Program-made: the position numbers and the translations under genes | NCBI RefSeq assembly: GCF_002177135.1 | Contig: NZ_MWPH01000001.1 | Coordinates: forward strand, 1,054,001 to 1,118,000 | Direction of reading: 5' to 3' | Source of the DNA: Natronolimnobius baerhuensis | GTDB lineage: Archaea; Halobacteriota; Halobacteria; Halobacteriales; Natrialbaceae | DNA: 64,000 bases | Notes under the pieces: generated by a model | Seen by the model: the letters and a program-made list of their open reading frames with translations, nothing else | Database searches by the model: none | What the model was told of the DNA's origin: nothing | Shown here: in pieces, positions 1 through 64,000 of the stretch | Layout of the letters: every line of letters begins with the position of its first letter | Position numbering within the stretch: position 1 is the first letter of the stretch

Positions 1-1238
1 CGTACGTTACGCCCGCCTACGACCGCCTCGAGACGCTCCCGTTCTTACTCGACCGGATGAGCCTCATTTACCAGCCCCGGACGACCGAACTCGAGGGGCA
101 GGAACTCGTCGAACGGTCACTCGATGATTTCTATCGCGGGGTCGTGCCACCGACCGACCGCGACCACAATAACGAGGTTCCGAGTCGACGCCAGCCCTCG
201 AGTGACTCGAACGAGCAGTCGTCGAGGACAGGACCCACACGGAACCAGCGGTCACAGACCGAATCAGCCACGCGGGCAAGCGCCGGAGACGTCGCCTCAG
301 TCGAGGTCGTCAAACCAGAACTTCACCACGGCCGCACGCATGGCTGGCTCGCCGATGGCGTCCCCATTGACGTCTTCAAATCCGACCCAGTCGCTTACCG
401 CAATCGACTCGCCGCTCTCGCAGACGACAGCAACTCGAGTGCGCCCATGTCGATCCACGTTGTTCTCAACGACCCCGAAATGGCGGGCGAACACGAAGCC
501 GTCGCCGAGATCTATCGTCGCCGCGCCGAGGATCGCTCAATCGACGTCACAGTCGATGAATCACTCCGCACAGCCGATCTCGCACGCGTCTTTGAACGCA
601 ACCACGATTTCGTCCACTACATCGGCCACTGCGAAACTGACGGCCTGCGCTGTCCCGACGGCAACCTCGCCGTCTCGAGTCTCGAGCGCTGTCGGGCCCA
701 GACGTTCTTTCTCAACGCCTGTGGCTCCTTCTATGAGGGCCAGACGCTCATCGAGAAAGGCAGCGTCGCGGGAGCAGTCACGTTCACAAAAGTCCTCAAC
801 GACCACGCACTCAAAGTCGGCTCGTCGTTCGCCACGTTTCTCGCACACGGCTTTAGCATCGAGCGGGCGATGAGCCTTGCGCGCAGTCGGATTATGATGG
901 GCAAAGACTACGCCGTCGTCGGCGACGGAACTCACTCACTCACTGACGGCGAGCATCAACAACCCACGACCCTTACACTCGAGCCAGTGCCTGACGACGA
1001 CAGCGACACGGCCGTTCCCAACCAGTTTCTCGTAACCTTCGACTGCTACTCGACCCAGACCACCGGCACGTACTACGTGCCCCACACCGATGAAAACGAA
1101 CTCGCAACGCTGTGTGGCAACGAATCCAACTTCCTCCTCGAGCGCGACGAGGTTGCAACGCTGCTCGAGGAGTGTGATGCAGCAGTGATCTACAACGGCG
1201 ATGTGTACTGGTCTCGAGAACTCTCGACGCAGTTTTAG
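1..1238 (+). CDS. CHAT-domain (caspase-like) protein, 5' end outside window
   Basis: The reading frame is open from base 3, so the gene is cut by the left edge; the ATG at 57 is probably internal. The C-terminal half looks like a CHAT domain, the caspase/separase-related cysteine peptidase fold. It has a His-containing strand (HYIGHC, His codons 615-617 and 627-629) and a downstream FLNACGS motif whose Cys codon is 720-722. These match the His-Cys dyad of CHAT proteins. Before it come a Ser/Arg/Gln-rich linker (about 170-300) and a Rossmann-like segment. After it comes a beta-rich tail of about 90 residues. CHAT proteins act as peptidases or regulators in signalling and in some prokaryotic defence systems; the partner or substrate here is unknown because the upstream context is missing. 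Family confident, role inferred. Confidence 0.75.
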   Translation, partial: YVTPAYDRLETLPFLLDRMSLIYQPRTTELEGQELVERSLDDFYRGVVPPTDRDHNNEVPSRRQPSSDSNEQSSRTGPTRNQRSQTESATRASAGDVASVEVVKPELHHGRTHGWLADGVPIDVFKSDPVAYRNRLAALADDSNSSAPMSIHVVLNDPEMAGEHEAVAEIYRRRAEDRSIDVTVDESLRTADLARVFERNHDFVHYIGHCETDGLRCPDGNLAVSSLERCRAQTFFLNACGSFYEGQTLIEKGSVAGAVTFTKVLNDHALKVGSSFATFLAHGFSIERAMSLARSRIMMGKDYAVVGDGTHSLTDGEHQQPTTLTLEPVPDDDSDTAVPNQFLVTFDCYSTQTTGTYYVPHTDENELATLCGNESNFLLERDEVATLLEECDAAVIYNGDVYWSRELSTQF

Positions 1239-1671
1239 ACGCCTGCGTCAGGCTGATTTGGTGCTCTGGGACGGGGAAAGCAGGGCTACGGTCCGCTGTA
1301 CGTACTAATCCGCTTTGTCCGGCAGGCCAACACGCGCTCGAGACGCGTTCGAATCGCTGTGACGTGGTAGGCAATCGACCGACCGGACTGTCGACGCTGT
1401 GTGTGGCTCCCAGCCATATGTGCTATTGTGAACCACGGGTCACATAATAGTTCCTATCGTTCCAGTCGGGCAACGAATTTTTGTGTTCTGCGTGTGAAAC
1501 GGTGACAGAGCGCTTACTTCACAGTCTTCAAATATTAATTAGACAACAACACTGTCATCTGGTAGAGAGATTAGGATCAAAAATTACCAATTCATCCGTG
1601 AGACGAGAACTTATGGCGTGCAACTGGCCGCCAAAATTAAGTAGCTGGTGTTCGTTTACTTCTGTATAGCA
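1239..1671. other. Intergenic region upstream of tbsP
   Basis: There is no convincing gene. The right half (1480-1671) is distinctly AT-rich for this genome and carries the likely tbsP promoter; an A/T-rich TATA-like stretch lies at 1632-1640, about 35 nt before the ATG. A 62-codon open frame at 1481-1669 has no haloarchaeal amino-acid bias and is not called. Confidence 0.6.
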
Positions 1672-2490
1672 ATGACTTCGAATTTACTCAACCATCAGAT
1701 TGATGATATCCTTGGGTCCGTCCTCGAGGACACAACCGGAGACGTGTACATGGTCAACCCGTCCTGGGACGCCATCGAGGAGTTCATTAGCGTCGCAAGC
1801 GACCTCGAGGGCGAACTGCCAACAGTCCACATGCTCGCCGACGAGCGAACGCTCAAAGAGGTCATGGACGACTTCATCGTCGCCTCGAACGCGGCCGACC
1901 TGATCAGCGAGGATGCCCTCGCACTGCGAACGCTCGCAGAGGCCCCAGAGAATTCGCTGCTCATCACCGAGGACGAGGTTATCGCCATCGTCCACGCCGG
2001 TGACCGCGTCGGCGGCCTCGTCACCGACGACGAGAGCTTCGTCGAGGACACCTACGACACCTACGCCGACCGCTGGGCAGACGCCAGCGACTACAACCTC
2101 CGAACGCCACCGATCACGGCCGTTCGCGAAACGCTCTCCGAGGAGATCAGCCCTGACGCCGAAGACGACTTCAGCTCCATCCTGAGCTCGCTCGAGACCG
2201 CACGCGGTGACGGCGACGGCCTCGACGAGGTCACTATCTCGCTGCTCGTCGCAGCCAAGAACGACGCCCTGCTGTACGACATCAGCAAGTGGGGCGAGGA
2301 CGTCGGCATCGCCTCCAAGGCAACGTTCAGCCGAACGAAGACCAAACTCGAGGACATGGGCCTGATCGACACCGAAAAGGTCCCAATCGACGTCGGTCGT
2401 CCGCGCCTGCGCCTGAAAATCGGCGACGAGCGCCTGCAAGAAGCCGACAACGGCCAGCTCGCGACAGTCGCACAGTCCATCCTGAACTAG
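1672..2490 (+). CDS. tbsP: Transcriptional regulator TbsP (DUF5821 family)
   Basis: The 272-residue acidic protein matches the haloarchaeal TbsP family by its N-terminal sequence (MTSNLLNHQIDDIL) and overall plan. An alpha/beta N-terminal domain (about 1-180) may sense a ligand. A C-terminal winged helix (about 195-270) contains KWGEDVGIASKATFSR and ends in a GRPRLRLKI wing. TbsP is known in Haloferax volcanii to act with TrmB on sugar-metabolism genes such as the GAPDH gene gapII. The ATG at 1672 was chosen over an upstream in-frame GTG at 1648 because family members begin at this Met and the intervening sequence belongs to the AT-rich promoter. The gene is monocistronic; three hairpins follow it. 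Confidence 0.88.
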   Translation: MTSNLLNHQIDDILGSVLEDTTGDVYMVNPSWDAIEEFISVASDLEGELPTVHMLADERTLKEVMDDFIVASNAADLISEDALALRTLAEAPENSLLITEDEVIAIVHAGDRVGGLVTDDESFVEDTYDTYADRWADASDYNLRTPPITAVRETLSEEISPDAEDDFSSILSSLETARGDGDGLDEVTISLLVAAKNDALLYDISKWGEDVGIASKATFSRTKTKLEDMGLIDTEKVPIDVGRPRLRLKIGDERLQEADNGQLATVAQSILN

Positions 2491-2513
2491 AACCGAACTT
2501 TTGCGCTGTCGTT

Positions 2514-2601
2514 CGAAAGAGCGCTCGCGCTCTTTCGTACCTCGCGAGATCTTCGATCTCGCTCAGAGTCGTCGGCCCGCGAGCAGACAAGCTGCTCGCG
2601 G
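2514..2601. repeat. Three consecutive perfect hairpins after tbsP
   Basis: Three inverted repeats follow one another: 2514-2523 with 2528-2537 (10 bp arms, 4-nt loop), 2544-2550 with 2556-2562 (7 bp arms, CTTCG loop), and 2577-2586 with 2592-2601 (10 bp arms, 5-nt loop). They lie 24 nt after the tbsP stop and before rnp3. They could be a transcription terminator or processing site, a protein-binding array, or remnants of dispersed repeats. No protein is encoded here. Confidence 0.7.
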
Positions 2602-2753
2602 TGGATTACGAGTGACAGCCTGCCCTCCCCCGAGTCACGCGACTCTCGCTGTCGCTCGAGGCGCGCTCCCGGCCGTATACATCTGCCCTCGAACAGCGTT
2701 CGGTACCATCGCATGGCGCAAACCCCAAGTCGCCACCGTGAGAGAACTCGAGT

Positions 2754-3458
2754 ATGTACGAGGCCGTCCGCGCGTATCCAGATGGTGAGAGTACGGTCGC
2801 CAGAGTCGCAGCGACGGCTGCCGACTACGGCCTCGAGGGTGTCATCGTTCGCAATCGATCCGGCGCTCGAGCAGAGTACGACGCCGAGGCGATTCGCGAC
2901 GAGTACGGCGTGGACGTAGTCTCGGGAGTCGAGATTCACGCCGCAGATCCAGAGCAGGCAAGCGGTGCGGTCGGGAACCACCGAACCGACGACACCATCG
3001 TTGCGGTTGCCGGCGGCTCTCCGGAACTCAATCGCTTTGCTGTCGAAAACGAGAAAGTCGACGTGCTCGCCCAGCCGTTCGCCGGCGACGGCGACGTCAA
3101 TCACGTCATCGTCAAAGCGGCCCTCGAGAACGGCGTTCGCCTCGAGTTTGATCTCTCGCCCGTCCTCCGGACCCACGGCGGGCGGCGCGTGCGAGCGCTC
3201 CAATCGCTGCGAAAGCTCCGCGAAATCGTCGCCCACTACGACGCGCCCTACGTGGTCAGCGCGCGGCCGGGTTCACACCTCGAGATGCGCGCGCCGCGGG
3301 AACTGCAGGCGCTGGGCGAGGAAATCGGCTTTGCGAGTGAGTTCGTTGAGGACGGACTCGCTGAGTGGGAACAACTCGCCGAGCGCAACCGGCACGTCCA
3401 GTCCGAGTCGTTCATTGAGCCAGGGGTCGAACGAGGAGGATATGAAGAAGAGTCTTGA
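2754..3458 (+). CDS. rnp3: Ribonuclease P protein component 3 (Rpp30-like)
   Basis: The 234-residue protein is the archaeal homologue of eukaryotic Rpp30. It adopts a TIM-barrel-like fold and works with Pop5 (Rnp2) and the RNase P RNA to remove 5' leaders from pre-tRNAs. Recognisable parts are the N-terminal MYEAVRAYPDG strand, the central VDVLAQPF strand, and NGVRLEFDLSPVL followed by an Arg-rich helix (GGRRVRALQSLRKLR). The last codons overlap the downstream methyltransferase by 17 nt, so the two are translationally linked. It heads a conserved archaeal block of rnp3, methyltransferase, rnp2, psmA and SBDS. Confidence 0.93.
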   Translation: MYEAVRAYPDGESTVARVAATAADYGLEGVIVRNRSGARAEYDAEAIRDEYGVDVVSGVEIHAADPEQASGAVGNHRTDDTIVAVAGGSPELNRFAVENEKVDVLAQPFAGDGDVNHVIVKAALENGVRLEFDLSPVLRTHGGRRVRALQSLRKLREIVAHYDAPYVVSARPGSHLEMRAPRELQALGEEIGFASEFVEDGLAEWEQLAERNRHVQSESFIEPGVERGGYEEES

Positions 3459-4089
3459 GGACCACGCCGCGCGCTTTGACGAAAAAGCGAGCGAGTACGA
3501 CGAGTCGAAGTCCGACGAGTATCGTGCCTGTGCGAATCTCGTGATCGAACACGCCGCGCCCGACTCGAGCGATATCGTGCTCGATCTCGGAACCGGTACC
3601 GGTGCCATCGCGCTTGCACTCGCACCGGACGCAGAGCGGGTCGTCGGTCGCGACATCAGTGAGGGGATGATGGACGAAGCCGAACAGAAGGCCACAGCCG
3701 AGGGACTCGAGAACCTCGAGTTCGACTACGGTACGTTCCGCGAACCCGAGTACAACGGCGAGGTGGACGTCGTCACCTCGAACTTCGCGATGCATCACCT
3801 CTCGGACGCAGAAAAACGCGAGGCAATCGACGTCATCGCCGGCCTCGAGCCACAGAAATTCGTTCTCGGCGATGTGATGTTCTTCGGCGAACCGGACCCT
3901 GACGCAGCGTTTTACTCGCCCGAGGTCGACGATCCGGCAACGGTCGGTGACCTCGCGGACGCCTTCACGGATGCTGGCTTCTCGCTGACGGCGGTCGAAC
4001 GCGTCCACGACCAGGTCGGCGTCCTCGTCGCTGAACGGACGCCAGCGCCGTCAGCCGACGCCGAGACGGGTCTGGCAACGGACGAGTGA
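3442..4089 (+). CDS. Class I SAM-dependent methyltransferase
   Basis: The 215-residue protein has a Rossmann methyltransferase fold: motif I VLDLGTGTGAIAL (about residues 36-48), the acidic strand end GRDIS, and motif IV-like VVTSNFAMHHL. The ATG at 3442 is preceded by GAGGAGGA, an unusually clear Shine-Dalgarno site for this genome, and overlaps the end of rnp3 by 17 nt; the upstream extension of the frame would run through rnp3 and is rejected. Its position between the two RNase P protein genes suggests an RNA or translation-related substrate, but the substrate cannot be read from the sequence. Confidence 0.85.
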   Translation: MKKSLEDHAARFDEKASEYDESKSDEYRACANLVIEHAAPDSSDIVLDLGTGTGAIALALAPDAERVVGRDISEGMMDEAEQKATAEGLENLEFDYGTFREPEYNGEVDVVTSNFAMHHLSDAEKREAIDVIAGLEPQKFVLGDVMFFGEPDPDAAFYSPEVDDPATVGDLADAFTDAGFSLTAVERVHDQVGVLVAERTPAPSADAETGLATDE

Positions 4090-4099
4090 GGACTCACTG

Positions 4100-4591
4100 A
4101 TGAAACACCTCCCGAAACACCTCCGACCCCGCTGGCGGTATCTTGCCGTTGCCCTCGAGTCCTGGCCAGATGCCTCGATCAGTCGCCGAACGTTCCAGCG
4201 AGAAGTGTGGTATGCGGGCCAGAACCTCCTTGGCGATCCGGGCAGTGCCGACGCGCTCTTACAGGTTGTCGAGTTCGAATTCACGGACGGCGTCGGTGAA
4301 GCCATCGTCAAAGTCAGACACGGCGAGACGGACTCTGCTCGAGCGGCACTCGCCTGTATCGGCGAGATTGACGGTGTACCCGTCGGCCTTCGGGTATGCG
4401 GTATCAGTGGCACGATACGTGCCGCTGAAGAAAAGTATTTAGGACGCCGCCGGCAACTTTCTGGACAGAGAAACGTCGTGTTCGGGAACGAGGAGCGAGT
4501 CGCTGCTGTGCGAGAAGATCTCGCAGACGTGCGACTCGATGAGGCGTTCACGGGTGCGACAGACCTCGATTACGATTCAAATTTAGCGTGA
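4100..4591 (+). CDS. rnp2: Ribonuclease P protein component 2 (Pop5-like)
   Basis: The 163-residue protein starts with MKHLPKHLRPRWRYLAVALE, the signature opening of archaeal Rnp2. The body contains the RRM-like fold with KVRHGETDSARAAL and GLRVCGISGTIRAAEEKYL. Rnp2 pairs with Rnp3 as the catalytic-enhancing heterotetramer of RNase P. The gene begins 10 nt after the methyltransferase stop and ends 4 nt before psmA, consistent with one transcript. Confidence 0.93.
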   Translation: MKHLPKHLRPRWRYLAVALESWPDASISRRTFQREVWYAGQNLLGDPGSADALLQVVEFEFTDGVGEAIVKVRHGETDSARAALACIGEIDGVPVGLRVCGISGTIRAAEEKYLGRRRQLSGQRNVVFGNEERVAAVREDLADVRLDEAFTGATDLDYDSNLA

Positions 4592-4595
4592 CACT

Positions 4596-5366
4596 ATGCA
4601 GGGACAACAACAACAGCAGGCATACGACCGCGGCATCACGATCTTCTCACCGGATGGTCGACTCTACCAGGTCGAGTACGCCCGTGAGGCGGTCAAGCGA
4701 GGAACAGCCAGCATCGGTGTGCGAACCCAAGACGGCGTCGTTCTCGCCGTCGACAAACGGGTCCCATCGCCGCTGCTCGAGGACTCGAGCGTCGAGAAGA
4801 TTCACCGAGCAGACAACCACATCGGCATCGCAAGCGCCGGCCACGTGGCCGACGCGCGCCAGCTGATCGACTTTGCACGCCGACAAACGCAGGTCAACCA
4901 GCTGCGCTACGGCGAGCCAATCGGCGTCGAGACACTCACAAAGGAAGTCACCGACCACATCCAGCAGTACACGCAGGTCGGCGGCGCACGACCATTCGGC
5001 GTCGCGCTGATCGTCGGCGGCATCGACAACGGCGAACCGCGCCTGTTCGAGACTGACCCATCGGGGACGCCCTACGAGTGGAAGGCACTGGCTGTCGGTG
5101 CCGACCGTGGCGATCTGCAAGAGTACCTCGAGGAGAACTACGACAACGAGGCAGACCTAGACGGCGGCATCGCCCTCGCACTCGACGCACTCGCGTCGGT
5201 CAACGACGGCTCTTTGCTCCCAAATGAGGTTGGCCTCGCGACGATTGACGTCGAAACCGAGCAGTTCGAGCAGTTCGACTACGAGACAATCGAGACCCAC
5301 CTCGACGAGAACGACCTCCTCGGCAGCGAAGACGAGGAGGAAGACGAAGACGAAGACGACGAGTAA
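4596..5366 (+). CDS. psmA: 20S proteasome alpha subunit
   Basis: The 256-residue protein has the alpha-ring gate sequence YDRGITIFSPDGRLYQ near the N-terminus, then REAVKRGTASIGVRT, the standard alpha subunit signature. Alpha subunits form the outer heptameric rings of the 20S core and control entry of substrates pushed by PAN/Cdc48 ATPases. The N-terminus is Gln-rich, and the C-terminus ends in a dense Asp/Glu tail, both common in haloarchaeal alpha subunits. It sits 4 nt behind rnp2 and ahead of SBDS; the partner psmB is at 35616-36347 on the other strand. Confidence 0.96.
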   Translation: MQGQQQQQAYDRGITIFSPDGRLYQVEYAREAVKRGTASIGVRTQDGVVLAVDKRVPSPLLEDSSVEKIHRADNHIGIASAGHVADARQLIDFARRQTQVNQLRYGEPIGVETLTKEVTDHIQQYTQVGGARPFGVALIVGGIDNGEPRLFETDPSGTPYEWKALAVGADRGDLQEYLEENYDNEADLDGGIALALDALASVNDGSLLPNEVGLATIDVETEQFEQFDYETIETHLDENDLLGSEDEEEDEDEDDE

Positions 5367-5543
5367 CGCTCCGTAATCGAGACCCGAACGCGAACAGGTT
5401 GCCGCGCTGTGGCGCGGTTGAAGAGTCGGGACGGGTCACCCCTATTCGAATACGGCCGTCCCCGACTGCGGTTCGATTCTTCACCCCTCCACCTCGCGAC
5501 CAGCAGGAAAAGGTCTTTTACCCGGCCGAAGGTACTCATCAGT

Positions 5544-6269
5544 ATGATATCACTCGACGAGGCAGTGACGGCGCGACTCGAGTCACATGGCGCGCGCTTT
5601 GAGGTGCTTGTCGACCCGGATGCAGCACTGACGATCAAACGCGACGAGTTCGACGGTGATCTCGAGGAAGTCATCGCCGCTGAAGACGTCTTCGAGGATG
5701 CCTCGCGCGGTGACCGACCGGCCGAAAGCGACCTCGAGAAGGTCTTTGACACGACGGAGCCACTCGAGATTATCCCGGAAGTGATCAAAGAGGGCGAGAT
5801 TCAGATCACGGCCGAGCAACGCCGTGAGATGCAAGAGCAAAAGCGCAAGCAGTTGATCAACACCATCACACGTAATGCGGTCAACCCGCAGATGGACAAC
5901 GCGCCCCACCCGCCAGAGCGTATCGAGAACGCCCTCGAGGAGGCGGGCTTTACCGTCGATCCGATGGAGACGGTCGAATCGCAGGTCGACGATGCACTCG
6001 ATGAGTTGCGGCCGATTATTCCGATCCGCTTCGAGGAAGTGACGATTGCCGTCCAGATTCCGGCAGAGTACGCCGGCAGCGCACAGGCACAGGTTCGCCA
6101 GTTCGGCGACTTAGAGCGCGAGGAGTGGCAACCTGACGGTTCGTGGGTTGGCGCGATCACGTTCCCTGCAGGGATGCAAAACGAGTTCTACGACGTGGTC
6201 AACGAACACTCGAGTGGGAACGCAGAAACGGAGATCATCAAGGACAAAGACGATCTGAAGACCCGGTAA
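5544..6269 (+). CDS. Ribosome assembly factor SBDS
   Basis: The 241-residue protein has the three-part SBDS plan: an N-terminal FYSH domain ([23 protein letters not shown], about 1-95), a central helical domain ([42 protein letters not shown]), and a C-terminal ferredoxin-like domain ([19 protein letters not shown]). SBDS works with EF-2-like GTPases to release aIF6 from the large ribosomal subunit. The ATG at 5544 fits the family start; the frame is open upstream but that part lacks similarity. A TATA-like CTTTTA at 5514-5519 suggests its own leaderless promoter besides read-through from psmA. Confidence 0.94.
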
Positions 6270-6317
6270 CTGCGGACGCGATTCAGCTTAGCAGTCCGGC
6301 ATGGCCTGAGTCGACTC

Positions 6318-6638
6318 TCAGCCTCGATGATAGCCGACCAGAAAACCACTGACGAAGCCAAGTCCCACTGGAATCGTCGACAGAATCGACTCGAGCCAGT
6401 GGACGTTGGCCTCGGCACTCGCGACCTGTTCTTGCGAGCCGATCAGTCCCGCCGTGAGCCGTTCGTAGTCGATGATGAGGATTTCCTGTGACTCGAGGTA
6501 GCGCACGACCATCAACTGCACGCCGATAATGACTGCGAGAAGCTTTGCAACTCGTTTCGTCCCGAACCCGACGAGCGCACCGAGGATCGCACCGCCAAGG
6601 AACTCGAGAGTGAGCGTTGTCGGATCGACGTCGATCAT
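6318..6638 (-). CDS. FUN14 family membrane protein
   Basis: The 106-residue protein begins MIDVDPTTLTLEFLGGAILG and matches small archaeal FUN14-domain proteins. It has three hydrophobic segments: a glycine-rich first helix (FLGGAILGALVGFGTK, about 11-27), LLAVIIGVQLMVVRYL (about 33-48), and a C-terminal IPVGLGFVSGFLVGY (about 87-101). Between them lies an amphipathic stretch with DYERL. FUN14 homologues act in mitochondria in eukaryotes; the archaeal role is unknown. It is convergent with SBDS, 48 nt apart. Confidence 0.8.
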   Translation of the reverse strand: MIDVDPTTLTLEFLGGAILGALVGFGTKRVAKLLAVIIGVQLMVVRYLESQEILIIDYERLTAGLIGSQEQVASAEANVHWLESILSTIPVGLGFVSGFLVGYHRG

Positions 6639-7099
6639 CACGTTGGCTATTCGAGTCGGTCCCAATGACTGTTGTGATTAGCTGACTAGCCAGTAACTCG
6701 AGTGGATCGGCTGACACCGAGCGGACACCGGCGACAATCGACAATCGCCGGACGGCAGCGAGCACGGGATTCAAGAGCATTGGCCGCGTACGAGTATGCA
6801 TGACGCTGTCAATCAGTCTGCTAACTGAGGTGAACTGCCGGCATCGTTAGCGTGTCAGGGCATACGTTGTCGTGTCAACACCCATGCCAGCAGCCGTTGC
6901 GTTCGACGCCAGCCCCAGCGCAAGCAGTGCTTCGAGCGCGAGGGGGTTGCTCGAGACACAGTGCTCTCGAATCGGTGGTCGACTCGAGCGGAACGACTCG
7001 ATTTCGGCGGCGACGCAACGATAGCGCGACCAAGCGCACGAGGACAGCGACCTGCGGACACGACACAAGCCAGCACCTGCACATCACGAGGACCTTCGC
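6639..7099. other. Intergenic region before hflX
   Basis: No gene is convincing. A 7-bp inverted repeat (CCGGCGA/TCGCCGG with a 10-nt spacer, about 6728-6751) is present. A 73-codon minus-strand frame (6847-7068) has an unusual Arg/Ser/Cys content and no recognisable family. The region should contain the promoters of the FUN14 gene (leftward) and hflX (rightward). Confidence 0.5.
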
Positions 7100-8401
7100 A
7101 TGAACGCGATCATCGCAAAACGCGTCGACTCCGGAACGCCAGATACAACCGAAATCCGTGATCTTGCCGAAGCGGCCGGCTATACCGTCGTCGGTGAGGT
7201 CACGCAGTCCAGACGGGCCGATTCGGCCCTGCAACTTGGAGAGGGAAAAGCCGAGGAACTCGCCGAACGCGCCGTCGAAACCGACGCGACGACCGTCATC
7301 TTCGACAATCGACTCGGGCCATACCAGACATACAACCTCGGCCAACTGCTCCCCGACGGCGTCGAGGTCATCGACCGCTTCACCCTCATTCTCGAGATTT
7401 TCGGCCAGCGCGCACAGACGCGTAAAGCCCAGTTGCAGGTCGAACTCGCCGAACTCCGGTATGAACTTCCGCGCGCGGAGGCCAAAACGAGCCTCGCAAA
7501 ACGCGACGAACACCCCGGCTTCATGGGCCTCGGTGAGTACGATGAGAGTCGCGAGCGGGACATCAAAGACCAGATCAGTCGCATCAACGACGAACTCGAG
7601 CGCATCGAGCAGACGGAGGAACACCGTCGCGAGCGCAGACGCGATTCGGGCTTCGATCTGGTTGCACTCGCTGGCTACACGAACGCCGGCAAGTCGACGC
7701 TGTTGCGCCAACTCGCGGACGATCTTTCGGTCGACGAAAACGAGGATCTCCACCGGGATCTCGATCCGACGGCTGAGTCACAGGACAAACTGTTCACGAC
7801 GCTTGGGACGACGACTCGCCGCGCGGACATCGACCCGCGGGACGTCCTGGTGACTGACACCGTTGGGTTCGTCAGCGACCTGCCCCACTGGCTCGTCGAG
7901 TCGTTCAAGTCGACGCTCGATTCGGTCTACCGGGCGGATCTCGTCTTGCTCGTCGTCGACGTCAGCGAGCCAGTTGACGAGATTCACGAAAAACTCGTCA
8001 CCTGCCACGACACCCTCTACGAGCGCAACGAAGCGCCCATCGTGACGGTGTTGAACAAGATCGATCAGGTCAGCGACGACGACCTCGCCGAAAAGAAGAC
8101 CGCACTCTCCTCGCTCGCGCCAACCCCGGTCACCGTCAGCGCCAAGACCGGCACGAACGTTGAGGAACTCCTCGAGCGAGTCGACCGAGAACTCCCAGAC
8201 TGGGAGGAAGAACGGCTCATGCTGCCGATGACCGACGAGACGATGAGTGTCGTGTCGTGGATTCACGACAACGCACATGTCGACGACGTCACCTACGGCG
8301 ACGAGGACGTGCTCGTCTCGTTCGAAGCCAGACCCGCAGTCATTTCACAAGCACGCTCGCGCGCAAGCGAGTTGCAGGCTGCGTCGGCCGAATCGGCCTG
8401 A
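7100..8401 (+). CDS. hflX: GTPase HflX
   Basis: The 433-residue protein has the full HflX plan. An N-terminal domain with the glycine-rich GEGKAEEL and TTVIFDNRLGPYQTYNL motifs is followed by IDRFTLILEIFGQRAQTRKAQLQVELA. A coiled coil (about 145-180) precedes the GTPase domain with G1 GYTNAGKST, G3 DTVGF, G4 NKID and SAKTG. Between G1 and G3 it has the TTLGTTTRRADI switch segment. HflX binds the large ribosomal subunit and in bacteria rescues or splits stalled ribosomes. The ATG at 7100 gives the family N-terminus MNAIIAKR. Single gene, no operon partner. Confidence 0.95.
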   Translation: MNAIIAKRVDSGTPDTTEIRDLAEAAGYTVVGEVTQSRRADSALQLGEGKAEELAERAVETDATTVIFDNRLGPYQTYNLGQLLPDGVEVIDRFTLILEIFGQRAQTRKAQLQVELAELRYELPRAEAKTSLAKRDEHPGFMGLGEYDESRERDIKDQISRINDELERIEQTEEHRRERRRDSGFDLVALAGYTNAGKSTLLRQLADDLSVDENEDLHRDLDPTAESQDKLFTTLGTTTRRADIDPRDVLVTDTVGFVSDLPHWLVESFKSTLDSVYRADLVLLVVDVSEPVDEIHEKLVTCHDTLYERNEAPIVTVLNKIDQVSDDDLAEKKTALSSLAPTPVTVSAKTGTNVEELLERVDRELPDWEEERLMLPMTDETMSVVSWIHDNAHVDDVTYGDEDVLVSFEARPAVISQARSRASELQAASAESA

Positions 8402-8447
8402 GGGCGTGTTTTTGTCGCCTGTCTGTTCATGCGTGCCAGATCCCAAC

Positions 8448-8477
8448 CATATAAAGCACAGACCTGTGTGTAGGAGG
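8448..8477 (+). promoter_or_regulatory. TATA box and Shine-Dalgarno of the thiolase operon
   Basis: ATATAAAG at 8449-8456 lies about 25-30 nt before the ATG at 8480. AGGAGGG at 8472-8478 is placed correctly for ribosome binding. Confidence 0.6.
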
Positions 8478-8479
8478 GT

Positions 8480-9637
8480 ATGGAACGTGTTGCAATTATC
8501 GGCTCGTCGATGACCCAGTTCGGGCAACGCGACGAGTGGGTTCTGGACCTTCTCGCGGAGGCCGGGATCGACTGTCTCGAGGATGCAGGCGTCGATGCGG
8601 CCGCGGTCGAACACTTGTACGTCTCGAACATGGCAAGCGGGGAGTTCGAGGGACAAAGCGGCGTGGTGAACGCACTCGCACACGATATCGACGCGGTGCC
8701 AGCATACACTCAGCGCGTCGATCAGACCAGTTCCAGCGGCGGGGCTGGCATCTATGCCGCCTGGCAGTCCGTCGCCAGCGGCGCAAGCGACATGACGCTG
8801 CTCGTCGGCGGCGAGAAGATGACCCACAAGACGACCGGTGAGGCGACCGACGTAATCGCCTCACTGACTCACCCCGCCGAGTACAAAACCGGCGTCACGC
8901 TTCCGTCCTTTGCGGGACTGACGGCGCGTCACTACTTGGAACGCTTCGATGCACCCCGTGAGAGTCTCGGCAAGGTCGCCGTCAAAAACCACAAAAACGG
9001 CGTCGACAACCCACACGCGCAGTTCCAGAAGGAAGTCGATCTCGAGACCGTCCTCGAGTCGCCTATCGTCGCGGACCCGCTACGTCTGTATGACTTCTGT
9101 CCGATCACGGACGGGTCGGCGGCGCTGATGCTCTGTCCCGAATCCGTCGCAAAAGAGTATACGGACAACTACGCTGTCATCGCGGGTATTGACGGCGCGA
9201 CGGACACCCACGTCGTCCACGAACGCGAGGACCCGACGATCATGGGCGGCGTCGTCGAGAGCGGGAAGGGGGCCTACGAGATGAGTGGCTACGGCCCCGA
9301 CGACATCGACGTCGCGGAACTCCACGATATGTTCACCATTCTCGAGTTCCTGCAGATGGAAGGACTCGGCTTTGCCGAGCAGGGTGAGGCCTGGAAACTC
9401 GTCGAAGACGGATACACGGAGCGTGATACGGGCGAGTTGCCGATCAACACGTCCGGCGGACTCAAGTCCAAGGGCCACCCACTCGGCGCGAGCGGCGTCG
9501 CACAGGGCGTCGAAATTTACGAACAACTCGTCGGCGAGGCTGGACCGCGACAGGTCGAGGCGGACGTCGGCCTCACCTGCAACGTCGGCGGCTTCGGCAA
9601 CTGCGTTATCACGACCATCATGGAGGCAGCACAATGA
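8480..9637 (+). CDS. Haloarchaeal-type beta-ketothiolase, catalytic subunit (Ser nucleophile)
   Basis: The 385-residue protein is a thiolase/SCP-x-type enzyme. At the place of the usual nucleophilic Cys it has Ser84 (TSSSGGAG instead of ACASG), and the HDCF motif of archaeal thiolases reads HDMF. The C-terminal GHPLGASG motif with the catalytic His is intact. Haloarchaeal beta-ketothiolases of Haloferax mediterranei are known to use a Ser-His-His set and to need an OB-fold partner subunit, which is encoded next and overlaps by 4 nt. The likely reaction is reversible condensation or cleavage of acyl-CoA and acetyl-CoA in lipid, isoprenoid or polyhydroxyalkanoate metabolism; which one is not visible. 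Confidence 0.87.
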   Translation: MERVAIIGSSMTQFGQRDEWVLDLLAEAGIDCLEDAGVDAAAVEHLYVSNMASGEFEGQSGVVNALAHDIDAVPAYTQRVDQTSSSGGAGIYAAWQSVASGASDMTLLVGGEKMTHKTTGEATDVIASLTHPAEYKTGVTLPSFAGLTARHYLERFDAPRESLGKVAVKNHKNGVDNPHAQFQKEVDLETVLESPIVADPLRLYDFCPITDGSAALMLCPESVAKEYTDNYAVIAGIDGATDTHVVHEREDPTIMGGVVESGKGAYEMSGYGPDDIDVAELHDMFTILEFLQMEGLGFAEQGEAWKLVEDGYTERDTGELPINTSGGLKSKGHPLGASGVAQGVEIYEQLVGEAGPRQVEADVGLTCNVGGFGNCVITTIMEAAQ

Positions 9638-9993
9638 CGATGGAAGCGATTCGGTACGAAGACGGCTCGATTAGCTACCCCGGCCACCCGCGCGGCCCGG
9701 GCGGAACAGTGCCTGAAGAGACGATTGATTTGAGCGAGTACACCGCAGAGGTCGTTACCTGGACGACGTCGATGGCGACGCCACCCGGGGTCCGCGAACC
9801 AAACACCCTTGCAATCGTCGAGTTCGACGTCGACGGCGAGTCAGTCCGCGCAATCGGGCAGGCGACGACTGACGAAATCGAAACCGGTGACGAGGTCCGC
9901 CCGGTCTACGTCGAGGAACTGCGGGAACCCGGCGCTGGAATCCGCGAACCTGACAGTCAGGAGTGGGACGGCTACCGGTTCGAACCCATTTAG
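9634..9993 (+). CDS. OB-fold (DUF35) thiolase partner subunit
   Basis: The 119-residue protein has the DUF35 OB-fold layout: EETIDLSEYTAEVVTWT, then APxxxRxP-like ATPPGVREPNTLAIVEFDVDG, then a strand with GDEVRPVYVEELRE. It lacks the Cys residues of the rubredoxin-like zinc ribbon that many DUF35 proteins carry at the N-terminus. The start codon overlaps the thiolase stop (ATGA), so it should be made in fixed ratio with the catalytic subunit. The stop overlaps the end of the convergent gene by 3 nt. Confidence 0.85.
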   Translation: MTMEAIRYEDGSISYPGHPRGPGGTVPEETIDLSEYTAEVVTWTTSMATPPGVREPNTLAIVEFDVDGESVRAIGQATTDEIETGDEVRPVYVEELREPGAGIREPDSQEWDGYRFEPI

Positions 9994-10865
9994 ACGTCTC
10001 CGGTGTTGTTTTCGTCGTTTTCGTCGTCATCAGCGCCGTTGCTCTTGGTTTCGCCACCAGTACTCGAGTCCGGTGTGTCTGAGCCGGTGGCAGACTCACC
10101 AGTGTCGTCAGTCTCGGGTTCGTCGTCAGCAGACGGTTCGTCGTCGGCTACAGCGTCGGATGCATCGGCGTCGACGTCTGATTCGTCCTCGTTGTACTGA
10201 TCTTTGAGCGTCTCGAGTTCGGCATCCACGTCGACGGCCGAGCCGGGGTTGCGGTCGGTGGATTCGTCCGACTCGTCGTCACTCGAGTCGTCAGCTTCGG
10301 GCGATCCGTCGTCGATATCGATTTCGACGGGTGAGGAGCCGAACTGATTCGATTCGGACGACGATTCTGTTGCGGACAGATCGTCCGGTTCGCTGTCACT
10401 CGTCGCGTCTCGAAGTCGGGCATCGACGTCGTCGCGAAGGTCGCGCGCTTCGGAGAGCAAGTCGCGAGCGTCCTCATCAGCCGGAAGCGCGCCGCTCGAG
10501 GCCGCTCGTTGGAGTTCCGAGAGAACAGTATCGAGCCGGGAGAGCGTCGTTTTGCGGACCTCGTTCGCGCGCTCGCTCGCAACGTCGGTCGCGTCGGTGG
10601 TTCGGTCGCGAACTTCGCGTTCGGTTCGCACGAGGTCGAGTCCGCGTTGGAAGGCCTCGAGTGCACGAACGCTCGATTTAAGGACGGTGAGGGCGGTCGG
10701 AATCGCCACCTTGTCTGTGAACGCCAGCACGTCTTGTGGCGTGGGTGGGCGAAAGCGGGGGCCACGGCGTCGGTGCGAGTCCTCGAGTTCGGTTCGAAGC
10801 GCCTCGAGCGTCCGTGTAAGTTCCCGAACGGCGTCGGCGAGTTCGTCGTCGTCGGAATCGGCCAT
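9990..10865 (-). CDS. Haloarchaeal acidic coiled-coil protein (DUF7547-like)
   Basis: The 291-residue protein begins MADSDDDELADAVRELTRTL. The first half is helical, with a conserved proline-rich hinge (RGPRFRPPTPQDVLAFTDKVAIPTA, about 35-58) and a long Arg/Glu-rich coiled coil (about 60-170). The C-terminal 120 residues are almost entirely Asp, Glu, Ser, Thr, Ala and Gly, probably disordered. The start at 10865 was chosen because the 37 codons upstream are atypical. The function is unknown; the name follows general resemblance to a haloarchaea-specific family. Confidence 0.65.
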   Translation of the reverse strand: MADSDDDELADAVRELTRTLEALRTELEDSHRRRGPRFRPPTPQDVLAFTDKVAIPTALTVLKSSVRALEAFQRGLDLVRTEREVRDRTTDATDVASERANEVRKTTLSRLDTVLSELQRAASSGALPADEDARDLLSEARDLRDDVDARLRDATSDSEPDDLSATESSSESNQFGSSPVEIDIDDGSPEADDSSDDESDESTDRNPGSAVDVDAELETLKDQYNEDESDVDADASDAVADDEPSADDEPETDDTGESATGSDTPDSSTGGETKSNGADDDENDENNTGDV

Positions 10866-10991
10866 GGGTGGGATACGGTTGCCAGGATGAAAAGTCGGCC
10901 GATTGGATGCGAACGTCCCACACGATTGTCGGTTTGAAACAGCGAACGCGTCCACAATCTTTATTTCGCCGACCAATATCCATTACAATGG

Positions 10992-11657
10992 ATGGAACGT
11001 GATCGCGGGAGTGTCGCAGTCGACGGTGCATCCTTTGCACGCACACTCGAGACACTCAAACGGGAGGGGAGCAATGTCTTAGTCGTCGGTGCAACCCCCG
11101 CTGGAGCACACGACGAACTCTGTGATCGGCTCTGTGGCACAGACGACGAAAGCGAACACAGCCATGGCTATCACCTGTACGTGACTGCAAGCGAAGACCG
11201 AGCGCGAACCGCCGCAGCCGAGGACACTGAGGACTCGAGTGAGTTTGCCGAGACAGCAGAGGCGATCAGTGCAATCGAGTTTGCAGATGCCGCAGCTGAC
11301 GACACGGTCTCGATTGAGTCACTCGGCAGCGACATCATCGACACGATCAGCGATCTCGAGGCCGCTGCGGATGGCTTCGAGCCGGCAGAACTTCGCGTTT
11401 GTGTCGACTCGCTTGTGACGCTCTTTCAGGACCACGACGCCGAGACGGTGTTTCGACTGCTGCACATCACGACCTCAGGCGTCTCCCACGTCAACGGAAT
11501 GGGCCACTATCATCTCGCACTCAGCCGCGATCACGAAGCCGTGAGCCTTCTTGAGCCGCTATTCGATGCCGTCGTCGAAGTCAGGGCGGCCGACGGCCAG
11601 TACGAGCAGCGATGGCACCTCCGCGAGCAGGGCTCGACAGCCTGGATTCCACTGTAA
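10992..11657 (+). CDS. Haloarchaeal DUF7504-like protein
   Basis: The 221-residue protein starts with an ATPase-like strand-turn pattern (TLETLKREGSNVLVVGATPAGAHDELCDRLCG) but has no Walker A lysine, so nucleotide binding is unlikely. Later it has FEPAELRVCVDSLVTLFQDHDAETVFRLLHI, resembling the core of RecA/KaiC-like folds, and GMGHYHLAL. The C-terminal strand WHLREQGSTAWIPL is beta-rich. Such degenerate KaiC-like proteins are common in haloarchaea and may be signalling adaptors. Divergent from the DUF7547-like gene. Confidence 0.65.
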   Translation: MERDRGSVAVDGASFARTLETLKREGSNVLVVGATPAGAHDELCDRLCGTDDESEHSHGYHLYVTASEDRARTAAAEDTEDSSEFAETAEAISAIEFADAAADDTVSIESLGSDIIDTISDLEAAADGFEPAELRVCVDSLVTLFQDHDAETVFRLLHITTSGVSHVNGMGHYHLALSRDHEAVSLLEPLFDAVVEVRAADGQYEQRWHLREQGSTAWIPL

Positions 11658-11717
11658 AACGACCGTCTCGACCCGCGATCCAAGCGTTTTTACTCACTGG
11701 GTACCCTGGAACTGGTA

Positions 11718-12476
11718 GTGCGAATCGAGAACAGTTTCATCCCCGTCCAGGGCGTCGGTGACGCGACCGAGCGCCGACTGTGGGAAAACGGGATCACCCA
11801 CTGGGACGAGTTCGACGGCAGCGTCGTCGGCGACACCCTCGCCGACCGGATCGAGCGATTCATCGACGAGGGGCGAACCCACCTCGAGCGTGGCAACATT
11901 TCACCGTTTGCGTCGCAACTCCCGGCCGCGAGTCGCTGGCGGCTGTACGAAAACGTCCGCGAGCAGACTTGTTTTCTGGATATCGAGACCACCGGCCTCG
12001 ATGCGACCTGCAACGACGTGACGACGGTCAGTCTCCATCAGGGCGGCGAGACGACCACGTTCGTCAACGGCCGCGATCTGACCAGCGACCGGCTGGCAGC
12101 CGAGCTGTCGGACGCATCACTGCTCGTTACCTTCAACGGCGCGCGCTTTGATGTTCCCTTCCTCGAGACGTGTTACGACCTTGAGGTCGGCGTGCCACAT
12201 CTCGATCTCATGTACGCCTGTAAGAAGGTTGGACTCGACGGCGGGCTCAAATCAATCGAACGCGACCTCGGAATTGAGCGCGACATGCCAGACATCAGCG
12301 GCCGCGACGCCGTCCGCCTCTGGCACGAGTACGAACGCGGCGACGACGCTGCCCTCGAGACGCTCGTCACGTACAACCGCGCCGATACCAAGAACATGCA
12401 GCCACTGCTCGAGACTGTCACGGACCGGCTTCACGAGGAGGTCTTCGAGGCGGCCTGTGCCGAGCAGTCCCAGTAG
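11718..12476 (+). CDS. YprB-like RNase H-fold 3'-5' exonuclease
   Basis: The 252-residue protein begins at a GTG codon. An N-terminal helix-hairpin region (FIPVQGVGDATERRLWENGI) is followed by a DEDD-type nuclease domain: FLDIETTGL (Exo I, about residues 90-98), LLVTFNGARFDVPFLE (Exo II, about 134-149), and TYNRADTKNMQPL (Exo III Asp). This arrangement is that of YprB_RNaseH-like proteins. The substrate is not known. The ATG-less start is supported by the VQGVG helix beginning directly after it. Confidence 0.82.
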   Translation: MRIENSFIPVQGVGDATERRLWENGITHWDEFDGSVVGDTLADRIERFIDEGRTHLERGNISPFASQLPAASRWRLYENVREQTCFLDIETTGLDATCNDVTTVSLHQGGETTTFVNGRDLTSDRLAAELSDASLLVTFNGARFDVPFLETCYDLEVGVPHLDLMYACKKVGLDGGLKSIERDLGIERDMPDISGRDAVRLWHEYERGDDAALETLVTYNRADTKNMQPLLETVTDRLHEEVFEAACAEQSQ

Positions 12477-12558
12477 CTGGGCGTGGTCCAGTCGACAGCC
12501 CTCGTTTCCTGTTGCGCGAGGCGGCACACATACGGTACATGCGCCCGTCATGTTGTGT

Positions 12559-12954
12559 ATGGAGTACCCCTACGAAGTCGATCTCGACGTTCGGCTCCGC
12601 GATATCGATTTCATGGGCCACGTCAACAACGCAACGTATGCAACCTACCTCGAGCAGGCCAGAGAAGCCTACTTTCAGGATGTCCTTGGCGTCTCACTGA
12701 CCGAGGTCGGTACCGTTTTGGCTCGTCTCGAGATCGACTACACCCGCCCGATTGGCGCTGACGCAGACGTCACTGTTGCGCTTGGCGTCCCGGAACTTGG
12801 CACCTCGAGTCTCCCACTCGAGTATGAAATCCGAGCGGATGGCGAGCGCGCCGCAACAGCCCGGACGGTCCAGGTGCTGGTCGATGAATCGACCGGCTCC
12901 TCGGAACCGCTTCCCGAGCAGTGGCGCGAGCGGATCGATGTGACTGGCACCTAA
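12559..12954 (+). CDS. 4HBT-type acyl-CoA thioesterase
   Basis: The 131-residue hot-dog-fold protein has the family motif LRDIDFMGHVNNATYATYLEQAR near its start, with the catalytic Asp and the GHVNN helix. It hydrolyses acyl-CoA or similar thioesters; the precise acyl group is unknown. An alternative ATG three codons upstream (12550) is possible. The long open frame further upstream runs through the preceding nuclease gene and is a shadow. Confidence 0.87.
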   Translation: MEYPYEVDLDVRLRDIDFMGHVNNATYATYLEQAREAYFQDVLGVSLTEVGTVLARLEIDYTRPIGADADVTVALGVPELGTSSLPLEYEIRADGERAATARTVQVLVDESTGSSEPLPEQWRERIDVTGT

Positions 12955-13034
12955 CGACCGACACAGCGCTCGTGGACAACGGTATCGACCTAATCGCTAT
13001 TCGTGGTGAGTATATGTCAGTGTGACACTGCCGA

Positions 13035-13343
13035 TTAGGACTCGTCGTGAACCTCGACGTCGCCGTCGCTCGAGACGATGACGTGATAGTCACAGTACGT
13101 AAATTCGACGCGGCCAGTGGTTCGGACCTGTCCGTCTGTCCGGGGTGCAAACAGTGCATCGAGCGCTTCGGGATTGATCGCATCGTAGAGCGCTTCGTAC
13201 TCGGGCGGTTCGATAGCCGTCGGATCGACCCCTTCTCGTTCAGCAATCGCAGTAATAACCGCATAGCTTACCGACTGGGATGCGTTCGCTTCTGACCCAT
13301 CGACTGAGAGTAGCATTGGCCGACTCTTTTTGTGATGCGACAT
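13035..13343 (-). CDS. HalOD1 output-domain protein
   Basis: The 102-residue protein fits the HalOD1 family, a haloarchaeal signalling output domain: QSVSYAVITAIAEREGVDPTAIEPPEYEALYDAINPEALDALF, then a beta hairpin with RVEFTYCDYHVIVSSDGDVEV. Such proteins stand alone or at the end of sensor proteins. The start at 13343 gives a short basic leader (MSHHKKSRP); Met at 13316 or 13379 is also possible. The open frame continuing to 13634 runs through a palindromic repeat and is not coding. Confidence 0.82.
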   Translation of the reverse strand: MSHHKKSRPMLLSVDGSEANASQSVSYAVITAIAEREGVDPTAIEPPEYEALYDAINPEALDALFAPRTDGQVRTTGRVEFTYCDYHVIVSSDGDVEVHDES

Positions 13344-13647
13344 AAATCTGCTGTCCGAACGCAGATCGAAATGTAGCATTTCGTCCTTCAATGGATGCAA
13401 TACGACAATACTGTATATTTTGGGCGTCAGGATAGATCTAATGTTAGGACGATAGTTGCCATTGAAACGTTTCAGGGAGACATATCCATGCATACCACAC
13501 TCCCCATACGGTATACTGTCTGTCATTCCGGGCGCACCCGTCCCCGAATCGCGTTGTGCCGGGAGACCGGGACAGCAATCAGTCTCAGTCAGCGTGACTA
13601 GATACTGGAGAAATAGACGGAGACACACCCTCAAACGGCAAAAACGA
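13344..13647. other. Intergenic region with diverged palindromic repeat
   Basis: Between the HalOD1 gene and tRNA-Thr. It is comparatively AT-rich near 13380-13500 and contains the degenerate repeat listed at 13506-13563. No gene is visible. Confidence 0.6.
13506..13563 (+). repeat. Diverged copy of the ATACGG palindromic element
   Basis: The stretch starting ATACGGTATACTGT and continuing through GTCATTCCGGGCGCACCCG closely follows the left arm of the palindrome at 14319-14400 (ATACGGTTTACTGT...GTCATTTCCGGCGCACCCG). The right arm is eroded (only a loose GTGCCGGG match). It appears to be an old copy of the same dispersed element. Confidence 0.65.
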
Positions 13648-13721
13648 AGCCAGGGCGGGGATTTGAACCCCGGGAGTCTCGATTACAAGTCGAGTGCATG
13701 AACCCCCCATGCTCCCCTGGC
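13648..13721 (-). tRNA. tRNA-Thr (anticodon UGU)
   Basis: A complete cloverleaf lies on the minus strand: acceptor GCCAGGG pairing with CCCTGGC, D-arm GCAT...ATGC, anticodon stem CTCGA/TCGAG around loop CTTGTAA (anticodon TGT), and T-arm CGGGG-TTCAAAT-CCCCG. Discriminator base is T. No intron and no encoded CCA. Confidence 0.95.
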
Positions 13722-13733
13722 GCAGTCCGTTAG

Positions 13734-14237
13734 TTACGTGTCCTCCTTTGAGTGTGTATCGTTTTCCGATTGTGCCCCGAGCGTGCGATCCATTGTCATT
13801 CTGACCGCATCATATCCGTGGTTCCGGTAGAACCGACGCGCATCCTCGTTCGCAGCCATCACCTCGAGACGCAAGACATCTGCACCCCGGTCGGCAACCT
13901 CGGCTTCGACGGCCTCGAGCAGTGCCGTGCCGATGCCACGACCCCGGTATGCCGGGTCGACATAGAGATTCGACAACATCCCGCGTGTCGTCTCGAGTTC
14001 GAGTGCGCCTTGCTCGAGCGAAAACGAGGCGAACCCGACGAGGTTGCCCTCAAGACGGGCAACAAGTAAGCTATCGGTGAACTGGTGGGCCGCAAGCGTC
14101 TCGCTCATTGTCTCGCGATTGTCGTCGGCATAAATCGACGACCCGTACGCTCGCTGGCCGCGCGCGAGGTCGACCCAGCGGTCAGTGACCGCCTCGAGAT
14201 CGTCGCTCGTCGCATACGCAATCGTTGGCTCAGTCAT
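13734..14237 (-). CDS. GNAT family N-acetyltransferase
   Basis: The 167-residue protein has the GNAT acetyl-CoA loop RGRGIGTALLEAVEAE preceded by the beta-4 strand MLSNLYVDPAYR, and the typical ending LRLEVMAANEDARRFYRNHGYDAV. It transfers an acetyl group to an amine; substrate unknown. The start at MTEPTIAYATSDDLEAV (14237) fits the family; a Met 11 codons earlier (14270) is possible. It lies just downstream of tRNA-Thr on the complementary map, sharing no operon. Confidence 0.88.
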   Translation of the reverse strand: MTEPTIAYATSDDLEAVTDRWVDLARGQRAYGSSIYADDNRETMSETLAAHQFTDSLLVARLEGNLVGFASFSLEQGALELETTRGMLSNLYVDPAYRGRGIGTALLEAVEAEVADRGADVLRLEVMAANEDARRFYRNHGYDAVRMTMDRTLGAQSENDTHSKEDT

Positions 14238-14318
14238 TGGAATCGACTCGCGTGAGTCGTCGTCGGTCACAGCACGTCAGCACCTGCTGCGTTCGGTTCG
14301 GACCGTGTCTCGACACTC

Positions 14319-14400
14319 ATACGGTTTACTGTAAGTCATTTCCGGCGCACCCGCCGCCCGGGTCGCGGGTGCGCCGGTAAATCGTTACAATAATCCGTAT
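14319..14400. repeat. 82-bp palindromic element
   Basis: A near-perfect inverted repeat with arms 14319-14354 and 14365-14400. The inner 13 bp (CCGGCGCACCCGC, 14342-14354) pair perfectly across a 10-nt centre. The outer parts match in ATACGG, TTA and TGTAA blocks with scattered substitutions, many of which keep alignment. A diverged copy lies about 0.8 kb away at 13506. This looks like a dispersed palindromic (REP- or MITE-like) element; it carries no ORF. It sits between the GNAT and CBS genes. Confidence 0.8.
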
Positions 14401-14465
14401 CAGCAAGTGGTCACAAAAGGGCTTTCTATCGCGTTCTCGAGCCGTGGCGGTGTAGCGGGCGTGGC

Positions 14466-15080
14466 TCAGACCGTTCGGCAGTCCGGACAGACGAGTTGCC
14501 CGTTCGATTCCCAGAGAGAATCCGCCAGCGAGCCACAGGTCTCACAGACGCCCTGTGTCGTGTACTCGTCACCGCCGTTTGCAACCAGTTCTGCTCGGTC
14601 GTCAGCGACTTGCTGAGCAGACTCCTCGAGTGGCTGGCCGGGATCAATCTCGCCCGTCTCCACACTCGAGCGTCTCGGCGTGACGGCGGCCTGGAACGAG
14701 CCAGCCGCAGCGATGACGTCACGCTGGGTGACGACGCCGCGAATATCGTCGTCGCCCTCGCCCTGAATAACGACGTTTCGGATGTCTTCGCGTCCCATCA
14801 GCGTCGCCGCATCGGCGAGCGAGCGATCCGGCGCGAGGGTGATTACGGGTGCGGTCATCACGTCACCAATCGTCGCCTCAGCGGGGTCGCGTTCGTCCGC
14901 GACGAGTTCGAGAATATCCCACTCAGTCACGATTCCAACGGGATCTGCACCGCGGACGACCAGAACACAACTCACGCGTTCTTCACGCATGAGTTTCACT
15001 GCACCGACCACGGTATCAGATTCACTGACACCGACGAAGTCGTTCGTCAGAATATCGGTCACCGACAGTTCTGATTCCAT
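14466..15080 (-). CDS. Tandem CBS-domain protein with C-terminal zinc ribbon
   Basis: The 204-residue protein has two CBS motifs: SVTDILTNDFVGVSESDTVVGAVKLMREERVSCVLVV...GIVTEWDILE (about 5-60) and IGDVMTAPVITLAPDRSLADAATLMGREDIRNVVI...GVVTQRDVI (about 68-125). A linker leads to a C-terminal zinc finger with CETCGSL and CPDC. CBS pairs bind adenosyl nucleotides and regulate partners. The start at MESELSV (15080) fits the family. Confidence 0.87.
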   Translation of the reverse strand: MESELSVTDILTNDFVGVSESDTVVGAVKLMREERVSCVLVVRGADPVGIVTEWDILELVADERDPAEATIGDVMTAPVITLAPDRSLADAATLMGREDIRNVVIQGEGDDDIRGVVTQRDVIAAAGSFQAAVTPRRSSVETGEIDPGQPLEESAQQVADDRAELVANGGDEYTTQGVCETCGSLADSLWESNGQLVCPDCRTV

Positions 15081-15183
15081 GTGTGAACACAACACACAGG
15101 ACGGCTAAAAGCTACCTCCATCACACTTAAGCGACTCGCTCTCGAAGATAGGGGAATCGACAGCGGGCGTCTCTATTATCGTG

Positions 15184-15951
15184 TCAGTGGTCCCACTCGA
15201 GTTCGACTCGCGTTCCGTCGGCCCGGCAGGTCTCGAGGGCGTGTTTTGCGGCGAAGCCGGCGTCGTGTGCGTGTTCGCCGCGGCCAACGCCGACCTGGAG
15301 GCGGACATCGACAGCCTCCTCGACGTGGGCGATTGCCTCCTCGTACTCGGCATAGCCGAGATCGGGACAGGTAACGATGATGTTGTCGCCGCCAACGAAA
15401 AACGAGAGGCTATCGTGCGCCCGGCGCATGTGGCGCATGAGTTCGGCGTAGCCCTGCTCGATTTCGATGAAGCTATCGAAGGCGTTGAGTTCGTCCGTAT
15501 AGTTGCCCGTCGCGTTGATCACGTCGAAGTGAGCAATCTGGACGTCGTCCGGTGTGCGATGGCCGTCGTCGATTGTGCGCCCCTCGAGACACTCACGGCG
15601 ATCCTTATCCTGTGCGCTCCCGGCGTCTTGAATCCGTTCTGTCGCATCCGACAGCGCCTGTGCGGGCGTGGTGCCGGTCGCAACGCCAAGACTGAGCGAG
15701 ACAGGATACCGGTTTCCGACGGACTCCTGTAAGAGCGCGTGGTCCTCGAACGAGAGGCCGTTCGTCACGGCGATCATGTTGTCAAAGCGCGTAAAGAAGG
15801 TGTAGCCGTTGCGGTTGCCGACAAACTGAGAGATATCGGCATAGAGCCGAGACTGCAGGGTCTGCAGGTCGGCTTCACGGCGCGGTTCTGGCGTCACCGT
15901 CCACGGCCCGTAGTTGTCGATCTGAACGAGCGTAACCTGCGTGTTCGTCAC
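15184..15951 (-). CDS. gch3: GTP cyclohydrolase III
   Basis: The 255-residue protein matches archaeal GTP cyclohydrolase III, which opens GTP to 2-amino-5-formylamino-6-ribosylamino-pyrimidinone phosphate, the first step toward riboflavin and F420. Visible marks are the start VTNTQVTLVQIDNYGPWTVTP, the tandem palm-like halves (NGYTFFTRFDNMIAVTNGL and LSFFVGGDNIIVTCP), the FFVGGDN metal site resembling GGDEF domains, and QVGVGRGEHAHDAGFAAKHAL. Translation starts at GTG (15951); the open frame upstream has no similarity and is spurious. Confidence 0.93.
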   Translation of the reverse strand: MTNTQVTLVQIDNYGPWTVTPEPRREADLQTLQSRLYADISQFVGNRNGYTFFTRFDNMIAVTNGLSFEDHALLQESVGNRYPVSLSLGVATGTTPAQALSDATERIQDAGSAQDKDRRECLEGRTIDDGHRTPDDVQIAHFDVINATGNYTDELNAFDSFIEIEQGYAELMRHMRRAHDSLSFFVGGDNIIVTCPDLGYAEYEEAIAHVEEAVDVRLQVGVGRGEHAHDAGFAAKHALETCRADGTRVELEWDH

Positions 15952-16033
15952 TGTAGCTCTCCATTTTGACGCCCATCGTATAAGAGATACGCAATCCAGA
16001 TTCGTGATGCGCGAGTCTATGACAGTGGCCGGC

Positions 16034-16360
16034 TCAGGCGCGTTTCTTCTCGGGATTTGCGCCTTTGGGGTGGTAGTCCCAGAAGTCACCCTCGCGCATG
16101 GCGTTGCCGACGGCTTTGTGCATGTCGAGAATCGTCTCGAACTCCGACTCGTCGACGTACTCGAAGATCTCGCGCAGGGCGACGACGCGCTCGTAGTTGA
16201 CTCGGATCGGGTAGTCGCCGTACTCCTCGACGAACGCATCGCGCTCGAGCGGGAAGTCCTCTTCTTCGTCGACTTTGTCCGCAATGATCCGCATGTCGTA
16301 CTTGCGTCCGCCCTCGCTGCCCTCCTCGCCGTCCGGGTCCACCGGCCAGTCGTTGCTCAT
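16034..16360 (-). CDS. DUF5785 family protein
   Basis: The 108-residue acidic protein begins MSNDWPVDPDGEEGSEGGRK and continues with KVDEEEDFPLERDAFVEEYGDYPIRVNY and FETILDMHKAVGNAMREGDFWDYHPKGANPEKK. These match a small haloarchaea-specific family (DUF5785) of unknown function. No signal peptide or membrane helix. Its only near neighbour on the strand is gch3, 82 nt further on. Confidence 0.8.
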   Translation of the reverse strand: MSNDWPVDPDGEEGSEGGRKYDMRIIADKVDEEEDFPLERDAFVEEYGDYPIRVNYERVVALREIFEYVDESEFETILDMHKAVGNAMREGDFWDYHPKGANPEKKRA

Positions 16361-16731
16361 TGGTATACTCGCACGTGTGCAGGGGTCTTGCAAAAGGGTT
16401 ACTGTTGCACGTCGGCCGCGACTGGTCGGCACCGCCCCATCGGTGCCCGGTGGCACAGACGAAGCGTCAGCATCAGGCGTGTGAATTATCCCCACGCCGA
16501 CTGTAAATGAGGTATCTATGCAGCGTCGATCCGTCGAGCACTCGAGGCGGAAGCGATCCGTCACCCTCGAGATCGGACGCTCGCTCGTCGTTGTCGTTGT
16601 CGGGGTCTGTGGCACCGCTGACGCGACGGCGATCAAAACCGGTGGAAGTCGACCGCAGGGTGCGTGCGAGTTCCCGCCCGATAGTCGGTGTGTTTCCGGC
16701 GTCGGTGTCCCTTGGCGGGGTGAGTAAGCCG

Positions 16732-18495
16732 ATGCAACGAGTTCTCTCGTCACCGTGGTCTCTGGTGGAGTCACTGCAATGGGCACCGTACTTGCCGTTC
16801 GTTTTCGCCTCGTTCGTGATCTGTAGCGTGCTGGCCGCCATCGGGTGGCGCTACCGCGAACAGCCGGCCGCCGTTCCGTTCTCGGTCATGATGAGCGGCT
16901 GTGCGCTCTATGCCGGGACGAAAATCCTCGAGTACGCGACAACCTCGCTCGAGTGGAGCGTCTTCTGGTGGCGACTCCAGTACCTCGGCTGGGTCCTCGT
17001 CCCGCCGGGAGCGTTGCTGTTCGCGCTGGAGTACACCCGACGGGAGTATTTGGAAACGCGCACGCTGATCGCAGCACTGGCGGTCGTGCCGGCAGTGACG
17101 CTCGTATTCGCCCTGTTTCCCTGGACGCCGGAGTTCGTTATTCAGAACCCGACGATGGTTGACGTCGGCGAAATCGCCCACCTGGATTACGAGGTTGGCA
17201 TCTGGTATCACGTCGATACCGTCTACAGCTATCTGGTTCTCGCTCTCGCATTGTTGGTTCTGTTCAAGACGTTTATCGACACGACGCCCGGCCAGCGCAA
17301 CCAGGTCGCACTCCTCGCCGTCGGCCTCACGCCGCTCGTCGTCCTCCCCCCGGTGTACTACTATCTCCTCCCGTCGCTATTCGAGTTTACCGTCGAAATC
17401 GAGCCGTACCTGTACGTCTTCACCGGCGTGGTCTTCGCGTGGGGGCTGTTCAAGTACCAGGTGCTCGAGACGACGCCCGTGCCGTTCGAACTCCTGCTCG
17501 AGACGACGCCAAACGGCGTGATCGTCGTCAACCACGACCGGTGCGTCGTCGAGTTCAACGACGTCGCGTGTGACTTCTTGGACGTATCGGGACCGGTCGT
17601 CGGGCGAGCCCTCACCTCGCTCTCCGAACCCGCTGCGGAGGTCGACGCCGTGATCGCGGGCGAACGCGACCCGCCACTGCAGATCGACACCGCCATCTAC
17701 GACGTGTCAACGACGCCGCTTACCGACACTCGAGGTGGTCGATACGGCACGCACGTTGTCGTCCAGGACATCACCAAGCGCGTCCAGTACGACCAGCTCC
17801 TGGAGCGACACAACGAGCAACTCGAGACGCTAAACCAGATGCTCCGTCACGACATCCGCAACGATACGATGATCGCCCTCGGCTGGGCAGAGGTTCTCGA
17901 CGACCTGCTCGAAGACACGCCCGCAGCCGACGACGCGGAGCCCATCCTCGAGCGGATCGATGAGTCGGTTCACCACATCGTCAATCTCACTGAGATTGCA
18001 ACCGAACTCTCCCAGCCGGTTGCCACGGCCGAGGAGTGGGAGCAGTCGATCTCGCTCGAGGGAGTGCTGACCCAGGAAGTACAGAAGGCGAGCGAGGCGT
18101 TTCCGGAGGCGACGTTCGAACTGCACGACCCGCCGGATGTCGACGTCGCGGCCGACAGCGCGCTCTCGTCGGCGGTCAGCAACCTGCTTCGGAACGCCGT
18201 GATCCACAACGACGCGGAGACGCCGCGGGTCGATGTCTCAGTAGAAGCGACAAACGGGCAGGTCGACGTTCGAATCGCGGACAACGGCCCCGGAATCCCG
18301 GCGTCGATACGCGACGATCTGTTCGAGCGCGGCGTCACGGGCGAGCAAAGCGGTGGCACCGGGTTGGGTCTGCACCTCGTCCAGACGTTCATCAGGTGGT
18401 ACGGCGGCTCGGTCGAGGTCTCGGACAACGAGCCCACCGGGACGGTGTTTACGATCACGCTGCCGACGACCGACCAGCAGACGTCGCTCGCCTGA
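16732..18495 (+). CDS. 7TM-type sensor histidine kinase
   Basis: About 587 residues. The first 230 carry seven hydrophobic helices (7TM histidine-kinase N-terminal domain) with the diagnostic WWRLQYLGWVLVPPGALLFALEYT segment. A PAS-like domain (ETTPNGVIVVNHDRCVVEFND) follows, then the phosphoacceptor helix LNQMLRHDIRNDTM and an ATPase domain with N box LLRNAVIHND, G1 DNGPGIP and G2 GGTGLGLHLV. The ATG at 16732 was chosen; an in-frame GTG at 16720 is an alternative. The 75 codons before it are Arg/Ser-rich, unlike a membrane N-terminus. No response regulator is adjacent; the stimulus is unknown. Confidence 0.9.
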   Translation: MQRVLSSPWSLVESLQWAPYLPFVFASFVICSVLAAIGWRYREQPAAVPFSVMMSGCALYAGTKILEYATTSLEWSVFWWRLQYLGWVLVPPGALLFALEYTRREYLETRTLIAALAVVPAVTLVFALFPWTPEFVIQNPTMVDVGEIAHLDYEVGIWYHVDTVYSYLVLALALLVLFKTFIDTTPGQRNQVALLAVGLTPLVVLPPVYYYLLPSLFEFTVEIEPYLYVFTGVVFAWGLFKYQVLETTPVPFELLLETTPNGVIVVNHDRCVVEFNDVACDFLDVSGPVVGRALTSLSEPAAEVDAVIAGERDPPLQIDTAIYDVSTTPLTDTRGGRYGTHVVVQDITKRVQYDQLLERHNEQLETLNQMLRHDIRNDTMIALGWAEVLDDLLEDTPAADDAEPILERIDESVHHIVNLTEIATELSQPVATAEEWEQSISLEGVLTQEVQKASEAFPEATFELHDPPDVDVAADSALSSAVSNLLRNAVIHNDAETPRVDVSVEATNGQVDVRIADNGPGIPASIRDDLFERGVTGEQSGGTGLGLHLVQTFIRWYGGSVEVSDNEPTGTVFTITLPTTDQQTSLA

Positions 18496-18699
18496 GGCGG
18501 CGTCAGCAGTGTCCAGTTGTGAAATCGTCGAGTCAATCACGGAACCAGTCCCGGACAGCACACGGGCTCGAGGTATCGACCGGACCGTTTGTTCGTCTCG
18601 AGTACGGCACGACTCGAGCAACCCCATCTCGAGACCTGTCACACGGAGCCGAATCACCCCACACACCAGTAGATATAAGTCACAACCAGTCAACAAATT
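18496..18699. other. Spacer before the structured RNA candidate
   Basis: No gene or transposase remnant is visible. It holds several CTCGAG hexamers and, at 18670-18680, an AT-rich GATATAAG that could be a TATA box about 25-30 nt upstream of the structured element. Confidence 0.4.
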
Positions 18700-18790
18700 A
18701 CACGGAAGCCGGTCTCCGCGGGGGTACGCAAATGCCCCGGGTGCTGAGACACCCGAGACGGGCTTCCAGCCGAGAGGCTTGAAGCCATGA
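18700..18790 (+). ncRNA. Three-way-junction RNA candidate, TnpB/IS1341-end-like
   Basis: Paired regions visible in the DNA: P1 18704-18716 with 18755-18767 (13 pairs, one mismatch); inside it P2 CGGGG 18719-18723 with CCCCG 18735-18739 and P3 (G)GGTG 18739-18743 with CACCC 18750-18754 closing a CTGAGA loop; after it P4 AGCC/GGCT with a GAGA tetraloop (18768-18779) and then GAAGCCATGAATCC. A TATA-like GATATAAG lies about 30 nt upstream. The 3' portion resembles the ends of haloarchaeal IS200/IS605-IS1341 elements that yield omega-type (reRNA) guides, but no tnpB is near. This identity is from memory of such elements and is inferred; an untranslated leader of the zinc-finger gene is the alternative. 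Confidence 0.5.
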
Positions 18791-18878
18791 ATCCGTACAT
18801 TCTACCGGGATATAAACATCCCGCACGAGTGACGTATCGACACGAATCAACAGCGACGGCTATCACGCTCGAGGAGCG

Positions 18879-19037
18879 ATGACGACTGAGAACGACACAG
18901 AGTCAGGCCCCTCGTTCCCCGAGTGTCCCACCTGCGGCGAAGCCGTCGTCGTCACCGTCGTCTCCGAGCCAGCCGTTGGCACCGCCAGCCCGTGTGGCTG
19001 TCGGGTAATTCCGTCCGCCCTCGAGTTCGACGAGTAG
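18879..19037 (+). CDS. 52-residue zinc-finger protein
   Basis: A short ORF begins at ATG 18879, preceded by GAGGAG four bases before. The product has an acidic Ser/Thr-rich N-terminus, then FPECPTCGEAVVVTV, then ASPCGCRVIPSALEFDE. The four Cys (two CPxC/CxC-type knuckles) suggest a zinc ribbon. Many such micro zinc-finger proteins exist in haloarchaea, mostly of unknown role. It lies about 90 nt after the RNA candidate and is convergent with the type IIG enzyme. T-runs at 19078-19083 and 19092-19097 may end its transcript. Confidence 0.65.
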   Translation: MTTENDTESGPSFPECPTCGEAVVVTVVSEPAVGTASPCGCRVIPSALEFDE

Positions 19038-19077
19038 GGCGGACCCCTAGGGATTCGGGATTGGGAGGTGGCGGTTA

Positions 19078-19097
19078 TTTTTTGTCCGGGTTGTTTT
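19078..19097 (+). terminator. T-rich terminator candidate
   Basis: Two runs of T (six at 19078-19083 and five to six near 19092-19097) follow the zinc-finger gene before the convergent restriction-modification gene ends at 19106. Oligo-T signals are the usual archaeal terminators. Confidence 0.45.
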
Positions 19098-19105
19098 TGC
19101 GTTCG

Positions 19106-22100
19106 CTACTCTCCAACAGCTTCCTCAACGATCTCTATTTCTTCCTCAGTCAGCCCGTACAACTCGTAGACGATTTCATCTATCAGCTGGTCCGTTTTCT
19201 CGATTTTCGCCTCGAGTTCCTCAGCGCGGGCTTTGGTCTCGAGGTAACTCTCGAGGCCGTCTTCGACATCTGCGACGGCGGGCAGGGTGAGCTTTTGGAG
19301 GCGATCCACGAGCGAGTTGGTCTTGGTTGCGGTTTCGCGGAAGTTGGCGAAGCCGCCGGCTTCATCCACGGCGACGGGGACGAACGCCTCGATCAGGTCG
19401 GCTTCGGTTTCGGTGAGGTCCGAAATTCGGAGTGCGGGTTCGAACTCGGTTTCGGTGTACCCCCAACGGTCTGTTTCATACTCGTCGTCGTTTTCTGGTT
19501 TGTAGCGCGCGGTGAGTTGGATCTCAAGACTAATCTCGGAATTCCGTACAACCTCAACGGAACCAACCCGCAAGTTCTCACGCTCTTCGGTAGTCTCGCT
19601 GAGGATAGAATTCGCTACTCCCTTTGGGGGTTCCACTAAGCCAATCTCATTCAGTGAATGACCATCCTCGAATGTACCAAGATGATCATGGATGTTTAAA
19701 TTCAAATCGTATCGACTATTCGACTTCTCCATTAAGTGTTTTCCAAGGCCATCCAATAGATCATGTGTTTCTTGGTTTTTCCCGATTGAATACTTCTTTT
19801 TCAAAGACTTCTTATTGTATTGTGTGATTGACTCGATATCTGGTGTGTTCTCTTCTTCTTCAAAGTCAATCGACGGAATCGGGAGAGAGCGAGTTTCCGA
19901 TAGAACAATTTTAGGGAAATCATCTCTCAGTGCCACTGCAGATCTCCGAACCTGATAATACGACAAAGCAGCTGAGTTCAGGATTGCCAACAAATACCCC
20001 GCCCCATAATGATCGTTATCTATCAGGATACTCTGGTGTGACTTGTTTGTGACGAAGTCCTTATCGGTGAGAACTAGCTGAAGTCTAAATTGCCTACTGA
20101 TCAATTCCCGTAGAATGAGTCGCTCACCAGTAAAGTATTTCTCTGGCTTATATTCAGCAATTCCATCATGGTATTCTACATATTGGTTGCCACTCACAGA
20201 ATATTTATAACGGCGAAGTTGGCCATCTAATCCAGTAGCATAGTCCTCTCCCCCATCATCAGTGAGATCAAATGGAGTTATTCCACGCTGAACATCTGCA
20301 ATTACAGACAGATCTATTCCGTTTCTAGCTATTTTCTCACTTATATCCAACTCGCTCTTATTCATATATGATAAGAAGCCATATTCGTTATCCGAATCAA
20401 GATGAGAAGAGAACCATCTAGAGTAATTCACATCCGAGGATTTCTCGGAATCATGGTCGATAGATGAGATGTTCTCTTTCCGGCCATAGTTTATTACAGA
20501 CAGAGAATCTGTGATATCTGGTGCAGTGCTTACTTGGTTAGATCGAGGGTATAAAATGAATACAGATGAGTCTACATATGCATCTTCGAAGACATCATAT
20601 GGAAGATTCACTATACTATTTAATCCGACATCATGAACCAACCATGATCTGAATTTACTATAATTGTCGGAGGTTTGCCACCCACTTGGGAGAATAAATC
20701 CTATGTAGCCGTTCTGAGTGCAGATATCGGGAGACAGTTTGGTGAATAGCGCAAATGTGTCAGTAGTCGACTTTGAAATAGAATAAACATTAGATGCGTA
20801 TTCAATGGTCTCCTCTCCCAAGTTTGCTCCCCAAGGCGGATTCCCAATCACCGCATCAAACCCAGCATCCGCTCGCTTCTCCCCATCCTGATCAAAGAAA
20901 ACCTCCGGAAACTCGAGTTCCCAGTGGAAAAACGCCTCGCCCTCAGCCATCGCCTGCGCTGATTGGAACCAGCCTTCCTCGCGCACGTCGGCCCACTTGT
21001 CTTCGTCGTCGATTGCACCCGCCATCCGCTCGTAGGCCCCCTCGGGCACGTCCAGATCGAATCGCTCCGCCGTGTGGACGTTCGTCAACTCGAACAACCG
21101 CTGGTAGAACGGATCGCTTCGCACCTCGTCGTACAACTCCTCCATCGACTTGATGTCCTCGAGCGTCTCGTTATCGATCTCGAGCAACTCCTGCACGCGG
21201 TCCATGACGTGATCGAGCGTCCGCTCACGAACACGGGCAAACGACTGCTGGAGCGTCAGTTGCCCACCGTCGTCCTCGGCGTCCGCACCGTTCGACAGCA
21301 CCGCCGTCACGTCCGACCCAACCAGCGAGTTGCCCGCCTTCAAGTGGTGGTCCAGAAACGCCAGCGGCTGATCCGCCGCGAGCGTCTCGAGCCACATCGA
21401 GAGCTTCGCGAGTTCGACCGCCATCCCGTTCAAGTCCACGCCGTAGATGCACTCCTTCGCCACGTCCCGGCGCACTCGCTGCTCGTCGAACGCCGTCGCC
21501 TCCTCGATCTCGCGCACCTCTTCCATCACCTGCTGAGCAAGATACTCCGTCGCCCGCGTCAGGAAGTGCCCGCTGCCCATCGCCGGATCGAGAATCGTCA
21601 GATCCAGCACCCGACGGTAAAACGCCCCGAGATACTCGTGCGTTCCCGTCTCGAAGCCCTGCTCCTGGAGGTCCGCCCGAATCTCGTCAATCAGCGGGTC
21701 GACCGTTTCCTCGACGATGTACGTCACCACGTAGTCCGGCGTGTAGTACGCCCCCGTGGCCTTGCGCTCGCCCTCGTCGTTGACGACATACAGCCCACCC
21801 GAATCGACGGTCTCGACCGCGTCCGCAACCGACACCTCCGTTGCGGGTTCCCAGACCTGCCCGCCATCTTCCGACACCGCCGCGTAGTCCTCCGGCGCGA
21901 TTCGGAACTGATGCTCGAGCAGTCCCTCGTAGACGCTGCCCAGATGCCGTGTATCCAAATCCGCGTAGTCGGCCAGCACGTACCGCCCCTCGTCGTTTTC
22001 GGTCGTCGAAATCCGGTAGATAACCTCCGCGAGATAGCGGTTGCTCACCTGATGGTTCGTCAGGAACTCGTGGTTCTCCTGATTGAACAGCCCGCCGTTG

Positions 22101-23209
22101 TACGGCGGAATCCCCAGCGACTCCTCGCCTTCGTCGACCAGCCGAAACAGATCCTCGAGCCGACTCCACATTGTCGTCGAGTGCTCGCTGTAGGTGTCGA
22201 AGCCGTCGTCAACCTCGCCGATTTCCTCGTGAATCTCGAGTCGCAGTTCGTTCAGGCTGAAGTTCTCCTCGTACTCCGTGACAGCGTCGCCACCCTCCGG
22301 GTGAATAAGCCCTCGCGACTCGGCGTAGAGGACGAACATCAGCCGGTACAGCAACACCAGCGACTGCTCTTTCAGCGCCCCGAGTGCAGCCGCATCGTCC
22401 GGATCGATATCGAGATCGTTCGTTTCGGCGAACCCACGCCCGAGCACCCGCAACGCGGTGAAGACGTTATCTTGCAGATCCTCTCCTAACTCCTGGGCGA
22501 CGGTCTCGCTTTCCGACCAGACCGAATCGAGAAACGTCGATCCCGAAGACTCCTGAAACGCCTCCGGTCGAAAGAAGACGTAGAAATATTTGAACGCCTC
22601 AAGGTTGCCGCGCTCGAGCAATGCAGGGAGATCGACCTCGTAGTACGTCTGCGTCTCGTAGTCGTTCGTCCCGTAGAGTCGCCACTTGCGCCCGTTCGTG
22701 AGCACGCCCCACTGAATCGTCTCGGGCGTCCGCTCGAGATAGTGTTTGATCTGGTGGGAGGCGTTTCGATACGGCCGCTGCTCACTAAACCGAGTCGTGA
22801 AGTCGGCATCCCACTGTTTTGCTTCCAGCAACCCAACTGCGCGTTCGAATAGATCAGTCGTGTCCTCGGTACTGAGGTACACTTCGGCGGCGTCTCGCCG
22901 ACTTGTCGAATCCTCGAAGAGCAGTTCGTCGACGTAGCCACCACCCTCCGGCAGCGTCGTCTCGACGTTCGTCCCGAACCCGAGCACGTCGAGCACCTCG
23001 TCGATCCAGTTGTCGATCAGCGCATCTTCCTTGTACCCATCCACCAGTCCGGACTCGAGGTCGGACAGCGACTGCAACTGCTCCATCGCTGCCCGCGCAG
23101 CCTCGTCACAGTCCCACTCATCGCGCTCCTGTACGCGCTCGTCGAGATAGTGTCCAGAGAAGAGATTCGAATTTGCGTATGGCCGATCCGACAGCGTCGC
23201 CTGACTCAT
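19106..23209 (-). CDS. Type IIG restriction-modification enzyme (Eco57I/MmeI-like)
   Basis: One 1367-residue chain appears to hold nuclease, methyltransferase and specificity functions. Near the N-terminus VDELLF (about 91) and LLEAKQWD (about 126-132) form a PD-(D/E)xK-type nuclease pattern. Methyltransferase motif I is DPAMGSGHFL (about 538) and motif IV is NPPW (about 790), an N6-adenine signature. The next 400 residues should be the target-recognition domain, and the end is a coiled coil. The stretch encoding about residues 800-1190 (19640-20810) is AT-rich and lacks CTCGAG, unlike both flanks, so the specificity part looks recently exchanged. No partner subunits, BREX or DISARM genes are adjacent; a solitary type IIG enzyme fits best. 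Confidence 0.85.
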   Translation of the reverse strand: MSQATLSDRPYANSNLFSGHYLDERVQERDEWDCDEAARAAMEQLQSLSDLESGLVDGYKEDALIDNWIDEVLDVLGFGTNVETTLPEGGGYVDELLFEDSTSRRDAAEVYLSTEDTTDLFERAVGLLEAKQWDADFTTRFSEQRPYRNASHQIKHYLERTPETIQWGVLTNGRKWRLYGTNDYETQTYYEVDLPALLERGNLEAFKYFYVFFRPEAFQESSGSTFLDSVWSESETVAQELGEDLQDNVFTALRVLGRGFAETNDLDIDPDDAAALGALKEQSLVLLYRLMFVLYAESRGLIHPEGGDAVTEYEENFSLNELRLEIHEEIGEVDDGFDTYSEHSTTMWSRLEDLFRLVDEGEESLGIPPYNGGLFNQENHEFLTNHQVSNRYLAEVIYRISTTENDEGRYVLADYADLDTRHLGSVYEGLLEHQFRIAPEDYAAVSEDGGQVWEPATEVSVADAVETVDSGGLYVVNDEGERKATGAYYTPDYVVTYIVEETVDPLIDEIRADLQEQGFETGTHEYLGAFYRRVLDLTILDPAMGSGHFLTRATEYLAQQVMEEVREIEEATAFDEQRVRRDVAKECIYGVDLNGMAVELAKLSMWLETLAADQPLAFLDHHLKAGNSLVGSDVTAVLSNGADAEDDGGQLTLQQSFARVRERTLDHVMDRVQELLEIDNETLEDIKSMEELYDEVRSDPFYQRLFELTNVHTAERFDLDVPEGAYERMAGAIDDEDKWADVREEGWFQSAQAMAEGEAFFHWELEFPEVFFDQDGEKRADAGFDAVIGNPPWGANLGEETIEYASNVYSISKSTTDTFALFTKLSPDICTQNGYIGFILPSGWQTSDNYSKFRSWLVHDVGLNSIVNLPYDVFEDAYVDSSVFILYPRSNQVSTAPDITDSLSVINYGRKENISSIDHDSEKSSDVNYSRWFSSHLDSDNEYGFLSYMNKSELDISEKIARNGIDLSVIADVQRGITPFDLTDDGGEDYATGLDGQLRRYKYSVSGNQYVEYHDGIAEYKPEKYFTGERLILRELISRQFRLQLVLTDKDFVTNKSHQSILIDNDHYGAGYLLAILNSAALSYYQVRRSAVALRDDFPKIVLSETRSLPIPSIDFEEEENTPDIESITQYNKKSLKKKYSIGKNQETHDLLDGLGKHLMEKSNSRYDLNLNIHDHLGTFEDGHSLNEIGLVEPPKGVANSILSETTEERENLRVGSVEVVRNSEISLEIQLTARYKPENDDEYETDRWGYTETEFEPALRISDLTETEADLIEAFVPVAVDEAGGFANFRETATKTNSLVDRLQKLTLPAVADVEDGLESYLETKARAEELEAKIEKTDQLIDEIVYELYGLTEEEIEIVEEAVGE

Positions 23210-23301
23210 GATACTCCAACCCTGGAATTGTCATGATATGAAACCATTGGTCGAGTTGATGCTCGAGTCCGGCTGTTTGCGTTTCGTTTCCCACGGAGTA
23301 T

Positions 23302-24120
23302 TTAGACAGTCAATAGGATGAGCGAATACGCCGCCGCACCGGCGGCGAACGCCCAGAATCGACTTTGACGTTCGGATGGCAACTCCTCTTTGATGACGTT
23401 CAAGATAACGCCGCCCGAGAGAAACGCGAACAACAATGCGAGAGCGAACTCGCTGATCGCCGTGACGGCACCGACGACAAAGCCGAACAGCACCGCCCCG
23501 GCGAGCAACCACCGGCCGTACCGGTGATAGACCCGGCCGTGATGCTCGCGAAGGCCGACGTCGTTCACCATGAAGTGCAGCGCCATCGCGACGAAAAAGA
23601 AGGTGACGCTCGTCACCCCCGGCTCTTCCTGATGAACCAGCAGATAGCCAATCAGAGCGTTGTACGCCCCGAACGAACCCGCATGAATCCAGAACACGCC
23701 GTCCGGGAATCGATCCGAACGCTCGCTGCTCCCGCTCGCGACGCCGCCGTCCGGAGCCGACGCCGAGTGGTCGGCGTCGTCCGACTCGAGGCCCTCCCCA
23801 GGACCAATACCGATCACGGCGAAGCGCTCGAGGCCGTAGAAGACGACGAATCCCGCGAGCGTGACGAGGTAGATGTGGTAGTCGATGGCCGCCAGAATCG
23901 TCCCGCTCTCGTCGACGGTCTCCGCCGCCTCGCCGACCTCCGGCAGGATGTGGACGAAGACGTACGCGACCGACACGCCGCCCGCGAGCGACAGCCACCG
24001 ACTGCGCGGCACCGCGTCGATAAACGAGAGTCGTCCGACGAACACATGCACGGCCGCGAGACAAAGCGCGTACAGCGCGGCGAGCACCGCAAGGACGCCG
24101 TCAAGAGGCGCTGCAAGCAT
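23302..24120 (-). CDS. ZIP-like integral membrane protein
   Basis: The 272-residue protein has about eight hydrophobic helices. Polar residues recur in the helices as in ZIP metal transporters: YVFVHILPEVGE in helix 2, HIYLVTLAG, a His-rich region with ALHFMVNDVGLREHHGRVYH, and FLSGGVILNVIKEELP near the end. A short acidic loop (about 130-155) separates the two halves. The assignment to the ZIP superfamily is inferred from these patterns; the metal ligands HNxxE/HExxH are not classical, so transport is not assured. The start MLAAPLDG (24120) avoids an upstream stretch without membrane character. Confidence 0.6.
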   Translation of the reverse strand: MLAAPLDGVLAVLAALYALCLAAVHVFVGRLSFIDAVPRSRWLSLAGGVSVAYVFVHILPEVGEAAETVDESGTILAAIDYHIYLVTLAGFVVFYGLERFAVIGIGPGEGLESDDADHSASAPDGGVASGSSERSDRFPDGVFWIHAGSFGAYNALIGYLLVHQEEPGVTSVTFFFVAMALHFMVNDVGLREHHGRVYHRYGRWLLAGAVLFGFVVGAVTAISEFALALLFAFLSGGVILNVIKEELPSERQSRFWAFAAGAAAYSLILLTV

Positions 24121-24719
24121 CGCTTCCGACACTATCCGTGGCCACCTCGCCGGTCTCGAGTCCCAGTCGACGCCATACCGTACAGATGCCACTCAGGAAC
24201 TTGATTCAAGAGGGTGCATCCTCGAGTCGCCCCTCCAAACACAGTCCACCCATGGCGCGTGCTGGCGGCGGCTCGAGCCGACTCGAGCGAGAGCCGCCGC
24301 GATCCGCGCGAGGGGCGAGTGAGCGAGTGTGCGAGCGAACGAGTCGGCTGGGGAGGCGTGGGATCGGGTGGGACTGAAAGGGGTCGGCGTGGTCGAGTGT
24401 CCCCGACGACGTAAGCACGCGAGCGGTGCGAGCGCGCACAGCGAGTCGCGGACAGCTCGAGCGCGTCGAGGGCTTTCTGGGCGTTATTATAGGAGTCAAA
24501 CAACGAGCGGTCGTACTTCCACTCGAGAAACGTGCTGTCCCTTCTACTCGGGAAATCGTTTGTTCCAGAAATGGTGGGGAGGGGATGTGAACAACGTCCA
24601 GACGTGCTCGCTCACGGCTGCGCCGTTCGCTGCGCGCGACTGGCCTCGTTCAAATCCCTCCATGTCGTTTTCCACTCGAGAGACTCCTCACTCCGTTCGT
24701 CGTTGTCTCTCGCGAAAAA
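24121..24719. other. GC-rich intergenic region with tRNA-Ser relic
   Basis: About 600 bases between the ZIP-like gene and tRNA-Ser. 24230-24470 is GC-rich with many GCGAG/CGAGC units and imperfect inverted repeats around CTCGAG. The right part contains a duplicated fragment of the tRNA-Ser 3' end (24573-24592) and repeated flanking sequence. Several open frames here are low-complexity and not called. Confidence 0.55.
24573..24592 (-). repeat. Duplicated tRNA-Ser 3'-end fragment (att-like)
   Basis: Twenty bases match the 3' end of the tRNA-Ser gene at 24721-24740 with one mismatch, in the same orientation and 148 nt away. Both copies are also preceded by CACTCGAGA about 50 nt earlier, so a unit of about 150 nt appears to be duplicated. 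It could be the scar of an integrase attachment site or a local duplication. Confidence 0.65.
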
Positions 24720-24803
24720 CGGTGGGGAGGGGATTTGAACCCCTGAGGCTATACAGCCACCTGCTCTCAAGGCAGGCGCGTTGGGCCGCTTCGCTACCCC
24801 ACC
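24720..24803 (-). tRNA. tRNA-Ser (anticodon UGA)
   Basis: Minus-strand cloverleaf of 84 nt: acceptor GGTGGGG with CCCCACC, anticodon stem CCTGC/GCAGG around loop CTTGAGA (anticodon TGA), a long variable arm (TGGCTGTATAGCCTCA region) as expected for serine tRNA, and T-arm AGGGG-TTCAAAT-CCCCT. Discriminator G. No intron. Confidence 0.95.
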
Positions 24804-24826
24804 GCATCTGTGACTATCTCGGCTGG

Positions 24827-25594
24827 TTAAAAAGAGTTGTCGGTCTCTCGCCGCTCGAGCGACTCGTCCCCACCTACTTCCATCCCGATTTTCTCGAGCG
24901 CTGCCGCAGTCGCCGGTGCCCCCGGCCGATCCGTCTCCGCACGCGCCTCGAGCGCGGCGACCGTCGCACAGAGGCCGGACTCGGTCGCAATCGTCGGCAC
25001 CATCGGTGCGAAGCCAAGGCCCAGCCCGGCCGTTTTCGTCCGCCCGGCAAGCGTCGACAGCGACGGCGGCGCGTATGCATCCGTGAAATCAATCGGTGCG
25101 GTAAACGCCGCGAGATACGTCCGCCCGCCAGAGGACGGCCCGAGCACGACATCGTTGCGCCGCAGGGACATCGCCGCGCCGTCGACCTGCGAGCGCTCCA
25201 CCAGCGGGGCCGTCGGCTCGAGCACGCCCACGGTGTCGGCCTCCTCGCGCTCGAGCAGGTGCGTAACGGTGTTCCCAATGCGCGCCGCGTGCGTCGAGCC
25301 GACCTGGCGCTCGAAGCGCACGTCCTCGATATTCTCGAGCGCCGACGCAGCCAGGTCACGAACGATGGTTTCAGCATCCGTCTCCAGCTCCGAGACGACC
25401 GACTCGGGAAGCGTCTCCTCGTCACGGTAGTTTACCAGCAGCGTGCCACCGCTCGCTGCTACGGCGCGCAGGACATCGCTGGCCGCGGCTTCGTACAGCG
25501 ACGCGGCTTCGCCGGCGCTTATCGGCGTCGACTCGACGAGTGCGGACAGGACGTGACCCGCTCGAGGCGGGGAAACAGGAACGACCACAATCAT
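24827..25594 (-). CDS. DUF2064/CofC-like nucleotidyltransferase-fold protein
   Basis: The 255-residue protein begins MIVVVPVSPPRAGHVLSALVE and continues with AGEAASLYEAAASDVLRAV, RFERQVGSTHAARIGNTVTHLL, GVLEPTAPLVERSQVDGAAMSLRRNDVVLGPSSGGRTYLAAF and PIDFTDAYAPPSL. The order of strands and the VVLGPSSGGRTYLAAF segment resemble DUF2064 and CofC glycosyltransferase-A-like proteins. Whether it transfers a nucleotide or sugar is not clear, and no substrate is implied by the neighbours. Haloarchaeal homologues are annotated only as hypothetical. Confidence 0.65.
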   Translation of the reverse strand: MIVVVPVSPPRAGHVLSALVESTPISAGEAASLYEAAASDVLRAVAASGGTLLVNYRDEETLPESVVSELETDAETIVRDLAASALENIEDVRFERQVGSTHAARIGNTVTHLLEREEADTVGVLEPTAPLVERSQVDGAAMSLRRNDVVLGPSSGGRTYLAAFTAPIDFTDAYAPPSLSTLAGRTKTAGLGLGFAPMVPTIATESGLCATVAALEARAETDRPGAPATAAALEKIGMEVGGDESLERRETDNSF

Positions 25595-25752
25595 ACTGTC
25601 ATCTCCGACGGCGTCGTCCTTGAACGCGGCGTTTTACCAACCGTTGATTCCACCGTCTTGCATATCGAGCTAAACGAGACGAGCCGCTCGAGTCGCGGCG
25701 ACGATCATCGAGCGCCCGTACGATTACGTCACTCGAGCGTGTTCACGGCGAT

Positions 25753-25977
25753 ATGAACGAGCGTACGCGCACGGTGACTGCATTTGCCGGCGTTCTCACT
25801 GTCGTCGGGCTGGTCCTGATCGGGAGCTACGGCGCTGTCGACGGCTACCTGCTCGAGTCGCCCGGCGAATTGTTTGCACCGTCGGTCGGGGCCCTCGCCG
25901 TGGTACTTCTCGTGGTCGGTGGGTTGACCGTTCTGGGAACGCAGGCCGGACGGCAACTGGAAACGAGCTACTGGTAG
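25753..25977 (+). CDS. Small two-helix membrane protein
   Basis: The 74-residue protein has two hydrophobic helices (VTAFAGVLTVVGLVLIGSYG, about 8-27, and SVGALAVVLLVVGGLTVLG, about 44-62) joined by a short loop. It ends with a polar tail QAGRQLETSYW. No family was recognised. The frame has normal haloarchaeal codon bias, which supports a real gene. Confidence 0.55.
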   Translation: MNERTRTVTAFAGVLTVVGLVLIGSYGAVDGYLLESPGELFAPSVGALAVVLLVVGGLTVLGTQAGRQLETSYW

Positions 25978-26003
25978 CCGGAAGCGTCTCGCTGCAGTTC
26001 CCG

Positions 26004-26780
26004 TTACTGTACCACGGTGCTCGTAAGGATCAGATCGGCTGCCGCGTCGGGGGCGTCCCAGTGTGGATAGTGGCCGCACTCATCGAACCAGTAGAGTCGT
26101 GCGTCGGGAAACTGCTCCATCGCTCGGGGTGCCTGTCGCGGAAGCGTGACGCGGTCCTTGCGGCCCCAGCCGATGACGACCGGGCCTGGTGTGGCGTCCG
26201 TCCCCCGCTGGCCAGGACCGAACGCTAATCGACGCAGCAGTTCGTCGAATGACGGCGAGGCGGCGAACGTGCGCAGTTCTTCACGGGCAACGTCGGCTGG
26301 CAGGTCCCAGGGGCGCGCCGAGAGCTGGGCCAACAACAGGGTTCGGCCCACGGCACTGGCGGTAAGCGGCGTCAACACCGGCTGGAGCGCGCGAACGAGA
26401 CGGATAGACGGAGCGAGCGTCGCATAGAAGAAGTATCGTTCCCACCCCGTCCAGAAGCCACCGGGTGCAAGCGCGACGGTTGCGCCAACGTCGCCCCGAC
26501 GGGCGAGTTCGAGAACGAGCCGCCCACCCATCGAGTTCCCGACGATGTCGACTCCCTCGAGGTCGTTCGCCTCGAGAAACGACGTGACGGCGTCGGCGAG
26601 CGTGTCGATAGAAACCTCGCCGGACAACGGCGGCGTCTCCCCGTGACCGGGCAGATCCACGGCGACTACCTCGCGTTCGGCTGCCAGGTCATCGAGGACG
26701 GGCCGCCACGTCCGCCAACTCCCGCCGAGTCCGTGAACGAGCACGAGCGGCTCGCCCGATCCACGACGGATGTGGTTCAT
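26004..26780 (-). CDS. Alpha/beta-fold hydrolase
   Basis: The 258-residue protein has the fold's landmarks in order: oxyanion HGLGGS after PLVLVHGLG (about 16-22), nucleophile elbow GNSMGG (Ser about 86), acid GWGRKDRVTLP, and catalytic His in CGHYPHW. A cap domain lies between (WTGWERYFFYATLAPS onward). The substrate is unknown; similar enzymes are esterases, haloperoxidases or C-C hydrolases. The start is Met at 26780, with another Met two codons earlier. Confidence 0.87.
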   Translation of the reverse strand: MNHIRRGSGEPLVLVHGLGGSWRTWRPVLDDLAAEREVVAVDLPGHGETPPLSGEVSIDTLADAVTSFLEANDLEGVDIVGNSMGGRLVLELARRGDVGATVALAPGGFWTGWERYFFYATLAPSIRLVRALQPVLTPLTASAVGRTLLLAQLSARPWDLPADVAREELRTFAASPSFDELLRRLAFGPGQRGTDATPGPVVIGWGRKDRVTLPRQAPRAMEQFPDARLYWFDECGHYPHWDAPDAAADLILTSTVVQ

Positions 26781-26955
26781 TAGCATACAGGTCGGATCAC
26801 ACCCAGCCGTGTAGACGTTTGCCCTGCACGCTGTGTGGCCTGCTCGGAGACTAATCCGGCACGACAGAACGTTCCAGTGCTCGTATAGAGCACCCATTCG
26901 CGCGTCACAATCGGGGTGCGCCATCAACATCGAAACCGAAACACGGTTCCGTTCG

Positions 26956-27627
26956 CTATCGTTCTCTGCGCCCCTTCGTCTGGCGATAATCCGACGCCAT
27001 CAGCGACGCGAAGTGCTCGAGCCACGCCTGGGTCTGGTCGTCAGTCTGCACTGCAGGCTCGAGCATCGGGACGAGTTCGAACCCACGCCCGCGGATCGTC
27101 GTCGCGTGGGCGTCGGGCAGTTCAAGTTCGTCGACCGGCGTCGTCGTGTACTCTGCGCCCAGTTCCGCGAGCGCGCGCTGGCCGACCGGAATCAGAATCT
27201 CAGGGTTGATCATCCGAACTTCGGCGTTGAGGTACGGCTCGCAGGTGCCGATTTCCTCGTCCGTCGGCGGGCGCTCGGGGTCGCGACACCGCGTGAGATT
27301 CGTCACGTACACGTTCTCGAGTTCCGGCCGCTCGGCCGGCGACGTTGCATCACAGAGTGCGAGTCGCTCGAGGATGCGTCGAAGGCCGCCATCGCCTGAA
27401 CCGTCGCCATCCTCGGCGTCGCCATCCGCGTTGTCTGGACTCGCGACGAACGGAATGCCCGTCTCGTCGGCCGCCGGCGAGGGGCGTTCGCCGACGAACA
27501 GGAAATCCGCACCCACGTCGCCGTAGCCGTGGACGACCTGCGTGCGCGGCTCACAGAGGTCGGGACAGTTCTGACACGCCTCGTCCATGTTGAACGGGTT
27601 CGCCCAGGTTTGCTGATTCGCGTCCAC
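26956..27627 (-). CDS. Uracil-DNA glycosylase superfamily protein
   Basis: The 223-residue protein starts at GTG (VDANQQTWANPFNMDEACQNC). It has the family 4/5 pattern: CxxCxxLC at the N-terminus, VGADFLFVGERPSPAADETGIPF (catalytic loop equivalent to GExPG), LENVYVTNLTRCRDPERPPT, and INPEILIPVGQRAL. Cys residues at the N-terminus and in TRCRDP/GTCEPYL fit an iron-sulfur cluster. The canonical loop contains ERPS rather than EAPG, so specificity may differ. An acidic Gly/Asp insertion (about 65-80) is specific to this protein. The role is removal of uracil or deaminated bases from DNA. Confidence 0.84.
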   Translation of the reverse strand: MDANQQTWANPFNMDEACQNCPDLCEPRTQVVHGYGDVGADFLFVGERPSPAADETGIPFVASPDNADGDAEDGDGSGDGGLRRILERLALCDATSPAERPELENVYVTNLTRCRDPERPPTDEEIGTCEPYLNAEVRMINPEILIPVGQRALAELGAEYTTTPVDELELPDAHATTIRGRGFELVPMLEPAVQTDDQTQAWLEHFASLMASDYRQTKGRRER

Positions 27628-27714
27628 ACTCGAGTCTCGAGCGGCGCAAGTAAAAACGACGCGACTGGCAGTGCAACCCGAGTAACCAGCCAAGTAGCGA
27701 TCTATATCTCCCAG

Positions 27715-27954
27715 TCAGCGACCCAGTCCGCCGCGCTCGTTGACCTCGAGAATGAACTTCACGTTGCGGACGATTTCCTCGGGCGTGGTCTCCTCGTCCT
27801 CGTCGTAGAGGTCGCTGGTGCGATAGAGGATGTTCGCGAGTTGCTTGCTCTCGCTCGTCTCGCCGCGAACGTCGTCTGCGACCGCTCGGAGGAGTGCAAC
27901 CCGTTCGGGGTCCGGGTCGGTGTCGAACGACTCGTCGACCTCGTCGCTCGTCAT
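27715..27954 (-). CDS. 79-residue conserved acidic protein downstream of mrp
   Basis: The product begins MTSDEVDESFDTDPDPERVALLRAVADDVRGE and ends FILEVNERGGLGR. It is helical and acidic with no Cys. The ATG overlaps the stop of the Mrp gene (ATGA), so the two are probably co-translated. The function is unknown; co-occurrence suggests a helper of the Fe-S carrier. Confidence 0.7.
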   Translation of the reverse strand: MTSDEVDESFDTDPDPERVALLRAVADDVRGETSESKQLANILYRTSDLYDEDEETTPEEIVRNVKFILEVNERGGLGR

Positions 27955-29045
27955 TGCTCCGGAGAGCGAGAGGCAGTCTCGTTGTGACGGGACTGGGACG
28001 CTCCGCGCCGGTGTACGATCCCCGTGTTGTTCGCGACGTTTTCGGTGAGCATCCGGAACGCGTCGCCCGCCTCGCTGTCGTCCTCGAGCACGGTCGGCGT
28101 CCCGCCGTCGCCGCCCTCGCGGATGGACGGATCGAGCGGAATCGAGCCAAGGAACGGCATCTCGTGGGCGTCGGCGAACTCCTTGCCACCGCCGGAGCCG
28201 AAGATGTCGTGCTGGCCGCCACAGTCGGGGCAGGCAAAAGAGGACATGTTCTCGGCGATCCCCAGCACGACGGTGTCGTGTTTGGCGAACATCTCGAGGC
28301 CCTTGCGCGCGTCGTCCAGGGCAACGTCCTGGGGCGTCGTGACGATCACTGCGCCGGTGACGGGCATCGTCTGGAGCATCGTCAGTTGGGTGTCGCCGGT
28401 GCCCGGCGGGAGGTCGACGACGAGGTAGTCGAGTGCGCCCCACTCGACGTCCTCGGTGAGTTGGGTGATGACCTTGTGGACCATCGGCCCGCGCCAGATG
28501 ACAGGGTCGTCCTCGCCGGTCAGGAAGGCCATGCTCATCAGTTTCACGCCGTACTTTTCGGGCGGAACGAGCGTCTCGTCCTCGGTTGCACCCGGCGGCT
28601 CGTCGGCGTCGACCATCCGCGGCACGTTCGGGCCGTACACGTCCGCATCGAAGAGGCCGACGCGCGCGCCGAGTTGGGAGAGTCCTGCCGCGAGGTTGAC
28701 CGCGACGGTCGACTTCCCGACGCCCCCCTTGCCCGAGGAGACGGCGATGACGTTCTTGACGCCCGGCAGCACCTGCTCGTCCGTCACCACGTCATCGCGG
28801 TCGGGAATGCTCGCCGAGAGGTCGGGGTCGATACCCTCCTCGAGGAACAACTCACGAATTTCCCCGGCGATGTCGGATTCGGTCGGCGAGTAGGGCGCAC
28901 CGAGTGCGAGGTCGATGGCAATCTCGAGGCCGTCCTCGCCGTCCTCGACGCTGATGTCGTTGACGAGTCCGAGCGAGACAATATCGTCGCCGAGTTCCGG
29001 ATCTTCGACCGTCCGGAGGCGGTCGCGAACAGCGGCTTCGTCCAT
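27951..29045 (-). CDS. Mrp/NBP35-type iron-sulfur carrier ATPase
   Basis: The 364-residue protein has an N-terminal MIP18-like domain (MDEAAVRDRLRTVEDPELGDDIVSLGLV), then a P-loop with deviant Walker A SSGKGGVGKSTVAVNLAAGL (about residues 104-123), Walker A' DADVYGPNVPRM, and LDYLVVDLPPGTGD. The CPDCGG pair near FACPDCGGQHDIFG can bridge an Fe-S cluster between two protomers. It assembles and transfers Fe-S clusters. The start at MDEAA (29045) is the family start; 23 upstream codons are unlikely. Confidence 0.93.
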   Translation of the reverse strand: MDEAAVRDRLRTVEDPELGDDIVSLGLVNDISVEDGEDGLEIAIDLALGAPYSPTESDIAGEIRELFLEEGIDPDLSASIPDRDDVVTDEQVLPGVKNVIAVSSGKGGVGKSTVAVNLAAGLSQLGARVGLFDADVYGPNVPRMVDADEPPGATEDETLVPPEKYGVKLMSMAFLTGEDDPVIWRGPMVHKVITQLTEDVEWGALDYLVVDLPPGTGDTQLTMLQTMPVTGAVIVTTPQDVALDDARKGLEMFAKHDTVVLGIAENMSSFACPDCGGQHDIFGSGGGKEFADAHEMPFLGSIPLDPSIREGGDGGTPTVLEDDSEAGDAFRMLTENVANNTGIVHRRGASQSRHNETASRSPEQ

Positions 29046-29207
29046 ACAGAATCGTCCGTCGCAGCGTCGAAAAGAGTTGTGTTCCCACTGGTTTGTGTTG
29101 TGGGTCTCGCTCACGGTGTACAGGAGTACACTGTTCGCGTTCGTCCGTCACTCTTGTTAGGATCCGATCCGCGAATCGATCAATCCGCGTGCAAAAGTAG
29201 AGAACAG

Positions 29208-30851
29208 CTACTCTGAACTGGACTCGATACCGCGAATCTCAAATCTCGCACCGCCAGCTGCACTCTCTGTGACCGAGATTTCCCACTGATGTGCGGTAAC
29301 AATCTCGGCTACGATAGCGAGACCAAACCCTGTCCCCCCTTGCTGGGTCGTAAATCCCGGCTCAAACAACTCATCCCGGTGTTCCGATGGAATCCCAACC
29401 CCATCATCTTCGACGAAGAATCCCGCATCATCCGACAGAGTCCCGATTGTGATAGTCACGTCCTCGCCACCGTGCTCGATGGCGTTCCGATAGAGATTCT
29501 CGAGGGCTTGTCGTAATCGTTCGCGGTCAGCCTGAACCGTCAGTGAATCAGCAACCGCAAGAGTTGCCTCGGCACTGTCGACCATCTCCCAACTCTCTCG
29601 AGCCACGGTCCCGAGTTCGACCGATTCGGTTTCGTCGATGTCTATCCCAGACCGGGCGAGTGAGAGCAGATCCTCGATGAGGGCTTCCATTCGTTGGTGA
29701 GCCTCCTCGACGTACGCTAGATGGTCCAGTTCGCCGGTTTCCGACGCCAGTTCAAGTCCTCCTTTGGCAACGGTGAGTGGATTGCGGAGATCGTGTGACA
29801 CAATACTGGCGAACTGCTCCAAGCGTTCGTTCTGACGTTCGATCTTCCGCCGGTACTGCTCACGTTCGCTCACGTCGGTCAACGTGATCATCCGTCCGAT
29901 CCGCGTGCTATCGGCCGAAAACGGATTTGTGGTGACTCGATAGTAGCGCGTGGGGTTGAACTGCGTGATGGGAATAATCTGATCTGGACCGTCCAACGCA
30001 TCCGCAAGCGCAGAATCGACAGCGTCTACTGGTTCCTGCTCGGCGTGTTCCAGCCCAGGAAAGAGGGTTTCAGCGGTGTGATTCCATTCGTGGACGCAGT
30101 CAGCCTGGTCCAGTAGAATGACGGGATTGTCTGATTCGCCGGTCAGTTGGACGGTTTGGAACCGTTCGACGTACACGTAGAGGATGCCGACGGCAAAGGC
30201 TGCAACTCCCAACGGCGAGTACGTAACTTCAAGAAGATATGGCGTAACGTTTCCCAGAAAATCGAAGACGACGGGCACACCCGTAAGGCCAACTACGACT
30301 ACCAGCGGCGTCGTCTCGTAACTGACCTTTGTGAAGAGTTCAAAAAGCATGAACAGACCAATGCTGGCGAGTGCGTACGCCAGTCCCATGATAATCCAGT
30401 GAAGCGGTTCGTGATGGATGGCCAGATGTCGGAAGGGAGTGGTGTCAACCTCAGCAGAAAAATACTGACCGTGAATTGGATTTGTAACCTTCACCAAGAC
30501 GACCGCAAGGAATGTGGCGAGTGCTGCCCACCGGACTGTACGCATTCGGTGAAGAGTCCGACCGGTGTAAGCCGAACAAAAGTACAGCCACGGTCCAACT
30601 GACGCGATTCCGATGATGAGGCCTCCGAGGAAGGCTATATACTGAAGTGTTGGGGTCGGTGCGAGAAGGTACGCGACGTGGGCGAACGTCCACCCGCAGG
30701 AGAGAACGAGTAACGCACCCAATCCACGTCGAGTGTCTGCGTCTTCAATGCGTGCCAGACCGCGAAGACTCACGAGACAGACAAGCCCAGTAATAGTGAA
30801 GACGCCGACATGCAACAGAAGTAGTGGCTCTTCTAAACCGAATTGGGCCAT
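29208..30851 (-). CDS. 7TM-type sensor histidine kinase with PAS domain
   Basis: The 547-residue protein begins MAQFGLEEPLLLLHVG and has seven membrane helices (about 1-225). A PAS domain (NPVILLDQADCVHEWNHTAETLFPG) follows, then a coiled coil and dimerisation helix with SIVSHDLRNPLTVAKGGLEL (His phosphoacceptor). The ATPase domain has N box LENLYRNAIEHG, G1 DDGVGIP and G2 GGTGFGLAIV. It is the second 7TM kinase of the window and likewise has no adjacent response regulator. Intergenic signals were not resolved. Confidence 0.92.
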   Translation of the reverse strand: MAQFGLEEPLLLLHVGVFTITGLVCLVSLRGLARIEDADTRRGLGALLVLSCGWTFAHVAYLLAPTPTLQYIAFLGGLIIGIASVGPWLYFCSAYTGRTLHRMRTVRWAALATFLAVVLVKVTNPIHGQYFSAEVDTTPFRHLAIHHEPLHWIIMGLAYALASIGLFMLFELFTKVSYETTPLVVVVGLTGVPVVFDFLGNVTPYLLEVTYSPLGVAAFAVGILYVYVERFQTVQLTGESDNPVILLDQADCVHEWNHTAETLFPGLEHAEQEPVDAVDSALADALDGPDQIIPITQFNPTRYYRVTTNPFSADSTRIGRMITLTDVSEREQYRRKIERQNERLEQFASIVSHDLRNPLTVAKGGLELASETGELDHLAYVEEAHQRMEALIEDLLSLARSGIDIDETESVELGTVARESWEMVDSAEATLAVADSLTVQADRERLRQALENLYRNAIEHGGEDVTITIGTLSDDAGFFVEDDGVGIPSEHRDELFEPGFTTQQGGTGFGLAIVAEIVTAHQWEISVTESAAGGARFEIRGIESSSE

Positions 30852-30981
30852 TGACTGAATGTACTCAGTGAGGCTACAAGTAAGTACATCTGTGCATATC
30901 CAACCCCGAGGCCTCGTACAGGGGGAGTATCCTATAGATCGATAACACCGCTCCCTCTCGAGGACGCCCGCGGATGCAACG

Positions 30982-31305
30982 CTATGCGTTGAAATCGAAT
31001 CGCGGCCCGCCGTACGTCGGCGGATCCGGGTCGAGTTCGACGCCCTGCTCGTAGCGGACGAAATTCAGGTAGAAGAGTCGCCCACAGCCCGCGACTGGCT
31101 CACCCTCGAGATCAGTGACGGGGCCGTCCTCACCGCAGCGAAACTCGATCCCGTCGGCCGATTCGAGGTCGTCGTCGGTCGGCTCGGCGTACTCCCAGCC
31201 GGGCTGGGGACTCGTGGTGACCGACCGATCCGCGAGCTCGAGTGCGCGCTCGACGCTGACGACGGCGTCGCAGTGGGGACAGGTGTATCGAACGGTGACG
31301 GACAT
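30982..31305 (-). CDS. Conserved zinc-ribbon protein
   Basis: The 107-residue protein begins MSVTVRYTCPHCDAVVSVERALELAD and later has GIEFRCGEDGPVTDLEGEPVAGCGRLFYLNFVRYEQG. A CPHC knuckle plus two further Cys could bind zinc. It ends with a Pro/Tyr-rich tail (PDPPTYGGPRFDF). No function is known. It is divergent from the DUF5783 gene with about 97 bp between. Confidence 0.65.
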   Translation of the reverse strand: MSVTVRYTCPHCDAVVSVERALELADRSVTTSPQPGWEYAEPTDDDLESADGIEFRCGEDGPVTDLEGEPVAGCGRLFYLNFVRYEQGVELDPDPPTYGGPRFDFNA

Positions 31306-31402
31306 GAACGCTTCTACGCGCGTGGAGACCGTAAGCCTGCGGTCGCCCATTCGATGCTCTCGAACCGGGTACGTTTACCCGCTCGCGGCCACAGAGTCAG
31401 CC

Positions 31403-31738
31403 ATGAGCGACGGCACGACCGAGTTCGACCCCGACAAGTTCGAGGACAAATACGTCCACTACTTCGACGAACTACAGGCGGCGTACTCGAGTGCGTACAA
31501 CCAACTCCACGGCCACTACGACTCGCGGGTGCTCAAGGCAATCGACCGGAAGGTCTTGGCCGAAAGCGAGCCGGTCTACACCGGCGACGGCGAGTTTCGC
31601 GTCGACCTGCCGGACGACCTCGAGGACCGCGTCGGCCCCGTGGCCGACCACGAGCAGTTTGAGCCTGTTCTCGAGGAACTCTGTGCAGGAATTGAGCGAG
31701 AGCTACAGCGGATTTTCGGCCTCGAGACTGACGCGTAG
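31403..31738 (+). CDS. DUF5783 family protein
   Basis: The 111-residue protein begins MSDGTTEFDPDKFEDKYVHYFDELQAAYSS and continues with KAIDRKVLAESEPVYTGDGEFRVDLPDD and a C-terminal helix LEELCAGIERELQRIFG. It resembles a small haloarchaeal family annotated DUF5783. Role unknown. Confidence 0.75.
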   Translation: MSDGTTEFDPDKFEDKYVHYFDELQAAYSSAYNQLHGHYDSRVLKAIDRKVLAESEPVYTGDGEFRVDLPDDLEDRVGPVADHEQFEPVLEELCAGIERELQRIFGLETDA

Positions 31739-31818
31739 TCCGTTCCGGAGCGCGAACGACTCGACTGTGGCTGACAATACCCGGAACACCTTTGCCGCTG
31801 ACGGGAATCCGTTGCAGT

Positions 31819-32670
31819 ATGATCGACGAGACGGTCGAGGAGATCCAGGAAATGCAGACACACAGCTCCTCGGTAGTCGCCGTACGGGCCACCCGAGCAC
31901 TCGAGGAGTTGCTCGAGCGAGAGTTCGCCACCGTCGAGGAGTACGTTCGCGACCTCGAGCGCAACGGCTCGGTGTTACGGCGGGCAAATCCCTCGCACGC
32001 GTCACTACAGAATGCGGTTCGAGCAGTCGTCGAGGCGGTCGCAGAGGCTGACCCAGACACTGTCGAGGAGGCAAAAGAACTGACACAGCAGCGTATCGAT
32101 ACCGTCATCTCACGGGTCGAATCGGCCAAGCAACGAGCCGCCGAAAACGCCGTCGACTATCTCGAGGACGGCGCAACGTTGCTCACGCACGATTACTCCT
32201 CGACAATTATCGAGGCCCTCGAGCAAGCCGTTGATGCGGGCAAGACGTTTGACGTCTACGTTACCGAAGCGCGCCCGCGCTACATTGGCCGGAAGACCAC
32301 CCGCACGCTCGCTGGTCTCGATGGTGTCGAGCCAACGCTGATCACCGACAGCGCACACGGCCACTACCTGCCGGAGTGCGATCAGGTCATCGTCGGTATG
32401 GACTGCATCGTCGACGACACGCTCTACAATCGTGTTGGGACGTTCCCAATCGCGGCGACGGCAGCCCACCTCGAGGTGCCGGTGACCGTCCTCGGGGCCG
32501 CCTCGAAGATCGTCACCGAAGGGTTCGTCTTCGAGAACGAGTACCGGCCGGGCAGTGAAGTTATGCCCGAACCCGCAGAGGGATTTGCCGTCGCAAATCC
32601 AAACTACGACGCAACGCCGGTCGAGTTGCTCGAGAGCGTCATCACTGACGACGGCCGAGAGACGTTCTAA
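31819..32670 (+). CDS. eIF2B/ribose-1,5-bisphosphate isomerase family protein
   Basis: The 283-residue protein has an N-terminal helical bundle (MIDETVEEIQEMQTHSSSVVAVRATRALEELL) followed by a Rossmann-like NagB/RpiA-fold half: GATLLTHDYSSTIIEAL, DVYVTEARPRYIGRKTTRTLAG, VGMDCIVDDTLYNRVGTFPIAATAAHLEVPVTVLG. These match the eIF2B alpha/beta/delta family, which in archaea includes ribose-1,5-bisphosphate isomerase of AMP salvage. The protein is shorter than classical isomerases (about 320) and several key residues cannot be checked here, so either role is possible. A T-run terminator follows at 32675-32680. Confidence 0.8.
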   Translation: MIDETVEEIQEMQTHSSSVVAVRATRALEELLEREFATVEEYVRDLERNGSVLRRANPSHASLQNAVRAVVEAVAEADPDTVEEAKELTQQRIDTVISRVESAKQRAAENAVDYLEDGATLLTHDYSSTIIEALEQAVDAGKTFDVYVTEARPRYIGRKTTRTLAGLDGVEPTLITDSAHGHYLPECDQVIVGMDCIVDDTLYNRVGTFPIAATAAHLEVPVTVLGAASKIVTEGFVFENEYRPGSEVMPEPAEGFAVANPNYDATPVELLESVITDDGRETF

Positions 32671-32674
32671 GACG

Positions 32675-32680
32675 TTTTTT
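32675..32680 (+). terminator. Oligo-T terminator after the eIF2B-like gene
   Basis: Six consecutive T begin 4 nt after the stop codon, a typical archaeal terminator. Confidence 0.5.
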
Positions 32681-32754
32681 CACTCGTTCCTGTGATAGTC
32701 ATCGCCGTGTGAGCATGGCACACAGATTATCCCCGTAGCCGTCGTCTACGTGGT

Positions 32755-34041
32755 ATGCGTCTGGTACAGGTGTTCGTTCCACGGGGGGAACTGGACCTCG
32801 TCCTCGAGACGGTCGAATCGACCGGCCTCGACTACGGCGTCGCCGCGGAGACGAGCCACGATGAGTTCGAAGCAATCGTCTCCATCCCAACACCGCCACC
32901 TGGCGTCGAGCCACTACTCGAGGCATTGCGACGCGCTGGCCTCGACGAGCAAGCCTATACGGTCGTTACCGCCGCAGAAACCGTTGTCTCGAGTCGAGCC
33001 GATGACCTCCACGGCCAGTTTAGCGGGACGCGCATCTCTCGGGAGGAGTTACAGGCTCGAGCGGCAGATCTCGCGCCGGCAGCGTCGACGTACTACGCGT
33101 TGCTCGTCGTGAGTACGATAATCGCGACCGCTGGCTTGTTGCTGGATTCGGCGGCGACGATCATCGGTGCGATGGTCGTTGCACCGCTTATGGGACCCGC
33201 GCTGGCTGCAAGCGTCGGCGTCGTTGTCGACGACGAGAATCTCGCACAGCGTGGTGTAACGCTCCAGATAAGCGGACTCGTTCTCGCCGTCGTGACGGCG
33301 GCCGTCCTCGGATGGGTTCTCCGGGGAACCGTCCTATTGCCACCCGGTCTCGATATCACGACGATTCCACAGGTCGCCGAACGAATCAGTCCAACACTTC
33401 TCGCACTGTTTCTCGCACTCGGCTCCGGCGTTGCTGGCGTCATCAGTCTCGTTCGCGACGTCGGCTCCGTGCTGGTTGGCGTCGCGATTGCAGTCGCGCT
33501 CATTCCGCCCGCAGCAACCGCCGGCCTCGGAATCGCATGGGGCGATCCAACGGTCGTCATCACCGCCGGCACGCTCGTCCTCGTCAACATGCTCTCGATC
33601 AACCTCACCGCCTTGCTCTTGCTCTGGCTGGCAGGCTACCGGCCCGCCCAGGACACAGATCTCGAGCGAGCCTACGGCCGCCTGCGGTCGCGAGTGCTCG
33701 TTCTCGGCGTTGCAATCGTGCTCCTGACGGCCGTCCTCGGCGGCGTCACCTACGGCACGTACCAGACCGCCGCCGTCGAACACGACGTCCAGACCGAACT
33801 CGAGGCCATGAGCGCGGATCCACCGCTCGAGGGCGTCGCGTTCCAGGAAGTCGCGTTCGAATACGAACTGCTCGATGTCTACACCGGCCAACAGCCGGTC
33901 GCCACCGTTCTCGTCGAGCGCCCGCCCGGGACAGAACTTCCCGACAACTTCGCCGATGACGTCCGCGAGCGCCTCGAGACAGCAACCGGCACCTCGCTCG
34001 AGGTGATCGTCGAACTGGTCGAGACACAGCGCAGTCACTGA
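32755..34041 (+). CDS. TIGR00341/DUF389 membrane protein
   Basis: The 428-residue protein has an N-terminal soluble domain (MRLVQVFVPRGELDLVLETVESTGLDY, about 1-95), a DUF389 membrane core of six or more helices (STYYALLVVSTIIATAGLLLDSAATIIGAMVVAPLMGPALA, about 106-145, with the conserved SAATIIGAM.VAPLMGP segment), and a C-terminal periplasmic-type domain (about 335-428). DUF389 proteins are uncharacterised; a transport role is suspected from the topology. Single gene. Confidence 0.88.
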   Translation: MRLVQVFVPRGELDLVLETVESTGLDYGVAAETSHDEFEAIVSIPTPPPGVEPLLEALRRAGLDEQAYTVVTAAETVVSSRADDLHGQFSGTRISREELQARAADLAPAASTYYALLVVSTIIATAGLLLDSAATIIGAMVVAPLMGPALAASVGVVVDDENLAQRGVTLQISGLVLAVVTAAVLGWVLRGTVLLPPGLDITTIPQVAERISPTLLALFLALGSGVAGVISLVRDVGSVLVGVAIAVALIPPAATAGLGIAWGDPTVVITAGTLVLVNMLSINLTALLLLWLAGYRPAQDTDLERAYGRLRSRVLVLGVAIVLLTAVLGGVTYGTYQTAAVEHDVQTELEAMSADPPLEGVAFQEVAFEYELLDVYTGQQPVATVLVERPPGTELPDNFADDVRERLETATGTSLEVIVELVETQRSH

Positions 34042-34271
34042 CAGCGTGGCGTAGAGAATAGCCGTTTCAGAAACGGAGACACTATCTCGAGAATGAGTGT
34101 TAGAGAATCTATACTGTCCGTTGAGGCGATAGTAGCCGAGAGCGGTCACAACCCTTATTTCGGTGGCTGCCTGCGTGTCTGTATGAACTGGGACCGTCCG
34201 TATTTGGGATCAAAACGACAGTGTTCTCCACGACAGTGCGTCTTCCGAACCCAGAAGCGAGGTGTTTCACG

Positions 34272-35447
34272 GTGATTGGCACCGGAATCGGTGTCGGTAT
34301 CGTTGGACTCGGCGGCATGGGGCATCTCCACGCCCGAAGTATCGAAGACCTCGGCGCTGATATCGTTGCCGGCGCGGATCTGGTTCCTGAACAACGCGAC
34401 CGCTTTGGCAGTGAGTTCGACGCTGCGACGTACGAAACCCACGAGGACCTCGTCGTCGACGACGCCGTCGATGCCGTCATCGTGACGACGCCAAACCGAT
34501 TCCACGAACCAATCACGGTTGCTGCACTCGAGGCAGGCTGTCACGTCCTGGTCGAAAAGCCGCTTGCACATACCCTCGAGAGCGCCGAGCGCATCGCAGC
34601 CGCTGCTGAACAGAGCGATGCTATCTGCATGGTCGGCTTCCACAACCGACACGCCGGTTCGATGGCGATGTTCAACGAACAGCACGCACGCGGGCGCTTC
34701 GGCGAGTTGACCCACATCGAAGCGAACTACGTCCGCCGACGCGGCGTTCCCGGTCCCGGCTCCTGGTTTACCGATCCCGACCTCGCCGGCGGCGGCGCGC
34801 TGCTCGATATCGGCGTCCACGCGCTCGACCTCGCCCTCTATACGCTCGAGTTCCCCGAGATCACCGAAGTCTCGGGTGTCACCCGAACGACCTTCGGCAC
34901 CCGCGAGGAGTACGCCGACCCCGAGGGCTTCGGCGACAACTGGGATGCAGAAGCCGAAACCTACGAAGTCGACGACTCCGTCAGCGCCTTCATCCGCACG
35001 GCCGACGGCCAAACAATCTCACTCGAGGCCGCCTGGGCGACCAACCGCGAAGAGAGCATGGACTTCCGGATTCGTGGCACCGAAGGCGGCGCGCAGTTCG
35101 ATATCGGCGATACGGACATCGAGTTGCTCGAGGCCGGCACGGCTGGCGTCGAACACTACGCGGACATTCAGTTGACCGGTGACGCCTCGATCACTGGCTA
35201 CGCCCAGCAAGACGAACAGTTCCTCGACGCAATTGCAGCAGGCCGACAACCGGAGACGAACACAATCGAAGAGGCGCTGCTCGTCCAGCGCGTTATCGAC
35301 GCGATCTATCGCTCGAGCGAGAGCGGCCAGGCAGAAGCCATCGAGATGCCGGAGTTGGAGCGAGCATCGGAGACGGACCTCGCGAGCGAGACGGAAAGCG
35401 AATCCGAGGCCCAATCCGAGACCGAAGCAACGACGCGCCTCGAGTAA
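34272..35447 (+). CDS. Gfo/Idh/MocA family oxidoreductase
   Basis: The 391-residue protein begins at GTG (VIGTGIGVGIVGLGGMGHLHARS) with the dinucleotide fold GxGxxG variant and HxxS pattern, then VIVTTPNRFHEPITVAALEAGCHVLVEKPLAHT, where the EKP motif has the catalytic Lys. The C-terminal domain includes GGGALLDIGVHALDLALYTLEFPEITEV and GVHALD-type dimer contacts. A Glu/Ser/Thr-rich tail of about 25 residues is unusual. It probably oxidises a sugar or cyclitol with NAD(P); substrate unknown. ATG at 34221 adds 17 codons without similarity and is not used. A T7 terminator follows at 35481-35487. Confidence 0.86.
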   Translation: MIGTGIGVGIVGLGGMGHLHARSIEDLGADIVAGADLVPEQRDRFGSEFDAATYETHEDLVVDDAVDAVIVTTPNRFHEPITVAALEAGCHVLVEKPLAHTLESAERIAAAAEQSDAICMVGFHNRHAGSMAMFNEQHARGRFGELTHIEANYVRRRGVPGPGSWFTDPDLAGGGALLDIGVHALDLALYTLEFPEITEVSGVTRTTFGTREEYADPEGFGDNWDAEAETYEVDDSVSAFIRTADGQTISLEAAWATNREESMDFRIRGTEGGAQFDIGDTDIELLEAGTAGVEHYADIQLTGDASITGYAQQDEQFLDAIAAGRQPETNTIEEALLVQRVIDAIYRSSESGQAEAIEMPELERASETDLASETESESEAQSETEATTRLE

Positions 35448-35480
35448 TCGAACGCGACGTTAGGATGGTTCCGGTCTACG

Positions 35481-35487
35481 TTTTTTT
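35481..35487 (+). terminator. Oligo-T terminator after the oxidoreductase gene
   Basis: Seven consecutive T about 35 nt after the stop codon, between convergent genes. Confidence 0.5.
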
Positions 35488-35615
35488 GCATTCAAGTCGA
35501 GCGAGAGTTACTGTGTGGACTCGAGACGTGAGTGCGTCGACTCGAGTTGCGACGTCGCGGTGCTGTAACTCGCGGTGAAATGGCACTCCGAAACGAAAGA
35601 CGGCAGTGAGTCGTT

Positions 35616-36347
35616 TTAGACGACTTCGTCGAAGTCGTGGTGACCGTGGATGTCGACGCCATCCTCGGTGATCTCACAGAGGAAGACACCGTTGCCGGAG
35701 CCAGTGTCACGCTCGGCGGCGGATTTGATCGAGCGAGCGGCGATAGTCGTCGCTTCGTCGTTCGAGAGGCCGTCTTCGTAGGCCTGCTCTAAGTGACCGT
35801 AGGCAAGTTGCATCCCGGAGCCAGTGACCGTGTAGTCGTCTTTCATGACACCGCCGGCTGGGTCGATGCTGTACACGTGGCTGCCCTCGTCGTCGACGCC
35901 GCCCAGAATTGGGTGGATGGCGAAGAACGGGCCGCCGCGGGCGAAGTTGCCTGCGAGCGTCGCGAGTGCGTCGATGCTCATTCCCTCGCCGCGTCGGGAT
36001 TCATAGAGATTGACTTCCGCGCGCAGCGTCGAGATGAACGACTGTGCGCCACCGACGCTGCCGACGAGGGTGAGCGCAGCGGTTGGGTGAATCTGCTCGA
36101 CCTTCTGGACGTTCTTGTTCGAGACGAATCGGCCGCCGAGGCTGGCGCGCATGTCCGTCGCGATGACGACGCCGTCGGTCGTTGTGATACCAATCGTCGT
36201 CGTTCCGGTCTTGTTGACGTTGTCCAGATCGTTCATCGAGAGGTCGTTCTGGGGCATCGGACCGACTTCCGGCGCGTAGGGATCCGTGTCATCGGCCAAC
36301 TGGTCGACCGTCCCGTAGAAGTCCGTGTTATGCTGAGGTGTACGCAT
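35616..36347 (-). CDS. psmB: 20S proteasome beta subunit
   Basis: The 243-residue precursor begins MRTPQHNTDFYGTVDQLADD. A 48-residue propeptide ends in NKTG, and autocleavage before Thr49 (G|TTTIGI) exposes the catalytic N-terminal threonine. The mature part has TDGVVIATDMRASLGGRFVSNKN with the conserved Asp and Lys residues, and GPFFAIHPILGGVDDEGSHVYSIDP. With PsmA it forms the inner rings of the core particle. The Met at 36347 is used because the TATA box on the minus strand lies about 25-30 nt before it, implying a leaderless mRNA. Confidence 0.96.
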   Translation of the reverse strand: MRTPQHNTDFYGTVDQLADDTDPYAPEVGPMPQNDLSMNDLDNVNKTGTTTIGITTTDGVVIATDMRASLGGRFVSNKNVQKVEQIHPTAALTLVGSVGGAQSFISTLRAEVNLYESRRGEGMSIDALATLAGNFARGGPFFAIHPILGGVDDEGSHVYSIDPAGGVMKDDYTVTGSGMQLAYGHLEQAYEDGLSNDEATTIAARSIKSAAERDTGSGNGVFLCEITEDGVDIHGHHDFDEVV

Positions 36348-36367
36348 TGACCGTACCTTACGACCGG

Positions 36368-36380
36368 AATAATATAAAAG
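36368..36380 (-). promoter_or_regulatory. TATA box of psmB
   Basis: On the minus strand the sequence CTTTTATATTATT sits 21-33 nt before the psmB start codon. With archaeal spacing of about 26 nt to the start site, the mRNA would be essentially leaderless. Confidence 0.7.
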
Positions 36381-36491
36381 ACCGGCGTTCACCACCGTCG
36401 TTTCCGCTACCCATCATGTCTGGGGAGCCGACGACTCAACGCGGGTGAAACCAAAACGGAACAACCGACGGGAGAAAACGCGAGCTTGTGA

Positions 36492-36662
36492 TTAGGGCTG
36501 GGTGGCGGTGTATGCGTCCTCGAGGTTCTCGAGGAGGCGGTGGATTGGCAGGGTGACGCCAGCCTGTCGAGCGGCAATGGCGAGGGGCATCATCGTGATG
36601 CCGACCACGATGCACAGTTGATACAGGGCGAACAGGGTTGCGTGGTACACGCGGGATATCAT
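36492..36662 (-). CDS. 56-residue membrane protein
   Basis: A minus-strand ORF from ATG 36662 encodes MISRVYHATLFALYQLCIVV followed by GITMMPLAIAARQAGVTLPI and a hydrophilic helix RLLENLEDAYTATQP. One hydrophobic helix (about 8-31) is clear. It resembles small conserved haloarchaeal membrane proteins, but no function is known. A TATA-like TTATATAC (minus, 36693-36700) lies about 30 nt upstream, which supports a real gene. Codon use is normal. Confidence 0.7.
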   Translation of the reverse strand: MISRVYHATLFALYQLCIVVGITMMPLAIAARQAGVTLPIHRLLENLEDAYTATQP

Positions 36663-36982
36663 CAGCGTTCAGGCGAGGCTGAGACCAGGGTTGTATATAA
36701 GCTTTCCTGAACCGCGGGACGTATACCGATTGTCGAGTCGGTATAGGGTCGACGCAGTCTTGCGATTCAACTCGAGTTGCTGCAGACACAACTGCACCTG
36801 TATTCAAATCTGGATCCGGCTATGGTGGTGGGAGTTGACCTGAGCAATTCTCGTAACTTATGCGCATTATCCCTCGTTCGTGCGCGCTCTCGAGGCCGCT
36901 ATGGCACGGTTGCGCATGACAGAGGACGATGCTGGCGGGGATGAACCGCAAAGAACGAAACCCTTCGGCCCTACATCCATGT
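36663..36982. other. Intergenic region with TATA box and palindrome
   Basis: Contains the minus-strand TATA box at about 36692-36700 and the palindrome TATACCGA(8)TCGGTATA at 36722-36745. Downstream is the region before the DUF555 gene. No other gene is visible. Confidence 0.55.
36722..36745. promoter_or_regulatory. Palindromic operator candidate
   Basis: TATACCGA at 36722-36729 is repeated as its reverse complement TCGGTATA at 36738-36745 with an 8-nt spacer. It lies about 22 nt upstream (higher coordinates) of the minus-strand TATA box of the small membrane protein, a position suited for a regulator. Confidence 0.45.
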
Positions 36983-37339
36983 ATGGGAAACTATCTCGTC
37001 GCGATGGAAGCCGCATGGCTCGTCCGTGACGTTGATGCAATTGATGATGCAATCGGTGTCGCTGTCAGCGAAGCCGGAAAGCGACTTAACAGTGAGAACA
37101 TGGACTACGTCGAAGTCGAAGTCGGCGCGACGGGGTGTCCCGCCTGCGGCGAACCGTTCGACTCCGCGTTCGTCGCCGCGGGAACCGCACTCGTCGGCCT
37201 CGGCCTCGAGATGGAGGTCTTCAACGCCGAGGGCGAGGAACACGCCTCACGGATCGCGAAGAGCGAGATCGGTGGCGCGCTTCGAGACGTGCCGCTGTCG
37301 GTCCTCGAAGTTATCGAAACCGAAGAAGACGACGAATAA
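36983..37339 (+). CDS. DUF555 (UPF0212) family protein
   Basis: The 118-residue protein begins MGNYLVAMEAAWLVRDVDAIDDAIGVAVSEAGKRLN and has the CPACGEPFDSAFVAAGTALVGL zinc-like knuckle, then MEVFNAEGEEHASRIAKSEIGGALRDVPLSVLEV. It matches the archaeal DUF555 family (UPF0212), of unknown function. The upstream Met at 36929 is outside the family start. Confidence 0.88.
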   Translation: MGNYLVAMEAAWLVRDVDAIDDAIGVAVSEAGKRLNSENMDYVEVEVGATGCPACGEPFDSAFVAAGTALVGLGLEMEVFNAEGEEHASRIAKSEIGGALRDVPLSVLEVIETEEDDE

Positions 37340-37450
37340 CGACTGCGTTCAGCCGCTGTGATGGCGCTGAATTGACGTTCGTTTCTTCCGTCTCGAGGCT
37401 TTCGAGACGGTGACAAAATAGACACAGAGCGACGCGACTGTCCGGAACTA

Positions 37451-38086
37451 TTACTGAGCGTCCGACGACGGCGGTCGAAACGTCCGAATCGTCTCTCGTT
37501 CGCCGCTCGAGACGTCGACCTCGTCGAAGCCGCGACTGGTGAAAATCTCGTTCCAGTCTCGATGATAGAGCGGGAACTCGTCATCGATGTACTGGACGCT
37601 CGGGGCGGTCTCGGCTGTCTGCTCGAGGTCATCGTGTTCGATCTCAGCCGTAATGAGTACGTCACTCGTAATTCTCGAGAGTTCATCAAACACCCACGTT
37701 GCGTCTGGGTGGAGGTGTTGCAGCGTCTCAACGGAGTAGACGACGCTAAACTCATCATCAGCAAAGTCACTGACCACACCTTCGATTGCGTCGATATGGA
37801 ACTCGCCGTCGGCTGCGAGGTCGGGATAGGCCTCTTCCATCACCTCGAGTGCATCACCGTTGAGTTCGATGCCGGTCACGTTCTCGAAGCCATGCTCGTA
37901 CAAGTGTGCGAGATGCCGGCCGGAGCTACACCCGAGTTCGAGGACGGGCGCAGTTCGGTCGACGAACTGCTCGAGCGTCCGGCAAATTCCGTCGCTCGTG
38001 TCGTCCGGCCCGTAGTAGGCGTAGTATTCCGGTGAGTATTCTCCGGAACGGTCGGCCCACTGGCGCCGAACATCGTTAGAATTCAT
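37451..38086 (-). CDS. Class I SAM-dependent methyltransferase
   Basis: The 211-residue protein begins MNSNDVRRQWADRSGEYSPEYYAYYGPDDTS. Motif I is VLELGCSSGRHLAHLYEHG (about 49-67), then GIELNGDALEVM (acidic motif II) and VVYSVETLQHLHP (motif IV). The N-terminal half resembles methyltransferases for small molecules or lipids. Substrate unknown; single gene. Confidence 0.84.
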   Translation of the reverse strand: MNSNDVRRQWADRSGEYSPEYYAYYGPDDTSDGICRTLEQFVDRTAPVLELGCSSGRHLAHLYEHGFENVTGIELNGDALEVMEEAYPDLAADGEFHIDAIEGVVSDFADDEFSVVYSVETLQHLHPDATWVFDELSRITSDVLITAEIEHDDLEQTAETAPSVQYIDDEFPLYHRDWNEIFTSRGFDEVDVSSGERETIRTFRPPSSDAQ

Positions 38087-38345
38087 ATCCAGTATTCTCG
38101 AGAGAGACGTAAAACCTCTTGGAGTGTGCCGTTGGGAGAGCACTCGAGAGCGCAGGCGAGAACAACGGATTCCGCAGGAATTGGCTGTAAACTGTCTGGA
38201 TCGAACACGGAGACAAAAATTAGCGACCGCTGGTAGACGAATGACTCCTAGAATGGCTTTTCAGAAAATGAATTTGAGCTGGTATCGACTATTTCCGGAC
38301 GAATACAGAAGCCTTAACCGTGTGGTGGGCATTTGTAGAGTTGTA

Positions 38346-38540
38346 ATGGCAAACGGTAAAGTTGATTTCTTCAACGACACAGGCGGCTACGGTTTCATCG
38401 ACACAGAGGATGCTGACGACGACGTATTCTTCCACATGGAGGACGTTGGCGGTGAGGATCTGACGGAAGGGACCGAGATCGAATTCGATATCGAACAGGC
38501 CCCAAAGGGCCCACGCGCGACGAACGTCGTCCGCAACTAA
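38346..38540 (+). CDS. cspA: Cold-shock domain protein
   Basis: The 64-residue protein has the five-stranded OB-fold pattern with RNP1 GGYGFIDTED and RNP2 DDVFFHMEDV, and KVDFFNDTGG at the start. It binds single-stranded RNA or DNA. It is acidic, as in haloarchaea. A TATA-like stretch (CTTAAC, near 38313) lies about 30 nt before the ATG. Confidence 0.95.
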   Translation: MANGKVDFFNDTGGYGFIDTEDADDDVFFHMEDVGGEDLTEGTEIEFDIEQAPKGPRATNVVRN

Positions 38541-38724
38541 TAGCGAACTGACTGTCGCTTTCCGGCGACACAAGTGAAAAGCGTTTTATACGTTTTTAGA
38601 CAGTATAACTCCAAAAGCGGTGGCGCTGTCGGCCGTTCCAGCACAGACGCTCGAGTGTCCTCGAGAGTGGCTACAACTGCCACCGACCCAAAGTACTTTT
38701 GATAACCCGTAGTTATTGGCTCGT

Positions 38725-39264
38725 ATGGAACTCCCGACGCCTGCTGATCTTCGCCAGCGCCGAACCGAACTCGGGCTGACGCAGAGTGAACTCGCCGAGA
38801 AAGCAGAGGTTTCCCAGCCCTTGATCGCTCGGATCGAAGGCGGCGATGTCGATCCACGACTCTCGACGCTACGTCGAATTGTCAACGCCTTAGAGAAAGC
38901 AGAAAGTGACGTCGTCCGCGCGAAGGACCTGATGAACGAAGCCGTTGTCAACGTCGCGCCGACGGATGCGGTCAAGGTCGCCGCACAAAAGATGGAAGAG
39001 GAAGCCTACTCCCAACTTGCGGTGATTCAAGACGGAATCCCAGTCGGCTCGATCAGTCAGAGTGATCTCGTCCATCTCGATTCTGAAGCCCGTGACGAAC
39101 CCATCGAGGAACACATGAGCGAGAGTTTTCCAACCGTCTCGAAAGATGCCACGCTCGACGAGATCAGCAACCTGCTCGAGCACTACAAAGCCGTGATGAT
39201 CACGGAAGCGGGCGAGACGGTCGGGATTATCACAGAAGCGGACATTGCGTCTCGGTTTTCTTGA
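38725..39264 (+). CDS. HTH-CBS fusion regulator
   Basis: The 179-residue protein has an N-terminal XRE-type helix-turn-helix (LRQRRTELGLTQSELAEKAEVSQPLIARIEGGDVDPRLSTLRRIVNAL, about 9-56) and two CBS motifs (AKDLMNEAVVNVAPTDAVKVAAQKMEEEAYSQLAVI...GSISQSDLV and EHMSESFPTVSKDATLDEISNLLEHYKAVMIT...GIITEADIA). This is a widespread archaeal predicted regulator responding to adenosyl nucleotides. The ATG at 38725 starts the HTH; an in-frame TTG at 38716 is less likely. Confidence 0.9.
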   Translation: MELPTPADLRQRRTELGLTQSELAEKAEVSQPLIARIEGGDVDPRLSTLRRIVNALEKAESDVVRAKDLMNEAVVNVAPTDAVKVAAQKMEEEAYSQLAVIQDGIPVGSISQSDLVHLDSEARDEPIEEHMSESFPTVSKDATLDEISNLLEHYKAVMITEAGETVGIITEADIASRFS

Positions 39265-39334
39265 AGACTTCCAGAACGTGACTGGGGAAGCCAAACAGTG
39301 TACATAAGGTTCCCGAGCGTCGACAAACCTATCA

Positions 39335-40738
39335 ATGACTCGGACGCGACGGAACGTTTTACTCGGTGCCGGCGCAGTCGGTGTGGGGTTCCTCGCTGGC
39401 TGTCTCGGTGACCGTGCTGATGGCGGCGGCAGTGGGGCCGAGACTACCGATGTGTACGCCTCGTTTTTTACGCTTGCTGAGTTTACACGCTCCGTCGTCG
39501 GTGATGCGGGGACGACCGAGAACGCTGTCCCAACCGGCCAACACGGCCACGAATGGGAGCCAACGACGGACATGCTCCCGAACGTGGTCGAATCCGATGC
39601 GTTCGTCTATTTCGACGTCGAGGGCTTCCAGCCGTGGGTTGATACCGCCCGCGAGCGGATCGAAGCCGACCACGCAGACGATGTCGCCCTGATCGACGCC
39701 GCTGCCGGAATCGAACTGCGCGAGTACGATGACGACCATACACACGGGCACAGTCACGAACACGGCCACGATGACTCGCTCTCAATTCATGTGATCGCAC
39801 TCGAGGACGACCACGGACACGTCGTCGCCGACGCGCACGGCGACCACTGGCACGACGTTCCGCTCGAGGTCCCAGTCGATGAGACCGTCGAGTTCACGGT
39901 GCATCTCGAGACCGACGATGGAGAGGCGCTCTCCCTTGCAGACGACGACTATACGCTCGAGTCCGCTCTCGAGGGAGACACCAACACCCTGACCGTCGAG
40001 ACCAGTGGCGAGAGACTCGAGATCGACGGGCAGGAGGATGGCAATGCAACGGTCGTCCTGCGGGTGCTCGAGGATGGAACCAGTGGGTGGGAGGCCCCGC
40101 CGCTCGAGGTACAGGTTGGCGATGGCAGAGACCACGCGCACGCGGACGATGGTGGCCATGGACACGATCACGACCACACCCACGGCGACTACGACGCGAA
40201 GTTCTTCGCCGACCCCGTCCTCGCCCAAGACGGCGTCAGGAACATCCGCGACGCATTGATCGACCTCGACCCCGACAACGCCACGCGCTACGAGGACAAC
40301 GCCGCCAGCTACATCGAGGATCTCGAGGCGCTTCATAGCCGATTTCAGGCCACGCTCGAGGACCGCGACCACGATCACGTCGTCCTCGCTGGCCACGACT
40401 CGTTTCAGTATCTTGCCGAACGCTACGGCTTCGAGATTCACACGCCAGTTGGCCTCTCGCCGGATGACGAGCCAAGCGGGAGAGAGATCGCCGCTGCCGT
40501 CGAGTTCGTCGAGGAACACGGCCTCGAGTACGTCCTCTGGGACTACTTCGACGGGCCGGATACCGCCGAGACGATTGCGGCGGAAGCCGAGGGCGCGGTC
40601 GAGACGGTGATGGTCTCACCCGCAGAGAGCGTCGTCGAGGAGTGGGTCGAAGATGGTCACGGCGGCTACATCGGGCAGATGGACGAAATCAATCTCCCTG
40701 CGTTCGAACGCGCACTCGGGGCAGAGAACGGGGACTAA
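39335..40738 (+). CDS. znuA: Zinc-type ABC transporter substrate-binding lipoprotein, variant
   Basis: The 467-residue protein starts with a twin-arginine signal (RTRRNVLLGAGAVG) and a lipobox FLAGC (Cys23), so it is exported folded and lipid-anchored. The ZnuA/TroA N-lobe has the metal ligand motif HEWEP (His72). Two His-rich loops (about 134-145 and 267-283) flank an inserted beta-rich domain (about 148-263) absent from most members. After the second loop the canonical DPHxW reads DAKFF: Lys289 replaces the metal-binding His. The third ligand region LAGHDSFQYLAERYG is intact. It delivers Zn or Mn to the following permease 27 nt downstream. Family assignment is sure, the metal is inferred. 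Confidence 0.88.
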   Translation: MTRTRRNVLLGAGAVGVGFLAGCLGDRADGGGSGAETTDVYASFFTLAEFTRSVVGDAGTTENAVPTGQHGHEWEPTTDMLPNVVESDAFVYFDVEGFQPWVDTARERIEADHADDVALIDAAAGIELREYDDDHTHGHSHEHGHDDSLSIHVIALEDDHGHVVADAHGDHWHDVPLEVPVDETVEFTVHLETDDGEALSLADDDYTLESALEGDTNTLTVETSGERLEIDGQEDGNATVVLRVLEDGTSGWEAPPLEVQVGDGRDHAHADDGGHGHDHDHTHGDYDAKFFADPVLAQDGVRNIRDALIDLDPDNATRYEDNAASYIEDLEALHSRFQATLEDRDHDHVVLAGHDSFQYLAERYGFEIHTPVGLSPDDEPSGREIAAAVEFVEEHGLEYVLWDYFDGPDTAETIAAEAEGAVETVMVSPAESVVEEWVEDGHGGYIGQMDEINLPAFERALGAENGD

Positions 40739-40765
40739 GGACACGATGCATCCGACTATGAATAG

Positions 40766-41743
40766 ATGAGACGCGGATTCGAACGCGCCGTCCACGCATT
40801 GCTTGGCGTCATCGGGGTCGCTGTCGTGGCCGTTTTCCTCCCGCTTGCGTTCGGACTCCTGCCCGAGCGGTTCTTCGATGCTGGCTGTCGCACAGGACGG
40901 GCACTCGGCACGGAACTGGCCTGTTACCGGTTCATGTGGAATACGATCACCGTCGGCGTCTTCATTGGCATCGTCGGGCCGGTCATCGGAACGTTCCTCG
41001 TCCACCGTGAGATGGCACTGATCGGCGAAACGCTCGCGCACACGGCGTTTGCTGGCGTCGCGTTCGGGACGCTCCTCTTTGCTGCGTCGGGCTGGGACGC
41101 GCGATTGCTGCTCGTTGCGCTCGCAGCCGCAATCGTCGGCGCACTCGGCGTCCAACTGCTTGCGACCCGAACCGGTGCCTACGGCGATGTCCCCATTGCG
41201 ATCATGCTCACCGGGAGTTTCGCCCTCGGAACGCTGTTTATCGACGTCGGCGGCGGCTTCGCGTTCGTCGATATCAACAGCTACCTGTTCGGGAACATCT
41301 CGGTCACAGACGAACAGAGCGTCGCGCTGATGGCGCTGTTGAGTCTCGTCGTCGTCGGCGTCGTTGCCCTCGCGTACAACCAACTCCTGTTTATCACGTT
41401 CGACGAGCAGGCAGCCCGCGTCGCTCGAGTCCCTGTCTCTGCGTACAACGGACTCCTCATCGTGCTCACCGCGCTGGTCGTCGTCGGTTCGATGCAGATC
41501 CTCGGCGTCATCCTCGTCGCAGCGATGCTCGTCGTCCCCGTCGCAGCCGCCTCGTTGCTCGCCAGCAGTTTTCGAGAGACGCTGTATACGTCGATTGTGA
41601 TCGGCGAACTCGCCGTCCTGACTGGTCTCGCCCTCTCCTGGCAGTTCAGTCTTCGCCCCGGCGGCACAATCGTAATCGTCGCGATTGCCGTCTACCTTGG
41701 CGCAGTCGTCCGCACAGAGGCCCACCCCACTCCAACAGGATAG
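40766..41743 (+). CDS. znuB: Metal ABC transporter permease (ZnuB-type)
   Basis: The 325-residue membrane protein has eight to nine helices and the ABC-3 family segments YRFMWNTITVGVFIGIVGPVIGTFLVHREMALIGETLAHTAFAGVAFG, ARVPVSAYNGLLIVLTALVVVGSMQILGVILVAAMLVVPVAAASLLA. It forms the channel for the metal bound by the preceding lipoprotein. The usual ATPase gene (znuC) is not present between or after the two genes; the downstream gene is cobO. Either another ATPase elsewhere serves this pair or the locus has lost its ATPase gene. Confidence 0.88.
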   Translation: MRRGFERAVHALLGVIGVAVVAVFLPLAFGLLPERFFDAGCRTGRALGTELACYRFMWNTITVGVFIGIVGPVIGTFLVHREMALIGETLAHTAFAGVAFGTLLFAASGWDARLLLVALAAAIVGALGVQLLATRTGAYGDVPIAIMLTGSFALGTLFIDVGGGFAFVDINSYLFGNISVTDEQSVALMALLSLVVVGVVALAYNQLLFITFDEQAARVARVPVSAYNGLLIVLTALVVVGSMQILGVILVAAMLVVPVAAASLLASSFRETLYTSIVIGELAVLTGLALSWQFSLRPGGTIVIVAIAVYLGAVVRTEAHPTPTG

Positions 41744-41801
41744 TGAGAGATGCACTGCGCCAGTCGGTGCCTACATGTGCCATCGACCCGACGACGCCAG
41801 T

Positions 41802-42491
41802 ATGAGCGAACAGCAACGTGGCGAGTCCCCACTCGAGAACACACCCGGCGGCGGCAAGACGCCGGAAGCGACACGGATCGAACCAGCCGCACCCGAGGAG
41901 TTTGGCCTTGTCCAGGCCTGGTGGGGCGATGGCAAAGGCAAAACCACCGCAACGCTCGGAATGGGCGTCCGCGCTGCCGGTCACGGCTATCGCGTGCACC
42001 TCTTGCAGTTCATGAAAGGCGGGGCCTCGAGCGTCGACGCCGTCCGCGGCGAGTACAACGCAATCGAAGCGCTTCCGGGGATCAGCTACGAAAATCTCGG
42101 CCACTACGGCTGGCACGGCATGGCCGACGGCAGCGACGATGCGGGCCACGAAGCCGAGGCACAGGCCGGACTCGAGCGCGCAACGGAGCTACTCGAGGCG
42201 GCTGCGAGTGCCGACCTCTCGGAACCTATCGACCTCGAGGCCGACCCCGAGGAAGGAGTGCACATGCTGATCCTCGACGAAGTGCTGTACGCTGCCGACC
42301 GCGGGCTAATCGACGAAGCCGACGTACTCGAGTTGATCGACACCAAACCCGACGACCTCGAGTTGGTACTCTCTGGTAGTCATGAGAAGCCGACGTATCT
42401 CGAGGACCACGTCGACTTGCTCACGAACGTTCGGAAAGACCGCCATCCAATCGAGGACGGCCAGCGCGCCCGTCAGGGAACGGAGTTCTGA
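41802..42491 (+). CDS. cobO: Cob(I)alamin adenosyltransferase, CobO type
   Basis: The 229-residue protein has Walker A GDGKGKTTATLGMGVRAAGHG (about 42-63), LLQFMKGG, GLERATELLEAAASADL, and LILDEVLYAADRGLIDEADVLELI, the signatures of CobA/CobO ATP:corrinoid adenosyltransferases. It attaches the adenosyl group to corrinoids in the late steps of cobalamin synthesis or salvage. A Ser/Pro/Thr-rich acidic N-terminus of about 35 residues is extra. A conserved HEKPTYLEDHVDLLTNVRK segment ends the protein. Confidence 0.9.
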   Translation: MSEQQRGESPLENTPGGGKTPEATRIEPAAPEEFGLVQAWWGDGKGKTTATLGMGVRAAGHGYRVHLLQFMKGGASSVDAVRGEYNAIEALPGISYENLGHYGWHGMADGSDDAGHEAEAQAGLERATELLEAAASADLSEPIDLEADPEEGVHMLILDEVLYAADRGLIDEADVLELIDTKPDDLELVLSGSHEKPTYLEDHVDLLTNVRKDRHPIEDGQRARQGTEF

Positions 42492-42606
42492 GAGGAGTCG
42501 CTTACCAGCGATCACCGCGATAGGTTGGTAACCAGTCACAAGAGTATCGATGAGTCGACTGCCGATGCCAGCATAGTTATTACCGATCATTGATAAGTGT
42601 CGCTGA

Positions 42607-43419
42607 ATGGGCATCATACGGGTGGACAGACTCTGCAAGTCCTACGGCACAGTACAGGCGGTCGACGGCATGGACTTTCACGTCGACCGTGGCGAGGTGT
42701 TTGGCTTTCTCGGCCCAAACGGTGCCGGGAAGACAACGACACTCCAGGCGCTGACTGGCCAACTCGAGCCGGATTCGGGAACGATTCGCGTCCTCGACAC
42801 CGATCCGACAGTCGAGCCACTCGAAACACGCCGGCGTGTCGGTATCGTCCCCGAACGTGGCTCGCCACCGAGCTTTCTTACGCCGCGTGAGTACCTCGAG
42901 TTCGTCGGCGACGTTCGCGATCTCGAGGCCGACACTGTCGCTGATCGGATCGACCACTGGGCAGACCGACTCGGCTTTCGGGGCAAACTCGAGACGCTGC
43001 ATACCGATCTCTCGCGCGGTCAGCAACAGAAAGTGATGATCGCACAGGCGTTCATCCACGAACCCGACGTCGTCCTGATCGACGAGCCACTTGCGAACCT
43101 CGATCCGCTGGTCCAAGAGCAGGTCAAGCGGTTTCTCACCGCGTACGCGGCCGACGATAACGCCGTGTTCGTCTCAACGCACAACATCGATGTCGCCGAG
43201 GAAATCTGTACGCGCGTGGGCATCGTCGCCGACGGCAAACTCGTCACCGAGCGAACGCTCACCGCGACAGGCGACGAAGATGCCAGCGCGGAGAGCGACA
43301 GTAGCTCAGCTACAGATACTCCCTTGCTCGAGGTCTTCCTCGAGCACGTCGGCGATGCCGCGACGCGAGATATGCCAGTCTCAGCACTCGAGAGCGACGA
43401 CCCACACGCACAGCCATGA
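42607..43419 (+). CDS. ABC transporter ATP-binding protein
   Basis: The 270-residue protein has Walker A GPNGAGKTT (about 38-46), signature DLSRGQQQKVMIAQ, Walker B DVVLIDEPLANLDP and the switch His in STHNID. It is a drug- or Nod-type (ABC-2) ATPase. The Ser/Asp-rich insertion near 225-245 is typical of halophiles. Its ATGA overlaps the permease start, so the two proteins are made together. Confidence 0.92.
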   Translation: MGIIRVDRLCKSYGTVQAVDGMDFHVDRGEVFGFLGPNGAGKTTTLQALTGQLEPDSGTIRVLDTDPTVEPLETRRRVGIVPERGSPPSFLTPREYLEFVGDVRDLEADTVADRIDHWADRLGFRGKLETLHTDLSRGQQQKVMIAQAFIHEPDVVLIDEPLANLDPLVQEQVKRFLTAYAADDNAVFVSTHNIDVAEEICTRVGIVADGKLVTERTLTATGDEDASAESDSSSATDTPLLEVFLEHVGDAATRDMPVSALESDDPHAQP

Positions 43420-44906
43420 GCGCGGTGACTCGCTTAGCCGGCGGGCAAACGACAACCTGGCGGCTGTTCACGACGCTGGTCCGCGAGGAGTGGCGACTCC
43501 ACGTGCGACTGTTCGGTGGCTGGCGATTTGCCGGCTTTCCGCTCGTCATCGCCGCATTGGCCATCGGTGGCGTCGTCGCACTCGAGACGACTGGGACCGA
43601 CGCAACGACGATTGTCACCGGACTCCACGTCCTTGCGCTTGGATTCGGTCTCTACAGCGGCACGGCCGCCTTCGCAGGCTCGTCGATGCTCGAGAACGTC
43701 TTCGGCCGACTCTCACTCGTCCTCTCGACGGCGGAGACGTTGCCACTGTCGCGACGGCGGCTGCTCGGGCTCTTTCTCCTGAAGGATCTGCTGTTTTACG
43801 GCCTCGTTGTCGTGGCCCCGATGGCGCTCGCTGCTGTTCCACTCGCAGCAGCGGGCGACCTGTCGTTCCGTGCGCTGCTCGAGATTCCCGCATTGTGGCT
43901 CTCGTTGGGCCTCGTCTTTGCCGCCGGGATGACGGTGACTGTCGCACTGATCGCCGCGCGCAGTCGGAGCGTGCCGGTGTGGATCATCGGACTCTCGGTC
44001 GTGATTCTTGCACTTGGGCTGTGGACGACCGGTCTGCTCGAGCCCGCTCGAGGCCTGCTCGTCCCTGTTTCGGGGTCGCTGGCAACGGCGGGTGGGCTCG
44101 CACTCGCGACGGCCATCGCCAGTGTCACAGCAGTTGCGGCGTTCGATCCGACAGACGGCCGCCCCGCCCAGCGCGAGGCAACAAGCGCACGGTTCGGCCA
44201 GCTACGTGAGCGTCTCCCGACCGGTACGAGGACTGACGCGCTCGTCGCGAAGAGCTTACTCGACCTCACGCGGTCGGCTGGCGGCGTCTGGAAACCCTTT
44301 GTCTCGGCAGGCATCCTGTTCGCGCTCGTGGTCGGCCTCGTCGGCGTCGTCGAATCGATCACCGGCATCGAACCCGCGCCGGGGATTCTCTTCGGCGGCG
44401 TCCTCGGCCTCTCGGCGTTTACCACCTACAACTGGCTCACCCAGTTCGACTCGCTCGAGGCGTATCGAATCTACCCGGTTTCAGTCACGGATGTCTTTCG
44501 CGCAAAGCGAATCGCATTCGTCCTGGTCGGTGCGCCAGCGGTCGCAGTACCGTATCTCGCAGCAGTGCTCTGGTACGGCGCAACGCCCCTCGACGCCGCC
44601 GTCGGCGCGGTGCTGCTTGCGGGCTATGGCCTGTACTACTATGGGCTCACGGTCGCCGTCGCCGGCTTCGATCCCAACGAGTTCCTGTTCGATTCGGTCC
44701 GCTTTACCGGCTTTACCGTCGGCATTGCCATTCCACTCGTCCCAGCGCTCGTGGCTGGCTTCGTCACTCCCTCACCGACGCCCATACTCGCCGTCGGCCT
44801 CGCTGGTGCGGGACTCGTCTGTGGTGCACTCGGCTACATCCTCTCGAGTCGCGCAGGCCCACGCTGGGAGCGGCGATATCGCGAGGGAAATGAGTCCGCT
44901 AGCTGA
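43416..44906 (+). CDS. ABC-2 type transporter permease
   Basis: The 496-residue protein has about ten hydrophobic helices, beginning after an amphipathic N-terminus (TTLVREEWRLHVRLFGGWRFAGFPLVIAALAIGGVVALETTG). It pairs with the overlapping ATPase. The transported substrate is unknown; the position between cobO and the cobyric acid synthase gene may be chance. There is no substrate-binding protein, which fits an exporter. Confidence 0.83.
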   Translation: MSAVTRLAGGQTTTWRLFTTLVREEWRLHVRLFGGWRFAGFPLVIAALAIGGVVALETTGTDATTIVTGLHVLALGFGLYSGTAAFAGSSMLENVFGRLSLVLSTAETLPLSRRRLLGLFLLKDLLFYGLVVVAPMALAAVPLAAAGDLSFRALLEIPALWLSLGLVFAAGMTVTVALIAARSRSVPVWIIGLSVVILALGLWTTGLLEPARGLLVPVSGSLATAGGLALATAIASVTAVAAFDPTDGRPAQREATSARFGQLRERLPTGTRTDALVAKSLLDLTRSAGGVWKPFVSAGILFALVVGLVGVVESITGIEPAPGILFGGVLGLSAFTTYNWLTQFDSLEAYRIYPVSVTDVFRAKRIAFVLVGAPAVAVPYLAAVLWYGATPLDAAVGAVLLAGYGLYYYGLTVAVAGFDPNEFLFDSVRFTGFTVGIAIPLVPALVAGFVTPSPTPILAVGLAGAGLVCGALGYILSSRAGPRWERRYREGNESAS

Positions 44907-45076
44907 TCAATTCTCGATCCCATTCGACAGTGGGAACAAACCGACGCCCCACGAGTGCCACGCGAACGCCTGGACTGGCAGTGTTGCTCGAGTGAGGGGA
45001 AAAGTATCGCCGATCCTGAAAGTGACTTTCATCTGCAAGGCGTAGCCCGAACCGGGTGTCCGTGGTCGGCTGGGGC

Positions 45077-45292
45077 ATGAAGGTCATCTTCAAACCCGGT
45101 AACGCCGACGAGGAGATCAACTGCGTCGACTTCCGCGAGTACGAACAAGGCATTGTCCCCCACAACGAGGAGGGATACAACATCGGCTACGTCCCCCACG
45201 AAATCCTGAGCCATATCGAACCGCACAGTGGTGAGGAAGTCGTCTTCGAAGATGGTGAGAAGCCGGTTCCGGGCAACGACGAGGACGAATAG
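45077..45292 (+). CDS. 71-residue acidic conserved protein
   Basis: The product is [25 protein letters not shown] followed by a stretch with [29 protein letters not shown]. Probably a beta-barrel-like fold; no family was recognised beyond small haloarchaeal hypotheticals. The ATG at 45077 is preferred over an upstream GTG because the sequence before it is atypical. Confidence 0.6.
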
Positions 45293-45354
45293 CGCCGTCG
45301 ACACCGAAAACCGATAGGCCGATACGCCCGACTCGCGTGGCGTGTCGTACGCGG

Positions 45355-46941
45355 ATGACTCACACCCTGCTGGTTGCTGGTACCGCAAGCCACGTCGGCA
45401 AATCGACCGTCGCCGCCGGTCTCTGTCGCGTGCTTGCCGACCAGGGCATCGATGTCGCCCCATACAAAGCACAGAACATGAGTAACAACGCTCGAGTCGT
45501 TCCCAGTCCGCCCTCGAGTGACGGACTCGCGGACGACTCGAACACGCAGTGGGGCGAAATCGGCGTCTCACAGTTCGTTCAGGCGCGAGCAGCGCGGATG
45601 ACAGCGACGACTGACTGCAACCCCGTTCTGTTGAAGCCTCGAGGCGATGGCGAGAGCCAACTCGTCGTGCAGGGTCACGCCCGCGAACACGTCCCTGCGT
45701 CCCAGTACTACGACAATTTTTGGGACGATGCATGCGAGCGCGCCCTCGAGTCCTACGAGCGACTCGCAGCCGAGAACGACGTGATCATCGCCGAAGGCGC
45801 GGGGAGTATCGCCGAAATCAATCTTCACGACCGCGATCTTGCAAACGTCGAAACAGCCCGATTTGCCGACGCCGACATCCTCCTGCTCGTCGATATCGAA
45901 CGCGGTGGCGCGTTCGCCAGTCTCTATGGTACCCTCGAACTCATGCCCGCCGCGTTGCGCGAGCAGGTCGTCGGTGCGGTCATCACCAAATTCCGCGGCG
46001 ACCCGTCGCTGCTTGAGGACGGCATCACGGAAATCGAGTCCCGAACGGACGTTCCGATACTCGGTATCCTCCCCTACGACGACCCCGGACTCCCCGAAGA
46101 GGACAGCCTTTCACTGCCCGCTCGAGACGAGGTGGGCGTCCTCGGCGACGACGATGGCGTGCCCGCCGACAACCGACTCCGAATTGCGGTGCCGCGACTT
46201 CCCCGACTCTCGAATGCGACCGATCTCGAGGCGCTCGCGGCCGAACCTGGCGTGTCGGTGGTGTTCGTTCCCGTCGCTGAGGACAGCCACGCCACAGAGA
46301 TGGACCCACTCGAGGCCGTCGCGGCCGACGCAGTCGTTCTCCCGGGGACGAAGAACACGGTCGACGACCTCCGCGGCCTTCGCGAGTCGCCAGTTGGCGA
46401 TGCGATCAGGGCGTTCGACGGCCCAATCGTCGGTCTCTGTGGGGGCTATCAACTGCTCGGCGAGCGGATCACGAATGCCACACTCGAGAGCACCGACGAC
46501 ACTGACACCGTTCCCGGTCTGGGGCTGCTCCCGGTCGAAACCCGGTTCGAGGAGACCAAGCACCTCGAGCAGACGACGGTGACGGTCGACGGAACGGCCA
46601 CTCCGTTGCTCGCTGGGGCAGATGGCGAGCGAGCAACCGGCTACGAGATTCACGCTGGTCGCACCCGCCCGCTCGAGGAGGTTTCAGTGCCACTCGAGGA
46701 GGCAAGCGCTGCCCGGGGGGCCGTCCTCGGGACGTATCTCCACGGTCTGTTCGATACCGCGGCTGTGCGAACCGCATTTCTCGAGGCTGTCGCAGTCGCT
46801 GCGGGTATCGAGTGGCCGCCTGCAGCGGACACAGATGGGGAGACAGACTCAGGCACAACCCCGTATGACCGCGCTGCAGCGCTCGTCCGGGACAACATTG
46901 ATCTCGAGGCGCTCGGGGTCGGCCCGGATTTCGATCCGTAG
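45355..46941 (+). CDS. cobQ: Cobyric acid synthase
   Basis: The 528-residue glutamine-dependent amidotransferase has an N-terminal DTB/MinD-like synthetase domain: [23 protein letters not shown] (P-loop, about 4-26), [28 protein letters not shown], and [11 protein letters not shown]. The C-terminal class I GATase domain has [13 protein letters not shown] and the nucleophile elbow [10 protein letters not shown] with the Cys, then [13 protein letters not shown] and YLHGLFD. It amidates adenosylcobyrinic acid a,c-diamide to cobyric acid. The usual length is about 490; acidic insertions explain the excess. ATG at 45355 is the family start. Confidence 0.93.
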
Positions 46942-46996
46942 ATCGCCGGACGAGTGGCGATAACTGTTATGCGATGGTCCTGCGTACCGACCGGTC

Positions 46997-49867
46997 GTGT
47001 GCGACAGCGACACCGTCTGTGAGTACGTGGCTCGAAAGGATGAACCGGAAACGTGGCATGGGGACGAGCCAGCGCAGTGGACGCTCGACCAGCGGGTGGA
47101 TCGAGGGGGCCTCGACGCAACGGCCTGGGCGTGCCCGCACCCACCGATGACGGCTGGCGGTGATGCTGATGCCGGTGGCACCGATGTTGGCGACGACGAG
47201 GGACAGCTCGAGGGCGACCGATACTGCGTCTTTCATACACCACCGGACGACCGGCCCACCGACATCGACGAGCGGGCTGAACTGCTGGACGCGATTGATG
47301 CAGCCGGAGAGGGGACGCGAACCGATCAGCCAGAACACCGCGGACAGTTCGTCGGGGCGACGTTCGAGTCGGTCGAGGCAACCGATCTCGAGTTCGTCGC
47401 GGACGAGAATCGGGATATTCGGTTCGATCACGCCGTCTTTCGCGGTGGCGAGGACGGCGTCTCGTTCGAGGGGGCAACAATACGGACGACCGGAGAGCAG
47501 CCGGTTTCGTTCGCCGGTGCGACGTTCATCGCTGAGGATGGCGACGTTTCGTTTGAGGGAGCAACGGTCAGAACCGACGGCGACGGAGACATCGTCTTCG
47601 ACGGTGCACGCTTTCGCGCCGGAGATGACGGGAACGTTCGGTTCGACGACGCCACGTTGATGACCGCTGCGGATGGCACGATATCGGCGCGGAACGCGAC
47701 GTTCACTGCTGAGGCGGGGCTCTCTTTCGATGGCCTGATAGTCACCACGGACGGGTCGGGTCAGGTCTGGTTCTACGATACCGACTTCGTGGCCAAAGGG
47801 GACGCGGGCATCTCGTTTGAGGATACAACGTTTTCGACTGCCGACGAGGGCAACGTCTTCTTCCACGACCTGACATTCCGCGCGACGGCCGGTCCTGTCT
47901 CGTTCGTCGATTCAACATTCGCTCCCGGCTCGAGCGGGATAGTCTCGTTTCACGATACGGCGTTTGCCACCGCGGGCAACGGGGCCGTCGCGTTCGACGA
48001 CGCGACGTTCCGCACCGAGGGCGCAGGCAACCTTTCGTTCGACGAGGCGGCGTTTACGACCACCGGAAGCGGGAACGTCCGGTTCGTCCGCGCGACATTT
48101 GAGACCCACGGCGAGGGAGATCTCCGGTTCAACGAGGCGACGTTTCACACCGAGGGCACAGCGAACGTCTCGTTCTACGACGCCACGTTCGAGTCCGACG
48201 GACCGGGAGCCCTCTCGTTCGACGAGTCAGTGTTTCTCGTCGGCGGCAAAATCTCGTTCAGCGACGCAACGTTCGTCGCATCGGACGGGACAGACCTCTC
48301 GTTCGAGGAGGCGACGCTCGAGGCGTCGAAACGGTTGTTTTTCGACGACGCAGAGATCATCGCCGCCGGTGGGTGCATCTCCTTCGAGAAGACGACGGTT
48401 ACCGCGACCGGCCCCCAGAGCGTCTCGTTCGATGGCGTGGACCTGCGCGCGGACGACGGCGACGTGACCTTCGCCGCCGCGCGGTTCAGGGCTGACGGCG
48501 ATGGACACGTGTCGTTCGTCGATACGGACGTCGTCACCGATGCCGAGGGCACGGTAACGTTCGCCGACTCGAGGTTCGCCGCTTCGGGTACCGGTCACGT
48601 GCGATTCGACGAGACCAGTTGGTACGGCCGGGTCTCGTTTGCAGACAGTATCTTCCGTTCGGAAACGTCGTTTCGCAACCAACGGTGTGATGGGACAACG
48701 GATCTCTCGTTCGCCGGTGGACGGATGGAGTCGTCGTTCGCGTTTACTGCAGCCGACTGGACGCAGGGCCAGTTCGACTTCAGCGGGGCGACCTTTCGCC
48801 GCAAACCGGACTTCCTGGGGGAGCCAAACGGCCGTTCGACGGAATTTACAAACAGCGAGCGAACGCCTGTCTTCGGCGAGCGAGTCGATTGTCGCGACAC
48901 GACGTTCCTCGCTGGCGTGGATTTGAGCGATGCGATACTGCCCGCGGACGCCTCGTTTGATCGTGCAGATCTCTCGAGTGCGGACTTCGTCAATTCGGAT
49001 TTCACGGGCGACGAGGACGCATCGCAAGCCTCGTTCGAGAGAGCGGACCTGTCGGGAGCCAATCTGTCGAGAGCGGTTCTCGTGGGGGCCTCGTTCGAAG
49101 GTGCGCGACTCAGCAGGGCACACCTGCTGGATGCAAACCTCGTTGGTACCGCCCTGTACGGCGCGTTACTCGGGGATGCGCGGATTAATCGTAAAACACA
49201 GTTCTGGCCCGAAACCGAGACGAACGGCTGGCGGCAACTCCTCTGTTCCCCCACGGAACCGGTGCTTCGACGCAGTTCCCTCCAGCGCCTCAAGACGGGC
49301 GCTCGCGGTGGAACGTTGCCATACTGTGTGTACGACCCTCGATATCCTCACTCGAACGAGGACGTCGCGTCGGACTGCGCCGTGACGAGCGAGGCCGACG
49401 CCGTAGAGAAGGCTGCCGAGACGTACGGTACCCTCGAGTCGGTCGCCCGCGAGAACAGTCTGTCTCGGCTGGCGAGTCAGTGCTTTCTCGGCCGCAAGGA
49501 CATCCAACTCCGGAAGTATCGACGGGAAGCCAACTGGCAAATGGTATGCCGGTCGATTGTGCCGAGTGTCGTCGCCCGGTACGGTGAGAGCCCATGGCGC
49601 GTACTCGGAACGGGGACGCTCACGGTCGTCCTCTGTGGGCTGGCGTACTGGGCGTTCGACCTCATCGAGCAGATCGGCGGCGAGAGCGGGTCGATCTCGC
49701 TGTTCGATGGACTCTACTTTAGCGCGCTCACGTTCACGACGCTCGGGTATGGTGATTTCAGACCGACAACTCGCGGTGGACAGGTACTGGCAGTCGCGGA
49801 AACCGCCTCAGGTGTGATCTTGCTCGCCATCTTGGTGTTCGTCTTCGGTCGGCGAGCGACACGCTGA
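46997..49867 (+). CDS. Solenoid-repeat potassium-channel-like protein
   Basis: The 956-residue protein (GTG start) has five parts. A Cys/His cluster opens it (CEYV, ACPHP, YCVFH; about 8-80), a likely zinc module. Then about 28 tandem units of 13-15 residues (about 125-550) follow, consensus N-V-S-F-D-D-A-T-F-x-T-x-G-x-G, giving a predicted right-handed beta-solenoid. Classical pentapeptide repeats come next (ADLSGANLSRAVL, about 640-730). A soluble linker follows. The C-terminus (about 860-956) is a two-helix pore with selectivity filter TTLGYGDF. The whole suggests a K+ channel with a huge cytoplasmic or exterior solenoid. No partner gene is adjacent. The 15-residue repeats are not a family I recognise by name. 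Confidence 0.78.
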   Translation: MCDSDTVCEYVARKDEPETWHGDEPAQWTLDQRVDRGGLDATAWACPHPPMTAGGDADAGGTDVGDDEGQLEGDRYCVFHTPPDDRPTDIDERAELLDAIDAAGEGTRTDQPEHRGQFVGATFESVEATDLEFVADENRDIRFDHAVFRGGEDGVSFEGATIRTTGEQPVSFAGATFIAEDGDVSFEGATVRTDGDGDIVFDGARFRAGDDGNVRFDDATLMTAADGTISARNATFTAEAGLSFDGLIVTTDGSGQVWFYDTDFVAKGDAGISFEDTTFSTADEGNVFFHDLTFRATAGPVSFVDSTFAPGSSGIVSFHDTAFATAGNGAVAFDDATFRTEGAGNLSFDEAAFTTTGSGNVRFVRATFETHGEGDLRFNEATFHTEGTANVSFYDATFESDGPGALSFDESVFLVGGKISFSDATFVASDGTDLSFEEATLEASKRLFFDDAEIIAAGGCISFEKTTVTATGPQSVSFDGVDLRADDGDVTFAAARFRADGDGHVSFVDTDVVTDAEGTVTFADSRFAASGTGHVRFDETSWYGRVSFADSIFRSETSFRNQRCDGTTDLSFAGGRMESSFAFTAADWTQGQFDFSGATFRRKPDFLGEPNGRSTEFTNSERTPVFGERVDCRDTTFLAGVDLSDAILPADASFDRADLSSADFVNSDFTGDEDASQASFERADLSGANLSRAVLVGASFEGARLSRAHLLDANLVGTALYGALLGDARINRKTQFWPETETNGWRQLLCSPTEPVLRRSSLQRLKTGARGGTLPYCVYDPRYPHSNEDVASDCAVTSEADAVEKAAETYGTLESVARENSLSRLASQCFLGRKDIQLRKYRREANWQMVCRSIVPSVVARYGESPWRVLGTGTLTVVLCGLAYWAFDLIEQIGGESGSISLFDGLYFSALTFTTLGYGDFRPTTRGGQVLAVAETASGVILLAILVFVFGRRATR

Positions 49868-49905
49868 GTGGAAGTCAGAGCGATATCGCAGGAAACAAAT
49901 TCCGT

Positions 49906-50295
49906 TTACGTTGAGGCGCCTCGATAGGTCCCGAGTAGTTCCTCGAGGATAATACACTCCTGATCGGTGGAGTCGTAGTGGGTATCGATGTAGCGCTCGG
50001 CCGCCTCGTAATCGCCTCGAAGGCCGTGTTTCCGGACGGTGATGACGGCATCGAGGAAGAAGGTGCCGCCGTCGGTGCCGAGTGCTTTTGCGTGGTCCGC
50101 TCGAGAGATATCGAGTTCAGATTTGATCTCGTCGAAATTGAACGTCTCGACTTCGTGTTCAGCGTTGACAAGCGTCAAGACGTACTCTGCGGAGAAACGA
50201 TAGAACTCGGATTTACTCTCGAACATACCGTCGTCGACGAGTGCGTCGATTTCATCGACGACTGCGTCGGGGTACCTGACGGTATCTTTAGCCAT
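49906..50295 (-). CDS. Ribbon-helix-helix regulator
   Basis: The 129-residue protein begins MAKDTVRYPDAVVDEIDALVDDG followed by FESKSEFYRFSAEYVLTLV, a MetJ/Arc-type beta-helix-helix DNA-binding unit. The remaining 85 residues (with DYEAAERYIDTHYD) probably dimerise or bind a ligand. It is divergent from the MTH865 gene. A palindrome next to its own TATA box may serve for autoregulation. The Met at 50295 fits the fold. Confidence 0.84.
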   Translation of the reverse strand: MAKDTVRYPDAVVDEIDALVDDGMFESKSEFYRFSAEYVLTLVNAEHEVETFNFDEIKSELDISRADHAKALGTDGGTFFLDAVITVRKHGLRGDYEAAERYIDTHYDSTDQECIILEELLGTYRGAST

Positions 50296-50315
50296 GTCCT
50301 GACAATCCACACCGC

Positions 50316-50326
50316 TGATTAATTAC
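50316..50326 (-). promoter_or_regulatory. TATA box of the RHH regulator
   Basis: On the minus strand AGTAATTAATC lies 21-31 nt before the ATG at 50295, consistent with a leaderless or near-leaderless message. Confidence 0.6.
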
Positions 50327-50340
50327 TGTTTCGAACAGTA
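50324..50340. promoter_or_regulatory. Palindromic operator candidate of the RHH gene
   Basis: TACTGTT and AACAGTA form a perfect 7-bp inverted repeat around TCG. It overlaps the upstream edge of the TATA box (BRE position) of the RHH gene, where a bound repressor would block TFB. This is a plausible self-binding site. Confidence 0.55.
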
Positions 50341-50436
50341 GTTGACAGGTCAACAGGATTAGTCCGCTCATACTGATAGCGAGTGAACTCGAGCGTGTTA
50401 CTCGGAGACGGGACTGGGGACACCAACTACCCACAA

Positions 50437-50467
50437 ATTTATTATTTATCGTGTGTAACGGTGGAGT
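50437..50467 (+). promoter_or_regulatory. TATA box and ribosome site of the MTH865 gene
   Basis: ATTTATTATTTAT at 50437-50449 precedes the ATG at 50471 by about 25 nt, and GGTGGAG at 50460-50466 is a possible Shine-Dalgarno. Confidence 0.6.
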
Positions 50468-50470
50468 ACA

Positions 50471-50722
50471 ATGTCTGCTGAAGATGACCTCCGCGAACAG
50501 ATGATCGACGCCTTCAAAGGCGCTAGCTACCCCGTCTCGAGTCCGATGGATCTCGTCCCTGCGCTGCCGGATGGCCCCGGAACGAAATTCGAGACAGGCG
50601 ACTTCTCGATGACGGCAATGGAGCTGAACACGAAGACATCCGGCGGGGACTTCCCGTACGATGAACCGGAGCCACTCGTCGACGACATTATACAGGACCT
50701 GAAAGATCAGAACGAACTCTAA
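50471..50722 (+). CDS. MTH865-like family protein
   Basis: The 83-residue protein matches the MTH865 family: DLREQMIDAFKGASYPVSSPMDLVPALPDGPGTKFETGDFSMTAMEL followed by GDFPYDEPEPLVDDII. It is a small helical protein of unknown function. Divergent from the RHH regulator. Confidence 0.88.
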   Translation: MSAEDDLREQMIDAFKGASYPVSSPMDLVPALPDGPGTKFETGDFSMTAMELNTKTSGGDFPYDEPEPLVDDIIQDLKDQNEL

Positions 50723-50898
50723 GGTCCGCCCGCGAACACGAGCCCACTGGAGCGTCTCGACTGGAGTACGATCACGCGGGATCGAACCACGGTCACTGAG
50801 TCAGGTAGTGAACCACTACCTTTTTATTCCAACGCGGTGTCTTGAGCAGAAAGGGGAGTGGCGTCACGAACAGGTGTGGGTGAGGACCACCGGTGGGT

Positions 50899-53043
50899 AT
50901 GACAACAAAACCTAACAGCGGACCAATCGTGCTCGTCACGAGGTCACACGACCGTGAGAGTCGTCTGGGCGAATCACTCGAGCGTGCAACCGACCGGACG
51001 GTTCACTCGATTCCACTCACTGCACTCGACCTCGAGGACGACGTCAATTCCGACGGGCCACAGCACCGGGAGACCGACTTCGATGCCACGACCGGCGGTG
51101 CAGGCCACGACACGAGTGGTATCGAGACGCAATCAACAGTGGAATCCAACGACGGCCTCCGGCAGTTTCTCACGCCCAACAGCGCCACGGACCTGACCCC
51201 ACTTGCGCAGTCGCCGGCAGCGCTCGTCTTCGAACTCACTACACCCGAGCGACTTCGTGCGATGTTGCGAGCAGTCGAGGAGCGAACATCCTCGATTCCA
51301 ACCGTTGTGGCACCGCCATCGGGGAGTGAAACATTGGCGACAATCGCAGTTCGGACGGACGCTGACGAGTACATCCCCGCCGACAGCGACGAGGCGATAG
51401 AGCGGATTCTCGAGACAGCCTCGAGTGCACCATCCACGACCGAATCGGCGGTCGACCACGACTACCACCGGATTCTGGCCGACGAACTCCCGGATGAGGC
51501 GTTCGTCATCAGCGAGAATGGCACCTATCTCGAGGCCCAACTCAGACCCGAATCCGCCGAACAGTACTCAATGGGATCGACAGAGTTGATTGGGGCACAT
51601 CTCACCGATGTCTTCTCCGATGACATTGCAACGGACCTCCAACACTGTATCGACGAGGCGATTCAGACGGACGAGATTCAAACCGTCGAGTACGATGGCG
51701 AGACAACCAACGGCAGCCAGCGATTCGAAGCCCGAGTCGTTCCAACCGACGAGCGACTCGATGGCCACCGCGCAGTCGTCTGGCTCGCTCGAGACATCAC
51801 AGAACGCGCCCAACGCGAGCGCCAACTCCGGGCGCGCCAGTCCGAACTCGAGACACTCAACCGGATCAACGCAATCGTTCGTCAGATCATCGAAACACTC
51901 GTCGAAGCGCCAGCACGGGAGACCATCGAGCGCGAGGTCTGTGAGCAACTCGTCGACTCCGAACTATACAGTGGCGCTTGGATCGTCGAACGAACCGGCA
52001 ACGACGGCCTCTCACACCGGATCGAAGCCGGCGATGCACAGTTGTATCTCGAGTGTGCACGTAACATTGAGGTCGACCACGAGCGCCCCGTCGAACGGGC
52101 CGCACGGACCGGCGAGGTGCAGATGGTCAATCACATTCTCGAGACCGAGCCGTTGCCCGACCCCCTCCAGACTGCCGCACAAAAAAACAATGTCCGCGCT
52201 GCGATTGCGGTGCCGATCACCTACGAGGACGTTACCTACGGCGTTCTCACCGTGCTCGCGAGCCGAAAGGATGCGTTTACGACCAGCGAAACAGCCGAGT
52301 TCGAGCTGCTCGGTGAGACGATTGGCTTTACGATTATGGCCGTCAAAAACCGGCAGCTACTGCTCGCCGACACCGTCGTCGAACTCGAGTTTCGGATCGA
52401 CGGCGGCGACTCGTTCTCGTTCGATCTCTCGAGAAACTACGACTGTACGTGTTCGCTCGAGTGGGCCGGGGCGACCGCAAGCGGCCGAACGTACCAGTAC
52501 GTCACCATCGACGGACTCGAGGGAGAGACCGTCCTCGAGGCGGCACAACAACACGACTCCGTCGAGGAGTGTCGGCTGATCCACGACGGCATTCAGCACT
52601 GTACAGTCGAGATGCGACTCGCAGAATCAGGCGTCAGGACGCTGACGAATCACGGGGCAACGATTCGCGATATTACGGTCGAAGACGGCGTCGGAACCTG
52701 TCTCGTCGACGTGCCACAACATGCAGATATTCGAGAGGTTGCCGACGCGCTGGCGATGATCTACGAGGACACGGAACTCGTTGCACGCCGCGAAGTCGAC
52801 CGCCCGGTACGAACCGCCGCAGAGCGGCGAAATCGGATTCTCGACGAACTCACGGATCGACAGTTGACGACGCTGCGACTGGCGTACTACGGCGGGTTCT
52901 TCGATTGGCCCCGCGAAAGTACCGGCGAAGACATCGCTGATGCGATGGACGTCTCACCACCGACGATGCACCAGCATCTCCGCAAGGGACTCAAATCGAT
53001 TCTCGGCGAGTTCTTCGAGGAAGGCGGCGGCACGACTGAGTAA
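50899..53043 (+). CDS. Bat-type transcriptional regulator with PAS and GAF domains
   Basis: The 714-residue protein contains an N-terminal receiver-like region without a clear phospho-acceptor Asp (IVLVTRSHDRESRLGESLERATDR), a PAS domain (ILADELPDEAFVISENGTYLEAQ, about 190-300), a GAF domain (about 330-490), a BAT-associated domain (DTVVELEFRIDGGDSFSFDLSRN) and a C-terminal helix-turn-helix of the bacterio-opsin activator type (LDELTDRQLTTLRLAYYGGFFDWPRESTGEDIADAMDVSPPTMHQHLRKG). Such regulators act on redox or light signals in haloarchaea; the signal and targets here are unknown. A TATA-like ACCTTTTTATT lies near 50817. Confidence 0.88.
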   Translation: MTTKPNSGPIVLVTRSHDRESRLGESLERATDRTVHSIPLTALDLEDDVNSDGPQHRETDFDATTGGAGHDTSGIETQSTVESNDGLRQFLTPNSATDLTPLAQSPAALVFELTTPERLRAMLRAVEERTSSIPTVVAPPSGSETLATIAVRTDADEYIPADSDEAIERILETASSAPSTTESAVDHDYHRILADELPDEAFVISENGTYLEAQLRPESAEQYSMGSTELIGAHLTDVFSDDIATDLQHCIDEAIQTDEIQTVEYDGETTNGSQRFEARVVPTDERLDGHRAVVWLARDITERAQRERQLRARQSELETLNRINAIVRQIIETLVEAPARETIEREVCEQLVDSELYSGAWIVERTGNDGLSHRIEAGDAQLYLECARNIEVDHERPVERAARTGEVQMVNHILETEPLPDPLQTAAQKNNVRAAIAVPITYEDVTYGVLTVLASRKDAFTTSETAEFELLGETIGFTIMAVKNRQLLLADTVVELEFRIDGGDSFSFDLSRNYDCTCSLEWAGATASGRTYQYVTIDGLEGETVLEAAQQHDSVEECRLIHDGIQHCTVEMRLAESGVRTLTNHGATIRDITVEDGVGTCLVDVPQHADIREVADALAMIYEDTELVARREVDRPVRTAAERRNRILDELTDRQLTTLRLAYYGGFFDWPRESTGEDIADAMDVSPPTMHQHLRKGLKSILGEFFEEGGGTTE

Positions 53044-53076
53044 GCATCCACGTCCAATTTCGCGGCCTGTCGATTC

Positions 53077-54687
53077 TCACTGAATAGAGATGGCACCGTC
53101 CTCCTCGAGCGCCGCAGTCACAATCCCATCCTCGAGGAGTGCGACGACGGCCTCGATATCGGGCCGCACTGGCCGATCACCGGTCGCTGCGAGCGGCGGG
53201 ACGACCTCGCGAACCAGTTCGCGGGCGGCCGCCGTGCCAGCGCCGAGCGAGAGTGCCTCATCACTCTCGAACGCATCGTCGAGATAGTCGGCAGCCTCGG
53301 TCGCACAGACCAGTTCGGCGGCGACGACCCAGCGTGCCGACTCGAGAGCATGTCGGACATTGAGTGCCGAGTGCGCGCTCATGCTCACGTGATCTTCCTG
53401 TCCGCCGCTGACTGGCACGGTATCCGTCGATGTAGGCCCGAGCGAGCGAATGTCGGTACACTGTGCCGCAGCCGTGTACTGGGCGATCATGTAGCCCGAC
53501 TCGAGGCCGCTGTCGGCCGCAAGAAACGGCGGGAGGTGTGGCTCCTGCAGATTCGGATTGAGAAGTCGGTCGATGCGGCGCTCACTGATCGCTGCGAGAT
53601 CCGCAAGTGCGAGTCGCACGTACTCGAGGCGGAGGGCAAGCGGCGTGCCGTGGAAGTTGCCGCCCGAGAGCACGGCAGCGCGGTCGGTACCCGATGCCCG
53701 GTCGTCGACGCGGTCGGCGGCAAAGACGAGCGGGTTGTCAGTCGCGCTGTTGAGTTCAACTTCGACGGCGGCTCGAAGGTGCGAAATCGCGTCGCGAACC
53801 GCGCCGTGAACCTGCGGGAGACAACGCAGCGAGTAGGCGTCCTGCACGCGGTCGCAGTTTCGATGTGCCTCGACGACCTCGCTCCCTGCAGTAAGCGCGC
53901 GGACGTTCGCCGCGCTCGCTTGTTGGCCGGTGTGTGGACGAACCTCGTGAATCGCCGGCTCCGACGTTGCTGTCGTCCCGAGCGTCGTCTCCGTCGTCAG
54001 CGCACCTGCTGTATCAGCCGCGGTGACGAGTCGCTCGGCGTCGACCACCGCAAGTGCCGCGAGCCCGGTCGTTAATTGCGTCCCGTTGATCAGCGCCAGC
54101 CCTTCCTTTGGCTCGAGCGTCAGGGGTTCGAGGCCGATCTCCTCGAGCGCCCGTTCGCCGGAGATGCGCCGCGGTGTGTCCGAGTCGGCTGCATCGAGGT
54201 CGGCTTCGCCCTCGCCGATGAGCACTAGCGAGAGGTGGGCAAGCGGCGCGAGGTCGCCACTGGCACCGAGGCTACCACGAGCGTAGACGACCGGGTGAAC
54301 GCCCTCGTTACACAACTCGAGGAGGTGATCGACGACGCGTTCGCGGATCCCCGAATAACCCGTGACGAGGGAGTTAATCCGCGCGACAAGCATCGCACGG
54401 ACCTCCTCGCGGGCGAGTTCTCGACCCGCGCCGGCCGCGTGGCTTCTCAACAGGTTGACCTGCAGTTGCTCGCGCTTTTCCGGCGGAATCCGCTCATCGA
54501 CCAGTTCGCCAAAGCCGGTGTTGATCCCGTAGACGGCTTCGTCGCTTTCGATAACGTCCTCGACGCGCTTTCGGGACGTCCGAACGCGCTCGCGCGCATC
54601 GTCAGCGATTTCGACGCGCTTGTCGCCTCGAGCGACTGCGGCGACATCCTCCGGCGTGAGCGTTTCGCCGTCGAGAACGACGGTCAT
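53077..54687 (-). CDS. hutH: Histidine ammonia-lyase
   Basis: The 536-residue protein has the 4-methylidene-imidazole-5-one triad ASG in GSLGASGDLAPLAHLSL, the start MTVVLDGETLTPEDVAAVARGDKR, YGINTGFGELVDERI, and SGGNFHGTPLAL (with the conserved GGNFHG). The reaction is L-histidine to urocanate and ammonia, the first step of histidine breakdown. No hutU, hutI or hutG is adjacent. The 24 upstream codons before the Met at 54687 are unlike the family. Confidence 0.94.
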   Translation of the reverse strand: MTVVLDGETLTPEDVAAVARGDKRVEIADDARERVRTSRKRVEDVIESDEAVYGINTGFGELVDERIPPEKREQLQVNLLRSHAAGAGRELAREEVRAMLVARINSLVTGYSGIRERVVDHLLELCNEGVHPVVYARGSLGASGDLAPLAHLSLVLIGEGEADLDAADSDTPRRISGERALEEIGLEPLTLEPKEGLALINGTQLTTGLAALAVVDAERLVTAADTAGALTTETTLGTTATSEPAIHEVRPHTGQQASAANVRALTAGSEVVEAHRNCDRVQDAYSLRCLPQVHGAVRDAISHLRAAVEVELNSATDNPLVFAADRVDDRASGTDRAAVLSGGNFHGTPLALRLEYVRLALADLAAISERRIDRLLNPNLQEPHLPPFLAADSGLESGYMIAQYTAAAQCTDIRSLGPTSTDTVPVSGGQEDHVSMSAHSALNVRHALESARWVVAAELVCATEAADYLDDAFESDEALSLGAGTAAARELVREVVPPLAATGDRPVRPDIEAVVALLEDGIVTAALEEDGAISIQ

Positions 54688-54803
54688 CGGCGGCCACCCC
54701 GGATGGCTCGCCGTGGAGCAGCGGTGCTCGAGTAAGTCGGTCTGAGACAACAGGCACACGAGCGCACAAGAGTGAGGCGGATGGCGTCGTAACTGGCTGT
54801 TGT

Positions 54804-55157
54804 ATGCCAGACGCAGCTATCGTCGTGCTCGCCGGTACTGACTCGCCTGCCGAACTTGGCCGCGTCGTCAACGCGCTCCAGACCGCCCAGGAGTTCGACG
54901 AAGCAGGCGACAACGTCGAAATAATCTTCGACGGAGCGGGAACGCAGTGGGTCCCCGAACTCAAAGACGACGACCACGACTATCACGACCTCTACGACGG
55001 GCTGACCGACCTCATGTCGGCGTGTCACTACTGTGCGAACGCCTACGACGTTGCCGACGAAATCGAAGCCAGTGCGGCCGACCAACTCGACGAGTACGAG
55101 GGCCATCCGAGCATCCGCTCGCTCGTCGCCGACGGCTACGAAGTCATTACGTACTGA
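54804..55157 (+). CDS. DsrE-like sulfur-relay protein
   Basis: The 117-residue protein resembles DsrE/TusD proteins: MPDAAIVVLAGTDSPAELGRVVNALQTAQEFDEAGDNVEIIFDGAGTQWVPEL, and ACHYCANAYDVADEI, where the CHYC pair can carry persulfide. It sits opposite ThiI, with 116 nt between stop codons; a role in handling sulfur for tRNA thiolation is possible but inferred from position. Confidence 0.78.
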   Translation: MPDAAIVVLAGTDSPAELGRVVNALQTAQEFDEAGDNVEIIFDGAGTQWVPELKDDDHDYHDLYDGLTDLMSACHYCANAYDVADEIEASAADQLDEYEGHPSIRSLVADGYEVITY

Positions 55158-55273
55158 CGCCGTGGCCCGTCCTCGAGCGCCGACGCCGTCCGCAGCACCT
55201 GCAGTGGCGAATGCCGTCTCCATGATACCTACTTACACCCGGCATCGTGAAGGACATTCGGGTGCCCGTCGAC

Positions 55274-56458
55274 TTACGGTTCGACGAGTTCCGCATCGGC
55301 CGCGACGGCTTCAGCGCGCTCGAGCAGGTCATCGGGTTCGTGCTCGAGCAACTGTGCAAGTCGGGCGTTGGTCTCGACCTGATCGGGGGCGACGCGATTA
55401 CAGCCAGCGTTGATCGTCGACTGCGTGTAGGTATCGATCTCGCGCGCCTGTGCGACGATTTCCTGTTTGTCTCGAGTGAGCAGCGGCCGGTGAATCGGAA
55501 GCGTGGTGGCGCGGCTGGTCACCGCGAGGTTCTGCATCGTCTGGCTCGATTTCTGGCCGACGGCTTCGCCCGTGACGATGCCGGGGGCGTCGACGCGCCC
55601 GGCGAGTACCTCGGCAGTGCGGTAGAAGAATCGCCGCAGCGAGAGCATCCGCCCCTGTTCCATCTCGGTGACGAGCAGGTCGACGATCTCGCCGCCGGGA
55701 ACCTTGTACACCGGCATATCGAAATTCGGTGCGTACCGCGAGAGCGTACCCACCGTCTCCATCGCGCGTGCCTCGTGATCGATGCCGCCGTAGGCCCCGA
55801 GATCGACGTACACCGGGACAATCGGGCTGCCACGGCACATCATCTCGTAGGCTGCAACCGGCGAGTCGATCCCGCCGCTGATCAGCGAAATAACGGGTTC
55901 TTGCGCACCAAGGGGAAGGCCACCGGGTCCGTCGACTGTCTCGAGGTACAGAAACGCGATGTCCTCGCGAACCTCGATCCCGAACGTGAGATCCGGATCG
56001 TCGAGGTCCACTTCTGGCTCGAACTCGTCTTCGACGGCCTCCCAGATGGCCGTCCCGCCCTCACGCGCCAGGTCCTCGCTGCTGTAGGGAAGCGTCTTGT
56101 CCGCTCGCCGGGCGTCGACCGCGAACGTGCCGCCCTCGTAGCACGCCTCGGCCATCGACTCGAGTGCCTCGAGAATCCGCGCTTTCTCGATACTCGTCGT
56201 CACGCAGGGACTCACCGAGACGACGCCAAAAGCGTCCGCCGCAGCCTTGGTCGCCGCGTCAATGGCGTCTTCGTCCGTGTGAATCAACGGCCGGTTCCAG
56301 CGGCGTTCGACCTCGCCGGGGATCGACCGGTCCTCGAGCAGCGCCTCGAGATTCTCGATGAGGAGTCCTTCCATCTGGCGCTTGACCCTGTTGCTCTTCG
56401 TGTTCAGGTCGCCATGGCGAACGAGGACGGTGTCGGCTCCCGGCGGGTGCATAGCCAT
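55274..56458 (-). CDS. thiI: tRNA 4-thiouridine synthase ThiI
   Basis: The 394-residue protein has an N-terminal ferredoxin-like and THUMP region (MAMHPPGADTVLVRHGDLNTKSNRVKRQMEG; EARARILEALESM) and the PP-loop ATP pyrophosphatase motif ISLISGGIDSPVAAYEMMCRG (about 190). Further on it has GEAVGQKSSQTMQNLAV, RPLLTRDKQEI. There is no rhodanese domain, as in archaea, so another protein must provide sulfur. It modifies U8 of tRNA to 4-thiouridine. A Met six nt downstream is an alternative start. Confidence 0.92.
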   Translation of the reverse strand: MAMHPPGADTVLVRHGDLNTKSNRVKRQMEGLLIENLEALLEDRSIPGEVERRWNRPLIHTDEDAIDAATKAAADAFGVVSVSPCVTTSIEKARILEALESMAEACYEGGTFAVDARRADKTLPYSSEDLAREGGTAIWEAVEDEFEPEVDLDDPDLTFGIEVREDIAFLYLETVDGPGGLPLGAQEPVISLISGGIDSPVAAYEMMCRGSPIVPVYVDLGAYGGIDHEARAMETVGTLSRYAPNFDMPVYKVPGGEIVDLLVTEMEQGRMLSLRRFFYRTAEVLAGRVDAPGIVTGEAVGQKSSQTMQNLAVTSRATTLPIHRPLLTRDKQEIVAQAREIDTYTQSTINAGCNRVAPDQVETNARLAQLLEHEPDDLLERAEAVAADAELVEP

Positions 56459-56576
56459 GGATAGATGACTGTAGCTATAAGGGGGTTACGAGGTGGCGGG
56501 TCGTCTCACTGGAACGGGAAACAGTGTAAAAATGAGGTAACGGCCCGAATCCGAGTCGAAAGCCAGTACTATGCGG

Positions 56577-57143
56577 TTATCCGAGGATGTATCGGAGTTT
56601 CGGGTACTTCTCGACCAGTGTCTGGCTTCCAACCTGGATGGTCTCGATGTAGCGGTCCGCACCGAGGATCCGTCCGGCCCCGAAGGCTGCCAGGGCCAGG
56701 AACAGGACGGCGTAGATCAGCGTCGAGTCGAACAGCGCCAGAATGTCTCCCTCCCAGCCGCCGAGGTAGAACATCATCATTTGGATGGCCCCACCCAGCG
56801 CAGCCAGGCGTAGGAGACCCCCGACGATCAGCCCGATGCCGATCAGGATCTGTGTGGCCGGGACGACGACGTTGATGATCTCAAGCAACGCAGCGTTGCC
56901 CGCCATTGCCCCAAAGAGGCCGCTAACGGGGCTTGCCGGGTCGACACCGTGGACCAAGAAGCCACTCGCATCGAATGCCTCGCCGCTGACAATCGCCAAT
57001 TTGCCAAGGCCGGCAAACAGTATCATTCCGCCCAGCAGGAATCGGAGCGCAACGACAAACCACGCTGACAGGGCGTGTGGCTGGCCCTCGAGTGAGATTC
57101 CTGCATAGCGGCTTTCGAGTCGGTTTCGGGTTGTTGTGGACAT
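56577..57143 (-). CDS. DoxX family membrane protein
   Basis: The 188-residue protein has about four membrane helices (LSAWFVVALRFLLGGMILFAGLGKLAIVSG; EIINVVVPATQILIGIGLIVGGLLRLAALGGAIQMMMFYLGG), as in DoxX/DoxD proteins. An internal repeat GAIQMMMFYLGGWEGDILALFDSTLIYAVLFLALAAFGAGRI is conserved. DoxX proteins couple to quinone reduction or thiosulfate metabolism; the role here is unknown. Confidence 0.88.
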   Translation of the reverse strand: MSTTTRNRLESRYAGISLEGQPHALSAWFVVALRFLLGGMILFAGLGKLAIVSGEAFDASGFLVHGVDPASPVSGLFGAMAGNAALLEIINVVVPATQILIGIGLIVGGLLRLAALGGAIQMMMFYLGGWEGDILALFDSTLIYAVLFLALAAFGAGRILGADRYIETIQVGSQTLVEKYPKLRYILG

Positions 57144-57284
57144 AGTCAGTCAACTCCTTCTATTTCAAACGAGGGCGGATACACCCTTGAACGGAGAGCC
57201 ATATTCCTGTCCGGTGGGAACTGATAGGATTCTACTCGGGGTCGAGAGTGAGCTATATAGTCTCATTCGTCAATACAAGAACCA

Positions 57285-57965
57285 ATGTTCACACAACGCG
57301 GAGAGCGGTGCTGGACCTACGAGGAACCGCTCCGGTTTTTCGGCCTCGAGATCGGCCGGATCATGTCCGTGATGAAACTCTCGAGCGGCGGGCTGTTCGT
57401 CCAGTCACCAGCCGAGTTGACCCCCGAACTGAAAGCGCAGTTAGACCAACTCGGCGAGGTCCGGTTCGTCGCAGCGACGAGCAAACTCCACGGCCACATG
57501 TACATGGAGCAGTACCGAGCGGCGTATCCGAACGCCGAACTGTTAGCTGCCCCCGGACTCGCTGCGCGACGGACCGATCTCCGATTCGATCACCTGCTGG
57601 GCGATGCGCCCGATCCGCGGTGGGGAACCGACATCGATCAGGTAGCCGTCGCCGGTCACCGGTGGCTCACCGAAATCGCCTTTTTCCACCGGCCGAGTCG
57701 GACGGTCATCCTCGGCGATATGGGCTACCACATCGGCGACAGCAGCCCGCTGAAAACGCGGTTGATCGCTCGCGCGTTTCAAATTTACAAGCGGATTAGC
57801 CCGCCACTCGAGGTCCGGGCGACAATCGTCAACGAGGAGACGTTCAGGCGGTCGATCCAGGATATCCTCGCCTGGGACTTCGACCGCGTCATCCCCGGCC
57901 ACGGCGAGATCATCGACAGCGACGGGAAGACAGCCGTCGCTAACGGGTACGACTGGCTCGTTTAG
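57285..57965 (+). CDS. DUF4336 family protein (metallo-beta-lactamase-like)
   Basis: The 226-residue protein begins MFTQRGERCWTYEEPLRFFGLEIGRIMSVMKLSSGGLFVQSPAEL, a DUF4336 opening. Later AATSKLHGHMYMEQY has the partial HxHxxH-like His residues, and DILAWDFDRVIPGHGEII resembles the last metallo-beta-lactamase motif. The fold is therefore metallo-hydrolase-like with an incomplete metal site. The substrate is unknown. Single gene. Confidence 0.82.
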   Translation: MFTQRGERCWTYEEPLRFFGLEIGRIMSVMKLSSGGLFVQSPAELTPELKAQLDQLGEVRFVAATSKLHGHMYMEQYRAAYPNAELLAAPGLAARRTDLRFDHLLGDAPDPRWGTDIDQVAVAGHRWLTEIAFFHRPSRTVILGDMGYHIGDSSPLKTRLIARAFQIYKRISPPLEVRATIVNEETFRRSIQDILAWDFDRVIPGHGEIIDSDGKTAVANGYDWLV

Positions 57966-58376
57966 GCCTCGAGAAACAGTGCGAAGGCACCTCGAGATGC
58001 TCGAGGTGCAGTCCGTGTGGCGTAGCCTGCCGTGTTCGTATTCAGATCACCATCGCGAACGGTGACTGTATAGTAGCCACTGCAAGTCAATACACACCTG
58101 ATCGACAGACGGCTCGGCGATCAGTGTGTACATAGTTGCAGTTGTTACTATAGCGGGTCAATCAGGGTACTCGTTCGATCCCATCGGCATAGGAGTCGCT
58201 GATTGGCAGGGGTAGCCAAATGGAACAGTTGCTACCCTCTGTCATGTGGTAGCAATGATCAGTTAGTTGAACCGTGTGCTAGAACTTCGGCTGGACTCTC
58301 AAAATCATTTCGGCTAGCGGACAGTTATCGGTGTTTCAGTCAGAATATGTTTCCGTAGTAAGTAGTTCGACGTGCT
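57966..58376. other. Intergenic region with a palindromic element
   Basis: 411 bases between the DUF4336 gene and the beta-lactamase-fold gene. They contain the palindrome at 58069-58152 and AT-rich flanks; no gene is visible. Confidence 0.65.
58069..58152. repeat. 84-bp palindromic repeat element
   Basis: The left arm starts TATAGTAGCCACTGCAA and contains TACACACCTGATCG; the right arm read in reverse complement is TATAGTAACAACTGCAA with TACACACTGATCG. The arms (58069-58104 and about 58118-58152) are separated by an ACAGACGGCTCGG core. It resembles a dispersed haloarchaeal palindrome distinct from the one at 14319-14400. It encodes no protein. Confidence 0.75.
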
Positions 58377-60293
58377 ATGCCCACCTCCTACTCACGGCGG
58401 GGCGTCCTTGCAGGAGCCACCGCAGTGGGCGTGACGGCCGCAGCCGGTCGCGTTCCGACCGCCGCGCAGGCGACCCCCGACGAACCGCCTGATCCTGACG
58501 GGGACGACCTCGAGTCGTTCGTCGACGATGCCATCGACTCGACACTCCAGGCGCACAACGTGTCGGGTGCCGTCGTCTCCGTCGTCCACGACGGTGCTGT
58601 CGCGCTCGAGAGCGGCTACGGCGAAACGTCGTTCGACGGTCGAGCAGTCACCCCGGACGAAACACCGGTCCACACGGGGTCGGTCTCGAAGGCTGCCACG
58701 TACACCGCGGCGATGCGCCTCATCGATGACGATGCGATTGATCCCGACGTGGACGTGAATCAGTACCTCGAGTCGGTGTCAGTGCCGGAGACGTTCGACG
58801 AGTCGATCACGCTCACGCATCTGGCGACACACACCGCCGGCTTCGAGCCGCGGATGCGAAACGACACCGTCGCGGATCCCGATGCCCGCCAGCCCCTCGC
58901 GGAATCGGTTGGCACCTATCAGCCGAGTCGCCTTCGACCACCCGGTGAAGTGATGGGGTATACGAACTATGCACCAGCACTGACCGGTCAGGTGATCACT
59001 GACGTTGCCGGCATGCGATTCGCCGACTACGTCAATGACGCGATTTTCGACCCGCTCGGCATGGACCGAACGACGTTCGATGTCATCCCAAACCACGTCG
59101 ATGATGAAACTCGCGAAGGGATTCGACGAGACCTTCAGTTTCACTCGAACGTTCCGCCCGCATCGGGGATGTGGTCGACCGGGAGCGATATGGCCCAGTT
59201 CCTGCTCGCTCACCTCGAGGGCGGCGCGACCGACACTGGACGAATGCTTTCCGAAGACGCCACGACGGCGATGCACGAACAGTGGTTTACCCCACACGAA
59301 GAACTCGAGCGGATGGCGTTCGGACTCTTCGTGCGAACGCGCGACGATATCCGCCTGCTCTACCACGGCGGCGGGGGAATGGGATATCACAGCCAGTTCC
59401 TCCTCATCCCTGAACTCGATCTCGGACTGTTCGTCTCGTTTCAGGGCGCTACGCCCGGACCGGCCGTCTCGGAGTTCGAAGACGAGTTTCTCGACCGGTA
59501 TGTCCCGACGACTGATGCAGAATTGACTCCCGACGGGCGACCCCACCGTGCCGACGACCTCGAGGGGAGCTATCGGGCGTTTATGACCCACGAACTCACA
59601 ACATACGAGAAGACCCTGTTCTCGGGAACGAGTCCGGGCGTAGACATCTGGATCGACGATGACGGCACGCTAGTTGTAGACGGGAGCAGCCAGTCACGCT
59701 GGGTCGAACTCGAACCACTGGTGTTCCGTCGCGTCGACGGCCAAGCGACACTCGTGTTCCACGAAACCGACGGCGAGATTACGGACTTCACGTCCGATAG
59801 CGCGGTGTGGACGTACACGCGTACCTCGTGGTACGATGACCTATATACTCAGGTCGGGCTCGGCCTGGGCTCCGCACTCGTCGTCCTCTCTGGGGTCCTC
59901 GGGTGGCCGCTCGCCGCCGCAGTTCGCCGGGTTCGCGGTGAGGGCGCGTCACCGACCGGCTCGAGAGGCTCTCACCGCGCTCGACTCACAGCCGGAGGCG
60001 CAGGCGCGCTGCTCGTCGGGTTCGTGATCGCGCTGTTTGCCCTCGAGGTCGTGCTTTCGGTTCTTGGCTGGGGATCGCTGGTCAACGCTCCGCCACCAGG
60101 CTTGTCGCTTTCGTTCACAGTCCCGATACTCGCAGCGATTGCAACAATTGTCGCAGCATGGTATGCCGTTCAGGCGTGGCGAGAGTCCTACTGGGGAGTC
60201 GCCGGTCGCATCCACTACACGGCAGTCGTCCTCGCACTCGCCGTGTTGCTCTGGGTGTTTCGCTACTGGAACCTTATGGGACTGCCAGTATAA
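58377..60293 (+). CDS. Serine beta-lactamase-fold protein with membrane tail
   Basis: The 638-residue protein begins with a twin-arginine signal (SRRGVLAGATAVGVTAAAG). The class C-like serine hydrolase domain has SxxK in GSVSKAATYTA (Ser nucleophile), YxN in GYTNYAPALTG, and a third motif region HGGGGMGYHSQF. The C-terminus (about 490-638) has four hydrophobic helices (LGSALVVLSGVLGWPLAAAVRRV; GALLVGFVIALFALEVVLSVLGW, etc.), so the catalytic part faces outside. Likely an esterase, D-aminopeptidase or peptidase-like enzyme rather than a true antibiotic lactamase. Neighbours do not suggest a substrate. Confidence 0.84.
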   Translation: MPTSYSRRGVLAGATAVGVTAAAGRVPTAAQATPDEPPDPDGDDLESFVDDAIDSTLQAHNVSGAVVSVVHDGAVALESGYGETSFDGRAVTPDETPVHTGSVSKAATYTAAMRLIDDDAIDPDVDVNQYLESVSVPETFDESITLTHLATHTAGFEPRMRNDTVADPDARQPLAESVGTYQPSRLRPPGEVMGYTNYAPALTGQVITDVAGMRFADYVNDAIFDPLGMDRTTFDVIPNHVDDETREGIRRDLQFHSNVPPASGMWSTGSDMAQFLLAHLEGGATDTGRMLSEDATTAMHEQWFTPHEELERMAFGLFVRTRDDIRLLYHGGGGMGYHSQFLLIPELDLGLFVSFQGATPGPAVSEFEDEFLDRYVPTTDAELTPDGRPHRADDLEGSYRAFMTHELTTYEKTLFSGTSPGVDIWIDDDGTLVVDGSSQSRWVELEPLVFRRVDGQATLVFHETDGEITDFTSDSAVWTYTRTSWYDDLYTQVGLGLGSALVVLSGVLGWPLAAAVRRVRGEGASPTGSRGSHRARLTAGGAGALLVGFVIALFALEVVLSVLGWGSLVNAPPPGLSLSFTVPILAAIATIVAAWYAVQAWRESYWGVAGRIHYTAVVLALAVLLWVFRYWNLMGLPV

Positions 60294-60317
60294 ATCAGAA
60301 ACAGTGCGAAAATCGGA

Positions 60318-61523
60318 TTAGAACGTCGAGAGTTCGCCGTCGATGACGCGGCGCGTAATGCCCGTCACGTCGGCGAGTTCCTCGTCGACGATTGTTTCGA
60401 CGTCGCTCTGGACATCCTCGAGGGAAACACCGTCTGCGGTGACGAGGTGGACGTCAGCGACGTGGGGCTGGTCGATTGGACGACCGATCTGAGAGAGGAG
60501 ACGCACGCGAAGGTCACGGATGCCGTCGACCTCGCTGACGACTTCCTCGGCGATTTCGGTCGAGAGCAGGTTGTAGATCTTCCCGATGTGGTTGACCGGA
60601 TTCTTGCCGCTCGTGGCTTCCATCGACATCGAGCGGTTCGGGGTGATGAGGCCGTTTGCACGGTTCCCCCGACCGACGGAGCCGTCGTCGCCCTGCTCGG
60701 CGGACGTGCCGGTGACGGTGAGGTAGATCGATCCCTCCTCGTAGTCGTCGGCGGTGTTGACGTGAACGTGGACCTCGCGGTCGGTGTGTTCGGCGGCAAC
60801 CTCGGCGACGAACTCCCGAACCGATTCGACAGCGTCAGCGTACTCGTCGATATCGGCGATGTGCTGATCGACCATGGCTGCGGCGACGGTGACGTCAATC
60901 GTGTCACCTTCGCGTTTGCCCATCAGTTTCACGTCCTGACCGAGATACGGGTTCTCATCGGAGAACTCGCCGTTGAGTCGTGCCTCGGCTTCCGAGACAA
61001 TCTGCTCCGTCTCCGTCAGCGGCGCATGACCGACGCCGAAACTCGTGTCGTTTGCCATCGGAACGGTGACTTCGTCCTCGCCGAAGACATCCTGCAGGTC
61101 ACCACTCCCCTCGCCAAGTTTCACGTCGACGACGATGTCCTCACCGATGGTCAGGTGCGGGATCGTCTCCTCGAGGTATTCGCGGGCGGCCCGGAGTGCG
61201 ATGGTCTCGGCAGGAAACATCTCGCCCTCGTAGCGTTTGGTGGCGCGGCCGACGATCAGCAGATAGATGGGATCGACGACTTCGCCGCCGCCGAAGGCGG
61301 GTGCGGCCTCGCCAGCGACGAGTTGCGTTTCGTCCGTATTGAAGTGAAGCACCTTGCCGATCCGATCCAGATACTCGCGTGCCAGCGCGCTAGCGACGCT
61401 CTCTGCGACGCCGTCACAGATCGAGTCGGGATGCCCGATTCCTTTTCGCTCAACGATTTCGACTTCTTGATCTTCGACTGCCTGACGGTCGATTGGCTCG
61501 ACCCGAATGTTCCGCTCGCTCAT
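60318..61523 (-). CDS. mat: Archaeal S-adenosylmethionine synthetase
   Basis: The 401-residue protein begins [41 protein letters not shown]. It is the archaeal MAT type, with [34 protein letters not shown], and [34 protein letters not shown]. It makes SAM from methionine and ATP. The start at 61523 is the family start; 26 upstream codons are atypical. Confidence 0.95.
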
Positions 61524-61547
61524 TATCGAGTCTTGGCAGACCGTGGT

Positions 61548-61557
61548 TCTATAACTT
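61548..61557 (-). promoter_or_regulatory. TATA box of the SAM synthetase gene
   Basis: AAGTTATAGA on the minus strand lies about 25-34 nt upstream of the ATG at 61523. Confidence 0.55.
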
Positions 61558-61616
61558 GCGGAAACAGATTCCGCTCTGAAAATGCGCCGCAGTAATTTCA
61601 CTCGTCGGCCAACCGA

Positions 61617-62180
61617 TCAGGACTCGAGCAAGAGCCCCAGATATGACGTTCGAAGCTGGTCGTCCGGCTCGAGATCGAGTCGCTCGAGGACAGCATATGC
61701 GCCCTCGCGAGCGGGCTCGAGTGCGCCCTCGTGTTCGACATCGGTTTCGACCTCGACGAACTCGCCGACGTCGTCGACGCTGTCGAGGGTGATCGTGTAG
61801 GCGAAGTCGTGGGCCTCGAGTGTGAGGTGAAAATGCTCGCGTTCCTTTCGAACCGTTGCGGCCGGCTCGAAGCCCAGATTCGTCAGGACGGCGTCCATCG
61901 TCTCGCCGTCCGCAACGCCGGTCTCGTGCTCCTCGCGGCTCTTCGATTCGTCGTCGAGTAGCGGCCCTTTGTACGTCACGCGGCTCTCGGACTCGTCCGT
62001 TTCGGACGTCGACTCCCGCCGAATGCGAAGCGCCTCGTCGGTGTCGGGGAAGGATCGATGCGGCGCGTCGTAGTACGTATCCGCCTGTACGACTGTATTC
62101 TCGTGTTCGGCACCGAGTGCCTCGAGACGCTCGCGAACGGCCTCGAGATCGGCTGGCACCTTGACTTCAACCTCGTACAT
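61617..62180 (-). CDS. CYTH-domain protein (CyaB/ThTPase-like)
   Basis: The 187-residue protein starts with the EVEVK motif (MYEVEVKVPADLEAVRERLEALGA), then QADTYYDAPHRSFPDTDEALRIRRES and VTYKGPLLD, the strand pattern of CYTH triphosphate tunnel enzymes. The family includes class IV adenylate cyclases and thiamine triphosphatases; which reaction applies is unknown. It is read in the same direction as, and upstream of, the SAM synthetase gene (94 nt). Confidence 0.88.
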   Translation of the reverse strand: MYEVEVKVPADLEAVRERLEALGAEHENTVVQADTYYDAPHRSFPDTDEALRIRRESTSETDESESRVTYKGPLLDDESKSREEHETGVADGETMDAVLTNLGFEPAATVRKEREHFHLTLEAHDFAYTITLDSVDDVGEFVEVETDVEHEGALEPAREGAYAVLERLDLEPDDQLRTSYLGLLLES

Positions 62181-62241
62181 AGACTACTCGAGTGGACGGC
62201 GAGGGCGAGTAAGTAACGGTCGTTCTCGGGCCAAAGCGTCG

Positions 62242-62250
62242 TACTTAAAT
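62242..62250 (+). promoter_or_regulatory. TATA box of the FKBP gene
   Basis: TACTTAAAT sits about 24-32 nt before the ATG at 62274, implying a leaderless transcript. Confidence 0.5.
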
Positions 62251-62273
62251 GTGGACGGCGGGACGTACAAGGT

Positions 62274-63230
62274 ATGACCGAGGAACAGGAAGCCGAGCCT
62301 GCAGAACAGGCCGATGACGTTGCAGAGGATGTCGATGAAGACGCAGACGGACTCCAGAACGGCGATTTCGTCGAACTGGAGTACACCGCGTACACGAGCG
62401 ACGGCGACCAGTTGGTCGACACGACCGACCCAGACGTCGCCGAGGAAGAAGGCGTCGACGATCAGGGCCAGGAGTTCAAGCCCCGAACAATCGTTCTCGG
62501 AGAGGGCCACATCTTCGAAGACGTCGAAGAAGCCATCACCGGCTCCGAAGCCGGCGACGAGGGCACCGTGACGGTTGCCGCCGAAGACGCATTCGGCGAG
62601 TACGATGCTGACAACGTCCAGACCGTCAGCGCCGAGAAGATCGACGAAGACGACCGCTACCCTGGTGCAAACATCCAGATCGACGGTGAGCAGGGCTACA
62701 TCAGCACGATCATCGGCGGTCGCGCACGCGTTGACTTCAACCACCCACTCGCCGGTGAGGACGTCGAGTACGAGTACGAAATCCTCGGCGAAGTTGACGA
62801 CCGCGAGCAGAAAGCCGCCGGACTGTTCGAGATGTTCCTCGGGATGGAACCCGACCTCTGGATCGAGACGGACGAGGTCGAAGAGGAAGTTCCAGTCGAA
62901 CCCGACGAAGACGACGACGAGGACGCCGAACCCGAGTTCGAAACCGAACTCGTCGAGAAAGAGACGCTCTATCTCGAGGCCACGCCCCAGATGACGATGA
63001 ACCAGCAGTGGATGATGGGCAAACAGCAGATCGCCCAGCAGATTATGGAGAAAGTCGATGTCGACCGCGTCATCGTCCAGGAAGTCATCGACGGCATGGG
63101 TGGCATGGGCATGGGCGGTATGATGGGCGGCATGGGCGGTATGGGCGGCGAGGACATCGAGGAAGCCCTCGAGGACGCCGACGTCGATGCTGACGAGATC
63201 GTCGAAGAACTCGAAGGCGCAGACGAGTAA
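62274..63230 (+). CDS. FKBP-type peptidyl-prolyl isomerase with Gly-Met tail
   Basis: The 318-residue protein has an SlyD-like FKBP domain: NGDFVELEYTAYTSDGDQLVDTTD (about 30-53) and an inserted-flap region, with GHIFEDVEEAITGSEAGDEGTVTVAAEDAFGEYDADNV. A second conserved part includes GARVDFNHPLAGEDVEYEYEIL and a methionine-containing helix (LEATPQMTMNQQWMMGKQQIAQQIM). The tail contains a tract of GGM repeats (about 63091-63150) like the C-termini of chaperonins. It accelerates prolyl isomerisation in folding. Leader is acidic. Confidence 0.92.
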   Translation: MTEEQEAEPAEQADDVAEDVDEDADGLQNGDFVELEYTAYTSDGDQLVDTTDPDVAEEEGVDDQGQEFKPRTIVLGEGHIFEDVEEAITGSEAGDEGTVTVAAEDAFGEYDADNVQTVSAEKIDEDDRYPGANIQIDGEQGYISTIIGGRARVDFNHPLAGEDVEYEYEILGEVDDREQKAAGLFEMFLGMEPDLWIETDEVEEEVPVEPDEDDDEDAEPEFETELVEKETLYLEATPQMTMNQQWMMGKQQIAQQIMEKVDVDRVIVQEVIDGMGGMGMGGMMGGMGGMGGEDIEEALEDADVDADEIVEELEGADE

Positions 63231-63396
63231 GACACTCGACTCGCTCGAAACCGACCACAACCGAACGCACAACGACGATTTTCGGTCCGTCTATCGGACC
63301 ATCTCTTACACACTCGAGAGCGCTGCCAGCGAAAAAACAAGCAGTGCTAGACGTGAGTTTACACGTGATCAATCTGAACGAGCGAGAAGCCTCGAG

Positions 63397-64000
63397 TCAG
63401 GCGATATCTCGACTCGTGTCGATCTGGACTTCTTCCGTCAACTCGAGTTTGATCGATTCGGTTGGCTGGCCGCCGTTGCGGAACTTCGGAATCGTCAGGC
63501 GGTTCTCGAGTTCGGTGCCGGTGACTGTGGTTTCGAGGGCGAAGACGGCGTCAGCGGCGTGGTGGGTCCGCGCCCGGTTCTCGGGTTGAGACTCGCTCTC
63601 GAGACAGTGGAGGACGGCAACCGAGCCGGTTTCGATCATTCGCGTTTTGAGATCATTCAGAAAGGAGATGTACTCGTCCATCGGCGCACGCTCTAAGACG
63701 TCTACCGTGTCGATAATCAGGTTTGCACCCTCGGGGAGTGCCTCGACGAGTTGGCGTGCCTCCTCAAGTGGGTCCTCACCGCTGATGTGACGAATCGTTG
63801 GGGTGCCGATGGAGGACGGTGAATTCTCGAGGGCTCGTTTGACGGCTGGCTTGGAGCGTTCGGTTGTGATGTACAGCGTCCCGCGCGCGGCGGTGAGTTC
63901 GTACAACAGCAGTTCGGATTGACTGGCCGGTATCGCCGTATACGAGATAACACAGCCCGGTGGCAAGCCACCGTCGAGTTTCCGGTCGAGGACGTCGATT
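63397..64000 (-). CDS. RadA/KaiC-like family protein, 5' end outside window
   Basis: The frame is open from the right edge: the last bases read IDVLDRKLDGGLPPGCVISYTA, so the TTG at 63966 is internal and the gene is cut. The pattern GGLPPG matches a RecA/KaiC-type loop but the Walker A GKT is absent, so it is a degenerate relative. It continues with ASQSELLLYELTAARGTLYITTERS and NLIIDTVDVLERAPMDEYISFLNDLKTRM (Walker B-like), as in haloarchaeal RAD55/KaiC-like proteins. Role unknown. Confidence 0.72.
   Translation of the reverse strand, partial: IDVLDRKLDGGLPPGCVISYTAIPASQSELLLYELTAARGTLYITTERSKPAVKRALENSPSSIGTPTIRHISGEDPLEEARQLVEALPEGANLIIDTVDVLERAPMDEYISFLNDLKTRMIETGSVAVLHCLESESQPENRARTHHAADAVFALETTVTGTELENRLTIPKFRNGGQPTESIKLELTEEVQIDTSRDIA

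Follow-up and report, generated by a model that had tools for sequence, protein, structure and literature searches.

A haloarchaeal RNA leader that probably switches genes of small zinc-binding proteins and of mobile elements on and off

The window analyzed here, a stretch of 64,000 nt from Natronolimnobius baerhuensis, contains a structured RNA element (positions 18700–18790) that we consider likely to act in cis as a switch of translation, from the 5' leader of an mRNA with two genes. Copies and relatives of this element constitute a real and widespread class of cis-regulatory RNAs, apparently undescribed, which probably serves as an on/off switch for small zinc-binding proteins and for genes of mobile elements. 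Sequence evidence supports the structure of the RNA, its two competing pairings, their joint conservation, and the two downstream ORFs with their overlap, and the switch mechanism is well supported by comparative evidence; what we infer is that the unit is transcribed, which of the two states prevails in vivo, in which direction it regulates, and that a ligand exists. According to the proposed mechanism, transcription would begin at or just before the stem P1, and the P1-P2-P3 fold would form an aptamer-like three-way junction. With P1 closed, the bases before the AUG would be free and a short basic ORF would be translated (the ON state), after which the ribosome would reinitiate at the overlapping start of a zinc-ribbon gene. 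With P1 open, its 3' strand would extend the hairpin P4 by pairing with the pre-AUG bases and so mask the start (the OFF state). A ligand or protein that reads the conserved junction and the P3 loop would bias the choice between the two.

The fold of the window copy is considerably more stable than expected from its composition: the minimum free energy of positions 18700–18800 (strand +) is -45.3 kcal/mol, compared to -33.8 ± 3.5 kcal/mol for dinucleotide shuffles (z -3.3; 0 of 200 shuffles as good), and for positions 18700–18840 the comparison with shuffles gives z -4.3. Stems P1–P4 had been read from the letters in a first-pass annotation of this DNA and are present as it described them, and the three-way junction that it described is borne out by folding (Table 1). 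3' of P4 stands GAAGCC-ATG (18781–18789), and the segment GAAGCCATGAATCC, taken in the annotation for the 3' end of the RNA, turned out to be the start-codon region of the short ORF.

Table 1. Features of the element and of the genes that follow it, in window coordinates
Feature	Positions	Strand	Basis and remarks
Promoter element CAGTAGATATAAGT, TATA-type, conserved	18667..18680	+	Motif count across copies
P1 5' strand, GGAAGCC	18704..18710	+	Folding, covariation
Inner stem GUCUC/GAGAC	18712-18716/18755-18759	+	Folding; closes junction of P2 and P3
P2	18721-18726/18733-18738	+	Folding, strand-swap test
P3, loop CTGAGA	18739-18743/18750-18754	+	Folding, covariation
P1 3' strand, GGCUUCC (switching strand)	18761..18767	+	Folding, strand covariation
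P4 hairpin, AGCC-GAGA-GGCU	18768..18779 (18768-18771/18776-18779)	+	Folding, swap test; formed in both states
Start strand GAAGCC, alternative partner of P1 3' strand	18781..18786	+	Folding, strand covariation
P5 hairpin, CGGGAU-AUAAAC-AUCCCG, within short ORF	18806..18823	+	Covariation
Short basic ORF MNPYILPGYKHPARVTYRHESTATAITLEER, 31 codons, stop 18880-18882	18787..18882	+	ORF translation; frame openness
52-aa acidic zinc-ribbon ORF (CPTCG..PCGC)	18879..19037	+	ORF translation; invariant Cys

BLASTN searches with a 111-base query revealed further copies in the same genome and in 39 of 100 relatives. A covariance model (R1), built from 32 copies, matched 78 of 121 Natrialbaceae genomes representing 24 of 29 genera; this family-wide search scored at most 26 candidates per genome, and a closer search of the genome with the highest copy number (G012) identified 33 matches. 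N. baerhuensis itself possesses about six copies or relatives (6 at E < 1e-5), which are diverged (76–87% over the shared core, ~165 nt long in the within-genome alignment of two of them). Among the matches listed in a pattern scan are members of Natrinema, Natrialba, Halovivax, Halopiger, Halostagnicola, Natronorubrum and Natrarchaeobius; two hits of the exact pattern in bacterial MAGs (L137, L160) were dropped as chance, because only the P3 core matched. From 189 candidates we parsed 169 distinct copies and rejected 20: in 12 no P1 3' strand could be recognised, 5 lay at the edge of a contig and 3 did not have the expected ATG. Of these last three, L144 has an ATG just outside the pattern, and L127 has a GTG at the start of its short ORF, a substitution to be expected if this is a genuine start codon. 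With a second model (R2), 18 of 40 genomes from the order, representing 14 of 28 genera, proved to contain relatives; in a sample of the phylum R2 matched 3 of 5 genomes of the same order and 0 of 36 genomes outside it. Copies are also found on plasmids, including one from Haladaptatus with 8 matches at E up to 0.05, and in one haloarchaeal virus contig. A weaker R2 match (G000:C4:217243-217394, E 1e-9) shows a different stem layout and lies upstream of an HTH-like ORF. Searches of Rfam 15 returned two tRNAs and nothing else for the whole window at gathering score, two sub-threshold hits and no family match for 18600–18900 at E up to 5, and one chance hit (E 0.29) for 20 divergent relatives; we found no description of the RNA in the open-licence literature that was searched.

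Covariance analysis revealed strong covariation across 84 relatives aligned with R1 (alignment A3). In P1, P3 and P5 taken together, 96.0% of cells are paired and 16 of 20 pairs show two-sided changes, with 0 of 500 shuffles reaching any of five measures; it should be noted that A3 is biased towards the structure of the model and that covariation tests of this kind are inflated by related sequences. P5 contributes 5 covarying pairs out of 6 (90.3% of cells paired in A3). RNAalifold on the MAFFT alignment A1 found a two-sided change in 4 of 19 pairs, few because loop lengths vary and A1 consequently misaligns P2 and P4. These two stems were therefore assessed by strand swapping, which in both of them favoured the native partner over exchanged ones (0 of 2,000 permutations for either stem). 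The core of the RNA is almost invariant among copies. As judged from these comparisons, the structure is under selection. P5 is located ~20 nt inside the ORF, with hardly any variation in its spacing from the AUG between unrelated ORFs (L302–L325), and in the same loci a NATCG box recurs ~50–60 nt past the AUG irrespective of the reading frame. Two copies from genome G012 (L089, L096) carry additional tandem hairpins within the P2 loop, which thus tolerates insertions.

The TATA-like box that the first-pass annotation had indicated upstream is real: a match to CAGTAGATATAAGT in at least 10 of 14 positions is present in 126 of 162 copies, as opposed to 1 of 162 control stretches, and in 122 of the 126 matching copies its end is separated from P1 by 23 nt. 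Given the usual spacing of archaeal TATA elements, transcription would be expected to start at or just before P1. The promoters of divergent relatives are unrelated to that of the window copy, which indicates that the RNA is a module of its own.

The central feature of the element is that the 3' strand of P1 is complementary to either the P1 5' strand or the bases before the AUG, and that these two pairings are mutually exclusive. Most copies show this complementarity between the P1 3' strand and the start strand, and over the 169 copies the duplex of the two has a mean energy of -11.1 kcal/mol, compared to -5.0 kcal/mol when the pre-AUG bases are shuffled; swapping start strands between copies costs only 0.25 kcal, because the copies have similar sequences. 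The differences that do exist among copies are coordinated: in all 8 copies whose P1 3' strand reads GGUUUCC, the AUG is preceded by ACC (omitting L250, one pattern hit of nine, which is without a leader), and the 165 copies with GGCUUCC have GCC in 144 cases, ACC in 9 and other triplets in 12 (Fisher p 3e-9 for the GCC/ACC cells, not corrected for relatedness). The P1 5' strand has changed as well in L177/L249 and L245. In the copy from the virus contig, the P1 3' strand has changed to GGCAUCC and the start strand, GAUGCC, fits this change, to the detriment of the match with the P1 5' strand.

Divergent relatives provide a more demanding comparison, with the P1 3' strand located from the P1 5' strand alone. 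For 39 divergent loci the mean energy with the own start strand is -10.80 versus -7.63 ± 0.36 with swapped ones, for a second set of 20 loci z is -6.5, and for the combined 55 loci (four near-duplicates having been dropped beforehand) the values are -10.97 versus -7.55 ± 0.31; z is -9.8 in those 34 of the 55 loci that have no GGCUUC in their P1 3' strand. In all four comparisons, 0 of 20,000 permutations reached so low a value. Examples of P1 3' strands and their start strands are GGUCUUCCA/UGGAAAGACC (L294), GGCGCUCGUG/CACGAACGCC (L295), GCUUCG/CGAAGC (L298) and GGGUUUC/GAAACCC (L287). One divergent locus (L257) shows no start pairing and several others rank poorly. On A3, the covariation score of the start-strand helix was equalled or exceeded in 6 of 500 shuffles, its number of pairs with two-sided change was matched in 235 and that of further pair types in 386, two-sided cells were matched in 0 of 500, and 78.4% of cells are paired, compared to at most 43.8% when the strand is slid; on this alignment the covariation of the start-strand pairing is therefore no more than modest by some of the measures.

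The two states are also predicted to be close in energy. Constrained folding according to rules for 37 C and 1 M salt, which are not those of the haloarchaeal cytoplasm, gives a median OFF minus ON difference of 1.1 kcal/mol (0.3 for the window copy), and the difference is within 5 kcal/mol in 125 of 153 copies, compared to 57 of 153 when P4 and the linker are shuffled. If pairing of the P1 5' strand is forbidden, the mean unpaired probability of the start region across 160 copies falls from 0.44 to 0.18, and to 0.37 with a control block; in the window copy itself, the control block cuts start accessibility as much as the P1 5' block does (0.25 vs 0.27). The competing start pairing, the other copies and the downstream ORFs have to be added to the interpretation offered by the first-pass annotation, in which they were missed and of which the three-way junction and the promoter stand.

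We found a covarying junction RNA in a 5' leader, with an exclusive pairing that reaches the translation start, and this is the layout of translational riboswitches, in which the helix P1 closes a conserved junction RNA and its 3' strand can pair alternatively with bases at the translation start, and in which ON and OFF folds have similar energy. The element differs from them in masking the start codon region itself rather than the Shine-Dalgarno sequence, in the lack of an Rfam match, in a structure that runs into the coding region (P5), and in the presence of tens of copies per genome. We therefore regard the design as that of a translational riboswitch, albeit a putative one. Few natural controls of the riboswitch type are established for archaea, and a Shine-Dalgarno sequence is absent from the start of many haloarchaeal mRNAs. 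According to PMC8241225, the fluoride riboswitch of Thermococcus kodakarensis was by 2021 the only archaeal one determined experimentally.

The genes downstream of the leader were counted in 159 of the 169 copies, those with at least 600 nt of downstream sequence. The frame of the short ORF is open over 18 codons in 158 of them, and the other two frames in 46 and 20. A small ORF with a Cys motif (zinc-type) follows the short ORF in 120 of the 159 copies and, by the pattern used, is absent in 39; its nearest ATG or GTG stands at -1 relative to the stop of the short ORF in 77 of the 120, with 23 more at -5 and 9 at -8, and in the window copy this ATG and the TGA that ends the short ORF overlap. 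In the set of overlapping stop-start pairs for which PMC6728339 gives results, coupling was strict in 9 of 9 pairs of Haloferax volcanii. The short product is very basic (median pI 11.6; above 9 in 140 of 145) and the zinc-type product is acidic (median pI 4.5; below 5 in 83 of 120), with Cys16, Cys19, Cys39 and Cys41 invariant in 30 aligned proteins. No Pfam or NCBIfam model reaches its cut-off in the zinc-type proteins. The predicted structure of the zinc protein is a small beta ribbon (pLDDT 75.5), whose fold matches in the PDB all have E above 0.2, and we therefore assign it no function. In the genus of G012, the place of the second gene is occupied by other small Cys proteins (ECYRC..CCEHCAAAMN).

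A small acidic zinc finger that overlaps a small basic protein, the arrangement found here (120/159; 77/120 at -1), is reminiscent of the Brz-Brb operon and the OE2447F/Bp4 and OE3131F/Bp2 pairs of Halobacterium salinarum, which the relevant sections of PMC3184054 present as a small zinc-finger protein with a small basic one. The likeness in layout and charge is closest for Bp4, which these sections place 5' of the acidic OE2447F, the two overlapping by 7 bp (PMC3184054). Brz and Brb act on bop transcription, and in the same sections no leader like that of our element is described for the H. salinarum pairs (PMC3184054). As for homology to Brz, the Pfam model Zn_ribbon_Brz gave E 0.041, below cut-off, in 1 of 6 proteins scanned. 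The proteins also resemble haloarchaeal zinc-finger micro-proteins of the HVO_0758 type, which in the account of PMC10716476 are small and have two Cys pairs expected to bind one zinc; they differ from these in having PCGC instead of CPxCG as the second Cys pair (PMC10716476), in being multicopy with an RNA leader, and in belonging to no Pfam or NCBIfam family at cut-off.

Behind divergent leaders we found genes of other kinds, namely those of SWIM proteins and PadR-like regulators, of tyrosine recombinases (integrases) that follow a short leader ORF, of Cys-rich proteins that precede a RAMP-like ORF, and of viruses. On a Haladaptatus plasmid, one leader is situated directly 5' of an annotated SWIM zinc-finger gene; SWIM genes in four other records (L328–L331) have no leader upstream.

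Other explanations of these data are less probable in our view. The two nearly isoenergetic states, which bulk conditions could shift, agree with a structured leader that tunes translation or mRNA stability only, by constant low initiation or by sensing temperature or salt in place of a ligand. A fixed tuning helix, however, needs no conserved three-way junction, no invariant closing pair of P3 and no competing P1 across distant families, which makes this reading doubtful, though it deserves serious consideration. Autoregulation, with the downstream basic peptide or the zinc-ribbon protein binding the leader and setting the choice between P1 and the start strand without any small-molecule ligand, would suit a two-gene unit with one very basic product (median pI 11.6) and one acidic product (median pI 4.5), and it would suit the nearly invariant RNA core, which one shared trans-acting factor could read in all copies. 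The same RNA architecture is nevertheless found in front of SWIM, PadR, integrase and viral genes, which encode unrelated products, so that the encoded protein cannot be the common regulator, and we find autoregulation rather unlikely. A primary-sequence search of the N. baerhuensis genome for mimicry of rRNA in the style of ribosomal proteins returned the copies of the element and weak short matches only.

The presence of 33 copies in one genome, on plasmids and in one viral contig might indicate that promoter, RNA and short ORF together form a small mobile cassette, which is propagated by copying and owes its conservation to transposition and not to function. This is very improbable, since the copies within the N. 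baerhuensis genome are diverged (76–87% over the shared core), compensatory changes are maintained across the family, the copies lie 5' of a gene with an overlapping start, and divergent relatives have unrelated promoters.

The reading of the first-pass annotation as an orphan guide RNA or a relic IS200/IS605 (TnpB) end, prompted by a structured RNA that is multicopy and dispersed, can practically be discounted, because the conserved promoter lies on its 5' side and coding sequence on its 3' side, and because neither the covariance model nor the 3' ends connect it with TnpB. The annotation was correct in that no tnpB is near: of 16 matches to TnpB domains in this genome, the nearest to the window copy is 68 kb away, and each of the seven listed copies or relatives of the RNA in this genome either lies on a contig that has no TnpB match or is separated from the nearest one by at least 37 kb. 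The likeness to IS1341 3' ends did not hold up, as R2 run without filters over the 16 TnpB loci found nothing (best E 0.95), blastn with word size 7 against the TnpB 3' ends gave a best E of 0.65 over 12 nt, and these ends, typically GGGAATCCTCGC..GCGGGGAGGATGTCA, are unrelated to the RNA element. Like the TnpB omega RNA of IS1341/IS605 elements, the leader is structured and multicopy in haloarchaea, but it has no TnpB, shared sequence or covariance match, and it is followed by a coding region and not by a guide. An orphan guide RNA and a solo IS605 relic were accordingly rejected, and of the three options put forward in the annotation a new regulatory RNA is the one that survives.

If the element is the translational switch that we propose, its distribution raises the tentative possibility of a first large riboswitch-like regulon in archaea, in which one RNA class with one ligand or host factor would gate the translation of dozens of small zinc-binding regulators per genome, and that of integrase, repressor and viral genes as well. 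A single intracellular signal would then reach haloarchaeal viruses, plasmids and chromosomal operons of micro-proteins alike; zinc or another ion is a candidate for this signal, since many of the controlled proteins look zinc-binding; the control of zinc micro-proteins would be linked to that of plasmid, integrase and virus genes. The RNA also offers a handle on the large and mostly unstudied set of haloarchaeal zinc micro-proteins, and its tens of copies per genome, the compensatory changes in three strands and the simple mask proposed for the start codon make it a directly testable system.

Several observations concern the neighbourhood of individual loci. In L284, L286, L289, L291 and L297 the leader is followed by a Cys-rich ORF and then by a RAMP-like protein, and in L281 another ORF takes the place of the Cys-rich one. 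The protein from L286, the sole RAMP-like one tested, gave E 0.0067 with the Pfam RAMPs model (below cut-off) and E 0.037 with PADLOC Csm3; these loci are possibly Cas7-like operons. SWIM zinc-finger genes are located near a gene of the TFIIB family on plasmids of Haloferax, Halorubrum and Haloarcula (L328, L329, L331), and on Haladaptatus plasmids such as NZ_CP085302.1, as many as 24 sites per plasmid are related to a single SWIM zinc-finger protein. Close to three copies (L017, L023, L028) there are AbrB-like and PIN-like genes, which we take to be of the VapBC type. In the window, the element is adjoined by an ORF of 1367 aa (19106–23209, strand -) with an NPPW motif, from which we presume it to be probably a type IIG restriction-modification protein.

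Follow-up and report, generated by a model that had tools for sequence, protein, structure and literature searches.

A predicted beta-solenoid joined to a potassium-channel pore in Natronolimnobius baerhuensis and related haloarchaea

Gene and domain layout

The locus studied here raises the question of what a long array of short repeats does in front of a potassium-channel pore. It lies in a 64,000-nucleotide stretch of the Natronolimnobius baerhuensis genome (hereafter the window), and the gene occupies positions 46997-49867 of the forward strand, stop codon included. It codes for a protein of 956 aa that starts with GTG at 46997, a start also used by an orthologue from the same genus (G096, 948 aa). 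A first-pass annotation had placed a Cys/His cluster, about 28 tandem repeats of 13-15 residues, pentapeptide repeats, and a pore with the motif TTLGYGD in a single open reading frame, and our results bore out this combination of parts, all on the forward strand.

The N-terminal cap (residues 1-110, positions 46997-47326) carries the putative metal ligands C8, C46, C77, and H80, each of which is kept in at least 90% of the 35 aligned homologues, Gammaproteobacteria included; metal binding by this Cys3-His cap is probable. The array (residues 141-545, 47417-48631) comprises 28 units of 13-15 residues, the last of 11, as delimited by repeat chaining and predicted strands. It is followed by transitional solenoid units of 10-11 residues (residues 546-637, 48632-48907), recognized by unit spacing and modelled strands, and by canonical pentapeptide repeats (residues 638-735, 48908-49201; PF00805, E 4.2e-15). 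Over residues ~638-735, PF00805 scored 55 bits against a cut-off of 20, at least 8 tandem repeats of the A(D/N)LXX type are present, and pentapeptide proteins of the PDB matched this stretch with E values down to 6e-12. The linker (residues 736-862, 49202-49582) contains predicted helices at 799-819, 823-843, and 847-862 and is kept in the orthologues. The two-helix potassium-channel pore (residues 863-956, 49583-49864; PF07885, E 1.2e-13) scored 51 bits against a cut-off of 22.5 over residues 882-955. AlphaFold2 predicted pore helices at 866-886, 902-914, and 926-955, and the modelled pore superposed on KirBac3.1 at 2.1 A over 89 columns in the structure search. The selectivity filter TTLGYGD (residues 914-920, 49736-49756) is invariant in the 35-sequence alignment.

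The inner helix is the end of the chain, and no domain follows the pore. Since the chain ends right after this helix, a C-terminal gating ring of the RCK type is missing, and any gating signal would have to reach the pore by way of the linker and the beta-helix on its N-terminal side. No 19-residue stretch reached a hydropathy of 1.6 before residue 869, and a secreted or surface adhesin was rejected because there is no signal or membrane segment ahead of the pore. No Pfam family exceeded its cut-off in residues 1-600. VirK (PF06903) matched the array below its cut-off, and in the relatives not one stretch passed; it was discarded as an artefact of repeat composition, as was DUF7289 in the Natrialba protein. 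Matches to Qnr, PipB2, and similar NCBIfam models fell far under their cut-offs and represent generic pentapeptide likeness.

Kinship and predicted fold of the array

Repeat finding, one of the checks proposed with the first-pass annotation, chained 29 units from residue 141 to residue 553, with spacings of 13-15 and a last spacing of 11. The chain score was 163.5, whereas 200 shuffles of the protein averaged 14.4 and reached 25.3 at most, with no more than 6 units. The autocorrelation of Phe peaked at lag 15 and next at lag 30. The consensus over 27 units is V1-x-F3-x-x-A6-x-F8-x-[AT]10-x-G12-x-G14-x, in which positions 1/3 and 6/8 correspond to i-2 and i of two successive pentapeptides and positions 11-15 to a Gly-rich loop. 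The array resembles a beta-helix of the pentapeptide kind, with this five-residue loop after every two pentapeptide faces, and ahead of the linker it grades into 11-residue units and then into true pentapeptides.

In sister proteins of Halorarius halobius, Pentapeptide_3 (PF13576) arrays of 10-11-residue units fill the place of the array, and a tblastn search with the array alone reached Streptomyces plasmid proteins (E 1e-14), whose VSFDGATFSGGD units are 12 residues long. The arrays of Halorarius halobius (L077, L122) and Streptomyces (L067, L068) resemble that of the window protein in having two pentapeptide-like faces per unit (VSFxxATF). However, their units have 10-12 residues rather than 15, and the Pfam models fall short of the array here, with their best PF00805 and PF13576 stretches at 676-717, outside residues 141-545. 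The Streptomyces proteins also lack a pore domain after the repeats, unlike the channel protein. Because of the residue pattern, the transitional units, and the Pentapeptide_3 arrays of the sister proteins, the array can be read as derived from the pentapeptide beta-helix; the pattern is plain in the units themselves, and from it we infer common descent with the pentapeptide repeats. The 15-residue unit would extend this beta-helix family beyond units of 10-12 residues. The solenoid had earlier been described as a family that was not recognized, which holds insofar as no Pfam family covers it and no solved structure matched it at E <= 0.001. Its supposed independence of pentapeptides is not supported, given the pairs V1/F3 and A6/F8, the passage to 11- and then 5-residue units, and its location, which in sister proteins belongs to Pentapeptide_3 arrays.

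Two side observations concern these shorter repeats. The genome of Halorarius halobius ZY10 codes for six solenoid-channel paralogues with 10-11-residue repeats (L077-L081, L122), and the longest contains 17 separately passing Pentapeptide_3 stretches. The Streptomyces plasmid proteins, with their long arrays, are probably membrane-anchored.

The AlphaFold2 model of the full protein, built with 35 sequences, had a mean pLDDT of 85.8 and a pLDDT of ~95 over the array, and the array alone, built with four sequences, reached a pLDDT of 95.2 and a pTM of 0.92. On account of these values the array is predicted to be a continuous solenoid, as the earlier annotation had supposed, whose strands fall on positions 1-4 and 7-10 of each unit. 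Confidence was low in the cap, part of the linker, and the loop 611-620. The best structural neighbours of the array, at TM-scores no higher than about 0.3, were right-handed beta-helices and pentapeptide proteins; a left-handed beta-helix or antifreeze-type solenoid was rejected, being absent from the top 50 neighbours. HetL, MfpA, and QnrB1 were among the best neighbours of the whole model and are likewise beta-helices with the inward pairs i-2 and i, but they have 20-residue turns of four pentapeptides and are not membrane proteins.

Between units an even number of steps apart, the inward residues resembled each other more than between units an odd number apart; three related proteins gave p 0.006, 0.16, and 0.02 and L072 gave p 0.017, but L033 and L037 did not show the effect. 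The number of such tests is small, the proteins tested are of common ancestry, and two of them failed. Units of atypical length fell mostly on one parity of unit number (0, 2, 6, 10, 12, 18, and 20 versus 15), followed by units 21, 23, 25, and 27. This parity pattern favours two 15-residue units per solenoid turn. The rod would be ~65 A long with two units per turn, which is the probable case, and ~135 A long with one.

Length, constraint, and the proposed role of the array

Homologue searches, also suggested with the first-pass annotation, yielded five further proteins that join the array to the pore. The window protein and these full or partial orthologues, six proteins in all, have an array of 15- or 16-residue units, the linker, and the TTLGYGD pore. 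The orthologues come from G096, Natronorubrum halalkaliphilum (G103), Natrialba sp. SSL1 (G047), G089, and G115, all of the same family; G115 is a metagenome-assembled Natrialbaceae genome whose protein ends at the contig end, with the cap unseen. In the scan of genome contigs, a single-sequence query found none and an alignment query found relatives. In the C-terminal tree the six proteins group together as a single clade with full support. At any level of similarity, 8 of the 391 haloarchaeal-class genomes matched the array, two of them weakly or spuriously; the match in G138 was rejected as a wrong-frame ORF within a protease-like gene.

Unit number ranges roughly fivefold, from ~7 in G089 through 28 in the window protein to ~35 in G047. 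Despite this change in length, identity stays high in the cap (51-66%) and in the C-terminal part (61-83%). The gene of Natrialba sp. SSL1 (L075:9460-10869) contains a 45-bp tandem repeat of 31.4 copies with 86% match, and no repeat of this kind remains at the DNA level in the window. Array length seems to change by tandem duplication. The copy number of the 45-bp repeat is likely to vary from strain to strain. Values of dN/dS were 0.22-0.27 for the cap, 0.27-0.34 for the array, and 0.09 for the pore. Within the array, the buried positions are kept in comparison with G103 (identity 96% at F3, 74% at [AT]10, and 70% at G14), whereas the surface positions 4, 5, 9, 11, and 13 are just 11-33% identical. 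Because only buried positions are kept, the array reads as a structural rod and not as a binding surface.

We consider it somewhat more probable than all other readings together (roughly 0.55) that the protein is a K+ channel that stands alone and is controlled from the N-terminal side, in the cytoplasm, with the array as a rod that holds the cap off the membrane. The chain would be one subunit of a channel that, by analogy, is a tetramer, and its selectivity for K+ is presumed from the filter. The last 95 residues would form the pore, and all preceding parts would lie in the cytoplasm. The helical linker would enter TM1 at the conserved YGESPWRV motif, and the N-terminal beta-helix would stand on it. 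The 28 units would make a rigid, acidic rod of the right-handed pentapeptide type, which may keep the putative metal-binding cap away from the membrane. A ligand or partner might be met by the cap, or by the pentapeptide-linker region as in HalA, and the array might mainly set distance and stiffness. The protein hints that control of channels of this kind may run through the rod. The first-pass annotation had offered two roles for the array, gating of the pore in response to a ligand or partner and an anchoring rod; the anchoring or spacer rod fits better, and ligand gating by the array itself agrees poorly with the fivefold length range and the poorly kept outward residues.

Long repetitive solenoids often bind repetitive partners, and the array could instead be a sensor: bound to a polymer, such as a nucleic acid, a polysaccharide, or a cytoskeletal filament, it would open the pore by pulling or twisting. 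The large number of units and the strongly charged surface (net -51 in 435 residues) are in line with such binding. However, strong acidity is usual in haloarchaeal proteins, the surface positions are barely kept among the orthologues, and unit number is highly variable, and we regard a sensing array as improbable. Alternatively, the array could be neutral slack, an internal tandem repeat that the fold tolerates and that has no effect on the channel. The 45-bp repeat in one species, the sufficiency of ~7 units in G089, and the rarity of the array among haloarchaea agree with this, but the dN/dS of the array indicates purifying selection, unit number and unit lengths are nearly equal in three species whose arrays are 45-69% identical, and complete loss of the array was not seen inside the clade. 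Neutrality is also an unlikely account, and the rod-bearing channel remains our preferred reading.

Two further proteins, L033:6516-8450 (-) and L072:5293-6879 (+), combine the cap and a 15-residue array with a two-helix C-terminus in which the filter is replaced by FTVAPPRIP. They are 55-61% identical to the channel group in the cap and 20-29% in the C-terminal part, and stand apart on a long branch in the C-terminal tree. On these figures, module exchange and fast decay after loss of the pore cannot be told apart. Given these filter-less paralogues, the cap-rod module may serve a purpose for which no K+ pore is required. Apart from them, many altered or lost filters (for example ALGGNEF, TGLGYGR, LTIGYGN, and FTGLVHE) were observed in haloarchaeal 2TM proteins of the pentapeptide type (L043, L039, L040, L044, L048-L050, L070, L071, and L165-L167), which suggests that K+ selectivity has repeatedly been lost or changed among them.

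HalA, genomic context, and the wider channel family

The parent architecture of cap, pentapeptides, linker, and pore is widespread in haloarchaea and Gammaproteobacteria. Proteins with PF00805 and PF07885 from both groups share with the window protein the Cys3-His cap, the pentapeptides, a helical linker, YGExPxR before TM1, TTLGYGD, and a basic C-terminal end. C8/C46/C77/H80, YGExPxR, and TTLGYGD occur in this order and hardly vary among 35 members from haloarchaea to Shewanella, Vibrio, and Aeromonas and, in part, Omnitrophota. The bacterial members have ~320-370 aa and no long array, whereas here 28 units lie between cap and pentapeptides. These PF00805 + PF07885 proteins are annotated solely as pentapeptide repeat-containing protein, and pentapeptide-linked K+ channels whose gating calls for explanation are present in hundreds of archaeal and bacterial genomes.

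The second match of the full model in the structure search was HalA, the channel effector of the bacterial anti-phage system Hailong, bound to oligodeoxyadenylate (PDB 9nyi; E 3.1e-4, 421 columns); the two superposed loosely, with an rmsd of 12.6 A and a TM of 0.34 by target. The NCBIfam HalA model (NF051894) matched 26 of the 35 family members, with the best match in L153 (E 1.6e-11, HalA 66-336). Because this best match spans HalA 66-336, beta-helix, linker, and pore of the family are collinear with those of HalA, which likewise has a beta-helix with a pentapeptide-like part, a linker, and a 2TM pore in the same order. HalA differs in having 338 aa and no array, and the part of its model that matches the relatives begins at 66, past their cap. 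HalA is the closest solved relative of the parent family, and the only ligand-bound solved one found; the window protein is a rare variant of this widespread family. The window protein itself is not HalA, as its score of 11-13 bits (E 0.04, over the pore part at residues 854-956 only) is far under the cut-off of 250 and no HalB adjoins the gene. The best match to HalB (NF051895) in the genome, 30.8 bits against a cut-off of 190, lies on another contig. Genuine HalA over the cut-off was absent from 49 gammaproteobacterial genomes.

Hailong is reported to make single-stranded DNA oligomers that suppress the effector until a phage exonuclease removes them (PMC12657230), and the HalA channel to be blocked by poly-dA (PMC13275509). 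The lesson from HalA is a limited one: a relative whose parts stand in this order has a ligand-controlled pore, and where no domain follows the inner helix such control has to act from the N-terminal side. A defence channel like HalA would be shut by a ligand on its beta-helix, in Hailong single-stranded DNA, and would open when a virus destroys the ligand, depolarizing the cell. In addition to the homologous part order, two neighbourhoods could be read in this way: in the Tc-Br11 metagenome-assembled genome a prokaryotic Argonaute gene (L036:1592-4237, -) lies tail-to-tail with the orthologue, and the filter-less L033 is flanked by integrase genes. However, within the window no defence model matched this gene or the ones around it, matches of the HalB type were weak and on other contigs, and the distance from the HalA cut-off is large. 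In G000, G096, and G103 the gene comes after a cobyric acid synthase gene and before a BAT/HTH_10 regulator, and this place shared by three species is vertical synteny, which also speaks against a defence role. Elsewhere the neighbours vary (a Cdc48-type AAA ATPase, a transposase-like integrase, or the Argonaute). Beyond the vertical synteny no partner gene was common to the orthologues, and none was common to the gammaproteobacterial relatives. The channel seems to stand alone, without a partner gene, and we think there is little likelihood that it serves defence as HalA does. A viral origin was rejected, since no relatives were found in viral contigs with the patterns used and phages gave only pentapeptide matches.

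Returning to the stand-alone channel controlled from its N-terminal side, its parts are known, and as far as our searches go the 15-residue unit, the length range, and the union with a K+ pore are undescribed. Among open-licence papers on pentapeptide repeats and channels, none dealt with prokaryotic pentapeptide-linked K+ channels, and the word "channel" is absent from a 2021 review of pentapeptide proteins. A more far-reaching proposal, which we advance as speculative and rather doubtful, is a class of ruler-type K+ channels akin to HalA, in which an amplifiable beta-solenoid sets the reach of a metal-binding sensing cap into the cytoplasm and the cap-rod module has been exchanged between live and filter-less pores. 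Since the natural orthologues differ mainly in rod length, they make it possible to study how channel control depends on it.

Two other genes of the window may be mentioned. The gene at 19106-23209 (-) codes for 1367 aa with Eco57I/N6 methylase and TaqI_C specificity domains, and its product is probably a methylase of the restriction-modification or BREX-like type. The gene at 53077-54759 (-) codes for an aromatic amino acid lyase (PF00221, E 1.7e-179), which is probably a histidine ammonia-lyase.
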